A DNA stretch of 43,813 nt from Actinomycetes bacterium (GTDB lineage: Bacteria; Actinomycetota; Actinomycetes; S36-B12; GCA-2699445). The stretch covers positions 1 through 43,813 of the forward strand of contig JAHZLH010000018.1 in NCBI GenBank assembly GCA_022599915.1, written 5' to 3'. The position numbers were made by a program, and so were the translations under genes. Within the stretch, counting starts at the first letter, position 1. Every line of letters begins with the position of its first letter. Below are positions 1 to 43,813 of this stretch, in pieces. The notes beneath the pieces are model-generated. The model searched no databases. It had not been told where the DNA came from and was given only the letters and a program-made list of their open reading frames with translations.

Positions 1-490
1 ACGTCCCGACCTCGAAGGTCCTGGTTCCCACCTGTTGAAAACCGTGCTTGCGATAGAAGCTAATAGCTCGGTGGTTCGCCTGATTCGTCCCCAACCAAAT
101 CCCGCTTCGACCTAAGCCGCGAGCACGCTTCTCCGCACTCTCTAAGAGGGCCGCACCTACCCCTTTTCCGTGTGCCTCAGCGACAACATAGATGCGTCGC
201 AGCTCAATGAGATCATCCCCCTTAACGGCCGGACCTCCCGCGGAGCCGTCTACCAACATGGAGTAACCCACGGCCGCACTCTCGCCGACACCCGCCAAGT
301 AGAAATCCGTTCCCGCGGAACTCATGTGCTCACCGAACGCCACTTCGCTCAAACTGTGCTGAATGAAGTCTTGGATATCTTCCGACGCAGTATCCGGTGG
401 GCAGGCTAGCGGGAAAGTTCGCTCCGCAATGTTTGCGAGCTGTGAGATGTCTATTGCGGTTGCCTGTCGCACCGAGATGTCGTTTGACAC
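1..490 (-). CDS. GNAT family N-acetyltransferase (C-terminus cut by window edge)
   Basis: Reading the minus strand from a GTG at 488-490 gives an uninterrupted 163-residue frame that runs off the left edge. The central stretch RRIYVVAEAHGKGVGAALL is the acetyl-CoA binding motif A of the GNAT fold (the HGKGVG part corresponds to the usual Q/RxxGxG/A). It is followed by the typical ANHRAISFYRKHGF segment of motif B, so probably only a few C-terminal residues are missing. An in-frame TAG lies three codons upstream of the GTG (TAG TCT GAA GCC GTG), which fixes the start at this GTG even though there is no good Shine-Dalgarno sequence. Acetyl transfer from acetyl-CoA to an amine is known for the family; the substrate cannot be deduced. 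The gene faces away from the rest of the window and shows no clear link to the origin cluster. Confidence 0.85.
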   Translation of the reverse strand, partial: MSNDISVRQATAIDISQLANIAERTFPLACPPDTASEDIQDFIQHSLSEVAFGEHMSSAGTDFYLAGVGESAAVGYSMLVDGSAGGPAVKGDDLIELRRIYVVAEAHGKGVGAALLESAEKRARGLGRSGIWLGTNQANHRAISFYRKHGFQQVGTRTFEVGT

Positions 491-552
491 GGCTTCAGAC
501 TACGAGGTGGCGAAGCTCGTGTCCCAGCCCCTCGTCGGGGCGGAGAAGTTTC

Positions 553-762
553 CTACGCGATGACGCGATGGTCTTGAGCCGAACGACGGTTGAGGCTGGA
601 CAATTTGCAACTGTCGCAGTAAGTCACCTCGTAGGAGGTCATCGGACCGCGGGTCGTCGAGTAGTCACGCCATTGGTCCACCACCCGTGTGGGGAAATCG
701 CAGGAGGGGCAAGTGGGACCGCAGTCATGGTCATTTTCCGACATGCCTTCATTGTTGCCCAT
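553..762 (-). CDS. Small zinc-ribbon protein, function unknown
   Basis: A 69-residue protein with CPSC near residue 18 and CDSC near residue 49, spaced as in a two-knuckle zinc ribbon; an extra Cys precedes the first pair. The start ATG at 760-762 has a GGAG five bases upstream, which supports translation; a second in-frame ATG six codons later is possible. The segment between the knuckles is polar with no membrane helix. I do not recognise the family. Such small ribbons can bind nucleic acid or be structural, but nothing here shows which. It sits alone between the GNAT gene and the permease, all on the minus strand. Confidence 0.5.
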   Translation of the reverse strand: MGNNEGMSENDHDCGPTCPSCDFPTRVVDQWRDYSTTRGPMTSYEVTYCDSCKLSSLNRRSAQDHRVIA

Positions 763-926
763 TCATGCTCCATATAAAACAATTTCAGGACACAAATGCG
801 ACACAAGAGTGACTTTTTTTGCGATATTGCCGCTAAGGAGACCAATAATCTTCGGAATTCGAAGGTTAACATACTGATTCCACACAGTTCATCTCAGACC
901 TGCGACATTTGGTAGCTTCGCCCGAC

Positions 927-2030
927 CTAGTCCGTCAGGCGTGCACTTTCGCTGGAAAGGTCCTCCGTACCATCCTGTTCCCGATAAGTCAGCAGGCGCT
1001 TTCGAACCGCGATCAGAGTTGCCACGATCGGCGCCGACAAGGTGGCACCGACCAAGCCGGCCAATGTGGCACCAACAATTGTCGATCCCAGGTTGACTAT
1101 CGGATGCAAGGACAGTTTGTCGCTCGTGACCTTGGTCAGCAAAAGGGTCTGAATAAGATTCTGGGTGATAAGCACGACCGCCAGCATGATCAATGCGTCC
1201 TGCAATCCACCGGCCCCCAACGCCACCAGCACCGCGAAAGCACCGCTTACGATAGCGCCAAGATAAGGGATGAATGACGTCACAAAAGTCACAAGTGCGA
1301 CCGTGAAGGCTAGTGGAATATCGAGCACGAGCATAGCCAGCCCAATCGTGATCGAGACCGGGATACTACTGATCGCCAATCCGGAAAAATAGGATCGGAT
1401 CGAATCCGTAGCGTCATCCAACAAACCAGAACCAAGGGCTTTCGGTAATCCCATGCTCCCAGCAACCCAATCACGGATTGGTTGCCAGTCCTTTAGCAGG
1501 TAGTAGAGCAAAAAAACACCTATGAAAAGACCAATCAAGAAGGCCGCTACGCTAGAAAATCCAGCCTGAATAACACTGCTCGCTGCCCCGCTGGAAGCTC
1601 CCGAACCAACGGATTCCCACAGGGACTCCAGACCTTCTAGGGTCAAACCCTGCTGAGCGAGCCATTCCTGAATCACTGCCCAGCCTTGCGTTAACTGAGC
1701 GGAAATAAGGTCCCGCTGATCGAATACTCCTTTCACTGCTAGAAACACTGAAGCGACTGTGATCGAAATGAGCCCTAGTAATACGACCGCGGCCGACAGC
1801 GAGCGGGGGAGCCCGAGAGCAGCCAAGCGATCAACCAGAGGATAAAAGATCATTCCCACAACAACCGCCACCGTGAGCGGGATCAGGAGGCCCGACAACT
1901 GCGCGAGACCAAAATAGAGTCCCACTACTAATGCGATGAAGCCTAGGACGAGCCAGGCACCGAGTCCGAGACGCCTAAGCCAGCGAGGTAGCCCCTCCAT
2001 TATTGTTTCGCTATTTTTTGACTCACCCAT
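927..2030 (-). CDS. AI-2E family transporter (multi-pass permease)
   Basis: A 367-residue polytopic membrane protein with the AI-2E/UPF0118 layout: two N-terminal helices (GLGAWLVLGFIALVVGLYFG, then a second), a third helix before a long soluble loop (VFDQRDLISAQLTQGWAVIQ onward), then five or so C-terminal helices. The family includes the E. coli TqsA protein linked to AI-2 export and also Na+/H+ antiporters, so the substrate here is unknown. Start choice: the frame stays open to a GTG at 2054, but neither start has a good Shine-Dalgarno. The ATG at 2028-2030 is preceded six bases upstream by TATTTT, a -10 like element, consistent with a leaderless mRNA. A third ATG, 10 codons inside, cannot be excluded. 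Confidence 0.85.
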   Translation of the reverse strand: MGESKNSETIMEGLPRWLRRLGLGAWLVLGFIALVVGLYFGLAQLSGLLIPLTVAVVVGMIFYPLVDRLAALGLPRSLSAAVVLLGLISITVASVFLAVKGVFDQRDLISAQLTQGWAVIQEWLAQQGLTLEGLESLWESVGSGASSGAASSVIQAGFSSVAAFLIGLFIGVFLLYYLLKDWQPIRDWVAGSMGLPKALGSGLLDDATDSIRSYFSGLAISSIPVSITIGLAMLVLDIPLAFTVALVTFVTSFIPYLGAIVSGAFAVLVALGAGGLQDALIMLAVVLITQNLIQTLLLTKVTSDKLSLHPIVNLGSTIVGATLAGLVGATLSAPIVATLIAVRKRLLTYREQDGTEDLSSESARLTD

Positions 2031-2214
2031 GGGCAAAAAATAGAGGGGGTCCACATCCCCAATGCAAACCGCGGGCGGGAAGGCATCTGTTAGTAGCTGG
2101 CTTTAAGCCGATCCGGTAAGTCGCCTAGCGGACTCAGGCCGCAAACAACTGGTGTCCCACCAAAGTCTCAATGGGACACCAAATGTTCACAGTTGGTGCG
2201 AAACGCAACCGTCG

Positions 2215-2298
2215 TGCGCGAGGGGGGAGTTGAACCCCCACGCCCTTGCGGGCACACGGACCTGAACCGTGCGCGTCTGCCTGTTCCGCCACTCGCGC
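2215..2298 (-). tRNA. tRNA-Leu, anticodon CAG
   Basis: On the minus strand the 7-bp acceptor stem GCGCGAG/CTCGCGC encloses a D arm, an anticodon stem CACGG/CCGTG with loop TTCAGGT (anticodon CAG, reads CUG), a long class II variable arm (GCCC/GGGC) and a T arm GGGGG-TTCAACT-CCCCC. The long variable arm fits leucine. The 3' CCA is not encoded (ACG follows the stem). It lies between the permease and the fhaA operon, facing away from that operon. Confidence 0.95.
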
Positions 2299-2405
2299 GC
2301 AGATGTTTCAGAATAACACCGGAAAACTTACCGGAATCCCACCACGGCCCCCGGCAGGGCCCAGTCGCCGATAACATCGGCACCAGAAGAGGAACGGAGG
2401 TCGCC

Positions 2406-3101
2406 ATGGGGTTACTCGATAACTTCGAGCAGCGCCTCGATCAGTTGGTCAACGGTAGTTTTGCGAAGGCCTTCCGCGATGCGGTTGAACCCGTCGAGCT
2501 GGCCTCGCGCATCCAAAAGGAGATGGACACTCGTTCCGCAGTCGTGAGTAAAGGCCGGACAGTAGTTCCCAACGTTTTTGCGATCGAGTTGGCCCCCAGC
2601 GACTTGGAGCGGCTGGATATCTACGACGAGCAAATGCGCGCGGAGTTGGCAGAAGTCGTTCGCCAGTACGCGGCCGAACAGCGCTACACCTTCCTGGGGC
2701 CAGTAGAGGTCTCCTTCAGCGAGGACCCCACCTTGGAGACCGGTATCTTCACCGTTCGCAGCCAAGCGCAGCGCGACAACCGGCCATCGGGTCCCCCTCC
2801 CGCACCAATCAGCCCGGTGCAAACCACTGGTCACCCCCGGCTGGTTATCGGGGCGCAGTCCTACCCACTCACCCGAGGTCGTATCCGGATCGGCCGGGGT
2901 AGTGGCGCCGACATCCGCATTGACGACCCTGGAATCAGTCGGGCTCATGCCGACATCCTGTTAGGCATGCCGGTGGTCATTCGAGATCTCGGCTCGACGA
3001 ATGGCACCCTGCTTGAGGGACGCAAAGTCAGTGAGGCTCCGCTCTACGATGGCGCTCGAATTCAGTTAGGTTCAACCGTCGCAACGTATAGGGAAGCTTG
3101 A
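2406..3101 (+). CDS. fhaA: FHA domain protein FhaA with N-terminal DUF3662 domain
   Basis: 231 residues. Residues 1-115 (starting MGLLDNFEQRLDQLVNGSFA) form the DUF3662/FhaA-N domain, a Pro-rich linker covers 118-142, and the FHA domain fills 145-231 with GRGSGADI at 163-170, the SRAH phosphothreonine-binding loop at 178-181 and DLGSTNG at 194-200. FHA domains bind phosphothreonine. In M. tuberculosis FhaA binds the phosphorylated pseudokinase part of MviN and restrains wall synthesis; a matching pseudokinase is encoded at 37503-38951 here. The mycobacterial protein is about twice as long because of a disordered linker that is absent here. The ATG has GGAGG six bases upstream; the longer upstream frame runs through the tRNA and is not real. 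The stop overlaps the fhaB start (TGATG), first of a tight series of overlaps. Confidence 0.95.
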   Translation: MGLLDNFEQRLDQLVNGSFAKAFRDAVEPVELASRIQKEMDTRSAVVSKGRTVVPNVFAIELAPSDLERLDIYDEQMRAELAEVVRQYAAEQRYTFLGPVEVSFSEDPTLETGIFTVRSQAQRDNRPSGPPPAPISPVQTTGHPRLVIGAQSYPLTRGRIRIGRGSGADIRIDDPGISRAHADILLGMPVVIRDLGSTNGTLLEGRKVSEAPLYDGARIQLGSTVATYREA

Positions 3102-3568
3102 TGTCGGAACTGGCGCTCACTCTCCTGCGGCTTGGTTTTCTCATGCTGCTGTGGGTTGGCATTTTTCAGACGCTCAACGTATTACGGCGCGACCTGAGGG
3201 CGCCGCGAGAGGCTAGGCCTACTACTGGGCCACCCGTCACCTCCGGGCCCTCACGGAAGAGCGGCCGGTCCAGCGCCAAGGGCTCGCGCCTTGTGATCAC
3301 TGAGGGGCCACTGGCAGGAACCGTCGTTCCGCTGGGCTCAGCCACCGTGACTATTGGTCGAGCTCCCGACTCCACGTTGGTGTTGGACGATGATTACTCC
3401 TCAACTAATCACGCCAAGATTTATCGAGTGGATGAGCAGTGGGTTGTTGAGGATCTCAACTCCACCAACGGCACCTGGCTTAGCAAGACCCGGATTTCGC
3501 GGCCGACCGTGCTACCGGTGGATATGCCTTTGCGCGTTGGTAGAACTGTGATGCAGGTGCGCAAGTGA
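3101..3568 (+). CDS. fhaB: Membrane-anchored FHA protein FhaB (FipA-like)
   Basis: 155 residues: one N-terminal membrane helix (about residues 5-27), a basic Ser/Pro linker (30-62) and a C-terminal cytoplasmic FHA domain with GRAPDS at 86-91, SSTNH at 100-104 and DLNSTNG at 118-124. Length and layout match actinobacterial FhaB/FipA, which docks on phosphothreonine in division and elongation proteins and is a PknA/PknB substrate in mycobacteria. The start ATG overlaps the fhaA stop by one base and the stop overlaps the pstP GTG, so the gene is almost certainly co-translated with both. The second FHA domain beside FhaA suggests different phospho-ligands, which is inference. Confidence 0.95.
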   Translation: MSELALTLLRLGFLMLLWVGIFQTLNVLRRDLRAPREARPTTGPPVTSGPSRKSGRSSAKGSRLVITEGPLAGTVVPLGSATVTIGRAPDSTLVLDDDYSSTNHAKIYRVDEQWVVEDLNSTNGTWLSKTRISRPTVLPVDMPLRVGRTVMQVRK

Positions 3569-4842
3569 GTTCAATCCACCTTCGCTACGCCGCCCGGTCA
3601 GACGTCGGGCTGCGCCGTCCTGGCAACGAAGACAGTGGATTTGCCGACGGCAGCCTGATCATGGTGGCTGACGGTATGGGTGGCCACGCCGCTGGGGAAT
3701 TGGCCAGCGCAATGGCCGTGGCAACGTTCGCCGAGATAGCCGCCGAGCCAGTTGCGGAAGCTGACGTTGCAGTGCACCTGACCGATGGCGTGGCAGAACT
3801 AGAGGAGCGGATTGGTGACGTGGTTGCTGCCGATCCCAGCAATCAGGGGATGGGCACCACCGTCACTGGCCTGGCGCCAAACGGTCCACATGTAGTGATC
3901 TTCCATGTCGGCGACTCTCGGGCCTACCTTCTGCGTGATGGGCAACTGGCACAGATCACCAAAGACCACACTTACGTGCAGAGTTTGGTGGATGCGGGCG
4001 AAATCACCCCTGACGAAGCACTGCGCCATCCCCGACGCAACCTACTGAACCGCGCAGTCGACGGTATCCACAGTGTGGAAGCCGATCTATCGGTGCGGGA
4101 GACCAGAGCGGGTGACCGCTTCCTGTTGTGCACGGACGGCTTGTCCGGCGTCGTCTCCGACGAGCGCATTGCCGAGGTGTTGTTGGAAGTTTCTGACCTC
4201 ACCGCTGCGGTCACACAGCTAGTTGACATGGCGCTCGAGGCGGGCGCACCAGATAACGTGACCGTGGTCGTGGCTGACGTGCTTAACGAGACGAACGGTG
4301 ACAGCGACGGGGTACCGGTGGTTGTCGGGGCCGCTGGCGAACCCCAGAACCGAGCGCGGCTTCCGCAGGTTCCCTGGCCCGAGGACGAACAACCCGATCC
4401 GGATCAAGTTTCACCGCCACCACCGCCACCTGCAGAACCGCTCGACTCGCAAGACCCTGAGTTGGAGCCACCGCGGCGGCCAGTCTGGATGAAATCAGCC
4501 ATCATCGCGGTCGGAGCGGCTGTCGGCATACTTGCGCTCGTCGGCGTCTCGCTCACCTGGTGGATTTCGCAGCAGTGGTACGTCGGCGAGAGTGGTGGCT
4601 ACGTCGCCATCTATCGAGGTGTGGAGGGAAATCTTGGTCCGGTGCCACTGCATCGAGTGGATGAGATTACCGACTTGCCGGTGAGTCAACTCCCCAGTTA
4701 CGACCTCAACACCTTGCAGTCCGGGGTCGAAACAACGACACGGGCGGGCGCGGAGGAAGTCGTCGCTAACTTACGTGAGCAAGCCGCGAACTGTCAGGTG
4801 AATCCGGCGGATCCGGGCTGCCCCAAAGACGAGCTCCGCTGA
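3565..4842 (+). CDS. pstP: PP2C-family Ser/Thr phosphatase PstP
   Basis: 425 residues. The PPM/PP2C domain (about 3-240) holds the metal-binding motifs in order: RPGNED at 18-23, ADGMGGH at 35-41, GTTVTG at 97-102, VGDSRAYLLRDG at 115-126, CTDGLSG at 189-195 and APDNVT at 228-233. A Pro-rich stretch (about 280-300) leads to a single membrane helix (311-334) and an extracytoplasmic tail of about 90 residues. This is the usual PstP architecture: it dephosphorylates PknB and its substrates and balances the kinase encoded 2.9 kb downstream. GTG start in a GTGA overlap with fhaB; its TGA overlaps the ATG of rodA. All catalytic Asp residues I looked for are present. Confidence 0.96.
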   Translation: MSSIHLRYAARSDVGLRRPGNEDSGFADGSLIMVADGMGGHAAGELASAMAVATFAEIAAEPVAEADVAVHLTDGVAELEERIGDVVAADPSNQGMGTTVTGLAPNGPHVVIFHVGDSRAYLLRDGQLAQITKDHTYVQSLVDAGEITPDEALRHPRRNLLNRAVDGIHSVEADLSVRETRAGDRFLLCTDGLSGVVSDERIAEVLLEVSDLTAAVTQLVDMALEAGAPDNVTVVVADVLNETNGDSDGVPVVVGAAGEPQNRARLPQVPWPEDEQPDPDQVSPPPPPPAEPLDSQDPELEPPRRPVWMKSAIIAVGAAVGILALVGVSLTWWISQQWYVGESGGYVAIYRGVEGNLGPVPLHRVDEITDLPVSQLPSYDLNTLQSGVETTTRAGAEEVVANLREQAANCQVNPADPGCPKDELR

Positions 4843-6251
4843 TGAGCGCACCTGCGACCGCATCACCACCACGATCTGTTGACCAACCGACCCGCCGTAC
4901 CCAGGAACTGGGACTGCTGATTCTTGGTTTTGCCATCGGGGCGGTAGCGCTAGCGAATGTCGGTTGGGGGACGGGAATCGGACTCCCCGGGCGCTACTGG
5001 TTGTGCCTGGCTGTCATGGCCATCGCCGGAGTTCTCGCCCACCTCGCGGTTCGCCGCTGGGCGCCCTATGCCGAACCCATAATGTTGCCCACGGCCTACC
5101 TGTTGAACTTCCTCGGTCTCGCGATGATCTACCGCCTGGACATCGCTGCTGCCGAGCGTGCCGTGGAGAACGGTAGCCCCACCCCGACACCAGAGTCCTC
5201 CGGTCAACTCACCTGGACCATACTGGGCGTGCTGCTCCTCGGGGCGGTGCTGCTGCTGGTCAAGGATCACCGAAAGCTGCAGCGCTACACCTATATCTCC
5301 ATGCTGCTCGGGGTACTGCTCCTACTGCTACCGCTGTTTCCCTTCATCGGTCACACCGTGAATGGAGCGACGCTGTGGATCAAGATCGGCCCACTCACTT
5401 TTCAGCCAGGTGAACTTGCCAAGATCGTGCTAACGCTGTTTCTAGCGGGCTACCTGGTCACCCATCGAGATTCGCTAGCTACCGTGCGCCGGAAAGTGCT
5501 GGGCATTTCACTGCCCCGATTGCGGGACACCGGTCCGCTGCTTGGCGCCTGGTTGCTCGCCTTGGCGATCATGGCCTTCGAGACCGACCTCGGCACTGCT
5601 TTGATCTTCTACGGCCTGTTCATCGCGATGGTCTACGTCGCGACTCAGCGGATCGGCTGGGTGATCCTGGGTGCCCTAATGTTCGCCCTCGGGGCCACGG
5701 TCTTGTATTTCCTGTTTGACCACGTCAAAGTTCGAGTTCAGATCTGGTTGGACCCGTTCCAATACGCCAACGACTCCGGCTACCAAATCGTGCAGTCGCT
5801 CTACGGCTTCGCCAACGGCGGCATGTTTGGGACCGGTTGGGGCCAGGGATATCCGCAGTTTGTTCCCTTCGCCAGCAGCGACTTCATTCTTGCCTCATTC
5901 GGTGAGGAACTGGGGCTGACCGGCATGATTGCGCTGCTGCTGTTTTACGGCATCCTGGTGCAACGTGGCTTCCGCACGGCAGTGGCTTGCCGTGACAGTT
6001 TCGGCCGGCTTTTCGCGGCCGGACTCGCCAGCGTCTTTGCACTGCAGGTGTTTGTTGTTGCCGGTGGCGTAACCAAGCTGATTCCCATGACCGGTCTCAC
6101 CACTCCGTTCCTCTCAGCGGGTGGGTCGGCCCTCATCGCGAACTGGATCATGATCGGTCTGCTGTTGCGAATTTCCGACATCACCCGTCTGCCGAACCCA
6201 CACGTCACGCCGGAACCAATGCGACCAGACGCTCAGGTGATCGCGCGATGA
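4842..6251 (+). CDS. rodA: SEDS peptidoglycan glycosyltransferase RodA/FtsW type
   Basis: 469 residues with about ten hydrophobic helices. SEDS hallmarks visible: TFQPGELAKI, the ETDLGTALIFYG segment (SEDS D-L-G-T-A motif with the likely catalytic Asp), the long loop with SDFILASFGEELGL, and the C-terminal GGSALIANWIMIGLLLRISD. SEDS proteins polymerise lipid II into glycan strands in partnership with a class B PBP. The adjacent class B PBP (overlapping ATGA) is the expected partner, and linkage to PstP/PknB identifies it as the elongation RodA paralogue rather than the division FtsW found in the dcw cluster. Starts inside the pstP stop. Confidence 0.95.
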   Translation: MSAPATASPPRSVDQPTRRTQELGLLILGFAIGAVALANVGWGTGIGLPGRYWLCLAVMAIAGVLAHLAVRRWAPYAEPIMLPTAYLLNFLGLAMIYRLDIAAAERAVENGSPTPTPESSGQLTWTILGVLLLGAVLLLVKDHRKLQRYTYISMLLGVLLLLLPLFPFIGHTVNGATLWIKIGPLTFQPGELAKIVLTLFLAGYLVTHRDSLATVRRKVLGISLPRLRDTGPLLGAWLLALAIMAFETDLGTALIFYGLFIAMVYVATQRIGWVILGALMFALGATVLYFLFDHVKVRVQIWLDPFQYANDSGYQIVQSLYGFANGGMFGTGWGQGYPQFVPFASSDFILASFGEELGLTGMIALLLFYGILVQRGFRTAVACRDSFGRLFAAGLASVFALQVFVVAGGVTKLIPMTGLTTPFLSAGGSALIANWIMIGLLLRISDITRLPNPHVTPEPMRPDAQVIAR

Positions 6252-7684
6252 CCCGCAGTCTTATCCGCCTAGCAGCGGTCTGCGCACTATTGCTGCTGGC
6301 CCTGCTGGCAAACCTGACCTTTATTCAGATCTACAAGGCGGACGAGTACCGATCCGCTAGCGGAAACGCCAGAGCGATCCTGCAGGAATACAGCCGAGAT
6401 CGCGGGCCCATCCTGGTGGGCCGGAAAGCGGTCGCCGAAAGCGTGGAAACCAACGACGAACTGAAGTACTTGCGCACCTACTCCAACGGTCCGCTGTACG
6501 CGTCCGCCACCGGGTTCTACTCCCTGGTCTACGGCGCTACCAGTATCGAGCGCGCTGAAAACCCAGTTCTGGCCGGTACTGACGATCGACTGCTCTTCGA
6601 CCGAATGCAGCAACTCATCGCGGGCCGGGATCCACAAGGTGGCACGGTCACCCTAGGTCTGGTGGCCCAAGCCCAGCAAGCAGCCTACGAAGGCCTTGCC
6701 GGACGCACGGGTGCAGTGGCAGCGATCGAGCCAAAGTCAGGAAAGATCCTGGCGTTGGCGCAGTCACCCTCGTTTGACCCCAATCAACTCTCCTCCCACA
6801 ACAGCAGCGAAATCCAGAAGTACTACAAGAGGTTGACTGCGGACCCTGCCGAGCCGCTGCTGAATCGACCGATCGCTTCGTCCAGCCCGCCCGGCTCCAC
6901 CTTCAAAGTTGTCGTTGCCGCCGCGGCACTAGAATCGGGTGAATTCACACCGCAATCGGTCATTCCCGGGCCGGAAACCTACACGCTGCCCGGCACCTCA
7001 ACCAAAGTTCGCAACGCTTCTCGCACTGCCTGCTCGCCGACCGGCAAACTCACACTCACCGAGGCTCTTGTGGTCTCGTGTAATACCGCCTTCGCTTGGC
7101 TAGCCAACCAACTAGGCGACAACGCACTGCGCAAGCAATCGGAAGACTTTGGGTTTGGCACCACCTTCGAGGTTCCGATGCCTGCAGCCGCTGGTAGATA
7201 CCCGGCCGACCCTGATGAGGCACAGACTGCACTCACTGGCATCGGACAGTTCGACGTGCGGGCGACTGCACTCAACATGGCACAGGTGGTGGGTGCGGTC
7301 GCACAAGGTGGATCGGTGATGTACCCCTACCTGGTCACCGAAATCGGTCGACCCGACAAGACCGTGTTGGATCGCACTCAGCCGCAGACCGTCGGGCGGG
7401 CCGTCTCCAGTCAGACCGCCGACCAGCTCACCAGCATGATGGTGCAGGTCGTCAGTCGGGGTACCGGAAGCAACGGTGCTATCCGGGGAGTCCCCGTCGC
7501 GGGTAAGACCGGAACTGCTGAAAATGGCGATGGATCACCGGATACTGTCTGGTTCACATCATTCGCGCCTGCAAGTACCCCGGAAGTTGCCGTCGCGGTC
7601 GTCTTGGAGCGCAATGGCGGTAGCGGCAACTCGCAAGCCGCACCCATTGCCCGGGCAGTGATGGAAGCAGTCTTGGGTCGATGA
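6248..7684 (+). CDS. pbpA: Class B penicillin-binding protein PbpA (transpeptidase)
   Basis: 478 residues. One N-terminal membrane anchor (about 7-28), a short dimerisation domain, then a transpeptidase domain with the three catalytic motifs: STFK at 217-220 (nucleophile Ser217), SCN at 277-279 and KTG at 420-422. It cross-links new peptidoglycan and works with the SEDS protein just upstream. The N-terminal region lacks PASTA domains, unlike FtsI-type class B proteins. The ATG lies in an ATGA overlap with rodA. A 57-bp gap follows before pknB, the first real gap in the operon, so pknB may have additional expression control. Confidence 0.96.
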   Translation: MTRSLIRLAAVCALLLLALLANLTFIQIYKADEYRSASGNARAILQEYSRDRGPILVGRKAVAESVETNDELKYLRTYSNGPLYASATGFYSLVYGATSIERAENPVLAGTDDRLLFDRMQQLIAGRDPQGGTVTLGLVAQAQQAAYEGLAGRTGAVAAIEPKSGKILALAQSPSFDPNQLSSHNSSEIQKYYKRLTADPAEPLLNRPIASSSPPGSTFKVVVAAAALESGEFTPQSVIPGPETYTLPGTSTKVRNASRTACSPTGKLTLTEALVVSCNTAFAWLANQLGDNALRKQSEDFGFGTTFEVPMPAAAGRYPADPDEAQTALTGIGQFDVRATALNMAQVVGAVAQGGSVMYPYLVTEIGRPDKTVLDRTQPQTVGRAVSSQTADQLTSMMVQVVSRGTGSNGAIRGVPVAGKTGTAENGDGSPDTVWFTSFAPASTPEVAVAVVLERNGGSGNSQAAPIARAVMEAVLGR

Positions 7685-7741
7685 CTAAGAATCCACACAT
7701 GACAAGGCATCATAAGAACAGGCCATGACAAAGGAGAGCGC

Positions 7742-9640
7742 ATGACCGACGAGCAAAACACCGCTGGCAACCAGCCTGACGATCAGGGCGCGGTACCCGA
7801 GCCGACACCGGTTCAGGGGTCCAGTTCAGTGGATGAGCCGACGATGAATGACGGTGCCGCGATGCCGCCAGTCGTTCCGCCCGGAGCTGGCAAGACCATG
7901 CTCGGTGATCGCTATGAGATCGGTGAACTGATCGGACGTGGCGGTATGGCTGAGGTTCACGAGGCTTATGATCTGCGGCTAGGACGTCGGGTAGCGGTGA
8001 AGATTCTGCGCCCGGAACTTGCCCGGGATCCGTCCTTCCATCAGCGGTTTCGTCGAGAGGCCCACAGCGCGGCCGCGCTCAACCACCCCAACATCGTCGC
8101 TGTTTACGACACTGGCGAGGGAACACTGGGCGCCGGTCCTACTGCCGTGACAGTTCCCTACATCGTCATGGAATACGTAGACGGTATGACGCTGCGGCAA
8201 CTGCTGTCCAGCGGTCGTCGGCTACTACCGGAGCGCGCTCTCGACATCATTTCCCAGACTCTGGCCGCACTGGACTACAGCCACCGACATGGCATCGTGC
8301 ACCGCGATATCAAGCCCGCCAACGTCATGTTGACGAAAGCTGGCGACGTCAAAGTCATGGACTTCGGCATCGCCCGAGCGCTTGCAGCCGAAGGTCAAAC
8401 CATGACTGCCACCTCACAGGTCATGGGCACCGCTCAGTACCTCTCGCCGGAACAGGCTAAGGGTCAGGTTGTAGACGCCCGTTCCGACCTCTACTCCACA
8501 GGTTGTGTCCTCTACGAACTGCTTACCGATCGCGCCCCCTTCATGGGTGAAACGGCCGTTGCGGTGGCCTATCAGCACGTCAGTGAACAGCCGATCCCAC
8601 CGTCCCAACTTGACGGACAAGTGACTCCCGAGATCGATTCCATCGTGCTGCGGGCGCTAGCCAAAGAGCCGGATGCGCGGTACCAAACCGCTGCGGAGTT
8701 CAAGGTCGACGTGGACAACGCCATCTCCGGCGCACCGGTCACTGCCCCCATCCCTGTGGTCAGTGAACCAAACCCCACACAGGCGATGCCACCAGTGGCA
8801 CCCGCTCCAGTGGAGGAAGAAAAAAAGAAGAAATCACCATGGCTGTGGGTTGCCATTGCCGCAGTAATCTTGCTACTCCTCGGAGGTGCCGGGGCATTCG
8901 CAAACGGCCTCTTCGGCTCCAACCAGGCCGGAGACGTGGAAGTCCCAAAGGTCACCGGTCTGACGTTAAACGAGGCACAAAGTCAGTTGAGTTCTGCCGG
9001 CCTGCGAGTCGGTGACGTCAGCACCAAATCCTCCAATAAGCCCGACGGGACAGTGCTCCAACAGGATCCGTCAGCAGGAGAGATGCTGGACGAAGGTCAA
9101 GGGGTCAATCTGACTGTCTCCGGTGGACCCGGCGAGGCGGTAGTTCCCAACGTGGTGGGGCAAGCGAGTCCCGACGCCGCAAAGCGACAACTCGAGTTGG
9201 CTGACCTGGAACTGGGCAATGTTCGAGAACAAGACAGTGACCAACCAGAGGGCTACGTACTCAGTCAGTCCCCGGAGAACGGCACTTCTGTTGCCAAGGG
9301 CTCTCAGGTCAACATTGTGGTGTCCAACGGCTTGGTCGCTGTGGCGAACGTGGTCGGCCAGCAGCAACAAAACGCGCGCGACACGCTATCCGACCAAGGT
9401 CTACGGGTGAAAGTCCAAGAGAACTCCGGCAGTCAGCCATCGGGAACCGTCATCTCGCAGGATCCGACCGCTGGCACCAAAGTAAGCCGAGGAGACACCG
9501 TTACCTTGACAGTGTCCACTGGACCGACACCTACGCCGACGGCCACCAGCGAAAACCAGCAAAACCCGAGTCGGCAAGGGCAGTCCGCGCCACCTACTGA
9601 ACTAACGCCACCCCAGGCTGAAGGCGACTTCCAACCCTAG
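7742..9640 (+). CDS. pknB: Ser/Thr protein kinase PknB with three PASTA domains
   Basis: 632 residues. A disordered acidic N-terminus (1-55) precedes a complete kinase domain (58 to about 325): glycine loop GRGGMAEV at 65-72, VAVK with Lys87, HRDIKPAN at 187-194 (Asp189), DFG at 207-209, and a Thr-rich activation loop (220-223). A KKKK stop precedes the membrane helix at about 367-386. Outside the cell are three PASTA repeats (about 398-462, 465-529 and 532-595), which bind muropeptides or lipid II, and a Pro/Thr/Gln-rich tail. M. tuberculosis PknB has four PASTA domains and no 50-residue N-terminal extension. Shine-Dalgarno AAAGGAGA is eight bases before the ATG. No pknA is present, so this is the only catalytic kinase in the cluster. 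Its stop shares the CTAG tetramer with the convergent trpG stop. Confidence 0.97.
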   Translation: MTDEQNTAGNQPDDQGAVPEPTPVQGSSSVDEPTMNDGAAMPPVVPPGAGKTMLGDRYEIGELIGRGGMAEVHEAYDLRLGRRVAVKILRPELARDPSFHQRFRREAHSAAALNHPNIVAVYDTGEGTLGAGPTAVTVPYIVMEYVDGMTLRQLLSSGRRLLPERALDIISQTLAALDYSHRHGIVHRDIKPANVMLTKAGDVKVMDFGIARALAAEGQTMTATSQVMGTAQYLSPEQAKGQVVDARSDLYSTGCVLYELLTDRAPFMGETAVAVAYQHVSEQPIPPSQLDGQVTPEIDSIVLRALAKEPDARYQTAAEFKVDVDNAISGAPVTAPIPVVSEPNPTQAMPPVAPAPVEEEKKKKSPWLWVAIAAVILLLLGGAGAFANGLFGSNQAGDVEVPKVTGLTLNEAQSQLSSAGLRVGDVSTKSSNKPDGTVLQQDPSAGEMLDEGQGVNLTVSGGPGEAVVPNVVGQASPDAAKRQLELADLELGNVREQDSDQPEGYVLSQSPENGTSVAKGSQVNIVVSNGLVAVANVVGQQQQNARDTLSDQGLRVKVQENSGSQPSGTVISQDPTAGTKVSRGDTVTLTVSTGPTPTPTATSENQQNPSRQGQSAPPTELTPPQAEGDFQP

Positions 9641-10284
9641 GGAGCAACCTGGGTGGGTGCAGCAGCGACAACTGGACTGAGGTCAGCAGCTCGCTGTGGT
9701 GCCTCAGTGTCTCCGCAGGCGACCAACCAGTTAGCCAGTAGTTGGTGCCCGTGTTCAGTCAGGACTGATTCCGGATGGAACTGCACGCCCGCCACTGGGT
9801 GGATGCGATGCCGCAACCCCATAATGACGCCGCTAGCAGTTGTTGCGCTCACCTCGAGGTCGGCGGGCACGGTCTCGGGCGCTACGCCCAGCGAGTGGTA
9901 CCTGGTAGCTGTAAAGGGAGAGGGCAAGTCTTGGAACACTCCTCGACCGTCGTGCTCGACCTGTGACGTCTTGCCGTGGAGCAGCTCCGGCGCCCGATCA
10001 ACGATGGCACCGTAGACCTCAGCGATGGCCTGATGACCCAAACAGACGCCCAAGATCGGTACTTGCGCACCGTATTCGGCAATGATGGGGCGGCAGACGC
10101 CGGAATCTGCTGGGGTTCCCGGTCCCGGGCTCAGCAGCACACCGTCGTAGCCCAATACCGCCTTGGCCGATACCTTATCGTTGCGCTCCACAACCACTTC
10201 GGCACCGATTTGGGACAAGTACTGCGCCAGGTTGAAGACGAATGAGTCATAGTTATCGACAACGAGAATCCGTGGACCCTTCAC
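9637..10284 (-). CDS. trpG: Glutamine amidotransferase, anthranilate/aminodeoxychorismate synthase component II
   Basis: 215 residues of class I glutamine amidotransferase: ILVVDNYDSFVFNLAQYL at the N-terminus, LSPGPGTP at 51-58 (oxyanion region), GVCLGHQ with nucleophile Cys81, and FHPES with His170 and Glu172. It hydrolyses glutamine and passes ammonia to TrpE (tryptophan) or PabB (folate); many actinobacteria use one subunit for both, and this ori-proximal copy is usually named trpG or pabA. No partner synthase gene is in the window. The GTG start is in a GTGA overlap with the upstream small membrane gene and has GAGGAG at a good distance. A short Ala/Pro-rich tail follows the domain. Confidence 0.93.
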   Translation of the reverse strand: MKGPRILVVDNYDSFVFNLAQYLSQIGAEVVVERNDKVSAKAVLGYDGVLLSPGPGTPADSGVCRPIIAEYGAQVPILGVCLGHQAIAEVYGAIVDRAPELLHGKTSQVEHDGRGVFQDLPSPFTATRYHSLGVAPETVPADLEVSATTASGVIMGLRHRIHPVAGVQFHPESVLTEHGHQLLANWLVACGDTEAPQRAADLSPVVAAAPTQVAP

Positions 10285-10544
10285 AGTTCCACTCCTCTAA
10301 CTGTTCTAACGATCATGGCGGAACTACTCTGCTCCACCACACTAGCCGCGGCCGGGTCGACGACACTAGCCGCGCCTGGCTGGCCAACCTCAGAGTTGTC
10401 GAACTCAATCTGAGTCTCCACCCAAGGGAATACCCAAACAAACAGCAATGCAATGGCGCCGAGGGTGAGAACGATGCTCAGCAGAACTCGCAGGAGTACC
10501 GGTCCCGGCAAGTGATGCCAGATCCATGCGTACATGTCAGTCAT
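10281..10544 (-). CDS. Small single-pass membrane protein between sortase E and trpG
   Basis: 87 residues starting MTDMYAWIWHHLPGP, with one strong membrane helix (about 17-39, VLLRVLLSIVLTLGAIALLF) ending in PWVE, then a low-complexity Ala/Val/Ser tail outside. The chosen ATG sits inside the last codons of the sortase gene (overlap of 8 bp); the second ATG three codons later is better spaced from GAGGGG and may be the true start. The longer upstream frame overlaps the sortase gene heavily and lacks support. The double overlap with srtE and trpG indicates one transcript. Small membrane proteins at this position are common in actinomycetes near srtE; I know no assigned function. Confidence 0.75.
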   Translation of the reverse strand: MTDMYAWIWHHLPGPVLLRVLLSIVLTLGAIALLFVWVFPWVETQIEFDNSEVGQPGAASVVDPAAASVVEQSSSAMIVRTVRGVEL

Positions 10545-11244
10545 TACCCCTCGTGAGTTCGGGCGGGGGACCACCTGAACGCGGATACTCAGCGACCAAC
10601 TCACCAAACCAGACGTAACGCTGCGCAGCCGAGTACATCGGATGACAGGCGTACATGGTCAGCAACTTCTGCTTCGGAGTCGCGTTCGACTTGCCTGGTA
10701 CCGGGTCCAAGACCCAACCATCATTCGGACTAATGATCTTGTCGTTGTTCAGTTCGTAGACGAACCAACCATGTTTCGTTTCTACGATCACCGGGTCGCC
10801 GGGCTGGAGTTCCGCAATATCCATGAACGGTGCTCCATAGGTGGTTCGATGTCCGGCGATCGCAAAGTTACCCACTTGCCCTGGCAGCGCAGTGTCCTTG
10901 TGATGACCCACTCCCTGGGAAAGCAGCGAATGCTCCGTTCCCTCCACGATTGGTATGTCCCAGGACCGGTCTCCCAGGGCCGGAACGTAGAGCAGACCGA
11001 ATGGCTGACCGACGGTGGTGTTGATATCGGTTTTGATCTCATCGTCAACTGGCGCCAAGTTCCACTCAAGCAACAGTTCGTCGCGGGTATCGGCCTGGGC
11101 TCGGGCGGCGAGCACATCGGTCCAGTACAACTGCCAACCGACAAAAAGCAGTAAAACTAGACCGGCGGTCACGAGGATTTCCCCGACTACGGAGAAGATT
11201 CGCCGGGTAGGCGAGGAACGCCGCGCGGCGGAACCATCGCTCAT
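10537..11244 (-). CDS. srtE: Class E sortase
   Basis: 235 residues: cytoplasmic basic N-terminus, one membrane helix (about 18-38), then the sortase domain. Catalytic residues are visible: His132 in AGHRTTYG, Cys200 in LLTMYACHPMYSAAQRYVWFG and Arg209. The family usually reads TLTTC before the Cys; here it is TMYAC, a modest departure. Class E sortases of high-GC Gram-positives cleave LAXTG-type signals and attach surface proteins to peptidoglycan. No sorting-signal substrate is encoded in this window. It is first in an operon with the small membrane gene and trpG, divergent from crgA with about 117 bp between starts that must carry both promoters. Confidence 0.93.
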   Translation of the reverse strand: MSDGSAARRSSPTRRIFSVVGEILVTAGLVLLLFVGWQLYWTDVLAARAQADTRDELLLEWNLAPVDDEIKTDINTTVGQPFGLLYVPALGDRSWDIPIVEGTEHSLLSQGVGHHKDTALPGQVGNFAIAGHRTTYGAPFMDIAELQPGDPVIVETKHGWFVYELNNDKIISPNDGWVLDPVPGKSNATPKQKLLTMYACHPMYSAAQRYVWFGELVAEYPRSGGPPPELTRGND

Positions 11245-11361
11245 GCGTCCTCCCGAGTACCGACTTTCAGGGTATACGGGTGACGCCGCAATGCCCAGAT
11301 CGACTGATTGCGGCCCCAGTAGGGCATGATGGGAGCAGCAACTGGAACCGGGAGGGACGCC

Positions 11362-11640
11362 GTGCCAGAATCGCGTCGCCGAAAAAGGGCTGCCTACACG
11401 CCGCCGCCGACGGGTAAGTCGAGCGAAGAGGACGAGCAGAAGAAGGTTCCGGTCAAAATCGGAAACTCACGCTGGCTAGCACCGCTGATGGTTGCGATGT
11501 TCATCATCGGACTTGCCTGGATTGTCGTGTGGTACGTATCGCCGGACAACGCTTTGATGGCGCCATTGGCCGGCTGGAACGTGGCCATCGGTTTCGTTTT
11601 CATTGGCATCGGCTTCGTGTTGTCCACAAAATGGGAGTAG
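11362..11640 (+). CDS. crgA: Cell division protein CrgA
   Basis: 92 residues: a basic N-terminus (MPESRRRKRAAYTPPP), then two membrane helices (about 38-58 and 70-86) ending at the short tail STKWE, the usual CrgA shape. CrgA is an actinobacterial divisome protein that interacts with FtsZ, FtsQ, FtsI/PbpB and wall proteins, and restrains Z-ring assembly in Streptomyces. The GTG start is chosen because GGGAGGGA lies seven bases upstream and the conserved N-terminus begins there; the frame remains open further upstream. The last codons contain a DnaA-box-like TTGTCCACA (11620-11628), where a longer DnaA-box cluster begins. Confidence 0.95.
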   Translation: MPESRRRKRAAYTPPPTGKSSEEDEQKKVPVKIGNSRWLAPLMVAMFIIGLAWIVVWYVSPDNALMAPLAGWNVAIGFVFIGIGFVLSTKWE

Positions 11641-11920
11641 TTTTCCACAAGCACGGCCTTGCTGGGCATAACTAGCCACTGGACCCCCACGCAACGTATT
11701 TGAGTACACGTTTTCCGTAGAATCTGCGGAATCCGTCGATAGATTCGGTGCTCCCCCCCTGATGACGCCTGCAATTGCCGCTAGCGGGTGAGCTCTAAGC
11801 AGCTGGCGAGTCTCTCCTGCTGCAGCATTATCCACAGGGCAGTGGATATGTGGATGATTACCCACACCTGTGTAGTTACATGTGGGTAGTTATCCGCAGT
11901 TGGGGATGAGTTGTGGATAA
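11620..11920. promoter_or_regulatory. DnaA-box cluster between crgA and the EamA gene
   Basis: This noncoding stretch of about 300 bp contains two perfect 9-mers (TTATCCACA at 11828-11836; its reverse complement at 11912-11920) and five boxes with one mismatch: 11620-11628 (TTGTCCACA), 11641-11649 (TTTTCCACA), 11849-11857 (reverse), 11858-11866 (TTACCCACA) and 11890-11898 (TTATCCGCA). A two-mismatch reverse copy lies at 11881-11889. Five occur within 93 bp. It is about 12 kb from dnaA. A DnaA-titrating or regulatory locus, or a second unwinding site, are possible readings; which one is not visible. Confidence 0.75.
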
Positions 11921-11930
11921 ATCCGCTGGC

Positions 11931-11936
11931 TAAACT
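11931..11936 (+). promoter_or_regulatory. -10 element of a probable leaderless promoter for the EamA gene
   Basis: TAAACT fits the actinobacterial TAnnnT -10 pattern and ends five bases before the GTG start at 11942. No Shine-Dalgarno precedes the gene, so transcription would begin at or near the start codon. A perfect DnaA box (11912-11920) lies where the -35 region would be. Confidence 0.45.
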
Positions 11937-11941
11937 GACGG

Positions 11942-12901
11942 GTGCGCTTCAACACGGCATCCCGCGAAGGTCTGGCGATACTCCTCGTCGTTTTGGGAGT
12001 CGTGGCTTTCTCCGTGAATGCCGGGGTCTCCCGAATCGTGCTCGATGCCGGGGTGACACCTGCCGTTCTCTCTGGCGTACGGGCGGTCGGAGCGGCTGGC
12101 TTCTTGGCGTTGGCAGTGCTGATCTTTCGCCGGGCCCACTGGCGGATTCCCCGGCATGACCTGACGGTTCTGGTGGTCTACGGACTCGTGGGTCTGGGAG
12201 CACTGCCGCTGTTCTACTTCGAAGCTATCTCCCGGATCCCGATCGGATTGGCGCTCTTGCTGGAGTACCTAGCGCCGCTGTGGGTGGCGCTGTGGGCTCG
12301 ATTCATCCGCAAGCAGCCGGTGAACCGATTGCTCTGGCCCGCCGTCGGACTCACCGTCCTTGGTTTGGGAATCATCGCAGCCACCGGCTTGGCCGACCTC
12401 GATCCGATTGGCGTCACAGCTGGGCTGGGGTGCAGCGTCGCGTTCGCAACATACTTCATCTTGGGTGAGCGCCTGGTGCAGCGCTCCGACCCGATCGTGG
12501 TGACCTTTTGGGGCTTCACTATCTCCGGCCTGCTGTGGACCTTCGTGGGTCTCACCGGTGTCGTAGGCGCATGGTGGTCGGTGTCATTGACCGCCGACGC
12601 CCAACTACCTGCGTCACTCGGTGCGGTCGTGTTTCCGCTCGGTGGCCTCTTGCTCTGGGTGATCTTACTGGGAACTGTGATCCCCTTCGGCGCCGAAACC
12701 GCAGCTATGCAATTCATCCCGGCAACGTTGGTGAGTGTGCTTGCCACCGCCGAGCCCATCGGCGCCGCGCTAGTGGCCTGGTGGCTTTTCGATCAGAGCC
12801 TTACCGGCTCGCAAATTGTCGGTGGTCTAGTGGTAGTTCTGGGAATCGTGTTGGCTCTGCTCAGCAGACCCAATCAGCACTTGCCCGCGCCCATCGAGTA
12901 G
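11942..12901 (+). CDS. EamA/DMT family transporter
   Basis: 319 residues with ten hydrophobic helices arranged as two five-helix EamA repeats; the second begins near LDPIGVTAGLGCSVAFATYFILGERLV. The C-terminal repeat has the common ATAEPIGAALVAWWLF segment. These drug/metabolite exporters often move amino acids or metabolites, but the substrate cannot be read. The GTG start has no ribosome site and is probably leaderless (see the -10 element). The last 75 bp overlap the 3' end of the convergent rhomboid gene. This gene is not part of the usual crgA neighbourhood (mycobacteria have a DUF881 gene nearby), so it looks like a lineage-specific insertion; codon use shows no obvious break. Confidence 0.9.
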   Translation: MRFNTASREGLAILLVVLGVVAFSVNAGVSRIVLDAGVTPAVLSGVRAVGAAGFLALAVLIFRRAHWRIPRHDLTVLVVYGLVGLGALPLFYFEAISRIPIGLALLLEYLAPLWVALWARFIRKQPVNRLLWPAVGLTVLGLGIIAATGLADLDPIGVTAGLGCSVAFATYFILGERLVQRSDPIVVTFWGFTISGLLWTFVGLTGVVGAWWSVSLTADAQLPASLGAVVFPLGGLLLWVILLGTVIPFGAETAAMQFIPATLVSVLATAEPIGAALVAWWLFDQSLTGSQIVGGLVVVLGIVLALLSRPNQHLPAPIE

Positions 12902-13735
12902 CTCACTTTGAATCGCGCTGGTGCGCACCATCATCATCGTCACGAGTACACCGCACACTGCCAGGACTCCCAGGGTCTGCCACAACACCTGACTGTCTTT
13001 GGGAGCGTAGGCCATAATTGCTGCTACCACAGCACCCACAGCGGCCCCGCCGAGATGCGCCCGCCAATCGATTCCTGCCACTACAAAGCCGATACCGATG
13101 TTGATAGCCAACAGCACCGCAATCTGCGTGACGTCGGCTTTAAGCGAATGTCCTGCCACCAGCAGGGCCGCCATCAGACCAAATATCGCGCCACTGGCTC
13201 CGACGGACAACGTGTTAAGCGGGCTGAAGGTATAGGAAGCGATGCTGCCGCCAAGCGCCGCTAGCAGGTACAACACCACGAACCGGACATGCCCCAGGAT
13301 TGATTCCAGCGGCCGACCTACCAGCCAGAGCACCAGCATGTTGAAGCCAATATGAAGCAAACTGCCGTGCAAGAAAGCCGCAGTGAAGAGGCGCCACCAT
13401 TCGCCTCCCAACGAGACCGCCGCCGGATACATGCCCCACTGCCGGATGACCGCATCCATACCGGCGACCATTTCCACGATGAACAGACCAACATTGATGC
13501 CGATCAGGACCTTAGTGACGTAAAAGTCCCGGATGGGTTCGCCACCCATTGGAGTTACTACCTGCCGGGTTTGCTGCTGTCCCTCACGGACGCACTCCGG
13601 GCACTGAAAGCCGACCGGTGCCGCTGACATGCAGTCAGGGCAGATCGGGCGGTGGCAACGCGAGCAGGAAATATAGGTCTCGTGGTCCGGGTGCCGATAG
13701 CAGGTGGGTGCTACCGCCTGGCTGTCGTCGTTCAG
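12827..13735 (-). CDS. Rhomboid intramembrane serine protease with N-terminal zinc-binding domain
   Basis: The membrane core shows the catalytic Ser in GASGAIFG and the His in [13 protein letters not shown], with the expected helices, so this is an active-type rhomboid that cleaves membrane proteins within the bilayer. Upstream of the first ATG (13630) the same frame encodes a Cys/His-rich module ([16 protein letters not shown], then CPEC after the ATG), typical of actinobacterial rhomboids. No ATG, GTG or TTG exists in that frame between 13631 and the in-frame stop at 13823-13825. A CTG at 13733-13735 in a CTGA overlap with the cyclophilin stop is the best start, giving 302 residues. Starting at the ATG would remove three of the four zinc knuckles. 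The 3' end overlaps the EamA gene. Confidence 0.85.
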
Positions 13736-14256
13736 GACTCGACCTGTTCGATCGAGATGGAAGAGATCACCACATCCTGGCGTGGGCGATCCTGTGCGCC
13801 CGTCGGAACCGACTCGATGGCGTCAACCACTTCCTGCCCGGACACCACTTCGCCGAAAATGGTGTGTTTCCCAGTCAGCCAGGGCGTCTCGGCGGTCGTA
13901 ATGAAGAACTGCGACCCATTCGTGTTGGGGCCTGCGTTGGCCATCGCCAACAAGTACGGCCGAGTGAAGGCAAGTTCTGGATGAATCTCGTCGGGGAACT
14001 GGTATCCGGGGCCGCCAGTGCCCTTACCCAGGGGGTCGCCACCTTGGATCATGAAGTTAGGAATCACCCGATGGAAGACCACGTTCTGATAGAGCGGATC
14101 GGTACTGGTGCGGCCAGTACCCGGATGTGTCCACTCGATTTCCCCGGTCGCTAGACCGGCGAAGTTCCGAACTGTCTTGGGCGCGTGGTTGGGGAACAGT
14201 TCCACTTTGATGTCGCCCTGCGAGGTGTGCAGTGTTGCGAAGGTTTTGGTTGCCAC
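13732..14256 (-). CDS. ppiA: Peptidyl-prolyl cis-trans isomerase, cyclophilin type
   Basis: 174 residues making one cyclophilin domain: [15 protein letters not shown] carries the catalytic Arg and the conserved FxxQGG, followed by [18 protein letters not shown] and the [14 protein letters not shown] segment. No signal peptide, so it is cytoplasmic. It speeds proline isomerisation during protein folding. The ori-proximal position beside tRNA-Ala/tRNA-Ile and gyrA matches ppiA in other actinobacteria. GTG start with AAAGGATG upstream. Its TGA overlaps the proposed CTG start of the rhomboid gene, suggesting coupling. Confidence 0.96.
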
Positions 14257-14299
14257 TTCGTCATCCTTTCATGCAGACAACAGCGATTGAGGGTTGCCC

Positions 14300-14327
14300 G
14301 GTGTCGCAGCGGCTCTGCTGCGACACC
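14300..14327 (-). terminator. Perfect 11-bp hairpin downstream of tRNA-Ala
   Basis: GGTGTCGCAGC (14300-14310) pairs perfectly with GCTGCGACACC (14317-14327) around a six-base loop. It lies in the gap between the tRNA-Ala 3' end and the cyclophilin start, where the tRNA/DLW-39 transcript should end. There is no T-tract on the minus strand, as is common for actinobacterial terminators; on the plus strand CTTT follows. Confidence 0.65.
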
Positions 14328-14340
14328 TTTCGGGCAGGAG

Positions 14341-14413
14341 TGGAGGCGAAGAGACTTGAACTCTCAACCCCCGCCTTGCAAAGGCGGTGCTCTGCCAGTT
14401 GAGCTACGCCCCC
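14341..14413 (-). tRNA. tRNA-Ala, anticodon TGC
   Basis: Minus-strand acceptor stem GGGGGCG/CGCCTCC (one G-U pair), D arm with CAACTGG, anticodon stem CCGCC/GGCGG and loop TTTGCAA (anticodon TGC), and T arm GAGAG-TTCAAGT-CTCTT. CCA is not encoded. A tRNA-Ile/tRNA-Ala pair next to gyrA is a conserved arrangement in actinobacteria. Confidence 0.96.
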
Positions 14414-14420
14414 TGGCGGC

Positions 14421-14591
14421 CTAGTTGGCCTGGTTGTCGGAGCCCTCGGCTGCCGGCGGGTAGGTGGCACTGAAGTCCGGGGCGTTAGTCGCCTCGCTCC
14501 ACAGATCCTCCTCGGCCCGGGAAGCCATTACCTGCCGGTACACCAAGTAGGCAGCGCCTACGACGACGCCCAGCAACAGCAGTTTCTTCAT
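14421..14591 (-). CDS. DLW-39 family small protein
   Basis: 56 residues beginning MKKLLLLGVVVGAAYLVYRQ, one membrane helix or signal anchor followed by a short polar tail containing the DLW motif (ASRAEEDLWSEAT). This small family is found in actinobacteria between gyrA/tRNA-Ile and ppiA; no function is assigned. The ATG has GAAGGGA upstream at good distance. It lies between the two tRNA genes on the same strand, so it may share their transcript. The gene is below the length usually reported by simple ORF scans. Confidence 0.85.
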   Translation of the reverse strand: MKKLLLLGVVVGAAYLVYRQVMASRAEEDLWSEATNAPDFSATYPPAAEGSDNQAN

Positions 14592-14641
14592 TGGATATCC
14601 CTTCTATCAGCGACAAGCACCGGAACGTGCACCATCGCCCG

Positions 14642-14716
14642 TGGGCCTAGATGGACTTGAACCATCGACCTCTTCCTTATCAGGGAAGCGCTCTAACCAG
14701 GCTGAGCTATAGGCCC
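14642..14716 (-). tRNA. tRNA-Ile, anticodon GAT
   Basis: Minus-strand acceptor stem GGGCCTA/TAGGCCC, D arm with CCTGGTTAGA, anticodon stem CTTCC/GGAAG with loop CTGATAA (anticodon GAT), and T arm GATGG-TTCAAGT-CCATC. CCA is not encoded. It starts about 55 bp after the DUF3566 gene ends. Confidence 0.96.
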
Positions 14717-14732
14717 GCACCTCAAGCAGGAT

Positions 14733-14748
14733 ACCGACAACCGTCGGT
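14733..14748 (-). terminator. Short hairpin between the gyrase operon and tRNA-Ile
   Basis: ACCGAC (14733-14738) and GTCGGT (14743-14748) form a 6-bp stem with an AACC loop, 22 bp past the DUF3566 stop. It could end the gyrB-gyrA-DUF3566 transcript. No U-tract follows, so this is a weak call. Confidence 0.4.
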
Positions 14749-14770
14749 CATGCGAACACGGGGACGAAGA

Positions 14771-15331
14771 TCAAGAGTCATCCGTGAGTGTGACCTGCAG
14801 GCCACCAGTAATTCCTACAGCCAGGTTGTAGAGGAAAGCGAACAGCGTGGCCAAGGCCGTGAGCAGGATTACCTCGAGCAGCGCGATCACGAAACTCACA
14901 CCGATGATGCGCGAGAACGAGAAAAGGCTGGCTGGATCAAGGGTGTCGGCACCGCCGCCTGCGAGATCCGTCAACTGTGAAGTGACCTGATCTAGGGTCC
15001 CGCTCACCGTCAGCATCATCCAAATGATGGTGATTGCGACGATGTAGACGATGCCCAAGGCCAAGGTCAACATGAAAGCGTTCTTTGCCACTGACCACGG
15101 ATCGATATGGGTGACAAAAAGGTGAGCGTGTCGAGCGCGCGCTTTGGGGGCAGGCGCATCTGCCCGACTCGAGCTCTTTGGGGACTGCGTTCGAGGAGCC
15201 GCTTTCCCGGGCTTTCCAGGCGTATTGGCGCTGGATTCACTAGTGGCCACCCGTGGCGAGGAACTACTCGTCACGCGGGGCTGCTGGCTGCTTGTTTCAC
15301 TCGTTGGCTTGGCTGACATAGGCGAGTTCAT
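14771..15331 (-). CDS. DUF3566 membrane protein, gyrA-linked
   Basis: 186 residues: a long Ser/Thr/Pro/Ala-rich disordered N-terminus (1-68), then the DUF3566 domain (HLFVTHIDPWSVAKNAFMLTLALG onward) with two membrane helices (about 86-108 and 145-168) and a C-terminal GITGGLQVTLTDDS tail. The same gene follows gyrA throughout actinobacteria; its role is unknown, and in some lineages it has been linked to cell shape or polar growth. The ATG at 15329-15331 is chosen because AAGGAG, which also forms the end of gyrA, is nine bases upstream. The gap to gyrA is 5 bp, so it is cotranscribed. Confidence 0.93.
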   Translation of the reverse strand: MNSPMSAKPTSETSSQQPRVTSSSSPRVATSESSANTPGKPGKAAPRTQSPKSSSRADAPAPKARARHAHLFVTHIDPWSVAKNAFMLTLALGIVYIVAITIIWMMLTVSGTLDQVTSQLTDLAGGGADTLDPASLFSFSRIIGVSFVIALLEVILLTALATLFAFLYNLAVGITGGLQVTLTDDS

Positions 15332-15336
15332 CCGCT

Positions 15337-17952
15337 CTACTCCTTACTCAACTGGTCGGCTTCGGTGGTTGCATCTTGATCCCCTGCTGAGCCGAGACTA
15401 CCCGGCTGCTGCCCGTCCGGTGCGGAATCCCCCTGTTCCGGCGATGCCGGTGAGGTTGTGTCGGCTTCGGGCAATTCCTCGTCGTCAAACTCTTGCTCAG
15501 CCGCTCGGGCCACGGCGACAACTGACTGCTCATTGGCCAAACCCATCACCGCCACACCCATAGTGTCTCGTCCTGTTGCCCGGATCTGCTCCACCGGGGT
15601 GCGGATGACGGTACCGGTGTCGGCAATGGCTAGCACTTCATCGCCAGGTTGACATACCAGCGCCCCAACTAGACCGCCACGATCCGCAACCAGCCGCATC
15701 GCCCGCACGCCCTGAATATTGCGGTTCTTGCGGCTCCATTCCGAAACCGGTGTCCGTTTACCGTAACCACCGTCGGTCAACGTCACCAGATACTGCTCGT
15801 CCTCCGCGACCTGCATGGCCAGCAGCTCATCACCTGAGCGCAGTTTAATCCCGCCGACACCACTTGTGGATCGCCCCATAGCACGTAGTTGTTGGTCATT
15901 GGCGGTAAAGCGGACGGACATTCCGGTACGACTGACCAACAACAGATCCTGCGCCTCACCCAACAACTCTGCTGAAATGACCTCGTCATCATCCACCAGG
16001 TTGATGGCTATAATTCCACCCGTACGGGGGGAGTTGTACTCCGAGAGTCGGGTCTTCTTCACTCGCCCGTTGCGGGTAGCGAGTACCAGGAACGGCTGGT
16101 CTTCATACGTTCGCAGCGGGAGGACCTGGGCAATCTCCTCATCTGGCTGGAACGCCAATAAGTTAGCGACGTGCTGACCTTTACCGTCGCGACCCACCTC
16201 CGGCAGTTGATAGGTCTTGGCCCGATAGACGCGACCTTTGTTCGTGAAGAACAGCACCCAGTTGTGTGTCGAAGTGACAAACAGGTGCTGGACAACATCG
16301 TCAGCACGCAACTGGGCACCGCGTACGCCCTTACCGCCCCGACGTTGTGACCGGTAGAGATCGAGAGCAGTTCGCTTGGCGTAGCCGCTGTGGGTGATGG
16401 TCACCACAGACTCGGTTTCAGCGATGAAGTCTTCATCCGCCATATCGCCTTCCCAAGGGGCGAACTCGGTGCGTCGCTCGTCACCGTACTTTTCGACGAC
16501 GCCCGACAACTCCTCCGAGACGATTAGCCGCTGTCGCTCCGGCCGAGCCAAGATATCCTGCAAATCAGCTATCCGCGTCATCAGCTCCTCGTACTCATCG
16601 AGGATCTTCTGCCGTTCCAGAGCAGCAAGGCGACGCAACTGCATGTCGAGGATGGCGGTGGCCTGCACCTCGTCGATCTCCAGCAATTCCATTAAGCCAG
16701 CGCGAGCCGCGTCCACCGTGGCAGAAGCTCGGATCAGGGCAACCACCTCGTCAATGGCATCGAGCGCCTTGAGGTAGCCGCGCAAGATGTGTGCTCGCTC
16801 CTCGGCTTTGCGTAGCCGGAACCGAGAACGCCGTTGAATGACCTCAATCTGGTGTGCGATCCAGTAGGTGATGAACTGATCGAGCGCGAGAGTTCGTGGT
16901 TTGCCGTTGACCAAGGCCAACATGTTGGCACCAAACGAGTCCTGAAGTTGCGTGTGCTTGTACAGGTTGTTGAGCACGACCTGCGCGACTGCGTCCCGCT
17001 TTAACTCGATGACTAGTCGCATGCCGGTGCGGGAGGAGGAGTCGTCCCGCACATCAGCAATCCCGCTGAGTTTGCCTTCACGGACTAGTTCGGCGATGCG
17101 CAGCAACAGGTTGTCAGGGTTGACCTGGTAAGGGAGCTCGGTGACGATCAGCAACTGACGCGAGCGTGAATCTTCTTCGACCTCAACCCGAGCGCGAGTC
17201 ACAATGGAGCCTCGACCAGTTCGATATGCCTCATCGATGCCGCGGCGGCCCACGATGATTCCCCCGGTCGGGAAATCCGGACCCTTCACTCGCTCGAGGA
17301 GTGCGGTCAGTAGTTCCTCACGGCTCGCCTCAGGGTTCTCGAGGGCCCACAGCGCTCCAGCGGCCACCTCGCGCAAGTTGTGTGGCGGGATATTGGTAGC
17401 CATGCCCACCGCGATGCCGGCGCTGCCGTTGACGAGCAGATTCGGAAATCTCGCTGGCAAGACCAGTGGTTCTTCAGTCTTACCGTCGTAGTTGGGTTGA
17501 AAGTCAACCGTTTCTTCGTCAATGTCACGCACGATCTCCATCGCGAGTGGCTTCATTCGGCACTCGGTGTAGCGCATCGCTGCTGCAGGATCGTTACCTG
17601 GTGAGCCGAAGTTTCCTTGACCGTCAACTAGGGGGTAGCGCAAACTCCATGGCTGAGCCAACCGGACCAAGGTGTCGTAGATCGCACTGTCACCGTGAGG
17701 GTGATAGTGGCCCATCACGTCTCCGACGACTCGGGCGCACTTGCTGTAACCCCGATCAGGTCGATAGCCACCGTCGTACATCGCGAAGATCACTCGGCGA
17801 TGGACTGGCTTTAGACCGTCGCGGACGTCGGGCAACGCACGAGACACAATCACCGACATGGCGTAGTCCATGTAGGACTTCTTCATCTCCTCACGGAGAT
17901 CAACTGGTTCGATCCGCTCAGGATCGACTATGACAATGTCATCTTCCGGCAC
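15337..17952 (-). CDS. gyrA: DNA gyrase subunit A
   Basis: 871 residues. The breakage-reunion domain has the quinolone region [12 protein letters not shown] with Ser89 and Asp93 (equivalents of E. coli Ser83 and Asp87) and the catalytic Tyr128 in AAMRYTE. The C-terminal beta-pinwheel includes the gyrase box (SQRRGGKGV), which marks it as gyrase and not topoisomerase IV. Acidic Gln/Ser-rich tail of about 50 residues. With GyrB it introduces negative supercoils. The Ser89/Asp93 pair is the quinolone-sensitive form; mycobacteria naturally carry Ala at the Ser position. GTG start 15 bp after the gyrB stop. Confidence 0.98.
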
Positions 17953-17967
17953 AGTGTTTCCTTCTGA

Positions 17968-19938
17968 TCAGACGTCCAGAAAGCGGACGTCTGATGCGTT
18001 TTCTTGGATGAACTTCCGACGTGCTGCCACGTCCTCACCCATTAGTTGGCTGAAAATTTCGTCTGCCTCAGCTGCACTGTCGATATCTACTCGCAGCATC
18101 GTCCGATTACTCGGATCCATAGTCGTTTCCCACAGTTCGCTGGCGTTCATTTCGCCCAGTCCCTTGTATCGCTGCACCTCACCACCACGTCGAAGTTTGC
18201 GACCATCTGCTTTGCCAGCCGCTAGGAGTGCATCTCGTTCTCGATCCGAGTAGGCATACTCGGGTTCGCCTTGCGACCAGTCGATCTTGTACAGCGGTGG
18301 CTGAGCCAAATAAACAAAACCACTTTCAATGATTTCTGGCATGAAGCGGAACAGGAAAGTCAACAGCAGCGTGCGAATGTGTTGACCGTCCACGTCTGCA
18401 TCCGCCATCAACACAATCTTGTGATAGCGCAGTTTTCCGGTGTCGAATTCTTCCTTTACGCCGGTACCCAAGGCCGAGACAATTGCCTGCACTTCATTAT
18501 TGTTCAGCGCTCGATCAATACGGGCCTTCTCTACGTTGAGAATCTTTCCTCGAATCGGCAAGATTGCCTGAATCCGAGGATCGCGACCGCTGCGGGCACT
18601 ACCTCCGGCGGAGTCACCCTCAACGATGAAGATTTCACATTCTTCCGGTTCCCGGGAGGAGCAATCGATCAGCTTGCCCGGCAGACCCGCGCCACCGAGT
18701 AGACCCTTTCGGTTGCGGGCAAGATCACGGGCTTTGCGGGCTGCGAACCGGGCTGCCGCAGCATCAACAGACTTCCGGGCGATGCTCTTACCTTCTGCTG
18801 GGTTGGCCTCAAACCAAGCACCGAGGTGGTCGTTGACGACTTTCTGCACAAAAGTTTTGGCCTCAGTGTTTCCCAGCTTTCCCTTGGTTTGACCTTCGAA
18901 CTGGGGTTCGGCGAGCTTGAGTGAAATAATCGCGGTTAAACCTTCGCGGATGTCCTCACCGGACAGGTTTGCCTGCTTTTCTCTCAGGACCCCCCACTCC
19001 CGAGCAAACTTGTTGACCAGCGACGTCAACGCCGTCCGGAAACCCTCCTCATGAGTGCCACCGCCCACGGTATTGATGGTGTTCGCAAAGGTGTAGACCG
19101 ATTCGTTGAATCCCTGATTCCACTGCAAGGCCACATCCAGGGTCATTCGTCCCTCACCGTCCTCACCACTAAAACTGATCACACTCGGGTTGGCGGCCCC
19201 CTTGGTGGAGTTCAAGTGCGTGACGAAATCCGCGATTCCGCCGGCATAGTGGTAGGTCACCTGACGTCGCTGATCTAGCGGCTCCGACTCCACTACCTGA
19301 TCGGGTTCAACTGGTGGATGCTCTCGATCGTCGATGAGCTCGATCTTGAGTCCCTGATTCAAGAACGCCATCTCCTGGAACCGAGCAGCAAGAGTCTCAA
19401 ATTCAAAGTGAGTCGTCTCAAAAATCTCATCATCGGGCCAGAACGTGATGGTTGTACCCGAGCGATCAGTTGTTTCGCCCTGCGCCAGCGCCTCATCCGG
19501 AACTCCGCCGGTGTAGCTCTGTCGCCATACCGATCCGTCCCGATGAACCTCGGCAGTGATCCGCGAGGACAGCGCGTTGACCACCGATACGCCAACTCCG
19601 TGCAGACCGCCGGAGACTGAGTAACCGCTCCCGCCGAACTTACCGCCCGCATGCAGCACGGTCAGCACGATTTCTATGGCAGGTCGCCCTTCTTCGGGGT
19701 GGATGTCCACTGGAATTCCGCGGCCGTTGTCGGTGACCCGGACACCACCATCGGTGAGTAGCTCCACTTCAATGTGATCGCAGTAGCCGGCCATGGCCTC
19801 ATCTACTGCGTTGTCCACCACCTCGTAGACCAAGTGGTGCAGCCCACGCTCACCAGTGGATCCGATGTACATTCCCGGGCGTTTGCGGACGGCTTCTAAA
19901 CCTTCGAGCACCGTAATGGCGCTTGCGTCGTAAGACAA
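17968..19938 (-). CDS. gyrB: DNA gyrase subunit B
   Basis: 656 residues from a TTG start ([20 protein letters not shown]). GHKL ATPase motifs: [13 protein letters not shown] with the catalytic Glu and metal Asn, [10 protein letters not shown] and [14 protein letters not shown]. The TOPRIM domain has EGDSAGGSA and [16 protein letters not shown]. The C-terminal [17 protein letters not shown] box follows. It supplies ATP hydrolysis for supercoiling by GyrA. The TTG is preferred over upstream starts because AAGGAG precedes it by six bases and the protein begins at the family's usual SYDAS; the open frame extends 19 codons further. A 204-bp gap to the DUF721 gene carries the promoter. Confidence 0.97.
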
Positions 19939-20034
19939 CGACTCTCCTTGCTGGCACAGAACGCGGTATCGCCACGAGATGGCCGATACGTACAAGCTCT
20001 TTGGATACGGTTCGTGTGAACCCCAACGTCTGCC

Positions 20035-20040
20035 ATCCTA
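20035..20040 (-). promoter_or_regulatory. Candidate -10 element for gyrB-gyrA
   Basis: On the minus strand TAGGAT (TAnnnT) is preceded about 16 bp upstream by CTTGAG/TTGAGT, giving an approximate sigma-70 type promoter and a leader of about 90 bases. Actinobacterial gyrBA promoters are often supercoiling-sensitive, but nothing in this sequence proves that here. Confidence 0.35.
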
Positions 20041-20142
20041 CCGTGAAAATGTTCAACTCAAGACCATGGCGGGCCTGTAAGGGCATTTTCCGGATATTAA
20101 GGTAGGCTCACAACTCCCCCTACCTACCCCCTCCCTGCAAGG

Positions 20143-20688
20143 TTATAAAGCCTCAGGTGGCTCTTCCAATAGACTTTGTGGCTGTGAATCACTTATTCGG
20201 GGGCTTCGTCGACCGTGCCGCACCCGAAATTTGCCGCCCCGCCGGCGCTTATCTGCTGGACCGGAGATCGTGATGCGCGCGACTAGACCAGGTCCCAGCT
20301 CATCGGAAATCCGGGCCAGCACTTTGTCTTTCAGATATCTCATCTGCAATGCCCATGATTGCGAATCCGCCACTAGCGCCACCGTGCCACCGTCCGCAGG
20401 CCGAAATTCTGCGACCTTTACGTGCTCAGCCACCTGAGGACCAACGATGTCGACCCATCGATTCAATAGTCCAGTTATTGCCAGTCGATCGGAATGTCCC
20501 TGACCCTTGACCCAGTTGTCGAGCGCTCGGCCCAGGAGCCCTGGGTCGCGATCATCAGACACGGAGCTGCTGTAGTGCGACCCGGACGGCTTACGGGATT
20601 GCTGATAGCGATTGACACCAGCCGCGCGTACCCGCGCAAGTGCCTGCGCGGCCGCATCCACGGTCTCTTCCGCCATGGTTGTCAGCAT
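20143..20688 (-). CDS. DUF721/DciA-like protein
   Basis: 181 residues. The core VAEHVKVAEFRPADGGTVALVADSQSWALQMRYL is typical of DUF721, whose bacterial member DciA helps load the replicative helicase. Placement between recF and gyrB is the standard actinobacterial position. N-terminal part (about 1-55) is a polar, Arg/Ser-rich linker and the C-terminus is basic (DKRRRGGKFRVRHGRR), as expected for a DNA-binding protein. Start is uncertain: ATG at 20688 or ATG at 20676, neither with a clear Shine-Dalgarno; the frame further upstream overlaps recF. The helicase-loading role is from family knowledge, not from this sequence. Confidence 0.88.
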   Translation of the reverse strand: MLTTMAEETVDAAAQALARVRAAGVNRYQQSRKPSGSHYSSSVSDDRDPGLLGRALDNWVKGQGHSDRLAITGLLNRWVDIVGPQVAEHVKVAEFRPADGGTVALVADSQSWALQMRYLKDKVLARISDELGPGLVARITISGPADKRRRGGKFRVRHGRRSPRISDSQPQSLLEEPPEAL

Positions 20689-20701
20689 ACGGTCTGGCCC
20701 A

Positions 20702-21832
20702 CTAGTCCATCGGTTGCACGTGGGAGGTGCCCTGCTGGTCGACACTCCAACGCTGCCCGACCAACTCCACGGGAATATCGCTCTCTACCGCTGCAGTCAC
20801 TAGTACCTGCTCAGCGCTACTGATGGCCGCGACGAGTCGAGACCGGCGCTGTTGATCGAGTTCTGCGAAGACGTCGTCCAAGATCAGAACCGGCGGCTCC
20901 TCACCTATATCGGTCAGCACTGTGAAAGAAGCCAGTCGTAGCCCCAGAGCAAGTGACCATGACTCACCATGACTTGCGTGAGTTCTTGCTGGCATGTCGT
21001 TTAGTCGGATCGCTAAATCATCTCGGTGCGGTCCCACCAACGTGCTGCCACGTCGTAGTTCCTCTGGCTGACGTTCGGCTAGTGCTGCTGCCAGCAACGC
21101 GGTGAGTTCTGGAAGGCTGCTGGCCTCCGCTAGTCCAGCCACGCTCGAGGAGTACTTAATGGCACAAGTGTCAGCAACCGGACTAATGGCCCGGTAGGCC
21201 GCGGCCATCGGTTCCTTGAGTCGCCGGACCGCATTGATCCGACCCCAGGTCAGTTCAGCGGCCGGCGGGAGGTACCGGTCATCCCAGACCCGCAGCGATG
21301 CTTCGAAATCTGATTTGGCCATGCTGGTACCTGATCGCAGCAGGGCGTTACGTTGCTTGAGAGCCTTGTCGAAGTCAGCGCGGACGGCCGCATAACGTGG
21401 TGATGCTTGCACGATCAGGCCATCAAGAAATCGTCGTCGATCGACTGGCTCCCCTTTTGCCAATCTCAGGTCCTCCGGTGCGAAGGTGACACAGCGGAAG
21501 ATCCCCAGTACGTCGCGACTGCGAGGGAGGGGGGCCCCATTGACGCGAACCTGGTTTGCCTTGCCTGGGTTGATCTGTAGGTCGATGGCGGTATCTCGGC
21601 CAGCTATCACTACTCCAAGACGAATTACTGCCCGCTCTTGGCCAACTCTTACTAGTGCCGAATCGGTGCTGACCCGATGACTAGTTAGCCCAGCCGCATA
21701 GCCAACTGCCTCAACTAGGTTCGTCTTTCCGCGACCGTTGGGGCCGCACAGAATGACCGCACCGGACTCCCAATCCACGTGAGCCTTGTCATAGGAGCGA
21801 AAGTCCTCGACATCGACAGAGCGAACCCACAT
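20702..21832 (-). CDS. recF: DNA replication/repair protein RecF
   Basis: 376 residues, an SMC-like ATPase: Walker A GPNGRGKT at 30-37, ABC-type signature region LRRGSTLVGPHRDDL in the middle, and Walker B ILDDVFAELD near the C-terminus. It binds gapped DNA and helps RecR/RecO load RecA. Six base pairs separate its ATG from the dnaN stop and no separate ribosome site is visible, so translation is probably coupled to dnaN. Ends 14 bp before the most likely DUF721 start. Confidence 0.97.
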   Translation of the reverse strand: MWVRSVDVEDFRSYDKAHVDWESGAVILCGPNGRGKTNLVEAVGYAAGLTSHRVSTDSALVRVGQERAVIRLGVVIAGRDTAIDLQINPGKANQVRVNGAPLPRSRDVLGIFRCVTFAPEDLRLAKGEPVDRRRFLDGLIVQASPRYAAVRADFDKALKQRNALLRSGTSMAKSDFEASLRVWDDRYLPPAAELTWGRINAVRRLKEPMAAAYRAISPVADTCAIKYSSSVAGLAEASSLPELTALLAAALAERQPEELRRGSTLVGPHRDDLAIRLNDMPARTHASHGESWSLALGLRLASFTVLTDIGEEPPVLILDDVFAELDQQRRSRLVAAISSAEQVLVTAAVESDIPVELVGQRWSVDQQGTSHVQPMD

Positions 21833-21838
21833 AGACGA

Positions 21839-22948
21839 TCAGCTGAAGCGCATCGGCATCAGCAGGTAGCGGTATCCTGACTCGCCAGTCGTCGGCTGGA
21901 ATACTGCCGCCTTGCTGGAGCCGTTGCAAGCAATGTCCACTTCGTCGACCTTCATGGCATTCAAACCCTCCATGATCAGTTCGGGGTTGAACGCAATCTT
22001 TAGTGGTTCACCTTCCAGACGACATTCCAAAGATTCCGCGGCCAAGGCATCGTCAAAGCCACTCGCACGCAGCAGTACTTCGTCGTCTGAGATCGTCAGC
22101 GTGATGGGGGTGTTCCGCTCGCTGGTCACAATCTTCACGCGCTTCACCGCAGCCATCAAATCCTCGGTAGCAACCGTTACCCGACTGCTAGCTGAGTCCG
22201 GCAGCAACGCCCGGTAGGCAGGAAACTCACCGTGTACGACCCGAGTGATCAGTTCTCGACCAGCAAGACTAAAGCCGATGCGGCCTTCCTCCCCGTCAGC
22301 CAAGGCAACCTTCACCATCTGCTCGGCTTCTAGCGAGTGGGCGAGGTCAGTTAGCTGGCGAGCCTTGACGAGAGCGCTCAACTCGTTGCCACTGCCGGCC
22401 GGGCGCCAAGGAAGTTCTCGGATTGCCAATCGGTACCGATCAGTGGCTACCAGAGTCATGCTGGTGTCGCTCAGTTCAATCCGCACCCCAGTTAGCGGCG
22501 GCAATAAGTCGTCGCGGCTGGCGGCAATCTGCACTTGTGCGATTGCCTCGGTGAAGGTCTCGGCGTCCACTTCACCGCGATGTTCCGGCATGGCGGGCAT
22601 CTCAGCTTGCTGATCCAGCGGATAGGTGGGCAGTCCGAAATTGGCTCGACCGCACCGAACATTCAACCGGCTTCCATCCAGCGTCAACTCCACCGGTTGC
22701 TTCGGTACCTCTTTGGCAATGTCGGCGAGTAGTCGACCAGGAACCATGGCAACGCCAGGCTCATCAACTACGGCAGTCACATCTGCTCGTGTCGATGTCT
22801 CGGCATCAAAAGTACTGAGTTGAATGACGTCAGTGCCGGCCTCGATACGGATACCTGCATGCAGTGGCGACGAGGGTCGGCTGGGTAAGGTACGCGCAGC
22901 CCAGCCGACGGCCTTTTTGAGTTCGTCCTGTTCCACCCGAATCTTCAT
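21839..22948 (-). CDS. dnaN: DNA polymerase III sliding clamp (beta subunit)
   Basis: 369 residues beginning MKIRVEQDELKKAVGWAARTL and ending with the conserved YRYLLMPMRFS tail. Three clamp folds are implied by the length and by motifs such as VATDRYRLAIRELPW. The ring tethers polymerase III and partner proteins to DNA. The ATG at 22946-22948 has GGAGG five bases upstream; the frame stays open nine codons more, but those residues do not match the family start. It heads the dnaN-recF-DUF721-gyrBA series and borders the putative origin. Confidence 0.97.
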   Translation of the reverse strand: MKIRVEQDELKKAVGWAARTLPSRPSSPLHAGIRIEAGTDVIQLSTFDAETSTRADVTAVVDEPGVAMVPGRLLADIAKEVPKQPVELTLDGSRLNVRCGRANFGLPTYPLDQQAEMPAMPEHRGEVDAETFTEAIAQVQIAASRDDLLPPLTGVRIELSDTSMTLVATDRYRLAIRELPWRPAGSGNELSALVKARQLTDLAHSLEAEQMVKVALADGEEGRIGFSLAGRELITRVVHGEFPAYRALLPDSASSRVTVATEDLMAAVKRVKIVTSERNTPITLTISDDEVLLRASGFDDALAAESLECRLEGEPLKIAFNPELIMEGLNAMKVDEVDIACNGSSKAAVFQPTTGESGYRYLLMPMRFS

Positions 22949-23118
22949 GGTTCCTCCAGCGATCTGCCCGCTCATCCTGCCATACCGGGTCCGATAGGAA
23001 ATCGCCTGTCCGCAGCCTTTTGAAATGGCAACTAGATCGATAACTCACTGTGTTGCGGGAACGGGACACCATCCACATTCCCTTAGGTGAATTAAGTTTC
23101 TAGGAGTTAAGTGGTTCG

Positions 23119-23152
23119 TAGTAGTCATAGGTACTGGGGATAGTGTGGAAAA
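23119..23152 (-). promoter_or_regulatory. Candidate DnaA-trio unwinding element next to a DnaA box
   Basis: Reading the minus strand, a box TTTTCCACA (23152-23144) is followed by a 13-base spacer and then CTA-TGA-CTA-CTA; the complementary strand reads TAGTAGTCATAG. This order (box, GC-containing spacer, repeated 3'-GAT-5' triplets) matches the basal unwinding system described for B. subtilis oriC. Only three of four triplets fit, so the match is partial. Confidence 0.4.
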
Positions 23153-23304
23153 CACCCGATTTGCGCTGGGTTTATGCGTGTCTCTATCCAGAGCCAACCT
23201 GTGTAGTTCTCAGCCGGACTGTGTACGAGTGTGGATAAGCAGCTTCGACAGTAAAACTTTTCCCTGTTTGCAGGGAACTACAAGATTGTGTTTCCAGCAC
23301 CTGT

Positions 23305-23326
23305 CAACAGGTAGTCAACAGGTAGT
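23305..23326 (+). repeat. Tandem 11-bp direct repeat in the origin region
   Basis: CAACAGGTAGT occurs twice head to tail (23305-23315 and 23316-23326), one helical turn apart. The first copy also forms the right half of an inverted repeat, ACCTGT-CA-ACAGGT (23299-23312). Confidence 0.85.
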
Positions 23327-23369
23327 TACAACTGGTGGCGGGGACTCATGTCTATGCGAGTAACAGCGG

Positions 23370-23480
23370 TCATTGGTACAGGGATCGAACGCGGTTGTTC
23401 CAGCCGTAGCGAACCCCTGCCACAGCTACCAGCACGACGGCTGCCGCGACGGCTGGGATTTCCCAATCAGATTTTTCCAT
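23370..23480 (-). CDS. Possible 36-residue single-pass membrane peptide (weak)
   Basis: An ATG at 23478-23480 opens a frame with a hydrophobic helix (IPAVAAAVVLVAVAGV) and a basic end (NNRVRSLYQ). AGAGG lies immediately before the ATG, too close for a normal ribosome site, and no promoter is apparent. It sits inside the putative origin. It could be a real microprotein or chance; I lean towards chance. Confidence 0.25.
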   Translation of the reverse strand: MEKSDWEIPAVAAAVVLVAVAGVRYGWNNRVRSLYQ

Positions 23481-23619
23481 ACCTCTGATGTACCGCGATA
23501 GTCCGACGGTTAAACATCTCAAGCTCACCACTATTGAAGAACTGTCCAGTGAAGTCAGGTGGCGCCACGGGGCACCGTGGGCGGCTTGCGGGAGGCCACG
23601 GCCGGCCCGCAAGGGGTAC

Positions 23620-25101
23620 TCAGTAGGGGCGATGACTACGGGCTTGCGTCTTCACCCGTTGCGTCAGGCTGTCCACCTGGTTGTACAGGCTGCGCCGTTG
23701 CGCAATCTCCTTACGAATCTTCCGCTCCGCATGCATGACGGTGGTGTGATCACGGCCGCCAAAAGCTTGACCTACCTTGGGAAAGGACATGTCGGTCAGT
23801 TCCCGACACAAGTACATAGCAACCTGTCGCGCAGCTACCAAGCTACGGCTGCGGGAAGGCCCACACAGATCATCGATACTGACGCCGTAGTACTGCGCGG
23901 TTTCCGACATGATCAGACCAGCAGAGATCTCTGGTCGTCCCTGATCGGAAATCAGATCTCGCAGCACTTCCTGAGCCAGATCAACGGTGACCGGTTGCTG
24001 ATTGAGGCTGGCGAAGGCAGAGACTCGGATGAGCGAACCTTCCAACTCTCGGATGTTGTTCGAGATTCGGTCGGCGATGTATTCCAAGACATCGTCAGGG
24101 ACCCGGATGTTGTCCTGAGTCGTCTTCTTACGCAGGATCGCAATTCGGGTCTCGAGGTCCGGTGGTTGGACGTCGGTGATCAAGCCCCACTCGAATCGTG
24201 ACCGCATCCGGTCCTCGAAATCCGGAAGCTGTCGGGGGTGAATGTCACAGGTGACCACGATTTGCTTGTCGTTGTTATGCAGGGTGTTGAAGGTGTGAAA
24301 AAATTCTTCCTGAGTCTGCACCTTGCCGGACAAGAACTGGATGTCGTCCACCAACAGCAAATCGACGTCGCGGTAGCGACGCTGAAAAGCTGCCGAGGAG
24401 TCATCACGAATCGAGTTGATGAACTCATTGGTGAACTCTTCGCTCGATATGTAGCGCACTCGGGTGTGTGAATACATCTCCCGGGTGTAGTGACCAATGG
24501 CGTGGAGCATATGAGTCTTGCCAAGACCACTTTCGCCGTAGATAACGAGCGGGTTGTAGGCCTTCGCTGGTTGTTCAGCTGCTGCAACTGCGGCGGCGTG
24601 GGCGAAGCGGTTACTTGAACCGATGACGAAGCTTTCGAAAGTGTATTTGGGATTGAGCCGGGATTCGGTGTTGTCGGTGACAGATTGCGGCGTTCCCGTT
24701 CCCGGGCGTCCAGGGGTGGGGCTGGGGATTGTGACATCGGGTTCACTGGGGGCTGATCGAGGTGAGGGTGGTGTGGCAGCGGCGTAGGTGGCGTCAGCTA
24801 CTTCGTCAGTGCTGGTCTCATCCAATCCGGGCGCCAACTTGGGATCGACCGTCAATGCCAACTGCACGTCGTGATTGAACAAGCGACTGAGTTCGGTCAG
24901 GAGCGGTCCTTGGTGCTTGGTTTCCACGGAATCCTTGTGAAAATCACTCGGGACGGCCAACACGACCGTTTGCCCGACCATGCCTACTGGTTGGATCAGT
25001 GAAAGTATTCCGCGCTGGTGCGGAGTCACCGAATCACTGTCACTAGTGATCTTGGTGATGATCTCCGGCCAGAGCTGCTCCAAGGTTGCTTCCCCACCCA
25101 T
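23620..25101 (-). CDS. dnaA: Chromosomal replication initiator protein DnaA
   Basis: 493 residues in the four-domain layout: domain I (1-85), a Pro/Thr-rich domain II linker (86-148), the AAA+ domain III with GESGLGKT at 189-196, VDD at 251-253 and the sensor region, and domain IV (about 375-493) with the DNA-binding signature ELTDMSFPKVGQAFGGRDHTTVMHA (GRDHTTV at 448-454). It binds 9-mer boxes and opens the origin. ATG start with AAGGGGAG upstream. A one-mismatch DnaA box in its promoter region (25165-25173) suggests autoregulation, as is common. It faces leftwards, in the same direction as dnaN. Confidence 0.98.
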   Translation of the reverse strand: MGGEATLEQLWPEIITKITSDSDSVTPHQRGILSLIQPVGMVGQTVVLAVPSDFHKDSVETKHQGPLLTELSRLFNHDVQLALTVDPKLAPGLDETSTDEVADATYAAATPPSPRSAPSEPDVTIPSPTPGRPGTGTPQSVTDNTESRLNPKYTFESFVIGSSNRFAHAAAVAAAEQPAKAYNPLVIYGESGLGKTHMLHAIGHYTREMYSHTRVRYISSEEFTNEFINSIRDDSSAAFQRRYRDVDLLLVDDIQFLSGKVQTQEEFFHTFNTLHNNDKQIVVTCDIHPRQLPDFEDRMRSRFEWGLITDVQPPDLETRIAILRKKTTQDNIRVPDDVLEYIADRISNNIRELEGSLIRVSAFASLNQQPVTVDLAQEVLRDLISDQGRPEISAGLIMSETAQYYGVSIDDLCGPSRSRSLVAARQVAMYLCRELTDMSFPKVGQAFGGRDHTTVMHAERKIRKEIAQRRSLYNQVDSLTQRVKTQARSHRPY

Positions 25102-25466
25102 ACGCTCCCCTTCGAGGTGCCATCACCGATGTTGCTGTGTGAGTACACAGCAACATCCACAACCTGTGGATAGTTCACGAGTAGGTTTGACCCCCAACAG
25201 GTAGTCCTACTTTTCCCTCCGGTGCGGTGCGACAGTAGTCCTCCGGGCTGGGGGTTCGTCAAGCGAGATTCCAATATTTCTTTGCATGTTCGTAACTTTT
25301 TCGGCGTGTCGACTTAAACCGGCGGGGTCAGTTACCTATCTTGACCACCCCTAGGGCCGTGAAATGTCGATTTTCGGTCACATAGGGTTTGACCACATCG
25401 GGCCAGGTTCCGTACCGTAGGGGGATTGCCCGTTGGGTACATCGTGTGGAGGAAGAGGAAACGACC
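25102..25466. promoter_or_regulatory. Divergent dnaA/rpmH regulatory region
   Basis: 365 bp of noncoding DNA. On the dnaA side a box with one mismatch (TGTGGATAG, 25165-25173) and a poorer ACATCCACA (25153-25161) form an inverted pair. On the rpmH side a good promoter is visible: TTGACC (25389-25394), 18-bp spacer, TACCGT (25413-25418), about 50 bases before the rpmH ATG. A second TTGACC (25341-25346) has no matching -10 that I can see. A pronounced dnaA -10 was not identified. Confidence 0.6.
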
Positions 25467-25604
25467 ATGTCGAAGCGCACCTACCAGCCGAACAACCGGC
25501 GCCGCGCCAAGAAGCACGGCTTCCGCCATCGCATGCGTACTCGGGCGGGGCGTTCCATCATCAAGTCGCGTCGCAGCAAGGGTCGGGAGCGGCTCGCCGC
25601 CTGA
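25467..25604 (+). CDS. rpmH: 50S ribosomal protein L34
   Basis: 45 residues, [20 protein letters not shown] onwards, matching L34 nearly end to end ([22 protein letters not shown]). It is a structural component of the large ribosomal subunit. Shine-Dalgarno GGAGGAAGAGG precedes the ATG; the upstream open frame is noncoding. First of the rightward rpmH-rnpA-yidD operon, with rnpA starting 4 bp after its stop. Confidence 0.98.
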
Positions 25605-25608
25605 GATC

Positions 25609-25944
25609 GTGTTGCCGCGGCCACAACGCCTGACCCGCAGTGCCGAGTTCACCGCGGTAATGTCAAATGGTTCCCGTGGCACCAGCGGTCGGATCACCGC
25701 TCACGTCTCCCCGGCCGCGTCAGCAAATAGTCGTGTCGGGCTTATTGTCGGCAAGAACGTCGGTAATTCAGTTCAACGGCATCGAGTTTCGCGAGTTCTC
25801 CGGCACGCGATGCCGGAGGTCTTTCGCAGCGTTCCCACAAGGGTGGATGTGGTGCTCCGTGCACTGCCTGGTGCAGCGAAACCGGGCCGCGATCTAGCGA
25901 CAGAGGCAGCAGTTGCCACCCGTAAGGCGGTGGCTCGCTTATGA
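25609..25944 (+). CDS. rnpA: Ribonuclease P protein component
   Basis: 111 residues starting [21 protein letters not shown]. The RNase P protein signature is visible as [25 protein letters not shown] followed by [11 protein letters not shown]. It binds the RNase P RNA and tRNA precursors to trim 5' leaders. The GTG at 25609 is chosen because the family N-terminus starts there; the frame runs further upstream through rpmH in another phase and is not real there. Its TGA overlaps the yidD ATG (ATGA). Confidence 0.95.
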
Positions 25945-26375
25945 CTCAGCCAACGACGCCAGCGAAGAAACTCCGGGATGCTGGGGCTGTGTCGGTGCAA
26001 CCAGATTCACCAGGTCAACGCCCGAATCGCTCGCTGGGCAGTCGGCTACTCAACTGGATGGGTTGGCCGATTCGGATGTTATTACAGGGTCTGATCCTGG
26101 GATATCAGCGTTTCATTTCACCACTGTTCGGCAGTAGTTGCCGTTATCACCCATCATGTTCCGGCTACGCGCTGGTGGCCATCCGTCGGCACGGCGCTTT
26201 TAAAGGAAGCGTTCTAGCTGGTTGGCGGGTGTTGAAATGCAACCCCTGGAGCGGTGGCGGTGTGGACCCGGTACCTCGTCGCGGTCGGTGGCTTCCTAGT
26301 GTCAAACCGGATGGCACACCACGAAATCGGACCGGCGAGACGTTAAACGAAATACCCCAGTCTCGGCAGGATTGA
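25941..26375 (+). CDS. yidD: Membrane protein insertion efficiency factor YidD
   Basis: 144 residues. The DUF37/YidD core is at about 45-118: [24 protein letters not shown], then [15 protein letters not shown] and [16 protein letters not shown]. The three conserved Cys residues are present. Family members are usually near 70-110 residues; the extra here is a polar N-terminus (1-35) and a C-terminal tail. It helps YidC-dependent membrane insertion. The start overlaps rnpA by 4 bp. Confidence 0.95.
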
Positions 26376-26399
26376 CTGAGATTTTCGGCTATCGTCTTG

Positions 26400-26456
26400 G
26401 TCGGGTACCCTGCGCTGAGGGTTGCTCACTGCCGAGCTGTGGTACCCGGCGGTTTT
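26400..26456 (+). terminator. Hairpin and T-tract between yidD and yidC
   Basis: CGGGTACC (26402-26409) pairs with GGTACCCG (26441-26448), extendable to about ten pairs counting one G-U, around a 31-base loop, and is followed by GGTTTTTT (26451-26458). This looks like an intrinsic terminator or attenuator separating rpmH-rnpA-yidD from yidC. The long loop could hold alternative pairing. Confidence 0.55.
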
Positions 26457-26511
26457 TTCCTCCCCGGAGTGAGCGACACTAGAATGTCACGTCAAGCCTG
26501 TGGAGATACCT

Positions 26512-27492
26512 GTGTTCCTGTTGGACTGGTTGCGAACAGCCGTCTCCTGGATTCTCGTGCAGTGGCATCAGCTACTGAGCGCGGTGGGCATGGATCCAGC
26601 CAGTGGCTGGACCTGGGCGTTTTCCATCGTCGGACTTGTCATCGTCATCCGAATCTTGCTGATCCCGCTGTTTGTGAAGCAGATCAAAGCGCAACGAAAT
26701 ATGCAGCTGATTCAGCCGCAGATGAAAGAGATTCAAAAGAAGTACGCCGGGGATCGGGAGCGGCAATCTCAAGAGATGATGAAGTTGTACCGGGAAACTG
26801 GTACAAACCCGTTGTCGTCGTGTCTGCCGATTCTGTTGCAGATGCCGATCTTCTTCGCACTCTTTAGCGTCCTTCAGGGCATTGCAACGAACACCAAAGA
26901 AGGCGTCTTCAACTGGGATCAGTACGACGCCCTGTTCCAAGAGGCTAGAGAGGCCGCAATTTTCGGGGCACCTCTTTACGGCACTTTTCTTTCCGCTGAT
27001 GAGGTGGCTGCGGGCGGCTTCAGCCCGGTCGCGACTCGAATAGTGACTTTTGTATTGATTGTGCTCATGGTGGGGACCACCTACACCACCCAGCGGCAGT
27101 TGATGTTGAAGAACATGGCGGCTGACAACCCCATGGCTAAGCAGCAGAAGATCCTGCTTTACGTCTTCCCCATCATGTTTGGCGTTTTTGGCATTAACTT
27201 CCCGATCGGTGTCTTGATCTACTGGTTCTCCACGAATGTGTGGTCTATGGGTCAACAATTCTACGTAATCCGCAACAATCCGCAGCCCAACACACCAGCG
27301 TACGAGGCGTGGGAAGAGCGTAAGAAGTCGAAGGAAGCCAAGAAAGCGGTCAAGCGTGGCGAGGCCGAGTCAGTCGAAGAGGTCCTCAAGGCCTCCGAGC
27401 CAAAACAAACCCCGCGAAGTCAACCTAAGAAGAAGAGTCGTTCGCAACGTAAACGTGGTCCAGGGTCGCAAAATCCGGACCCCCAGGCCTAG
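26512..27492 (+). CDS. yidC: Membrane protein insertase YidC/Oxa1
   Basis: 326 residues. The YidC/Oxa1 core is intact: first helix in LDWLRTAVSWILVQW, the IRILLIPLFVKQIKAQRNMQLIQPQMKEIQKKYAGDR stretch carrying the conserved Arg of the hydrophilic groove, then the cytoplasmic coiled hairpin and four further helices (SSCLPILLQMPIFFALFSVLQ, the IVTFVLIVLMVGTTYTTQRQL region and beyond). The C-terminus is very basic and Lys/Arg/Ser-rich, as in actinobacterial YidC, to contact the ribosome. It inserts membrane proteins with or without SecYEG. The second GTG (26512) is taken as the start because GTGGAG lies six bases before it. Confidence 0.95.
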   Translation: MFLLDWLRTAVSWILVQWHQLLSAVGMDPASGWTWAFSIVGLVIVIRILLIPLFVKQIKAQRNMQLIQPQMKEIQKKYAGDRERQSQEMMKLYRETGTNPLSSCLPILLQMPIFFALFSVLQGIATNTKEGVFNWDQYDALFQEAREAAIFGAPLYGTFLSADEVAAGGFSPVATRIVTFVLIVLMVGTTYTTQRQLMLKNMAADNPMAKQQKILLYVFPIMFGVFGINFPIGVLIYWFSTNVWSMGQQFYVIRNNPQPNTPAYEAWEERKKSKEAKKAVKRGEAESVEEVLKASEPKQTPRSQPKKKSRSQRKRGPGSQNPDPQA

Positions 27493-27518
27493 AGCGACCC
27501 TCACGACAAGGAGCACAC

Positions 27519-28124
27519 ATGCCGGAGGAAACTCAACCAGCGGGTGTCTTGGCGGACCAAGACACCCCAATTCGGGAAGACGAGCAGGACACGGACACCG
27601 CAAGTGATAACGGCCAGGCAGTCGAGGAAACGGACAACGCCGGGCAGGATTTGCCAGCCGACGCCGGTCTGATCACCGAGGGAGATGCAGCAGCCGACTA
27701 CCTAGAGGCCCTACTGGACATCATCGATCTCGACGGCGACATCGACATCGACGTGGAGAATGACCGGGCCTCAGTCGCGGTGGTTGAGGTGAATGATGGC
27801 GAACTCAGTCTACTCGTTGGTGATGGCGGGAAAACACTAGATTCCTTGCAAGATCTGGTGCGCCTAGCGGCCGCACGAGAGACTGGTCATCGCTCGCGAC
27901 TGATGTTAGATGTGGCGGGATTCCGAGCTGCTCGTCGGCAAGAACTGCAACGAATTGCGGTTGCAGCTGTGGCCGAGGCCAAAGCTGCGCAAGGCCCAGT
28001 TCGACTGGATCCGATGAATGCTTTTGAGCGCAAGGTCGTTCATGACGCGGTGGCCGAAGCGGGACTGGCTAGCGAGAGTGAAGGCAGCGACCCAGAACGC
28101 TACGTCGTGGTGTCTCCTGTCTGA
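27519..28124 (+). CDS. jag: Jag/KhpB family RNA-binding protein (KH and R3H domains)
   Basis: 201 residues. Acidic disordered N-terminus (1-52), a KH domain (about 55-125) and an R3H domain (about 130-198, with NAFERKVVHDAVAEAGL as the R-x3-H helix). The KH GxxG loop reads GDGGKTLDS, close to but not identical with the usual GRRGETLDA. It acts with KhpA as an RNA chaperone in Gram-positives and affects cell elongation and division. Shine-Dalgarno AAGGAG precedes the ATG. 26 bp after yidC; rsmG begins 1 bp after its stop. Confidence 0.93.
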   Translation: MPEETQPAGVLADQDTPIREDEQDTDTASDNGQAVEETDNAGQDLPADAGLITEGDAAADYLEALLDIIDLDGDIDIDVENDRASVAVVEVNDGELSLLVGDGGKTLDSLQDLVRLAAARETGHRSRLMLDVAGFRAARRQELQRIAVAAVAEAKAAQGPVRLDPMNAFERKVVHDAVAEAGLASESEGSDPERYVVVSPV

Positions 28125-28125
28125 C

Positions 28126-28746
28126 GTGTTTCACGTGAAACAAGCGGCGGATCTGCCGAAACTTGCGGAATACGGCGAGATTCTTGCCACGCGAGGTATT
28201 GAACACGGCCTCATCGGTCCCCGAGAGCGTGATCGGCTGTGGGAACGGCACCTCTTGAACTGTGCCGTCGTCGCGACCGACTACGAACTCTTACCCACTG
28301 AGTCCACCGTCATCGATGTCGGCTCCGGGGCTGGATTACCGGGAATCATTTGGGCACTGTGCCGGCCGGACTTGCGGGTGACGCTTGTGGAATCACTGTT
28401 GCGCCGCAGCCAGTTTTTGGTTGATGTCGTTGCGGAACTGGGAATCGCCAGTCGCGTAGATGTGATCAGGGGGCGGGCTGAAGAGTTGACGGACCTGCGA
28501 GCCGATGTGGTGACCGCCAGGGCAGTAGCGCCATTACCGAGGCTGCTGCTGTGGCTCCGCCCATTGATGCACACGGACGGACAGTTGGTGCTGCTCAAGG
28601 GGGATAAAGCAGCGGCCGAAGTTGCGGTAACCGTGGAGTTGGCCACATCGCTAGGTCTCGGTCAAGCCCAAATCATGCAGATCGCAGGCGAGGGACTGAA
28701 TCAGCCGACAACAGTGGTGCGTTACCGGCAGCACGACGCGGTATGA
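28126..28746 (+). CDS. rsmG: 16S rRNA (guanine527-N7)-methyltransferase RsmG
   Basis: 206 residues. The AdoMet-binding motif is VIDVGSGAGLPGIIWA, followed by TLVESLLRRSQFL and VTARAVAPLPRLLLWLRPL. It methylates N7 of G527 in 16S rRNA. The start is the GTG at 28126, because the frame then begins MFHVKQAADLPKL, the typical RsmG N-terminus; those residues FHVKQ are encoded by the parS site itself. Directly after jag in the standard yidC-jag-rsmG-parA-parB order. Confidence 0.96.
   Translation: MFHVKQAADLPKLAEYGEILATRGIEHGLIGPRERDRLWERHLLNCAVVATDYELLPTESTVIDVGSGAGLPGIIWALCRPDLRVTLVESLLRRSQFLVDVVAELGIASRVDVIRGRAEELTDLRADVVTARAVAPLPRLLLWLRPLMHTDGQLVLLKGDKAAAEVAVTVELATSLGLGQAQIMQIAGEGLNQPTTVVRYRQHDAV
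28127..28142. promoter_or_regulatory. parS: parS site 1 (perfect, at the rsmG start codon)
   Basis: TGTTTCACGTGAAACA, the exact 16-bp palindrome bound by ParB. It begins at the second base of the rsmG GTG and spans the first six codons. ParB is encoded 2 kb away. Confidence 0.98.
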
Positions 28747-28750
28747 GGCA

Positions 28751-28766
28751 TCCCTGACGACAGGGA
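28751..28766 (+). terminator. Small hairpin after rsmG
   Basis: TCCCTG-ACGA-CAGGGA begins five bases past the rsmG stop. It has no T-tract and only 6 bp of stem. The following 222 bp (28767-28988) contain no better gene; the parA frame stays open through part of it. Confidence 0.35.
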
Positions 28767-28988
28767 CGGCGTCCACGAGCCAGCTACCCACATGCCTGGC
28801 TGCGACTCTCCCACCCGGCTGAGCGAGTCGACCTCGGTCGGGGGTTAGGCTTGGTAGCCATGGGGAGAGTCAAGGGGTTTGGGGAGTCAATGGCTACTGC
28901 TGACCGGGTTGAGTTCTGGGAGTTCATGTCCCCCTTTGGTAGTTCGGTCACCCCCGCCCGCGAATCCGATCTGGATCGAGGAGTGAAT

Positions 28989-29993
28989 ATGAATGTTTCA
29001 CGTGAAACACCCGATGAGCACTCTGACTCAGCGGCAACTTCGAGCCAAGCGGAAGTAGAGCCCTCGCCCACCCTCAGCCCTGAACTGGCTACAGATGTGG
29101 TGGCTTTGCGTGATGCACTCAGCCTGCCTATTGATGATCTGCTGGCCCCCTTACCAGAGACTCGTCTGATTGCGGTGGCCAACCAGAAAGGCGGCGTAGC
29201 TAAGACCACAACGGTCGTCAATGTGGCTGCCGCACTTGCCGCTCTGGGTCGCAAGGTGCTCGTTGTTGATATGGACCCACAAGGAAATGCTTCCTCAGCG
29301 CTGGGTGTCGAGCATAGTCCTGGTACCGCCGGTACGTATGAGGTGCTGGTCTCGGGAAAGTCCATAGCCGATGTTGTCGTTGCGATCGCCGATATCTCCA
29401 CGATTGGTCTGGTTCCTGCGACGGTGGATTTGGCGGGTGCTGACATCGAACTCGTCAGTCAGGTCGCTCGGGAGAATCGACTTCACAAGGCCGTCGAACT
29501 CTATGTCTCCGAGCGACGCGAGCAGGGGGATCCGCTGGATTTCGTGCTGGTGGATTGCCCGCCAAGCCTTGGGCTTCTCACGGTGAACGCGTTGGTAGCG
29601 ACATCGGAAGTACTGATTCCGCTGCAGAGTGAGTATTACGCCCTCGAAGGCTTGGGCCATTTGCTCAGCACTGTGGAACTCATCCAGCAGCATTTGAACC
29701 CACAACTTCGTATCGCGGCCATCCTGCTGACAATGTTCGACGGTCGGACCAGACTCGCACCCCAGGTTGCGCAAGAGGTCCGTGAGCACTTCTCGGAGCA
29801 GTTGCTGGACAGTGTTGTCCCGCGTTCGGTTCGTCTCTCGGAGGCACCCTCGTACGGCCAGACCGTCCTGCAGTACGACCCGAACAGTGTGGGCTCTCGT
29901 GCTTATCTTGCAGTGGCACGGGAGCTGGTGGCCCGCATGGAGTCATCGCAACCAAGCCACACGACGGTGACAAGCGAAGACGAGAATGAATAA
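28989..29993 (+). CDS. parA: Chromosome partitioning ATPase ParA
   Basis: 334 residues from an ATG with GAGGAG five bases upstream. Walker A KGGVAKTT at 67-74 includes the signature Lys of deviant Walker ATPases, then VLVVDMDPQGNASSALG, and the motif VLVDCPPSLGLLTVNAL. A disordered N-terminus of about 55 residues precedes the fold. ParA binds DNA non-specifically when ATP-bound and moves ParB-parS complexes. The frame extends 46 codons upstream to another ATG (28851), but the ribosome site and the parS coding match favour 28989. A second parS site overlaps codons 3-7. Confidence 0.96.
   Translation: MNVSRETPDEHSDSAATSSQAEVEPSPTLSPELATDVVALRDALSLPIDDLLAPLPETRLIAVANQKGGVAKTTTVVNVAAALAALGRKVLVVDMDPQGNASSALGVEHSPGTAGTYEVLVSGKSIADVVVAIADISTIGLVPATVDLAGADIELVSQVARENRLHKAVELYVSERREQGDPLDFVLVDCPPSLGLLTVNALVATSEVLIPLQSEYYALEGLGHLLSTVELIQQHLNPQLRIAAILLTMFDGRTRLAPQVAQEVREHFSEQLLDSVVPRSVRLSEAPSYGQTVLQYDPNSVGSRAYLAVARELVARMESSQPSHTTVTSEDENE
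28994..29009. promoter_or_regulatory. parS: parS site 2 (perfect, inside parA codons 2-7)
   Basis: A second exact TGTTTCACGTGAAACA. It begins in the codon for residue 2 and encodes part of NVSRET at the ParA N-terminus, 867 bp from the first site. Two sites so close, within 6 kb of oriC, fit an origin-proximal centromere. Confidence 0.98.
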
Positions 29994-30180
29994 TTATCCA
30001 CAAGTATCTCCACAGCATATTTTGACCTGGGGATTGTCAAGCCGGCCCCAAAATGTCTGGTTGTGACCTTGTGAAAATACTACATCTGGGGCAAATCGGA
30101 CATTTCGCCTCGCTGAGTGCACACAGAGTATCCACAGGACGTGCTGTCCGTGGTGCCAAGCGGGAAAGAGGGAGCAAGAG
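29994..30180. promoter_or_regulatory. parA-parB intergenic region with DnaA boxes
   Basis: 187 bp, richer in A/T than its neighbours. A perfect DnaA box TTATCCACA starts right after the parA stop (29994-30002) and a one-mismatch box, GTATCCACA, lies at 30128-30136. Inverted AAATGTC (30051-30057) and GACATTT (30099-30105) are 41 bp apart. A clear parB promoter was not seen, so parB may be read from the parA transcript or from a promoter within this gap. Confidence 0.5.
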
Positions 30181-31125
30181 ATGACACAGCGTCGTGGATT
30201 GGGTCGAGGCTTAGGAGCGCTGATTCCTACAGCACCAGAAAATAGTCAGGATCTGCCGCAAGACTCTCCGCAGGTCATTGACCTGCGAGAACCCAGCCCA
30301 GGAAGTGAACTGGCAGCCTCAGTCGCGACTGCCTACCGAGAGGTTCCGCTCGACACGATCTCGCCCAATCCGCGGCAACCCCGGCAAGTATTTGATGAGG
30401 AGGCGCTGTCCGAGCTTGTTCATTCCATCAACACCATCGGACTCCTGCAGCCCATCGTGGTACGACCTGCGACTGGCGGCTACGAACTGATCGCCGGTGA
30501 GCGCAGACTGCGCGCCAGCAAACTCGCGGGACTGGAAAGCATCCCGGTATTTGTCCGGGAAACCGAGGATGACGCGCTCTTGCGAGATGCGTTGCTGGAA
30601 AACCTGCACCGATCCTCACTCAATGCGCTGGAAGAGGCGGCGGCCTACGACCAACTCCTCAAGGATTTCTCGTGCACGCAAGAGCAACTCGCGGAGCGAA
30701 TTGGTAGATCACGTTCTCAGATCGCCAATACCTTGCGCTTGCTCAAGCTTCCGCCGAAGGTGCAGCGCCGAGTCGCAGCAGGAGTGCTCAGCGCAGGTCA
30801 TGCGCGGGCGCTGCTGGCCGCTGACTCCGAGCAAGAGATGGAGACTTTGGCGACACGGATCGTTGCTGAAGGACTGAGTGTGCGAGCAGTCGAGGAACTT
30901 GTGATGGTGGGTGAGTCTGGCGGACGACGGCGGCGCGCGGCCACCCCGCGACAGATCCCAGTGGAGTATGAAGCAGCGGCGGATCGAATCGCTGACCGTT
31001 TGGAGACTCGAGTTCGGGTGGAATCTGGCAAAACCAAAGGCCGGATCATCGTCGAGTTTGCTGCGGTGGACGACCTTGCTCGCATTGTCGACATCATCGA
31101 GGGCAGTGAATCTCAGCCCTCTTGA
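30181..31125 (+). CDS. parB: Chromosome partitioning protein ParB
   Basis: 314 residues: N-terminal MTQRRGLGRGLGALIP (ParA-stimulating end with conserved Arg residues), the ParB/Srx CTPase domain with GERR at 106-109 and ENLHRSSLN at 140-148, a helix-turn-helix for parS (about 166-188, QEQLAERIGRSRSQIANTL), and a C-terminal dimerisation domain. ParB loads at parS and slides as a CTP-dependent clamp. Start ATG has GAGGGAG upstream. Ends 4 bp from the convergent D-Ala-D-Ala ligase stop. Confidence 0.97.
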   Translation: MTQRRGLGRGLGALIPTAPENSQDLPQDSPQVIDLREPSPGSELAASVATAYREVPLDTISPNPRQPRQVFDEEALSELVHSINTIGLLQPIVVRPATGGYELIAGERRLRASKLAGLESIPVFVRETEDDALLRDALLENLHRSSLNALEEAAAYDQLLKDFSCTQEQLAERIGRSRSQIANTLRLLKLPPKVQRRVAAGVLSAGHARALLAADSEQEMETLATRIVAEGLSVRAVEELVMVGESGGRRRRAATPRQIPVEYEAAADRIADRLETRVRVESGKTKGRIIVEFAAVDDLARIVDIIEGSESQPS

Positions 31126-31129
31126 TCGG

Positions 31130-32089
31130 TCAGCCTCGGTCGATTGCTCGGTGCACCAGTTGGGCGAACACTGCACCTAAATCCCGTGAGGCGGCCTCGA
31201 CCGCCTGCGGCAGCAGTGAGGTTTCGGTAATTCCGGGCGAGACGTTCGCCTCTAAGAACATGGGTTCGCTGTCTTCCCCCACGATTAAGTCGATGCGTGA
31301 GTAGTCCCGCAGCGACATGTTCTGGTGGACGGCCACGGCAATGTCCTCCACCCGAGCAGCGGTAGCCTGATCGAGTCGGGCGGGGCTAAAGAACTCAGTA
31401 GCACCGGCGGTGTAGCGGGCGTTGTAGTCGTAGAAGCCACCGTCCGGGACAATTTCAACTGCGGGTAGTGCCACCGGACCTTCATCGGTATCAATCACAG
31501 ACACGGCTAATTCAGTCCCCGCAACGTATCGCTCAACTAGTGCAACATCGCCGTAGGCGAAGGCACCAACCATGGCAGCGGGAAGCTCAGTAGCCTCGTG
31601 CACTATCGAGGCACCCAGCGCTGAACCCCCGCGCGTGGGCTTGACCATGAGTGGCAGGCCGAGCCGATCCACCAATCGGTCAAGCAACTGCGCTGCCCCC
31701 AGTTCGCGGAACATGGAATGTGGCAAAGCCACCGAATCGGGAGTAGGTAGTTGCCAGTGCCGAACAACGCCCTTGGCCACCGACTTGTCGAAGGCAAGAC
31801 GTGCAGGATCTGCAGGTGAACCGACAAAGGGAATCCCTACCGTTGTCAAAACATCAGACAGGGAGCCATCCTCGCCACCGGTACCGTGCAGTGCTGGCAG
31901 GACACACTGCGGGCGGGCCTCGGCAAGGCGCTGCAGTAAGGAGGCATCAGCGTCGGCAGTAGTGACAGCGAGGCCTTGCGATCGCAAGGCCTCGGCGACC
32001 CGACGACCCGATCGGATCGATACGTCGCGCTCTGGGGATAGACCGCCGCAGAGAACGAGAACCGTGGGAGTTTCATGGAGGTTGGACAT
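31130..32089 (-). CDS. ddl: D-alanine--D-alanine ligase
   Basis: 319 residues, ATP-grasp. N-terminal CGGLSPERDVSIRSG holds the conserved Glu; LMVKPTRGGSALGASIV is the ATP/substrate Ser loop; FYDYNARYTAG is the omega-loop with the Tyr typical of D-Ala-D-Ala (not D-Ala-D-Lac) ligases; and FLEANVSPGITETSLLP has the metal-binding Asn and the Ser-Leu pair. It makes the dipeptide for wall precursors. Position next to parB is unusual for ddl, which in M. tuberculosis lies elsewhere. ATG with GAGAGG upstream; the ribosome site overlaps the aminotransferase stop (9-bp gap), so the two genes are cotranscribed. Whether a second ddl exists in the genome is not visible. Confidence 0.93.
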   Translation of the reverse strand: MSNLHETPTVLVLCGGLSPERDVSIRSGRRVAEALRSQGLAVTTADADASLLQRLAEARPQCVLPALHGTGGEDGSLSDVLTTVGIPFVGSPADPARLAFDKSVAKGVVRHWQLPTPDSVALPHSMFRELGAAQLLDRLVDRLGLPLMVKPTRGGSALGASIVHEATELPAAMVGAFAYGDVALVERYVAGTELAVSVIDTDEGPVALPAVEIVPDGGFYDYNARYTAGATEFFSPARLDQATAARVEDIAVAVHQNMSLRDYSRIDLIVGEDSEPMFLEANVSPGITETSLLPQAVEAASRDLGAVFAQLVHRAIDRG

Positions 32090-32098
32090 GAGCGCCTC

Positions 32099-33415
32099 TC
32101 AGAGCATGTCGGGGGTAGGTACCGATGAGCCGGAAGGATGGTGCAGCGCACTTGCGGTACCGAAGGTTTCACCGATCTGTAGTTCTTGCTCCATCACTGC
32201 AGCCAGTCGGCGAACACCTTCCCGAATTCGATCCGGTTCCGGGTAGCAGTACGACAACCGTAGATGGCGGCGACCCTGACCATCAGCATAGAAACCGGTA
32301 CCGGGAACGTAGGCGACCAGCGCAGATACCGCGCGGGGAAGCATGGCGGTTGCATCCAGCCCCTCGGGTAGCGTCAGCCAGGAGTAGAAGCCGCCGGCGG
32401 GACGTGTCCATTCCGTGCCGGGTGGCATCAGCGCATCAAGTGACTCCAGCAGTGCGTCCCGTCGCTCACGGTAGACATCCCGAAAAACTTCGACTTGATC
32501 ACGCCACGGTTGGGTGGCTAGGAACTCCGAGACGACTCCTTGGGTGAAGTTCGATGGGCACAGCACGGCTGCCTCAGCGGCCAGAACCAGTTTTTCCCGG
32601 ACACCGTGAGGTGCGACGGCCCAACCAACGCGTAGACCTGAGGCCAGCGTCTTCGAAAAAGATCCTAGGTATACGACCTGGTCGCTGTCGTCAGCCCGCA
32701 TGGCTCGGGGTACGACGCCGTCAAAGCCCAGCAGCGCATAAGGGTCGTCTTCGAGAACTAGCAGATCTTCGCGCAGGGCGATGTCTAGTAACTCCTTGCG
32801 GCGTTGGGGTGGTTGGGTAATGCCGGCGGGATTGTGGAAGGAGGGGATCGTGTAGATCAACTTGATCGTTCGACCAGAGGCCCGGACGTCCGCGATTGTT
32901 TCCTCGAGAGCCGCCGGGATCAGGCCATCGCCGTCCATCGGAACGTGAACGATGTCGCACTCGAAGGCGCGGAAGATACCCAAGGCGCCCACGTAACTTG
33001 GTGACTCTACGAGAACGACATCGCCGGGGTTGCAAAAGATGCGAGCCACCAAGTCAAGCGCCATTTGCGAACCAGCGGTTACGACGATGTCATCAGGATG
33101 GGATGACACCCCCATGTCAGACATCACGTCAACGATTTGCTCTCGGAGCACGGTGTCTCCTTGCCCGGAGCCGTATTGCAGAGCTTGAGCGCCACGTTCG
33201 CGGATGAGTCGCGATGCAGTTTCAGCGAGGGCATCGAGCGGGAGCGCCTCTACGTAGGGCATCCCACCCGCCAGCGACACCACCTCAGGGCGAGAGGCTA
33301 CGGCGAAGAGTGCGCGAATCTCCGAGGCGGTCATACCGGCTGCGCGATCGGCGTACGCCGCAATCCACGGATCCAGCCGGGATCCAGGAGCGGGTGGCAG
33401 ATCGGCGGGATTCAC
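32099..33415 (-). CDS. PLP-dependent class I/II aminotransferase (MocR/2-aminoadipate type)
   Basis: 438 residues. The PLP Lys is Lys255 in GSFSKTLASGLRVGW; Asp223 and Tyr226 (DDPYALL) and Asn195 (PSFHNPAG) hold the cofactor ring. Closest in appearance to the 2-aminoadipate/LysN subgroup, so multi-substrate, and exact substrate unknown. No regulatory wHTH domain at the N-terminus, so it is an enzyme, not a MocR regulator. A 40-residue C-terminal tail is not part of the fold. GTG start with GAGGAGG upstream. Operon partner of ddl, so it could supply or remove an amino acid for wall synthesis (D-alanine supply is only a guess). Confidence 0.9.
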   Translation of the reverse strand: MNPADLPPAPGSRLDPWIAAYADRAAGMTASEIRALFAVASRPEVVSLAGGMPYVEALPLDALAETASRLIRERGAQALQYGSGQGDTVLREQIVDVMSDMGVSSHPDDIVVTAGSQMALDLVARIFCNPGDVVLVESPSYVGALGIFRAFECDIVHVPMDGDGLIPAALEETIADVRASGRTIKLIYTIPSFHNPAGITQPPQRRKELLDIALREDLLVLEDDPYALLGFDGVVPRAMRADDSDQVVYLGSFSKTLASGLRVGWAVAPHGVREKLVLAAEAAVLCPSNFTQGVVSEFLATQPWRDQVEVFRDVYRERRDALLESLDALMPPGTEWTRPAGGFYSWLTLPEGLDATAMLPRAVSALVAYVPGTGFYADGQGRRHLRLSYCYPEPDRIREGVRRLAAVMEQELQIGETFGTASALHHPSGSSVPTPDML

Positions 33416-33475
33416 GGTTCCTCCTCATCGAGCGCGGTGTCGACTCTGGTGTTACTTGGACTCTACGATGCCTGA

Positions 33476-33622
33476 GTGAGCACCAGAATCCCAACTCGCC
33501 CGTTTCTCGTCGCTGCATTTATTTTCGCAGCGGGGCTAGCGGCGGGATTCTCTTGGTCGTTATTGCACAAGAATCCTAGGTCTGCGTACTTGCGGCAACT
33601 GCAGCAGGATCAGCTGCGCTAG
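33476..33622 (+). CDS. Putative 48-residue single-pass membrane protein, leaderless
   Basis: GTG AGC ACC opens a 48-residue frame: one helix (FLVAAFIFAAGLAAGFSWSLL) and a Gln-rich tail (YLRQLQQDQLR). TACGAT, a -10 like hexamer, ends six bases before the GTG (33464-33469), as in leaderless actinobacterial genes. It is divergent from the aminotransferase and its stop overlaps the convergent cwlM stop by 4 bp. I do not recognise the protein. Coding potential is plausible but unproven. Confidence 0.45.
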   Translation: MSTRIPTRPFLVAAFIFAAGLAAGFSWSLLHKNPRSAYLRQLQQDQLR

Positions 33623-34767
33623 GGCGCGAAGAATCGCACGATCGTATCTGTCATGACTCTAGCTAGGTTGTCCAAATGCTGAGGTTGGGACAGGGCACCA
33701 GAATCGTTGACATCGCCGGTGTTACCTATAGCGATTCGAACCGCAGGCATGCGGGTATTTCGCAGGATGTCCCAGGTGCGGGGCTGGGGCCCGGCACTGA
33801 CTGCCGTGTTTTCCGCCGTGAGTTCTTCCAACAACATCGCGGCCATCATCTTGCCCGGTACTGAGTGTGAGCCACCGTCTCGACCGAAGTAGTAGGCACT
33901 GATCCCGGTCGGCTCGTGTTCCCGACTAAAGGCGGTCAAGGAGATAACTAGGTCGGCGCTGAGTTCGTTGCAGATTCGCGCACGATCGGCCTCTTCCGGT
34001 GGTGGCGTTTCATCCGAAGCTAATGGTGTGGTGACTACGACGTGAGCACCTAACGGGATGAGCCGACGTTCCAGTCGGCCTGCAACGTTCGCGCATAGCT
34101 GGCAGGCTTCGATGGAGGGATTTGCCGAGGTGGCTCCCGGATCCAACACCACAATCTTGCCTTGGATGCCGGTTCGCGTTTTCTGCAGCGCGATCCGGTC
34201 CCGTACCTCCTGGCTAGACTCCTGCCCTACCGTGCGTCGCAGTTGCCCGAGGGATCGATACGTATTGGGTCCGCAGACACCATCGGAACGCAGCCCAAGG
34301 TTGCTCTGAAACTCTCGAACTGCTTGGTCAGTTGCGGGGCCGAAACTGCCGTCTTCCTTCCCGCAGGAGAAACCCATGGCGTTGAGCCGGCTTTGCAGTT
34401 CCAGCACGTCCTCCCCCGAGGTGGGATGACCTGCGGCGTAGGCGAGTGTCCGATCCCCGAGTTTCCAGCGAGCTTCTTCCAATCGCCGAAAGGTCTCCGG
34501 GCCGACGATTCCGTCAGCAGTGATCCCCCGTTCGCGCTGGAATGTGCGCACTGCGGCTTCCACTTCCTCGTCGAAGTCGGCACTAATGAGTTGGGTAGTG
34601 CTCCAGGCTGCCGGATTATCTTCTTGTTCCAGCGGCCCTTGCCGCAGTCGGTCGCGCTGTAGGGACTCCTCAGCGAAGCGCGAACCTGGCAGCAGGCCGA
34701 GGCGGGCCAGCCTCGCCCGTACTTCGGCAACGGCCGGTCCTCGGTCACCGATTCGTATCAAAGACAT
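33619..34767 (-). CDS. cwlM: CwlM-like protein: two peptidoglycan-binding domains and a degenerate amidase fold
   Basis: 382 residues. Two PG_binding_1 repeats (about 5-98 with an insertion, and 115-175) precede an Amidase_3-like domain (about 203-380). Key residues are altered: the zinc His of DPGHGG is Ala (DPGAT, 209-213), the second His of the usual SIHAN is Thr (SLTAF, 276-280), and the catalytic Glu of PAVLVExG is Ala346 (PAVRIAIG). Only Glu220 remains as a ligand. This should be catalytically dead. Mycobacterial CwlM is a cytoplasmic PknB substrate that activates MurA rather than cutting wall. No signal peptide here agrees with that. No clear ribosome site; the ATG fits the usual start. 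Confidence 0.9.
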   Translation of the reverse strand: MSLIRIGDRGPAVAEVRARLARLGLLPGSRFAEESLQRDRLRQGPLEQEDNPAAWSTTQLISADFDEEVEAAVRTFQRERGITADGIVGPETFRRLEEARWKLGDRTLAYAAGHPTSGEDVLELQSRLNAMGFSCGKEDGSFGPATDQAVREFQSNLGLRSDGVCGPNTYRSLGQLRRTVGQESSQEVRDRIALQKTRTGIQGKIVVLDPGATSANPSIEACQLCANVAGRLERRLIPLGAHVVVTTPLASDETPPPEEADRARICNELSADLVISLTAFSREHEPTGISAYYFGRDGGSHSVPGKMMAAMLLEELTAENTAVSAGPQPRTWDILRNTRMPAVRIAIGNTGDVNDSGALSQPQHLDNLARVMTDTIVRFFAP

Positions 34768-34786
34768 GGTGCAACCGGATGGCTGG

Positions 34787-35113
34787 TCACAGAAATTCAG
34801 CCAGATCCTTCAGCAGTGCCTGTTTGGGCTTCGCCCCAACAATTTGCTTGACGACCTGACCGCCTTGGTAAACGTTGAGCGTTGGGATGGAGACCACTCC
34901 ATAACTAGCCGCGATTTGCGGATTCTCGTCAACGTTCAACTTCGCGACCGTGATCTTGTCAGCATGTTCGCCAGCGATCTCTTCCAAAACCGGAGCCACC
35001 ATTCGGCAGGGTCCACACCACTCCGCCCAGAAATCGACAAGGACTGGTTTATCTGATTGCAGTACATCGGCGGTGAACGACGCTTCGGTGACTACGGTTG
35101 TGTTTTGACCCAC
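34787..35113 (-). CDS. trxA: Thioredoxin
   Basis: 108 residues with the active site WCGPC at 32-36 in FWAEWCGPCRMV and the cis-Pro segment VSIPTLNVYQGG. Small cytoplasmic disulfide reductase, recharged by the thioredoxin reductase encoded just upstream. GTG start with GAAGG before it. 74 bp separate it from trxB and 19 bp from cwlM, so it probably shares a transcript with both. Confidence 0.97.
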   Translation of the reverse strand: MGQNTTVVTEASFTADVLQSDKPVLVDFWAEWCGPCRMVAPVLEEIAGEHADKITVAKLNVDENPQIAASYGVVSIPTLNVYQGGQVVKQIVGAKPKQALLKDLAEFL

Positions 35114-35187
35114 GAGGACCTTCCTTCTTCTTCTCTCAGCCTAGGCGACCGGGATGGTTACCGCCGCATCACTATGGCTGTGTTGTA

Positions 35188-36129
35188 CTACTGACCAGCG
35201 GCAAGATCAGCCAGATAGCGCTCGGCATCCAGCGCGGCGGCACAGCCGGTTCCTGCTGCCGTGATCGCCTGACGGTAGGTGTGGTCCACCAGATCACCAC
35301 AGGCGAATACGCCCGGAAGTGACGTACGGGTTCCAGGGGCGTCTACGATCACGTATCCCTCATCATCCAAGGTGACCTGGCCCTGCAGGAGTTCCGATCG
35401 GGGGTCATGACCAATCGCCACGAACATGCCGGTGACGGGCAGTTCACTGGTGTCGCCGGTCTTGCGATTCCGCAGCGTGAGGCCGGTCAGTTTTCCATCA
35501 CCGTTTGCCTTCTCCACCATGGTGTCCCAGATCATCTCGATCTTGGGGTCATTCAGTGCGCGATCAGCCATGATCTTGCTGGCACGCAGTTCATCCCTCC
35601 GATGAATCAGGAAGACCTTCTTCGCGAACCGGGTGAGGAAGGTCGCTTCTTCGACCGCAGAGTCTCCGCCACCCACGACGGCAATGTTTTGATCCCGGAA
35701 AAAGAAACCATCACACGTAGCGCACCACGAAACCCCGTGCCCGCTCAGTTCCTTTTCGCCGGGAATTCCCAGCTCGCGGTACCCGGAGCCGGTCGCCAGG
35801 ATGACGGCCTTGGCGCGGTGTTCCTCGCCGTTACCGTCCGTCAGGGTTTTGATGTCACTCGTCAAATCCACTTTGGTGGCGTCGTCAGTGATGAGTTTTG
35901 CGCCGAACCGCTCGGCTTGGGCTTTCATGTGCTGCATGAGCTCTGGGCCCATGATTCCTTCGGGAAATCCAGGGAAGTTCTCCACATCAGTGGTGTTCAT
36001 CAACGCTCCGCCAGCGGTGACTGCCCCCTCGAAGACAATCGGCTGCAATTGTGCTCTGGCAGCGTACAGCGCTGCGGTGTAACCGGCCGGGCCGGAACCA
36101 ACAATGATCAGATCGTGGACTTCGCTCAC
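35188..36129 (-). CDS. trxB: Thioredoxin reductase
   Basis: 313 residues: FAD site [16 protein letters not shown], redox pair CATC (Cys136, Cys139) in [17 protein letters not shown] site [10 protein letters not shown], and the C-terminal [21 protein letters not shown]. It transfers electrons from NADPH to thioredoxin. GTG start with AGGGGT upstream. Follows the sigM/anti-sigma pair after 78 bp; in other actinobacteria this cluster is oxidative-stress responsive. Confidence 0.97.
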
Positions 36130-36207
36130 CGATACCCCTGTTCCTTCAGCTGAATCCTAACTGGACACCGGGCTATAACGTCCGGCGGTAGCCGGATCAT
36201 TCCCTAG

Positions 36208-36849
36208 TCACTCCAGCTCGGTGCGGTGGACAACCGTGGGCGAAGGGGCACAATCTACGACAAGTGCCTCAGATGTTTCAGTGGCAACGACTGCTACCAG
36301 CAACTCTTCCCCTTCGAAGTCTGCGATATCGATGGCAACCACAGTTTGATCGGGGATTACTTCCAGCAGGCAGTTGGAGATGTCGGCGGCAACCGGGCTG
36401 GGCGCGGGGGCCGTAGTCCGATCGGACGGAATGGCGTTCCCAGTGGGTGCCGGACAGGGCGAACTGCCTGCAACGAGGTCCTTGGCTTGATCGGCTAGTT
36501 CGGCTTGGGTGTAGTCTCGGCCACTTTGCTGGGTGACTGGACCGAGGTCGCCGCCTTCGACAACAGGGGTTTGACATCCTGCGGCGATCGGCTGCGGTTC
36601 GGGATCAGTGCCCCCCGGGATGACAACGATTCCCACTAGAAGCGCTATCGCGGCAGCTGCTCCCAGCGGGATCCACCAGCGATTACGGCGGGGTTCCTCG
36701 ACTGTGCGGCGTTGCTGTTCTTCCGCGAGCGCGGCGGTGATGCGCTCACTGACCGAGGCTGGGATTTCCGGAGCAGGCTGAGCGGACAGTTGCCGGCGGA
36801 TTTCATCCTGTTCGGGTTCACTATTGTCGTGGGGGTCATTCTTTGTCAT
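36208..36849 (-). CDS. Membrane anti-sigma factor, RsmA-like
   Basis: 213 residues. A charged N-terminal cytoplasmic region of 57 residues is followed by one membrane helix (WWIPLGAAAAIALLVGIVVI, about 58-77) and an extracytoplasmic domain with Cys residues (Cys91, CPAP and later pairs). Its ATG lies 14 bp inside sigM. Position and topology match the RsmA anti-sigma factor of SigM. The N-terminus lacks the HxxxCxxC zinc motif of ZAS-type anti-sigma proteins, so binding would be by another helix arrangement. Extracellular Cys residues could sense redox state, which is inference. Confidence 0.8.
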   Translation of the reverse strand: MTKNDPHDNSEPEQDEIRRQLSAQPAPEIPASVSERITAALAEEQQRRTVEEPRRNRWWIPLGAAAAIALLVGIVVIPGGTDPEPQPIAAGCQTPVVEGGDLGPVTQQSGRDYTQAELADQAKDLVAGSSPCPAPTGNAIPSDRTTAPAPSPVAADISNCLLEVIPDQTVVAIDIADFEGEELLVAVVATETSEALVVDCAPSPTVVHRTELE

Positions 36850-37450
36850 CGTTCACCCCGTCGGTTATCCGGCTGCTCTTGGTTGGGACGTCGCCCGCTT
36901 CGTTATGGTTCCTGAGCAACTCCGCCATCCGCTGTCGGCCACGAAAGCATCGACTCTTGACGGTACCTGGTGGGATTTGCAGGATTTCTGCGGCTTCATC
37001 GACCGGCCATCCTTCAAGATCGACCAGCGTCAAGGCGATCCGTTGTTCGTCGGGTATTTCCGCAAGCGCGGTCATCACCGTCAATCGAGTGACATGTTCG
37101 GAAATCTGATCCCGACCATCGTGAGTGCCGACATCCGCTTCGGTATCAGGTAGCGCAATCGTGGGTCGATTCTTACGCGATCTCATCCGGTCCAGGCAGG
37201 CGTTCACGACGATCCGGTGCAGCCAAGTGGTCACTCGGGCGTCCCCTCGAAATGAACTGGCGCGCCGAAAAGCCGAGATCATGGCATCTTGCAGCGAGTC
37301 GGCGGCATCATCTGGGTCGCGGCAGGTGCGCAATGCTACTGCCCAGAGTCGATCGGAATGTCGCCGAAACAGTTCTGCAAAGGCATGCGGATCGCCATCG
37401 ACGTGGGCAGCGAGGAGTTGCTCGTCGCTGGAACTATCGGTGGACTGCAT
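36836..37450 (-). CDS. sigM: ECF RNA polymerase sigma factor SigM
   Basis: 204 residues. Region 2 (about 10-80) has AFAELFRRHSDRLWAVALRTC and DDAADSLQDAMISAFRRASSF with the usual WLHRIVVNACLDRMRS; region 4 (about 120-180) has ALAEIPDEQRIALTLVDLEGWPVDEAAEILQIPPGTVKSRCFRGR. It redirects RNA polymerase in stress responses. Overlaps the anti-sigma gene. The ATG has no Shine-Dalgarno; TAGGCT ends nine bases upstream, so a short or absent leader is possible. Mycobacterial SigM occupies this same place between the pseudokinase/MviN gene and trxB. Confidence 0.93.
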   Translation of the reverse strand: MQSTDSSSDEQLLAAHVDGDPHAFAELFRRHSDRLWAVALRTCRDPDDAADSLQDAMISAFRRASSFRGDARVTTWLHRIVVNACLDRMRSRKNRPTIALPDTEADVGTHDGRDQISEHVTRLTVMTALAEIPDEQRIALTLVDLEGWPVDEAAEILQIPPGTVKSRCFRGRQRMAELLRNHNEAGDVPTKSSRITDGVNDDKE

Positions 37451-37502
37451 GGCAGCACGAGCCTACGCGGTTTGACAGCCCACCACGGGCAACCCCCCGA
37501 GG

Positions 37503-38951
37503 TCAGCCCAAGATTCGAACTTCGCTGATGCCACCGACATAGTTCGTGCCATCGAACGGCAACCGAGTGAGTTTGATGAGGACGAAACGAGTAGCAATCG
37601 CTTCCGGGGTGCGAACCCGAATCTTTTCGCCAGCGCCGGTGATGCTGAGAATCTCGTTGAAGTTGGCGGGCTTGTTGGGGTTCTTCGTCGTGGTTGCCAC
37701 TGCAAAATCAGCCCCACTGTCGGTCATGCGAAGATCGATTGCGCGTACCGGTCGAACTGCCCCCAGATCGAGGATTAGCCCGATCCCTTCCTCGGGTTTG
37801 GGTTCGGAGAAACTGTAGGTCTCCGTCGTCCAGGCAGTGACTTTTCGCCCGTCGACAGCCAGATTGACCAACTCGGGATTTTCGCTGCCATCGCCGGCGG
37901 GATCATGATCTTGGACCGCCACTACTGGGAAAGGACGTTCCTTGACCGGTGACGGTTCATTGGGTGTGGCACCGTCCGCTGGTACTTGTGCCGGTGCGTC
38001 CTCTGCCTCGGTCACGCGATTTCCCACAGTGAGTTGCCAGAGCAGCAGCACTAGGCCGCTAATAGCCAGCAATGCAATCAGCAAGGTGCCCACACGCCCC
38101 AGCAGCCGGTTGGTGGCCCGGTCAGTATCGTCATGATGCCGATCTCCGGCTGAGGTGGCGCCGAGGACCCCTGCGGCATTTTCCAATGCGTAGACGCACT
38201 CGGCCATGTCCTGGTAGGACTGATCGCGGGTATTTCCCAGTGTCGTTAGTGAACGGTTGATCACCCGATCGAGGGCGGTGGGCACATTGGGCTCGACTGC
38301 CGAAGCGGCAGCTGTGTTTCCACCGGCCAGCGGGGCCGGTGGAAGTGCTGACAGTGTGCCCGGCCCAGGCCACTTTCGAGTTAGACCCACGTATAGCAGG
38401 GCCCCGACTCCGTGCAGATCGGCCGCAAACGGGTCGTCGAACGGATCCTCACCGCGAAGAACCGCGTCCACTCCGAGGCCGCGCAGTCGGACTTCCCGAG
38501 TATCGGTGATCATGACCGATTGGGGCCGGAGTCGCCCGTGAGTCACACCCGACTGATGAGCACTCTCCAGCGCCCGTGCTACCTCGAGAGCCACGATGGT
38601 CACCTCTTGTGGTGACCAGCCATCGTCCAAAAGATCAAGCCAACAGGTTCCGGTGACCCATTCGGTGACCACAGCCAGTTCCTCATCGGTTTCCACCACA
38701 TCTAGGACGCGCACCGTCCTGCGATCGAGTACCTTGGCGGCACCAGCAGCCGCCTCGCGGAGACGGCTGGCGCGAGGGTCCGCTTGCGGCAGGATTCGAA
38801 CTGCCACCGTGCGATCGAGAGCCGGATCTCGCGCGAGCCAAAGCGCCGTTCCGGTGCTTTCCGCTACGAGGTCCAGCAGAATATATCGACCCACCTGACG
38901 CTGTGAAATAGATGAATCTGGGGGGGTCGACACCTGTTCATGATAAGCCAA
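37503..38951 (-). CDS. Membrane pseudokinase with extracellular discoidin-like domain
   Basis: 482 residues from a TTG with GGAGGGAG upstream. The kinase-like domain (about 20-265) lacks the catalytic residues: the VAIK Lys is Arg52 (VAVRIL), HRD is HGR (138-140), and DFG is replaced by GLG (158-160), so phosphotransfer is not expected. A helix at 287-307 leads to an acidic Pro linker and a C-terminal domain (about 340-482) with NLAVDGRKVTAWTTETY, a discoidin/F5-8C-like start. In M. tuberculosis this unit is fused to MviN (Rv3910) and its phosphorylated form recruits FhaA; here it is a separate gene. Target residues of PknB cannot be identified by eye. Confidence 0.88.
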   Translation of the reverse strand: MAYHEQVSTPPDSSISQRQVGRYILLDLVAESTGTALWLARDPALDRTVAVRILPQADPRASRLREAAAGAAKVLDRRTVRVLDVVETDEELAVVTEWVTGTCWLDLLDDGWSPQEVTIVALEVARALESAHQSGVTHGRLRPQSVMITDTREVRLRGLGVDAVLRGEDPFDDPFAADLHGVGALLYVGLTRKWPGPGTLSALPPAPLAGGNTAAASAVEPNVPTALDRVINRSLTTLGNTRDQSYQDMAECVYALENAAGVLGATSAGDRHHDDTDRATNRLLGRVGTLLIALLAISGLVLLLWQLTVGNRVTEAEDAPAQVPADGATPNEPSPVKERPFPVVAVQDHDPAGDGSENPELVNLAVDGRKVTAWTTETYSFSEPKPEEGIGLILDLGAVRPVRAIDLRMTDSGADFAVATTTKNPNKPANFNEILSITGAGEKIRVRTPEAIATRFVLIKLTRLPFDGTNYVGGISEVRILG

Positions 38952-39041
38952 GATCTCCCTCCGAGCCCTAATCCTGGCGCGCCGATCAGTCGTTGGGGTA
39001 TTGGAAGGCTGCTGCGGTCAACGAACCGCGGTAGCCAGTCA

Positions 39042-39512
39042 CTAGCTGGTGGCGGGGCTGGTATAGGTCTCTGTCACCCGGGAGAGATGCTCGATGGGGC
39101 CAATCCGGTAGGCGACCAGAGTTTGGATATCCCGATCAATCACCACCGTGACCGAGCCATCTCGCTCAACGGTGATGGCCTCCGGTGTGACGTCAATGCC
39201 TCGCGTCTGCGCGCGCGTGTAGGCAAGTTTTGCCGCCTCGTCGGGCGATGCATTCTTCAACACAATGGCATCGGTGGCGATGCGGGCGACTTGCCGAGCG
39301 TCGTCAGCGGCCGACACCTGGCCATACGCGATAGCCATGACATCGAACAGCACAACGCCGCCGACGACCAAGACCAGGATTAGCTTCGTCAGCCATCCCA
39401 GCACAATGGCGCCGGCATCGTCGTGAAAGCCCGTTGCACCCATACGTGAGTAATCGGCACCAACTGGCAGGTCCTTAAATAGTGGACTGCCCCAGACTGT
39501 GGGCATCGTCAC
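39042..39512 (-). CDS. Small TadE-like membrane protein between murJ and the pseudokinase
   Basis: 156 residues; the single membrane helix is at about 39-60 (LGWLTKLILVLVVGGVVLFDV), followed by an extracytoplasmic domain. The motif AIAYGQVSAADDARQVARIATDAIV resembles TadE/TadG pilus-assembly proteins near the membrane helix. Only this protein and none of the other Tad genes are present. The start is uncertain (GTG at 39512, or ATG at residue 3 or 24); no clear ribosome site. Spacing of 54 and 90 bp to its neighbours suggests the same operon. Confidence 0.75.
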   Translation of the reverse strand: MTMPTVWGSPLFKDLPVGADYSRMGATGFHDDAGAIVLGWLTKLILVLVVGGVVLFDVMAIAYGQVSAADDARQVARIATDAIVLKNASPDEAAKLAYTRAQTRGIDVTPEAITVERDGSVTVVIDRDIQTLVAYRIGPIEHLSRVTETYTSPATS

Positions 39513-39566
39513 GATTCGCTCTATCTGTCGTGCGGGTGGTCGCCGTTGTGATCGGGCTGTGCCTCA

Positions 39567-41315
39567 TTATGCCCGCTTATTTCCTGGGATACGCGAGATC
39601 GCGCCACCGGCCCAGCCGAGCACCTCTCTCATTTCAGGAACCCGCAGCAGCCAGGTCGCAGCGACGAAGACGACGAGAACCACAATCGAGGTGAGCCCAA
39701 GATCCACCAGCGCGTCCAGTTTCGAGTCACCCAGCAGAAATTGGGTTCCGGTCACCGCCACGGTCAGCACCGAGGCAACCATTGCGACAGCCGCGGCCAA
39801 CGCAAGCCGAAGGAATACCGCAATGGTGTGACGAGAGTCGATGCCACCGTAGGAGCGACTCAGGACGGGCCAGGCCACCAGTAACGTGACGATACTTGCC
39901 AGAGCGTAGGCAGCGGCCAGCACGTTGACTTCCGGGCCGCCGGGAGCCGCCGCGGGGAACATGGCCAGTGCTAGGCCGACGAGAACCCCGTTCATCAGAA
40001 TGGAGAAGAAGAACGGGGTTCGGGTGTCCTCCCTGGCGTACCAGCCTCGCTGCAGCACGTAGTAGAGCGTGAAGGCCGGCAAACCCAGCATGAAGATGGA
40101 GATAACGATGCCCAGTTGTTGGGCTTGCGCTGCATTGGCAGCGCCGTAGTTGAAAAGCAAAGCAGCGAGTGGCTCGGCCGCGAGGAATAAGGCGATAGCC
40201 AATGGCGCGACCACGGTCATCACCAGTCGCATGGTGTGGCCGATTTCGCGCCCGGCTCGCTCTCGCTTGCCGGCGTGAACTAGTCGCGACAGTCCCGGTA
40301 ATTGAGCGGTCACGATCGAGACCGTCACGATGCCGTGGGGGATCATGAAGACTGCGTAGGCGTTCGTGTAGGTAGCAAGACCGGCTGCCGGTTCTCCTGC
40401 CTCGGCTGCATTGACGTTCGCCAGGGTGGCTAGCCGCGTGATGACGATAAAGCCCAACTGGGTGACGCCCACGAGTCCGATGGTCCAGCCAGCGAGTTTT
40501 CCCGCCTTACCCAGTCCCATTCCCCGCCACTTTGTCGAGAACCGCCAGCGGTAGCCCGTTCGTAGTAGCGCCGGTATCAGGACCAAAGACTGGGCCACAA
40601 TGCCGAGAGTCGTTCCGATGCCCAACCAGGCGGTCTGCTGCGGATCCAGTAAGCCCTCGTCAGCTGCAGCAGAACCGAAAATCACGATGAACGACAGATA
40701 AGTAGCGATTGCCACCAGATTGTTGAAGATCGGCGCAACCATCGGCATAGCGAATCGGTTGTGGGCGTTGAGTACCTGGCCAACCATGGCGTAAATGCCA
40801 AAGAAGAAGATTTGCGGCAAGCAGTACCGAGCGAAGGCAACCGCAAGATCCACCTGCTCCTGCGAGTAGGCCGGTGTGACGTACAGGTTGACAATCCAGG
40901 GAGCGGCAGCAACCGCGAGGATTGTCACCAGTATTAACAAGACGCCGGTGGCAGACAGTAGGGCATCGGTGTAGCGCCGACCGCCGTCTGCGTCGTCGTG
41001 CATCCGGCGGACCAGTTGTGGCACAAAAATGGCGTTCAACGCGCCACCGAGAATCAAGACGTAGACGATGTCGGGCAGCGAGTTTCCGAGCGCGAAGGCA
41101 TCGGCAGAAATCGTTAGACCGATAGCTGCTGCGAGCGCAGTGTTGCGAAAGACGCCCGTGATCCGCGAGACAACGGAGGCAGCCGCCATGGTCGCGCTGT
41201 TGCGCAAGAGACCAGATTGTTCCGCTTCGTTGACCTCTGCGCTGGCGAGTTCTGCCTCCGTTCCCGCCAATGGGTCGGGCGGGCCGCTCCCGCCGTCAGG
41301 TTCACGCTCGGTCAT
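39567..41315 (-). CDS. murJ: Lipid II flippase MurJ/MviN
   Basis: 582 residues. MATE-like MurJ fold: N-terminal GLLRNSATMAAASVVSRITGVFRNTALAAAIGL, then roughly 13-14 membrane helices, with Arg residues in RITG..R as in the family's cavity. It moves lipid II across the membrane for wall synthesis. The first 35 residues are a polar tail. There is no C-terminal kinase-like domain, unlike M. tuberculosis MviN. Its ATG is 14 bp inside the DUF6049 gene. Overlap with that gene and the Nudix gene upstream gives one operon. Confidence 0.96.
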   Translation of the reverse strand: MTEREPDGGSGPPDPLAGTEAELASAEVNEAEQSGLLRNSATMAAASVVSRITGVFRNTALAAAIGLTISADAFALGNSLPDIVYVLILGGALNAIFVPQLVRRMHDDADGGRRYTDALLSATGVLLILVTILAVAAAPWIVNLYVTPAYSQEQVDLAVAFARYCLPQIFFFGIYAMVGQVLNAHNRFAMPMVAPIFNNLVAIATYLSFIVIFGSAAADEGLLDPQQTAWLGIGTTLGIVAQSLVLIPALLRTGYRWRFSTKWRGMGLGKAGKLAGWTIGLVGVTQLGFIVITRLATLANVNAAEAGEPAAGLATYTNAYAVFMIPHGIVTVSIVTAQLPGLSRLVHAGKRERAGREIGHTMRLVMTVVAPLAIALFLAAEPLAALLFNYGAANAAQAQQLGIVISIFMLGLPAFTLYYVLQRGWYAREDTRTPFFFSILMNGVLVGLALAMFPAAAPGGPEVNVLAAAYALASIVTLLVAWPVLSRSYGGIDSRHTIAVFLRLALAAAVAMVASVLTVAVTGTQFLLGDSKLDALVDLGLTSIVVLVVFVAATWLLRVPEMREVLGWAGGAISRIPGNKRA

Positions 41316-43344
41316 TGGGCTGACTGCCTTTCCTGGCCCGGCGTCGCAAAAGATTGAGGCCCGCGAGCAGTACTAGTGCAATAGCTCCTACTCCCACGAT
41401 GAGCCCGGCAATCCGGCTAGCTGCAGTGGAGCGGACTTCCAGTGAGGCATCTTCGCTATAGAGGCGCCCGCGGGAATCTTTGAGCACGACGGTCACCTGG
41501 ACTGGCTGGCTGCTGAGAACGCGAATGGGGATCTCTAGGCCGGCCTTGGTGCGCGGCTCAATGGCGATGAGGTCCGGGGCGGCGTAGTCCAGCGCCAGCC
41601 CCGAACTGGAGCGCAACTCAACGGCGAGAGTGACACTGCGATCAAGATCGTTGGCGATCGTCAGCGGCAGCACTCCAGAGTCACCAGCTAGGGTGACCGT
41701 CCCCGATGTGATGACCGAGACTTTCGCCCGCTCCGCGCTTAACTGCGAATCGACGGTGTCCAGAAACGTGTCGCGCTTCTCGGTTTTGCCTCGCCAAAGG
41801 CCAGACGTTGCTCGCTGCAACGCCAGTTGAAAATCCTCGTTGAATCCCGCGGAATCATCCACGATTCCCAGCAAGCCGTTCAGTTGTCGCTGAAGCTTGC
41901 CGACTCGATCTAGATAGGTCGCAGGCAGTTGCCTCTTTGTGGGCTGCTCGGCGGTCCATAACTCTTGTCGAGCCACCGAGTCCGTGGCGGACAGTAACGT
42001 CTTGAGCCCGGTCAGCCGTATCCAATCGGCGCGAGATAGCTGCTTGAGTAGTTTTTCCGACCAGGCGATGGGCGGGTCCCAGGTCAGCGGTGGCATCGTA
42101 GCGACGATTCTGGGTTCTGCGGGGCGTTCCAGTGTGATGAGGGCCGTCTCCGCCAAGAAGCCTTGGAGCGCAGCGCTTTGTTCCGCCGAAGATTGCAGTC
42201 GCCCAGCCAGGTACTGCCCCAGATATGTGTCGGTGAGGGCGACGTCGAGTTGCGTGCCGCCAGCGGAAATCGTCGTTTTCCCGGTGGGGGTAAATGGCAG
42301 TGCCGGTAGTGGTGGGAAGAGGTCATCGGGCATCACCGCTGTCCTCGTCCCAGCGTCTGCGACTGCGCTCATCGCCGCAGGACGCACCCGTGAGTTACCG
42401 GAAATAAAGACGTCACTGGCGCGCGACCCAGAGCTCAGATCGGCTCGGATCACCCGGGGCAGTGAGATGGATCGGGCGAGAATAGCGTTAAGCCCACTGT
42501 CGGAGATGGCATCCACGTCCGCGACAGCGAACTGCGGCATCAGTGACCAAGTGTTGCGATCCAAGATTGCCCGGAGATTCCTTGCTGTTGCTGCCGCAGC
42601 GGAGGTCGACTCGCCCGGAGTACGTTCCCCGCGGACTTGGATCGAGTAGCCACTTGCTAGTTCCTCAGCGGATTGCAGGGTGGCGCTGTCGATTAGCCAC
42701 GAGACTCGTTGCCCAGTTCCCAACGCAATAAGGTTCGATAGCCGTCCTTCGGGTAAGTAGTCCGCGATCACTTGCGATTCGACCACTAGTCGCTGAGCAG
42801 CAACAGCAGGTCGTTGGGTAATCGGCCACAGCAAAGCCAATTGCGAGGGTTCAAACTCTGCCGTCGGCGGAAACCACGGAAAGACCGTTCCCGTCGATGC
42901 AACGCTTAGCTCACCGGATAGCGCTTCAACAAAGACTGCGAAAACGCCACCGGACTCGGGGAGGGCTAGTTCGGTAACTGGCACTCGGATCTGAAAACTG
43001 ATCTGCTGGCCTGGCTGCAACCAGTCGCCGAACTCCTGTCGCGTTCCCGCGACCGGTACTCCGGCTCGCACCGTTGAGCCAGCAAGTACCTCGCGTACCT
43101 CCTGACGACTGGCCAATGGCGGTGGCGAGTGACGCAGTTGCACGGCGGGAGTGACGATGGGCGAGTCACTGGTATTCGCGAGGCGCCCGGAGACGCGAAG
43201 ATCTGCATCCGGCTGTGGTGCAGCTGGTGTGATCGATTCGATCAAGAGTTGTGGTTGAACCGTTTCATCCGCGCTAGTCGACGGGGTTACGGCCAACAGC
43301 GTGGTCGCCAAGAGTGTGGCCAGCAGGTATCCGGCGTACTTCAT
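41302..43344 (-). CDS. DUF6049 family secreted membrane-anchored protein
   Basis: 680 residues. N-terminal signal peptide (about 1-25, AGYLLATLLATTLLAVTPSTSADE), a large extracytoplasmic part with Ig-like beginnings (SITPAAPQPDADLRVSGRLANTSDSPI), and a C-terminal helix (about 645-668, IAGLIVGVGAIALVLLAGLNLL) followed by a basic cytoplasmic end. The same gene stands between mutT4 and mviN in mycobacteria (Rv3909); function unknown, wall-related by context. Its ATG overlaps the Nudix stop (ATGA), so these are translationally coupled. The C-terminus overlaps the murJ start. Confidence 0.9.
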   Translation of the reverse strand: MKYAGYLLATLLATTLLAVTPSTSADETVQPQLLIESITPAAPQPDADLRVSGRLANTSDSPIVTPAVQLRHSPPPLASRQEVREVLAGSTVRAGVPVAGTRQEFGDWLQPGQQISFQIRVPVTELALPESGGVFAVFVEALSGELSVASTGTVFPWFPPTAEFEPSQLALLWPITQRPAVAAQRLVVESQVIADYLPEGRLSNLIALGTGQRVSWLIDSATLQSAEELASGYSIQVRGERTPGESTSAAAATARNLRAILDRNTWSLMPQFAVADVDAISDSGLNAILARSISLPRVIRADLSSGSRASDVFISGNSRVRPAAMSAVADAGTRTAVMPDDLFPPLPALPFTPTGKTTISAGGTQLDVALTDTYLGQYLAGRLQSSAEQSAALQGFLAETALITLERPAEPRIVATMPPLTWDPPIAWSEKLLKQLSRADWIRLTGLKTLLSATDSVARQELWTAEQPTKRQLPATYLDRVGKLQRQLNGLLGIVDDSAGFNEDFQLALQRATSGLWRGKTEKRDTFLDTVDSQLSAERAKVSVITSGTVTLAGDSGVLPLTIANDLDRSVTLAVELRSSSGLALDYAAPDLIAIEPRTKAGLEIPIRVLSSQPVQVTVVLKDSRGRLYSEDASLEVRSTAASRIAGLIVGVGAIALVLLAGLNLLRRRARKGSQPNDRA

Positions 43345-43787
43345 GGTGCGCCACCACCAGTGAGTATTTCGCGAGCTTTGTGGAACAGTTTTCGCTCATC
43401 GGAGTACGCAAGCCGCTTGGCTAGGTTGTCAAAGGCGATCCAGGCTACGGACTCAACCTCGGGATCCTCATCGCTCAGTGAGCCGCCGCTGCTAACCATC
43501 AGAAAATGGTGGACCGTCTTGTGAATTCTCCGGCCGTCAGCGGTAAAGGAGAAATCTATGACGCCCAAATGGTCCACAATCTGTGCGTCGATACCGGTCT
43601 CCTCCCGAACTTCACGCAGAGCGGCCATTTGGTTGCTCTCCCCGAACTCGACGTGTCCTTTGGGGAAGGACCAGATGAGGCGGTTGCAGCGATCGTAGCG
43701 TGAAATTAGAAGGCCCTGAGTGGGGGTCGGCAGGCTATTGACTACCAACCCCCCCGCGCTCGTTTCCTCATTGACGGGATCACCCAT
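43341..43787 (-). CDS. Nudix hydrolase (MutT4-like)
   Basis: 148 residues. The Nudix box is complete at about 44-66: GHVEFGESNQMAALREVREETGI, matching G-x5-E-x7-R-E-U-x-E-E-x-G-U. The family hydrolyses nucleoside diphosphate derivatives; the M. tuberculosis counterpart at this place is named MutT4 (Rv3908). The substrate here cannot be told. Start ATG 43785-43787 lies near the window edge with only 26 bp upstream, so an alternative start further upstream is possible. Heads the leftward operon to murJ. Confidence 0.93.
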   Translation of the reverse strand: MGDPVNEETSAGGLVVNSLPTPTQGLLISRYDRCNRLIWSFPKGHVEFGESNQMAALREVREETGIDAQIVDHLGVIDFSFTADGRRIHKTVHHFLMVSSGGSLSDEDPEVESVAWIAFDNLAKRLAYSDERKLFHKAREILTGGGAP

Positions 43788-43813
43788 CCACAGATTTCGG
43801 GCTGACCGACCCC

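Follow-up and report, generated by a model that had tools for sequence, protein, structure and literature searches.

The window analysed here, a stretch of 43,813 nucleotides that forms contig C18 of a 2.44 Mb genome in 75 contigs, carries pknB, trpG/pabA, a class E sortase gene, crgA, an EamA permease gene, a rhomboid protease gene, two tRNA genes, gyrA, gyrB, a DUF721 gene, recF, dnaN, dnaA, yidC and jag, which is the usual gene order of an actinobacterial origin region. The nearest named relatives of the genome are uncultured MAGs labelled Micrococcales NAT138 and Candidatus Nanopelagicales. Judging by comparison with relatives, the cell-division gene crgA more likely starts at 11362 than at the first codon of its longest open reading frame, and a cluster of DnaA boxes extends from the end of this gene to the EamA gene (Table 1). 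Among the loci examined, an EamA gene was seen to separate the boxes from the rhomboid gene in the window's genus only.

Table 1. Positions, in the window, of the box cluster, its neighbouring genes and the probable origin
Feature	Position	Strand	Remarks
crgA	11326..11640	+	longest open reading frame; Pfam CrgA, E 8.7e-25
DnaA box	11620..11628	+	TTGTCCACA, at most one mismatch; lies in the crgA reading frame and may be incidental
DnaA box	11641..11649	+	TTTTCCACA, at most one mismatch; adjoins the crgA stop codon; identical in same-genus G001 and G002
DnaA box, perfect	11828..11836	+	TTATCCACA; aligned copy retained in same-genus G001 and G002
DnaA box, one mismatch	11849..11857	-	TCATCCACA
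DnaA box, one mismatch	11858..11866	+	TTACCCACA; back to back with the 11849 box
Weak DnaA box, two mismatches	11881..11889	-	CTACCCACA; back to back with box I
DnaA-box triad, conserved core	11890..11920	+	box I (+), 2 bp, box II (-), 2 bp, box III (-)
Box I of triad	11890	+	TTATCCGCA, at most one mismatch
Box II of triad	11901	-	TCATCCCCA, two mismatches
Box III of triad	11912	-	TTATCCACA, perfect
EamA permease gene	11942..12901	+	between the boxes and the rhomboid gene
Rhomboid protease gene	12827..13630	-	usual convergent neighbour of crgA
dnaN-dnaA gap, probable oriC	22976..23619	.	not part of the element; GC skew minimum; near-consensus boxes at 23144 and 23230

A DnaA-box cluster apart from the origin

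Seven DnaA boxes with at most one mismatch to TTATCCACA lie within 301 bp (11620-11920), five of them within 93 bp and two of them perfect, at exactly the positions given in an earlier sequence-only reading of this DNA; three additional boxes with two mismatches (11841, 11881 and 11901, all on the minus strand) fall within the cluster. This is far beyond chance: in 40 simulated sequences with matched composition, no stretch of 301 bp held more than three boxes, and the whole window contains 24 boxes against a mean of 10 in composition-matched simulations. Genome-wide, the density is an outlier, which answers a test that the same reading had asked for. In pattern searches of the whole genome, TTRTCCACA occurred 16 times, three of them in the cluster (reversed control: 25), and the triad at 11890-11920 was the sole match to its pattern. 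The box at 11620 may be incidental, since it sits inside the crgA frame, in the conserved ...STKW part just before the stop at 11640, and its position reads CTCTCCACA in same-genus relatives.

The cluster is also denser than the dnaN-dnaA gap, which has two near-consensus boxes in 648 bp (one to six in relatives), and on this ground it could be taken for a second or even the true replication origin. However, cumulative GC skew reaches its minimum at 22–24 kb, in the dnaN-dnaA gap and not at the cluster, and then rises, and the mycobacterial counterpart described below is distinct from oriC (PMC7738170). The gap is the probable main origin, and an origin at the cluster is exceedingly improbable; the sequence-only reading, which had noted the greater density and still doubted a main origin here, was right on both counts. 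Upstream of dnaA, a convergent box pair at 25153-25173 (ACATCCACA / CTATCCACA) probably marks an autoregulated dnaA promoter. Some genomes of family f5 have the full triad there, so the triad geometry is not exclusive to the crgA locus.

Conservation and geometry of the triad

All 60 relatives have crgA, as do 197 of the 198 genomes of the class. Across 126 crgA loci, some of which come from related genomes so that counts are not independent events, box density just downstream of crgA was 6.44 per kb versus 0.27 and 0.31 per kb in nearby control stretches (∼20-fold), with 291 boxes observed versus 9.3 in shuffles. At least one box was found downstream of crgA in 113 of these loci, a minority of class genomes being without the element here, and the conservation at crgA that the sequence-only reading had proposed to look for is thereby established. 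In same-genus and same-family sequences, the boxes form islands of identity within diverged spacer. In the other classes of the phylum, clustered boxes were absent from 12 of the 14 loci with a CrgA relative, and both exceptions (L178 and L180) belong to one family.

Spacing between box pairs at the 126 loci peaks sharply, at 12 or 13 bp for tandem pairs and at 10 or 11 bp and again at 23 bp for convergent pairs. Combined, these distances describe a class element of three boxes in ∼32 bp, two tandem and one inverted, which reads box, 1–2 bp, inverted box, 3–4 bp, inverted box. Its outer boxes are offset by 23 bp, and with respect to crgA the element can point either way. Offsets are 0(+), 10–11(-) and 23(-) in most of the class and 0, 11 and 22 in the window, where the plus strand reads TTATCCGCA-gt-TGGGGATGA-gt-TGTGGATAA. 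When 198 whole genomes were scanned, the strict triad pattern matched 94 places in 83 genomes, 56 of them at most 400 bp from crgA, whereas the reversed pattern had zero matches in any of the 198.

The three boxes differ in strength. Among 66 loci with the window's orientation, the consensus occurs in box III at 47, in box II at 9 and in box I at none, and position 7 of box I is C at 45; these triad fits are the best of many placements and overstate the fit, so they are indicative, and the 126-locus and strict-pattern figures are less biased.

The boxes could conceivably be an RNA hairpin or a crgA terminator, an inverted repeat that only resembles DnaA boxes. Convergent genes often need terminators, and the stretch at 11820-11940 folds well as RNA (z -4.9), because of an 18-nt inverted repeat at 11849-11898 built from two back-to-back box pairs (TGTGGATGATTACCCACA / TGTGGGTAGTTATCCGCA); this repeat was not seen in the same form in same-genus relatives. 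Against a hairpin, boxes I and II mismatch at position 7 in 26 of 66 loci and show no clear covariation (identities near expectation at most positions, with a modest excess at the third), box III is the best conserved yet lies outside the I/II stem, and DnaA binds the mycobacterial site. Searches at the element found no terminator-like site or T-run, and no Rfam family was found for it. We rejected the hairpin or terminator, which has very little probability, on the lack of clear covariation and of a T-run. Taken together, graded box strength and the lack of clear I/II covariation point to a protein assembly seeded at the strong site.

Other arrangements were seen in the same searches. Directly adjoining the left side of box I, a flank of TGTNAT or GTGTAG is conserved across the class; it may add a fourth weak DnaA site to the three boxes or be bound by another protein. 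In families f19 and f20, another type of site is found repeatedly at a distance from crgA, where two perfect boxes converge with a 23 bp offset but the middle box is missing (G109:C11:159685, G128:C6:67991, G208:C17:75856, G232:C1:2640706, and others). Genome G005 has many TTGTCCACA pairs 28 bp apart on contigs C6, C26, C36, C41, C43, C49 and C68, probably a dispersed repeat of that genome.

Gene context and the mycobacterial counterpart

The rhomboid gene was convergent to crgA in all 71 loci where it was detected, and the boxes lie inside the 3'-3' gap in 51 of the 52 loci whose rhomboid end is at most 450 bp from crgA. In three genomes (G009, G025, and G005), genes intervene between crgA and the rhomboid gene, and the element or a box cluster is still in the interval, 1.5–6 kb from crgA; in G053, whose crgA and rhomboid genes share a strand, the 3' end of the rhomboid gene still has two boxes. 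Because the element typically lies between convergent 3' ends and stays in the crgA-rhomboid interval despite inserted genes, it did not originate as a promoter. As the conserved role, a DnaA-regulated promoter, one of the options offered by the sequence-only reading, is not supported. In the window's genus, the boxes end ∼20 bp before the EamA start, and DnaA is known to regulate promoters elsewhere, so the cluster could still act as a DnaA-regulated promoter of the EamA gene. As the main role this is improbable, though EamA might be under a secondary, local control, given that among the loci examined EamA is confined to one genus at this place, that the usual context is between convergent genes, and that expression of Rv0010c and Rv0011c, the genes flanking the corresponding site, is unaltered in Mycobacterium tuberculosis dnaA mutants (PMC7738170).

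That site, Rv0010c-Rv0011c, is one of five M. tuberculosis regions strongly bound by DnaA in vitro, and homologous regions are bound in vivo in M. smegmatis (Hicks et al. 2020, PMC7738170). Recurrent clinical mutations lie 65 bp upstream of Rv0010c, where two box-like sequences form a palindrome, and reconstructed palindrome mutants are longer and phenocopy dnaA mutants that resemble hypomorphs (PMC7738170). Hicks et al. leave titration or nucleotide exchange open and report no obvious correspondence in other species (PMC7738170). In our dataset, the CrgA of locus L106 aligns along all 93 residues with that of structure 2MMU and differs from it at few positions, and the locus carries TCATCCCCACTGTTGATAGCGCTTGTGGATAA, starting 65–66 bp before the next start codon. 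By this CrgA match and by position, we equate the mycobacterial copy of the element with the published DnaA-bound site, and the mutated palindrome would, by position, correspond to boxes I and II. On this sequence evidence, the present data supply a class-wide counterpart of the Rv0010c-Rv0011c site.

A proposed DnaA-control element and its known analogues

The box triad downstream of crgA is probably an ancient DnaA-control site of the class Actinomycetes, neither a promoter nor a second origin. We consider it likely that the window's cluster is the local copy of such an element, oriC-proximal, non-coding and cis-acting, which acts on DnaA in one direction or the other. DnaA would dock on the strong box III and extend cooperatively onto the tandem, weaker box II and then onto the inverted, weak box I, so that a defined three-subunit complex would form on ∼32 bp, with the extra boxes to the left helping in the window's genus; the complex would alter the amount of active DnaA free for oriC. 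We infer that DnaA binds here in the window organism and that three subunits assemble, and we likewise infer which way DnaA activity is shifted.

As to that direction, the cluster could act near oriC as a sink that takes up DnaA passively, or inactivate DnaA in the manner of datA; duplicated early after initiation, it would lower free or active DnaA and delay re-initiation. It lies ∼11 kb from oriC in the window (the dnaA-crgA distance in relatives is also roughly 8–16 kb), it has more near-consensus boxes than the dnaN-dnaA gap, and the window's genus carries extra boxes, all of which suit this reading. A plain sink, however, needs box number and affinity rather than fixed spacing, and here the spacing is conserved and box I is kept weak; the E. 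coli datA box spacing, as scanned, differs from that of the element; and mycobacterial site mutants resemble low-activity dnaA alleles, not over-initiation (PMC7738170). We regard a sink or inactivation site as rather unlikely, but as the chief competitor of the reactivation discussed next. The titration proposed by the sequence-only reading keeps a place in its simple form. Three boxes of fixed spacing and graded strength, however, point to a specific assembly of DnaA more than to a plain sink.

Reactivation through a head-to-head contact of boxes I and II, by analogy with the E. coli DARS cores, is a tentative proposal that we find somewhat likelier than titration or inactivation. It is favoured because of the low-activity-like phenotype of the M. 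tuberculosis mutants and the conserved weak box I, and it is opposed by closeness to oriC, a position better matched to early duplication of a sink or of a datA-like site. Conceivably, then, Actinomycetes have their own DARS-like locus by crgA, which might reactivate or otherwise switch DnaA through the I/II contact without IHF or Fis.

Actinobacterial control of DnaA activity is poorly known, and a class-wide element of fixed geometry is a concrete, testable candidate for a missing control step. The mycobacterial site, at which mutations in clinical isolates alter cell length and drug susceptibility, had no known counterpart elsewhere and is now placed in an evolutionary frame. If the element is DARS-like, it would mean that DNA-mediated DnaA switching reaches far beyond gammaproteobacteria.

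DARS are DnaA-reactivating sequences that promote ADP release from DnaA. In the K-12 sequence, the cores of E. coli DARS1 and DARS2 have boxes at 0(+), 14(-) and 26(-). In orientation topology (PMC5742627), they share with the element an intergenic three-box core with one inverted box against two tandem ones and a convergent I/II pair, box I being inverted relative to II and III. In contrast, the I-II gap is 1–3 bp in the element versus 5 bp in DARS, the outer offset is 22–24 versus 26, the strongest box is III and not II, and DARS1 and DARS2 are far from oriC whereas the element is near it. We do not file the element as a DARS, because spacing and chromosomal position differ though topology agrees.

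datA stimulates DnaA-ATP hydrolysis with IHF. Like the element, it is an intergenic DnaA-box cluster outside oriC that adjoins gene 3' ends; unlike the element, it depends on IHF and is not near dnaA, and its box spacing as scanned is different. The boxes of the E. coli datA region (L185) lie at 1178+, 1245+, 1407+ and 1419-, an arrangement that the window element does not have.

In Streptomyces coelicolor, the DnaA-box clusters H69, H24, and D78, outside oriC in the central chromosome, reportedly affect initiation frequency (a finding attributed to Smulczyk-Krawczyszyn et al. 2006). At the probable Streptomyces loci in our set (g43), crgA is followed by several boxes, but their triad is less regular. 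As S. coelicolor crgA lies on cosmid H69, one of the three clusters may be the crgA locus.

Compared with the Rv0010c-Rv0011c site, the window copy is richer in boxes, which are also stronger, and has another neighbour, the EamA gene, and its binding by DnaA is predicted. In both, the boxes lie immediately downstream of crgA and near dnaA (11–14 kb), and the cluster contains a convergent, palindromic pair with a further box at conserved spacing; the Mycobacterium-like L106 has the triad at the published position.
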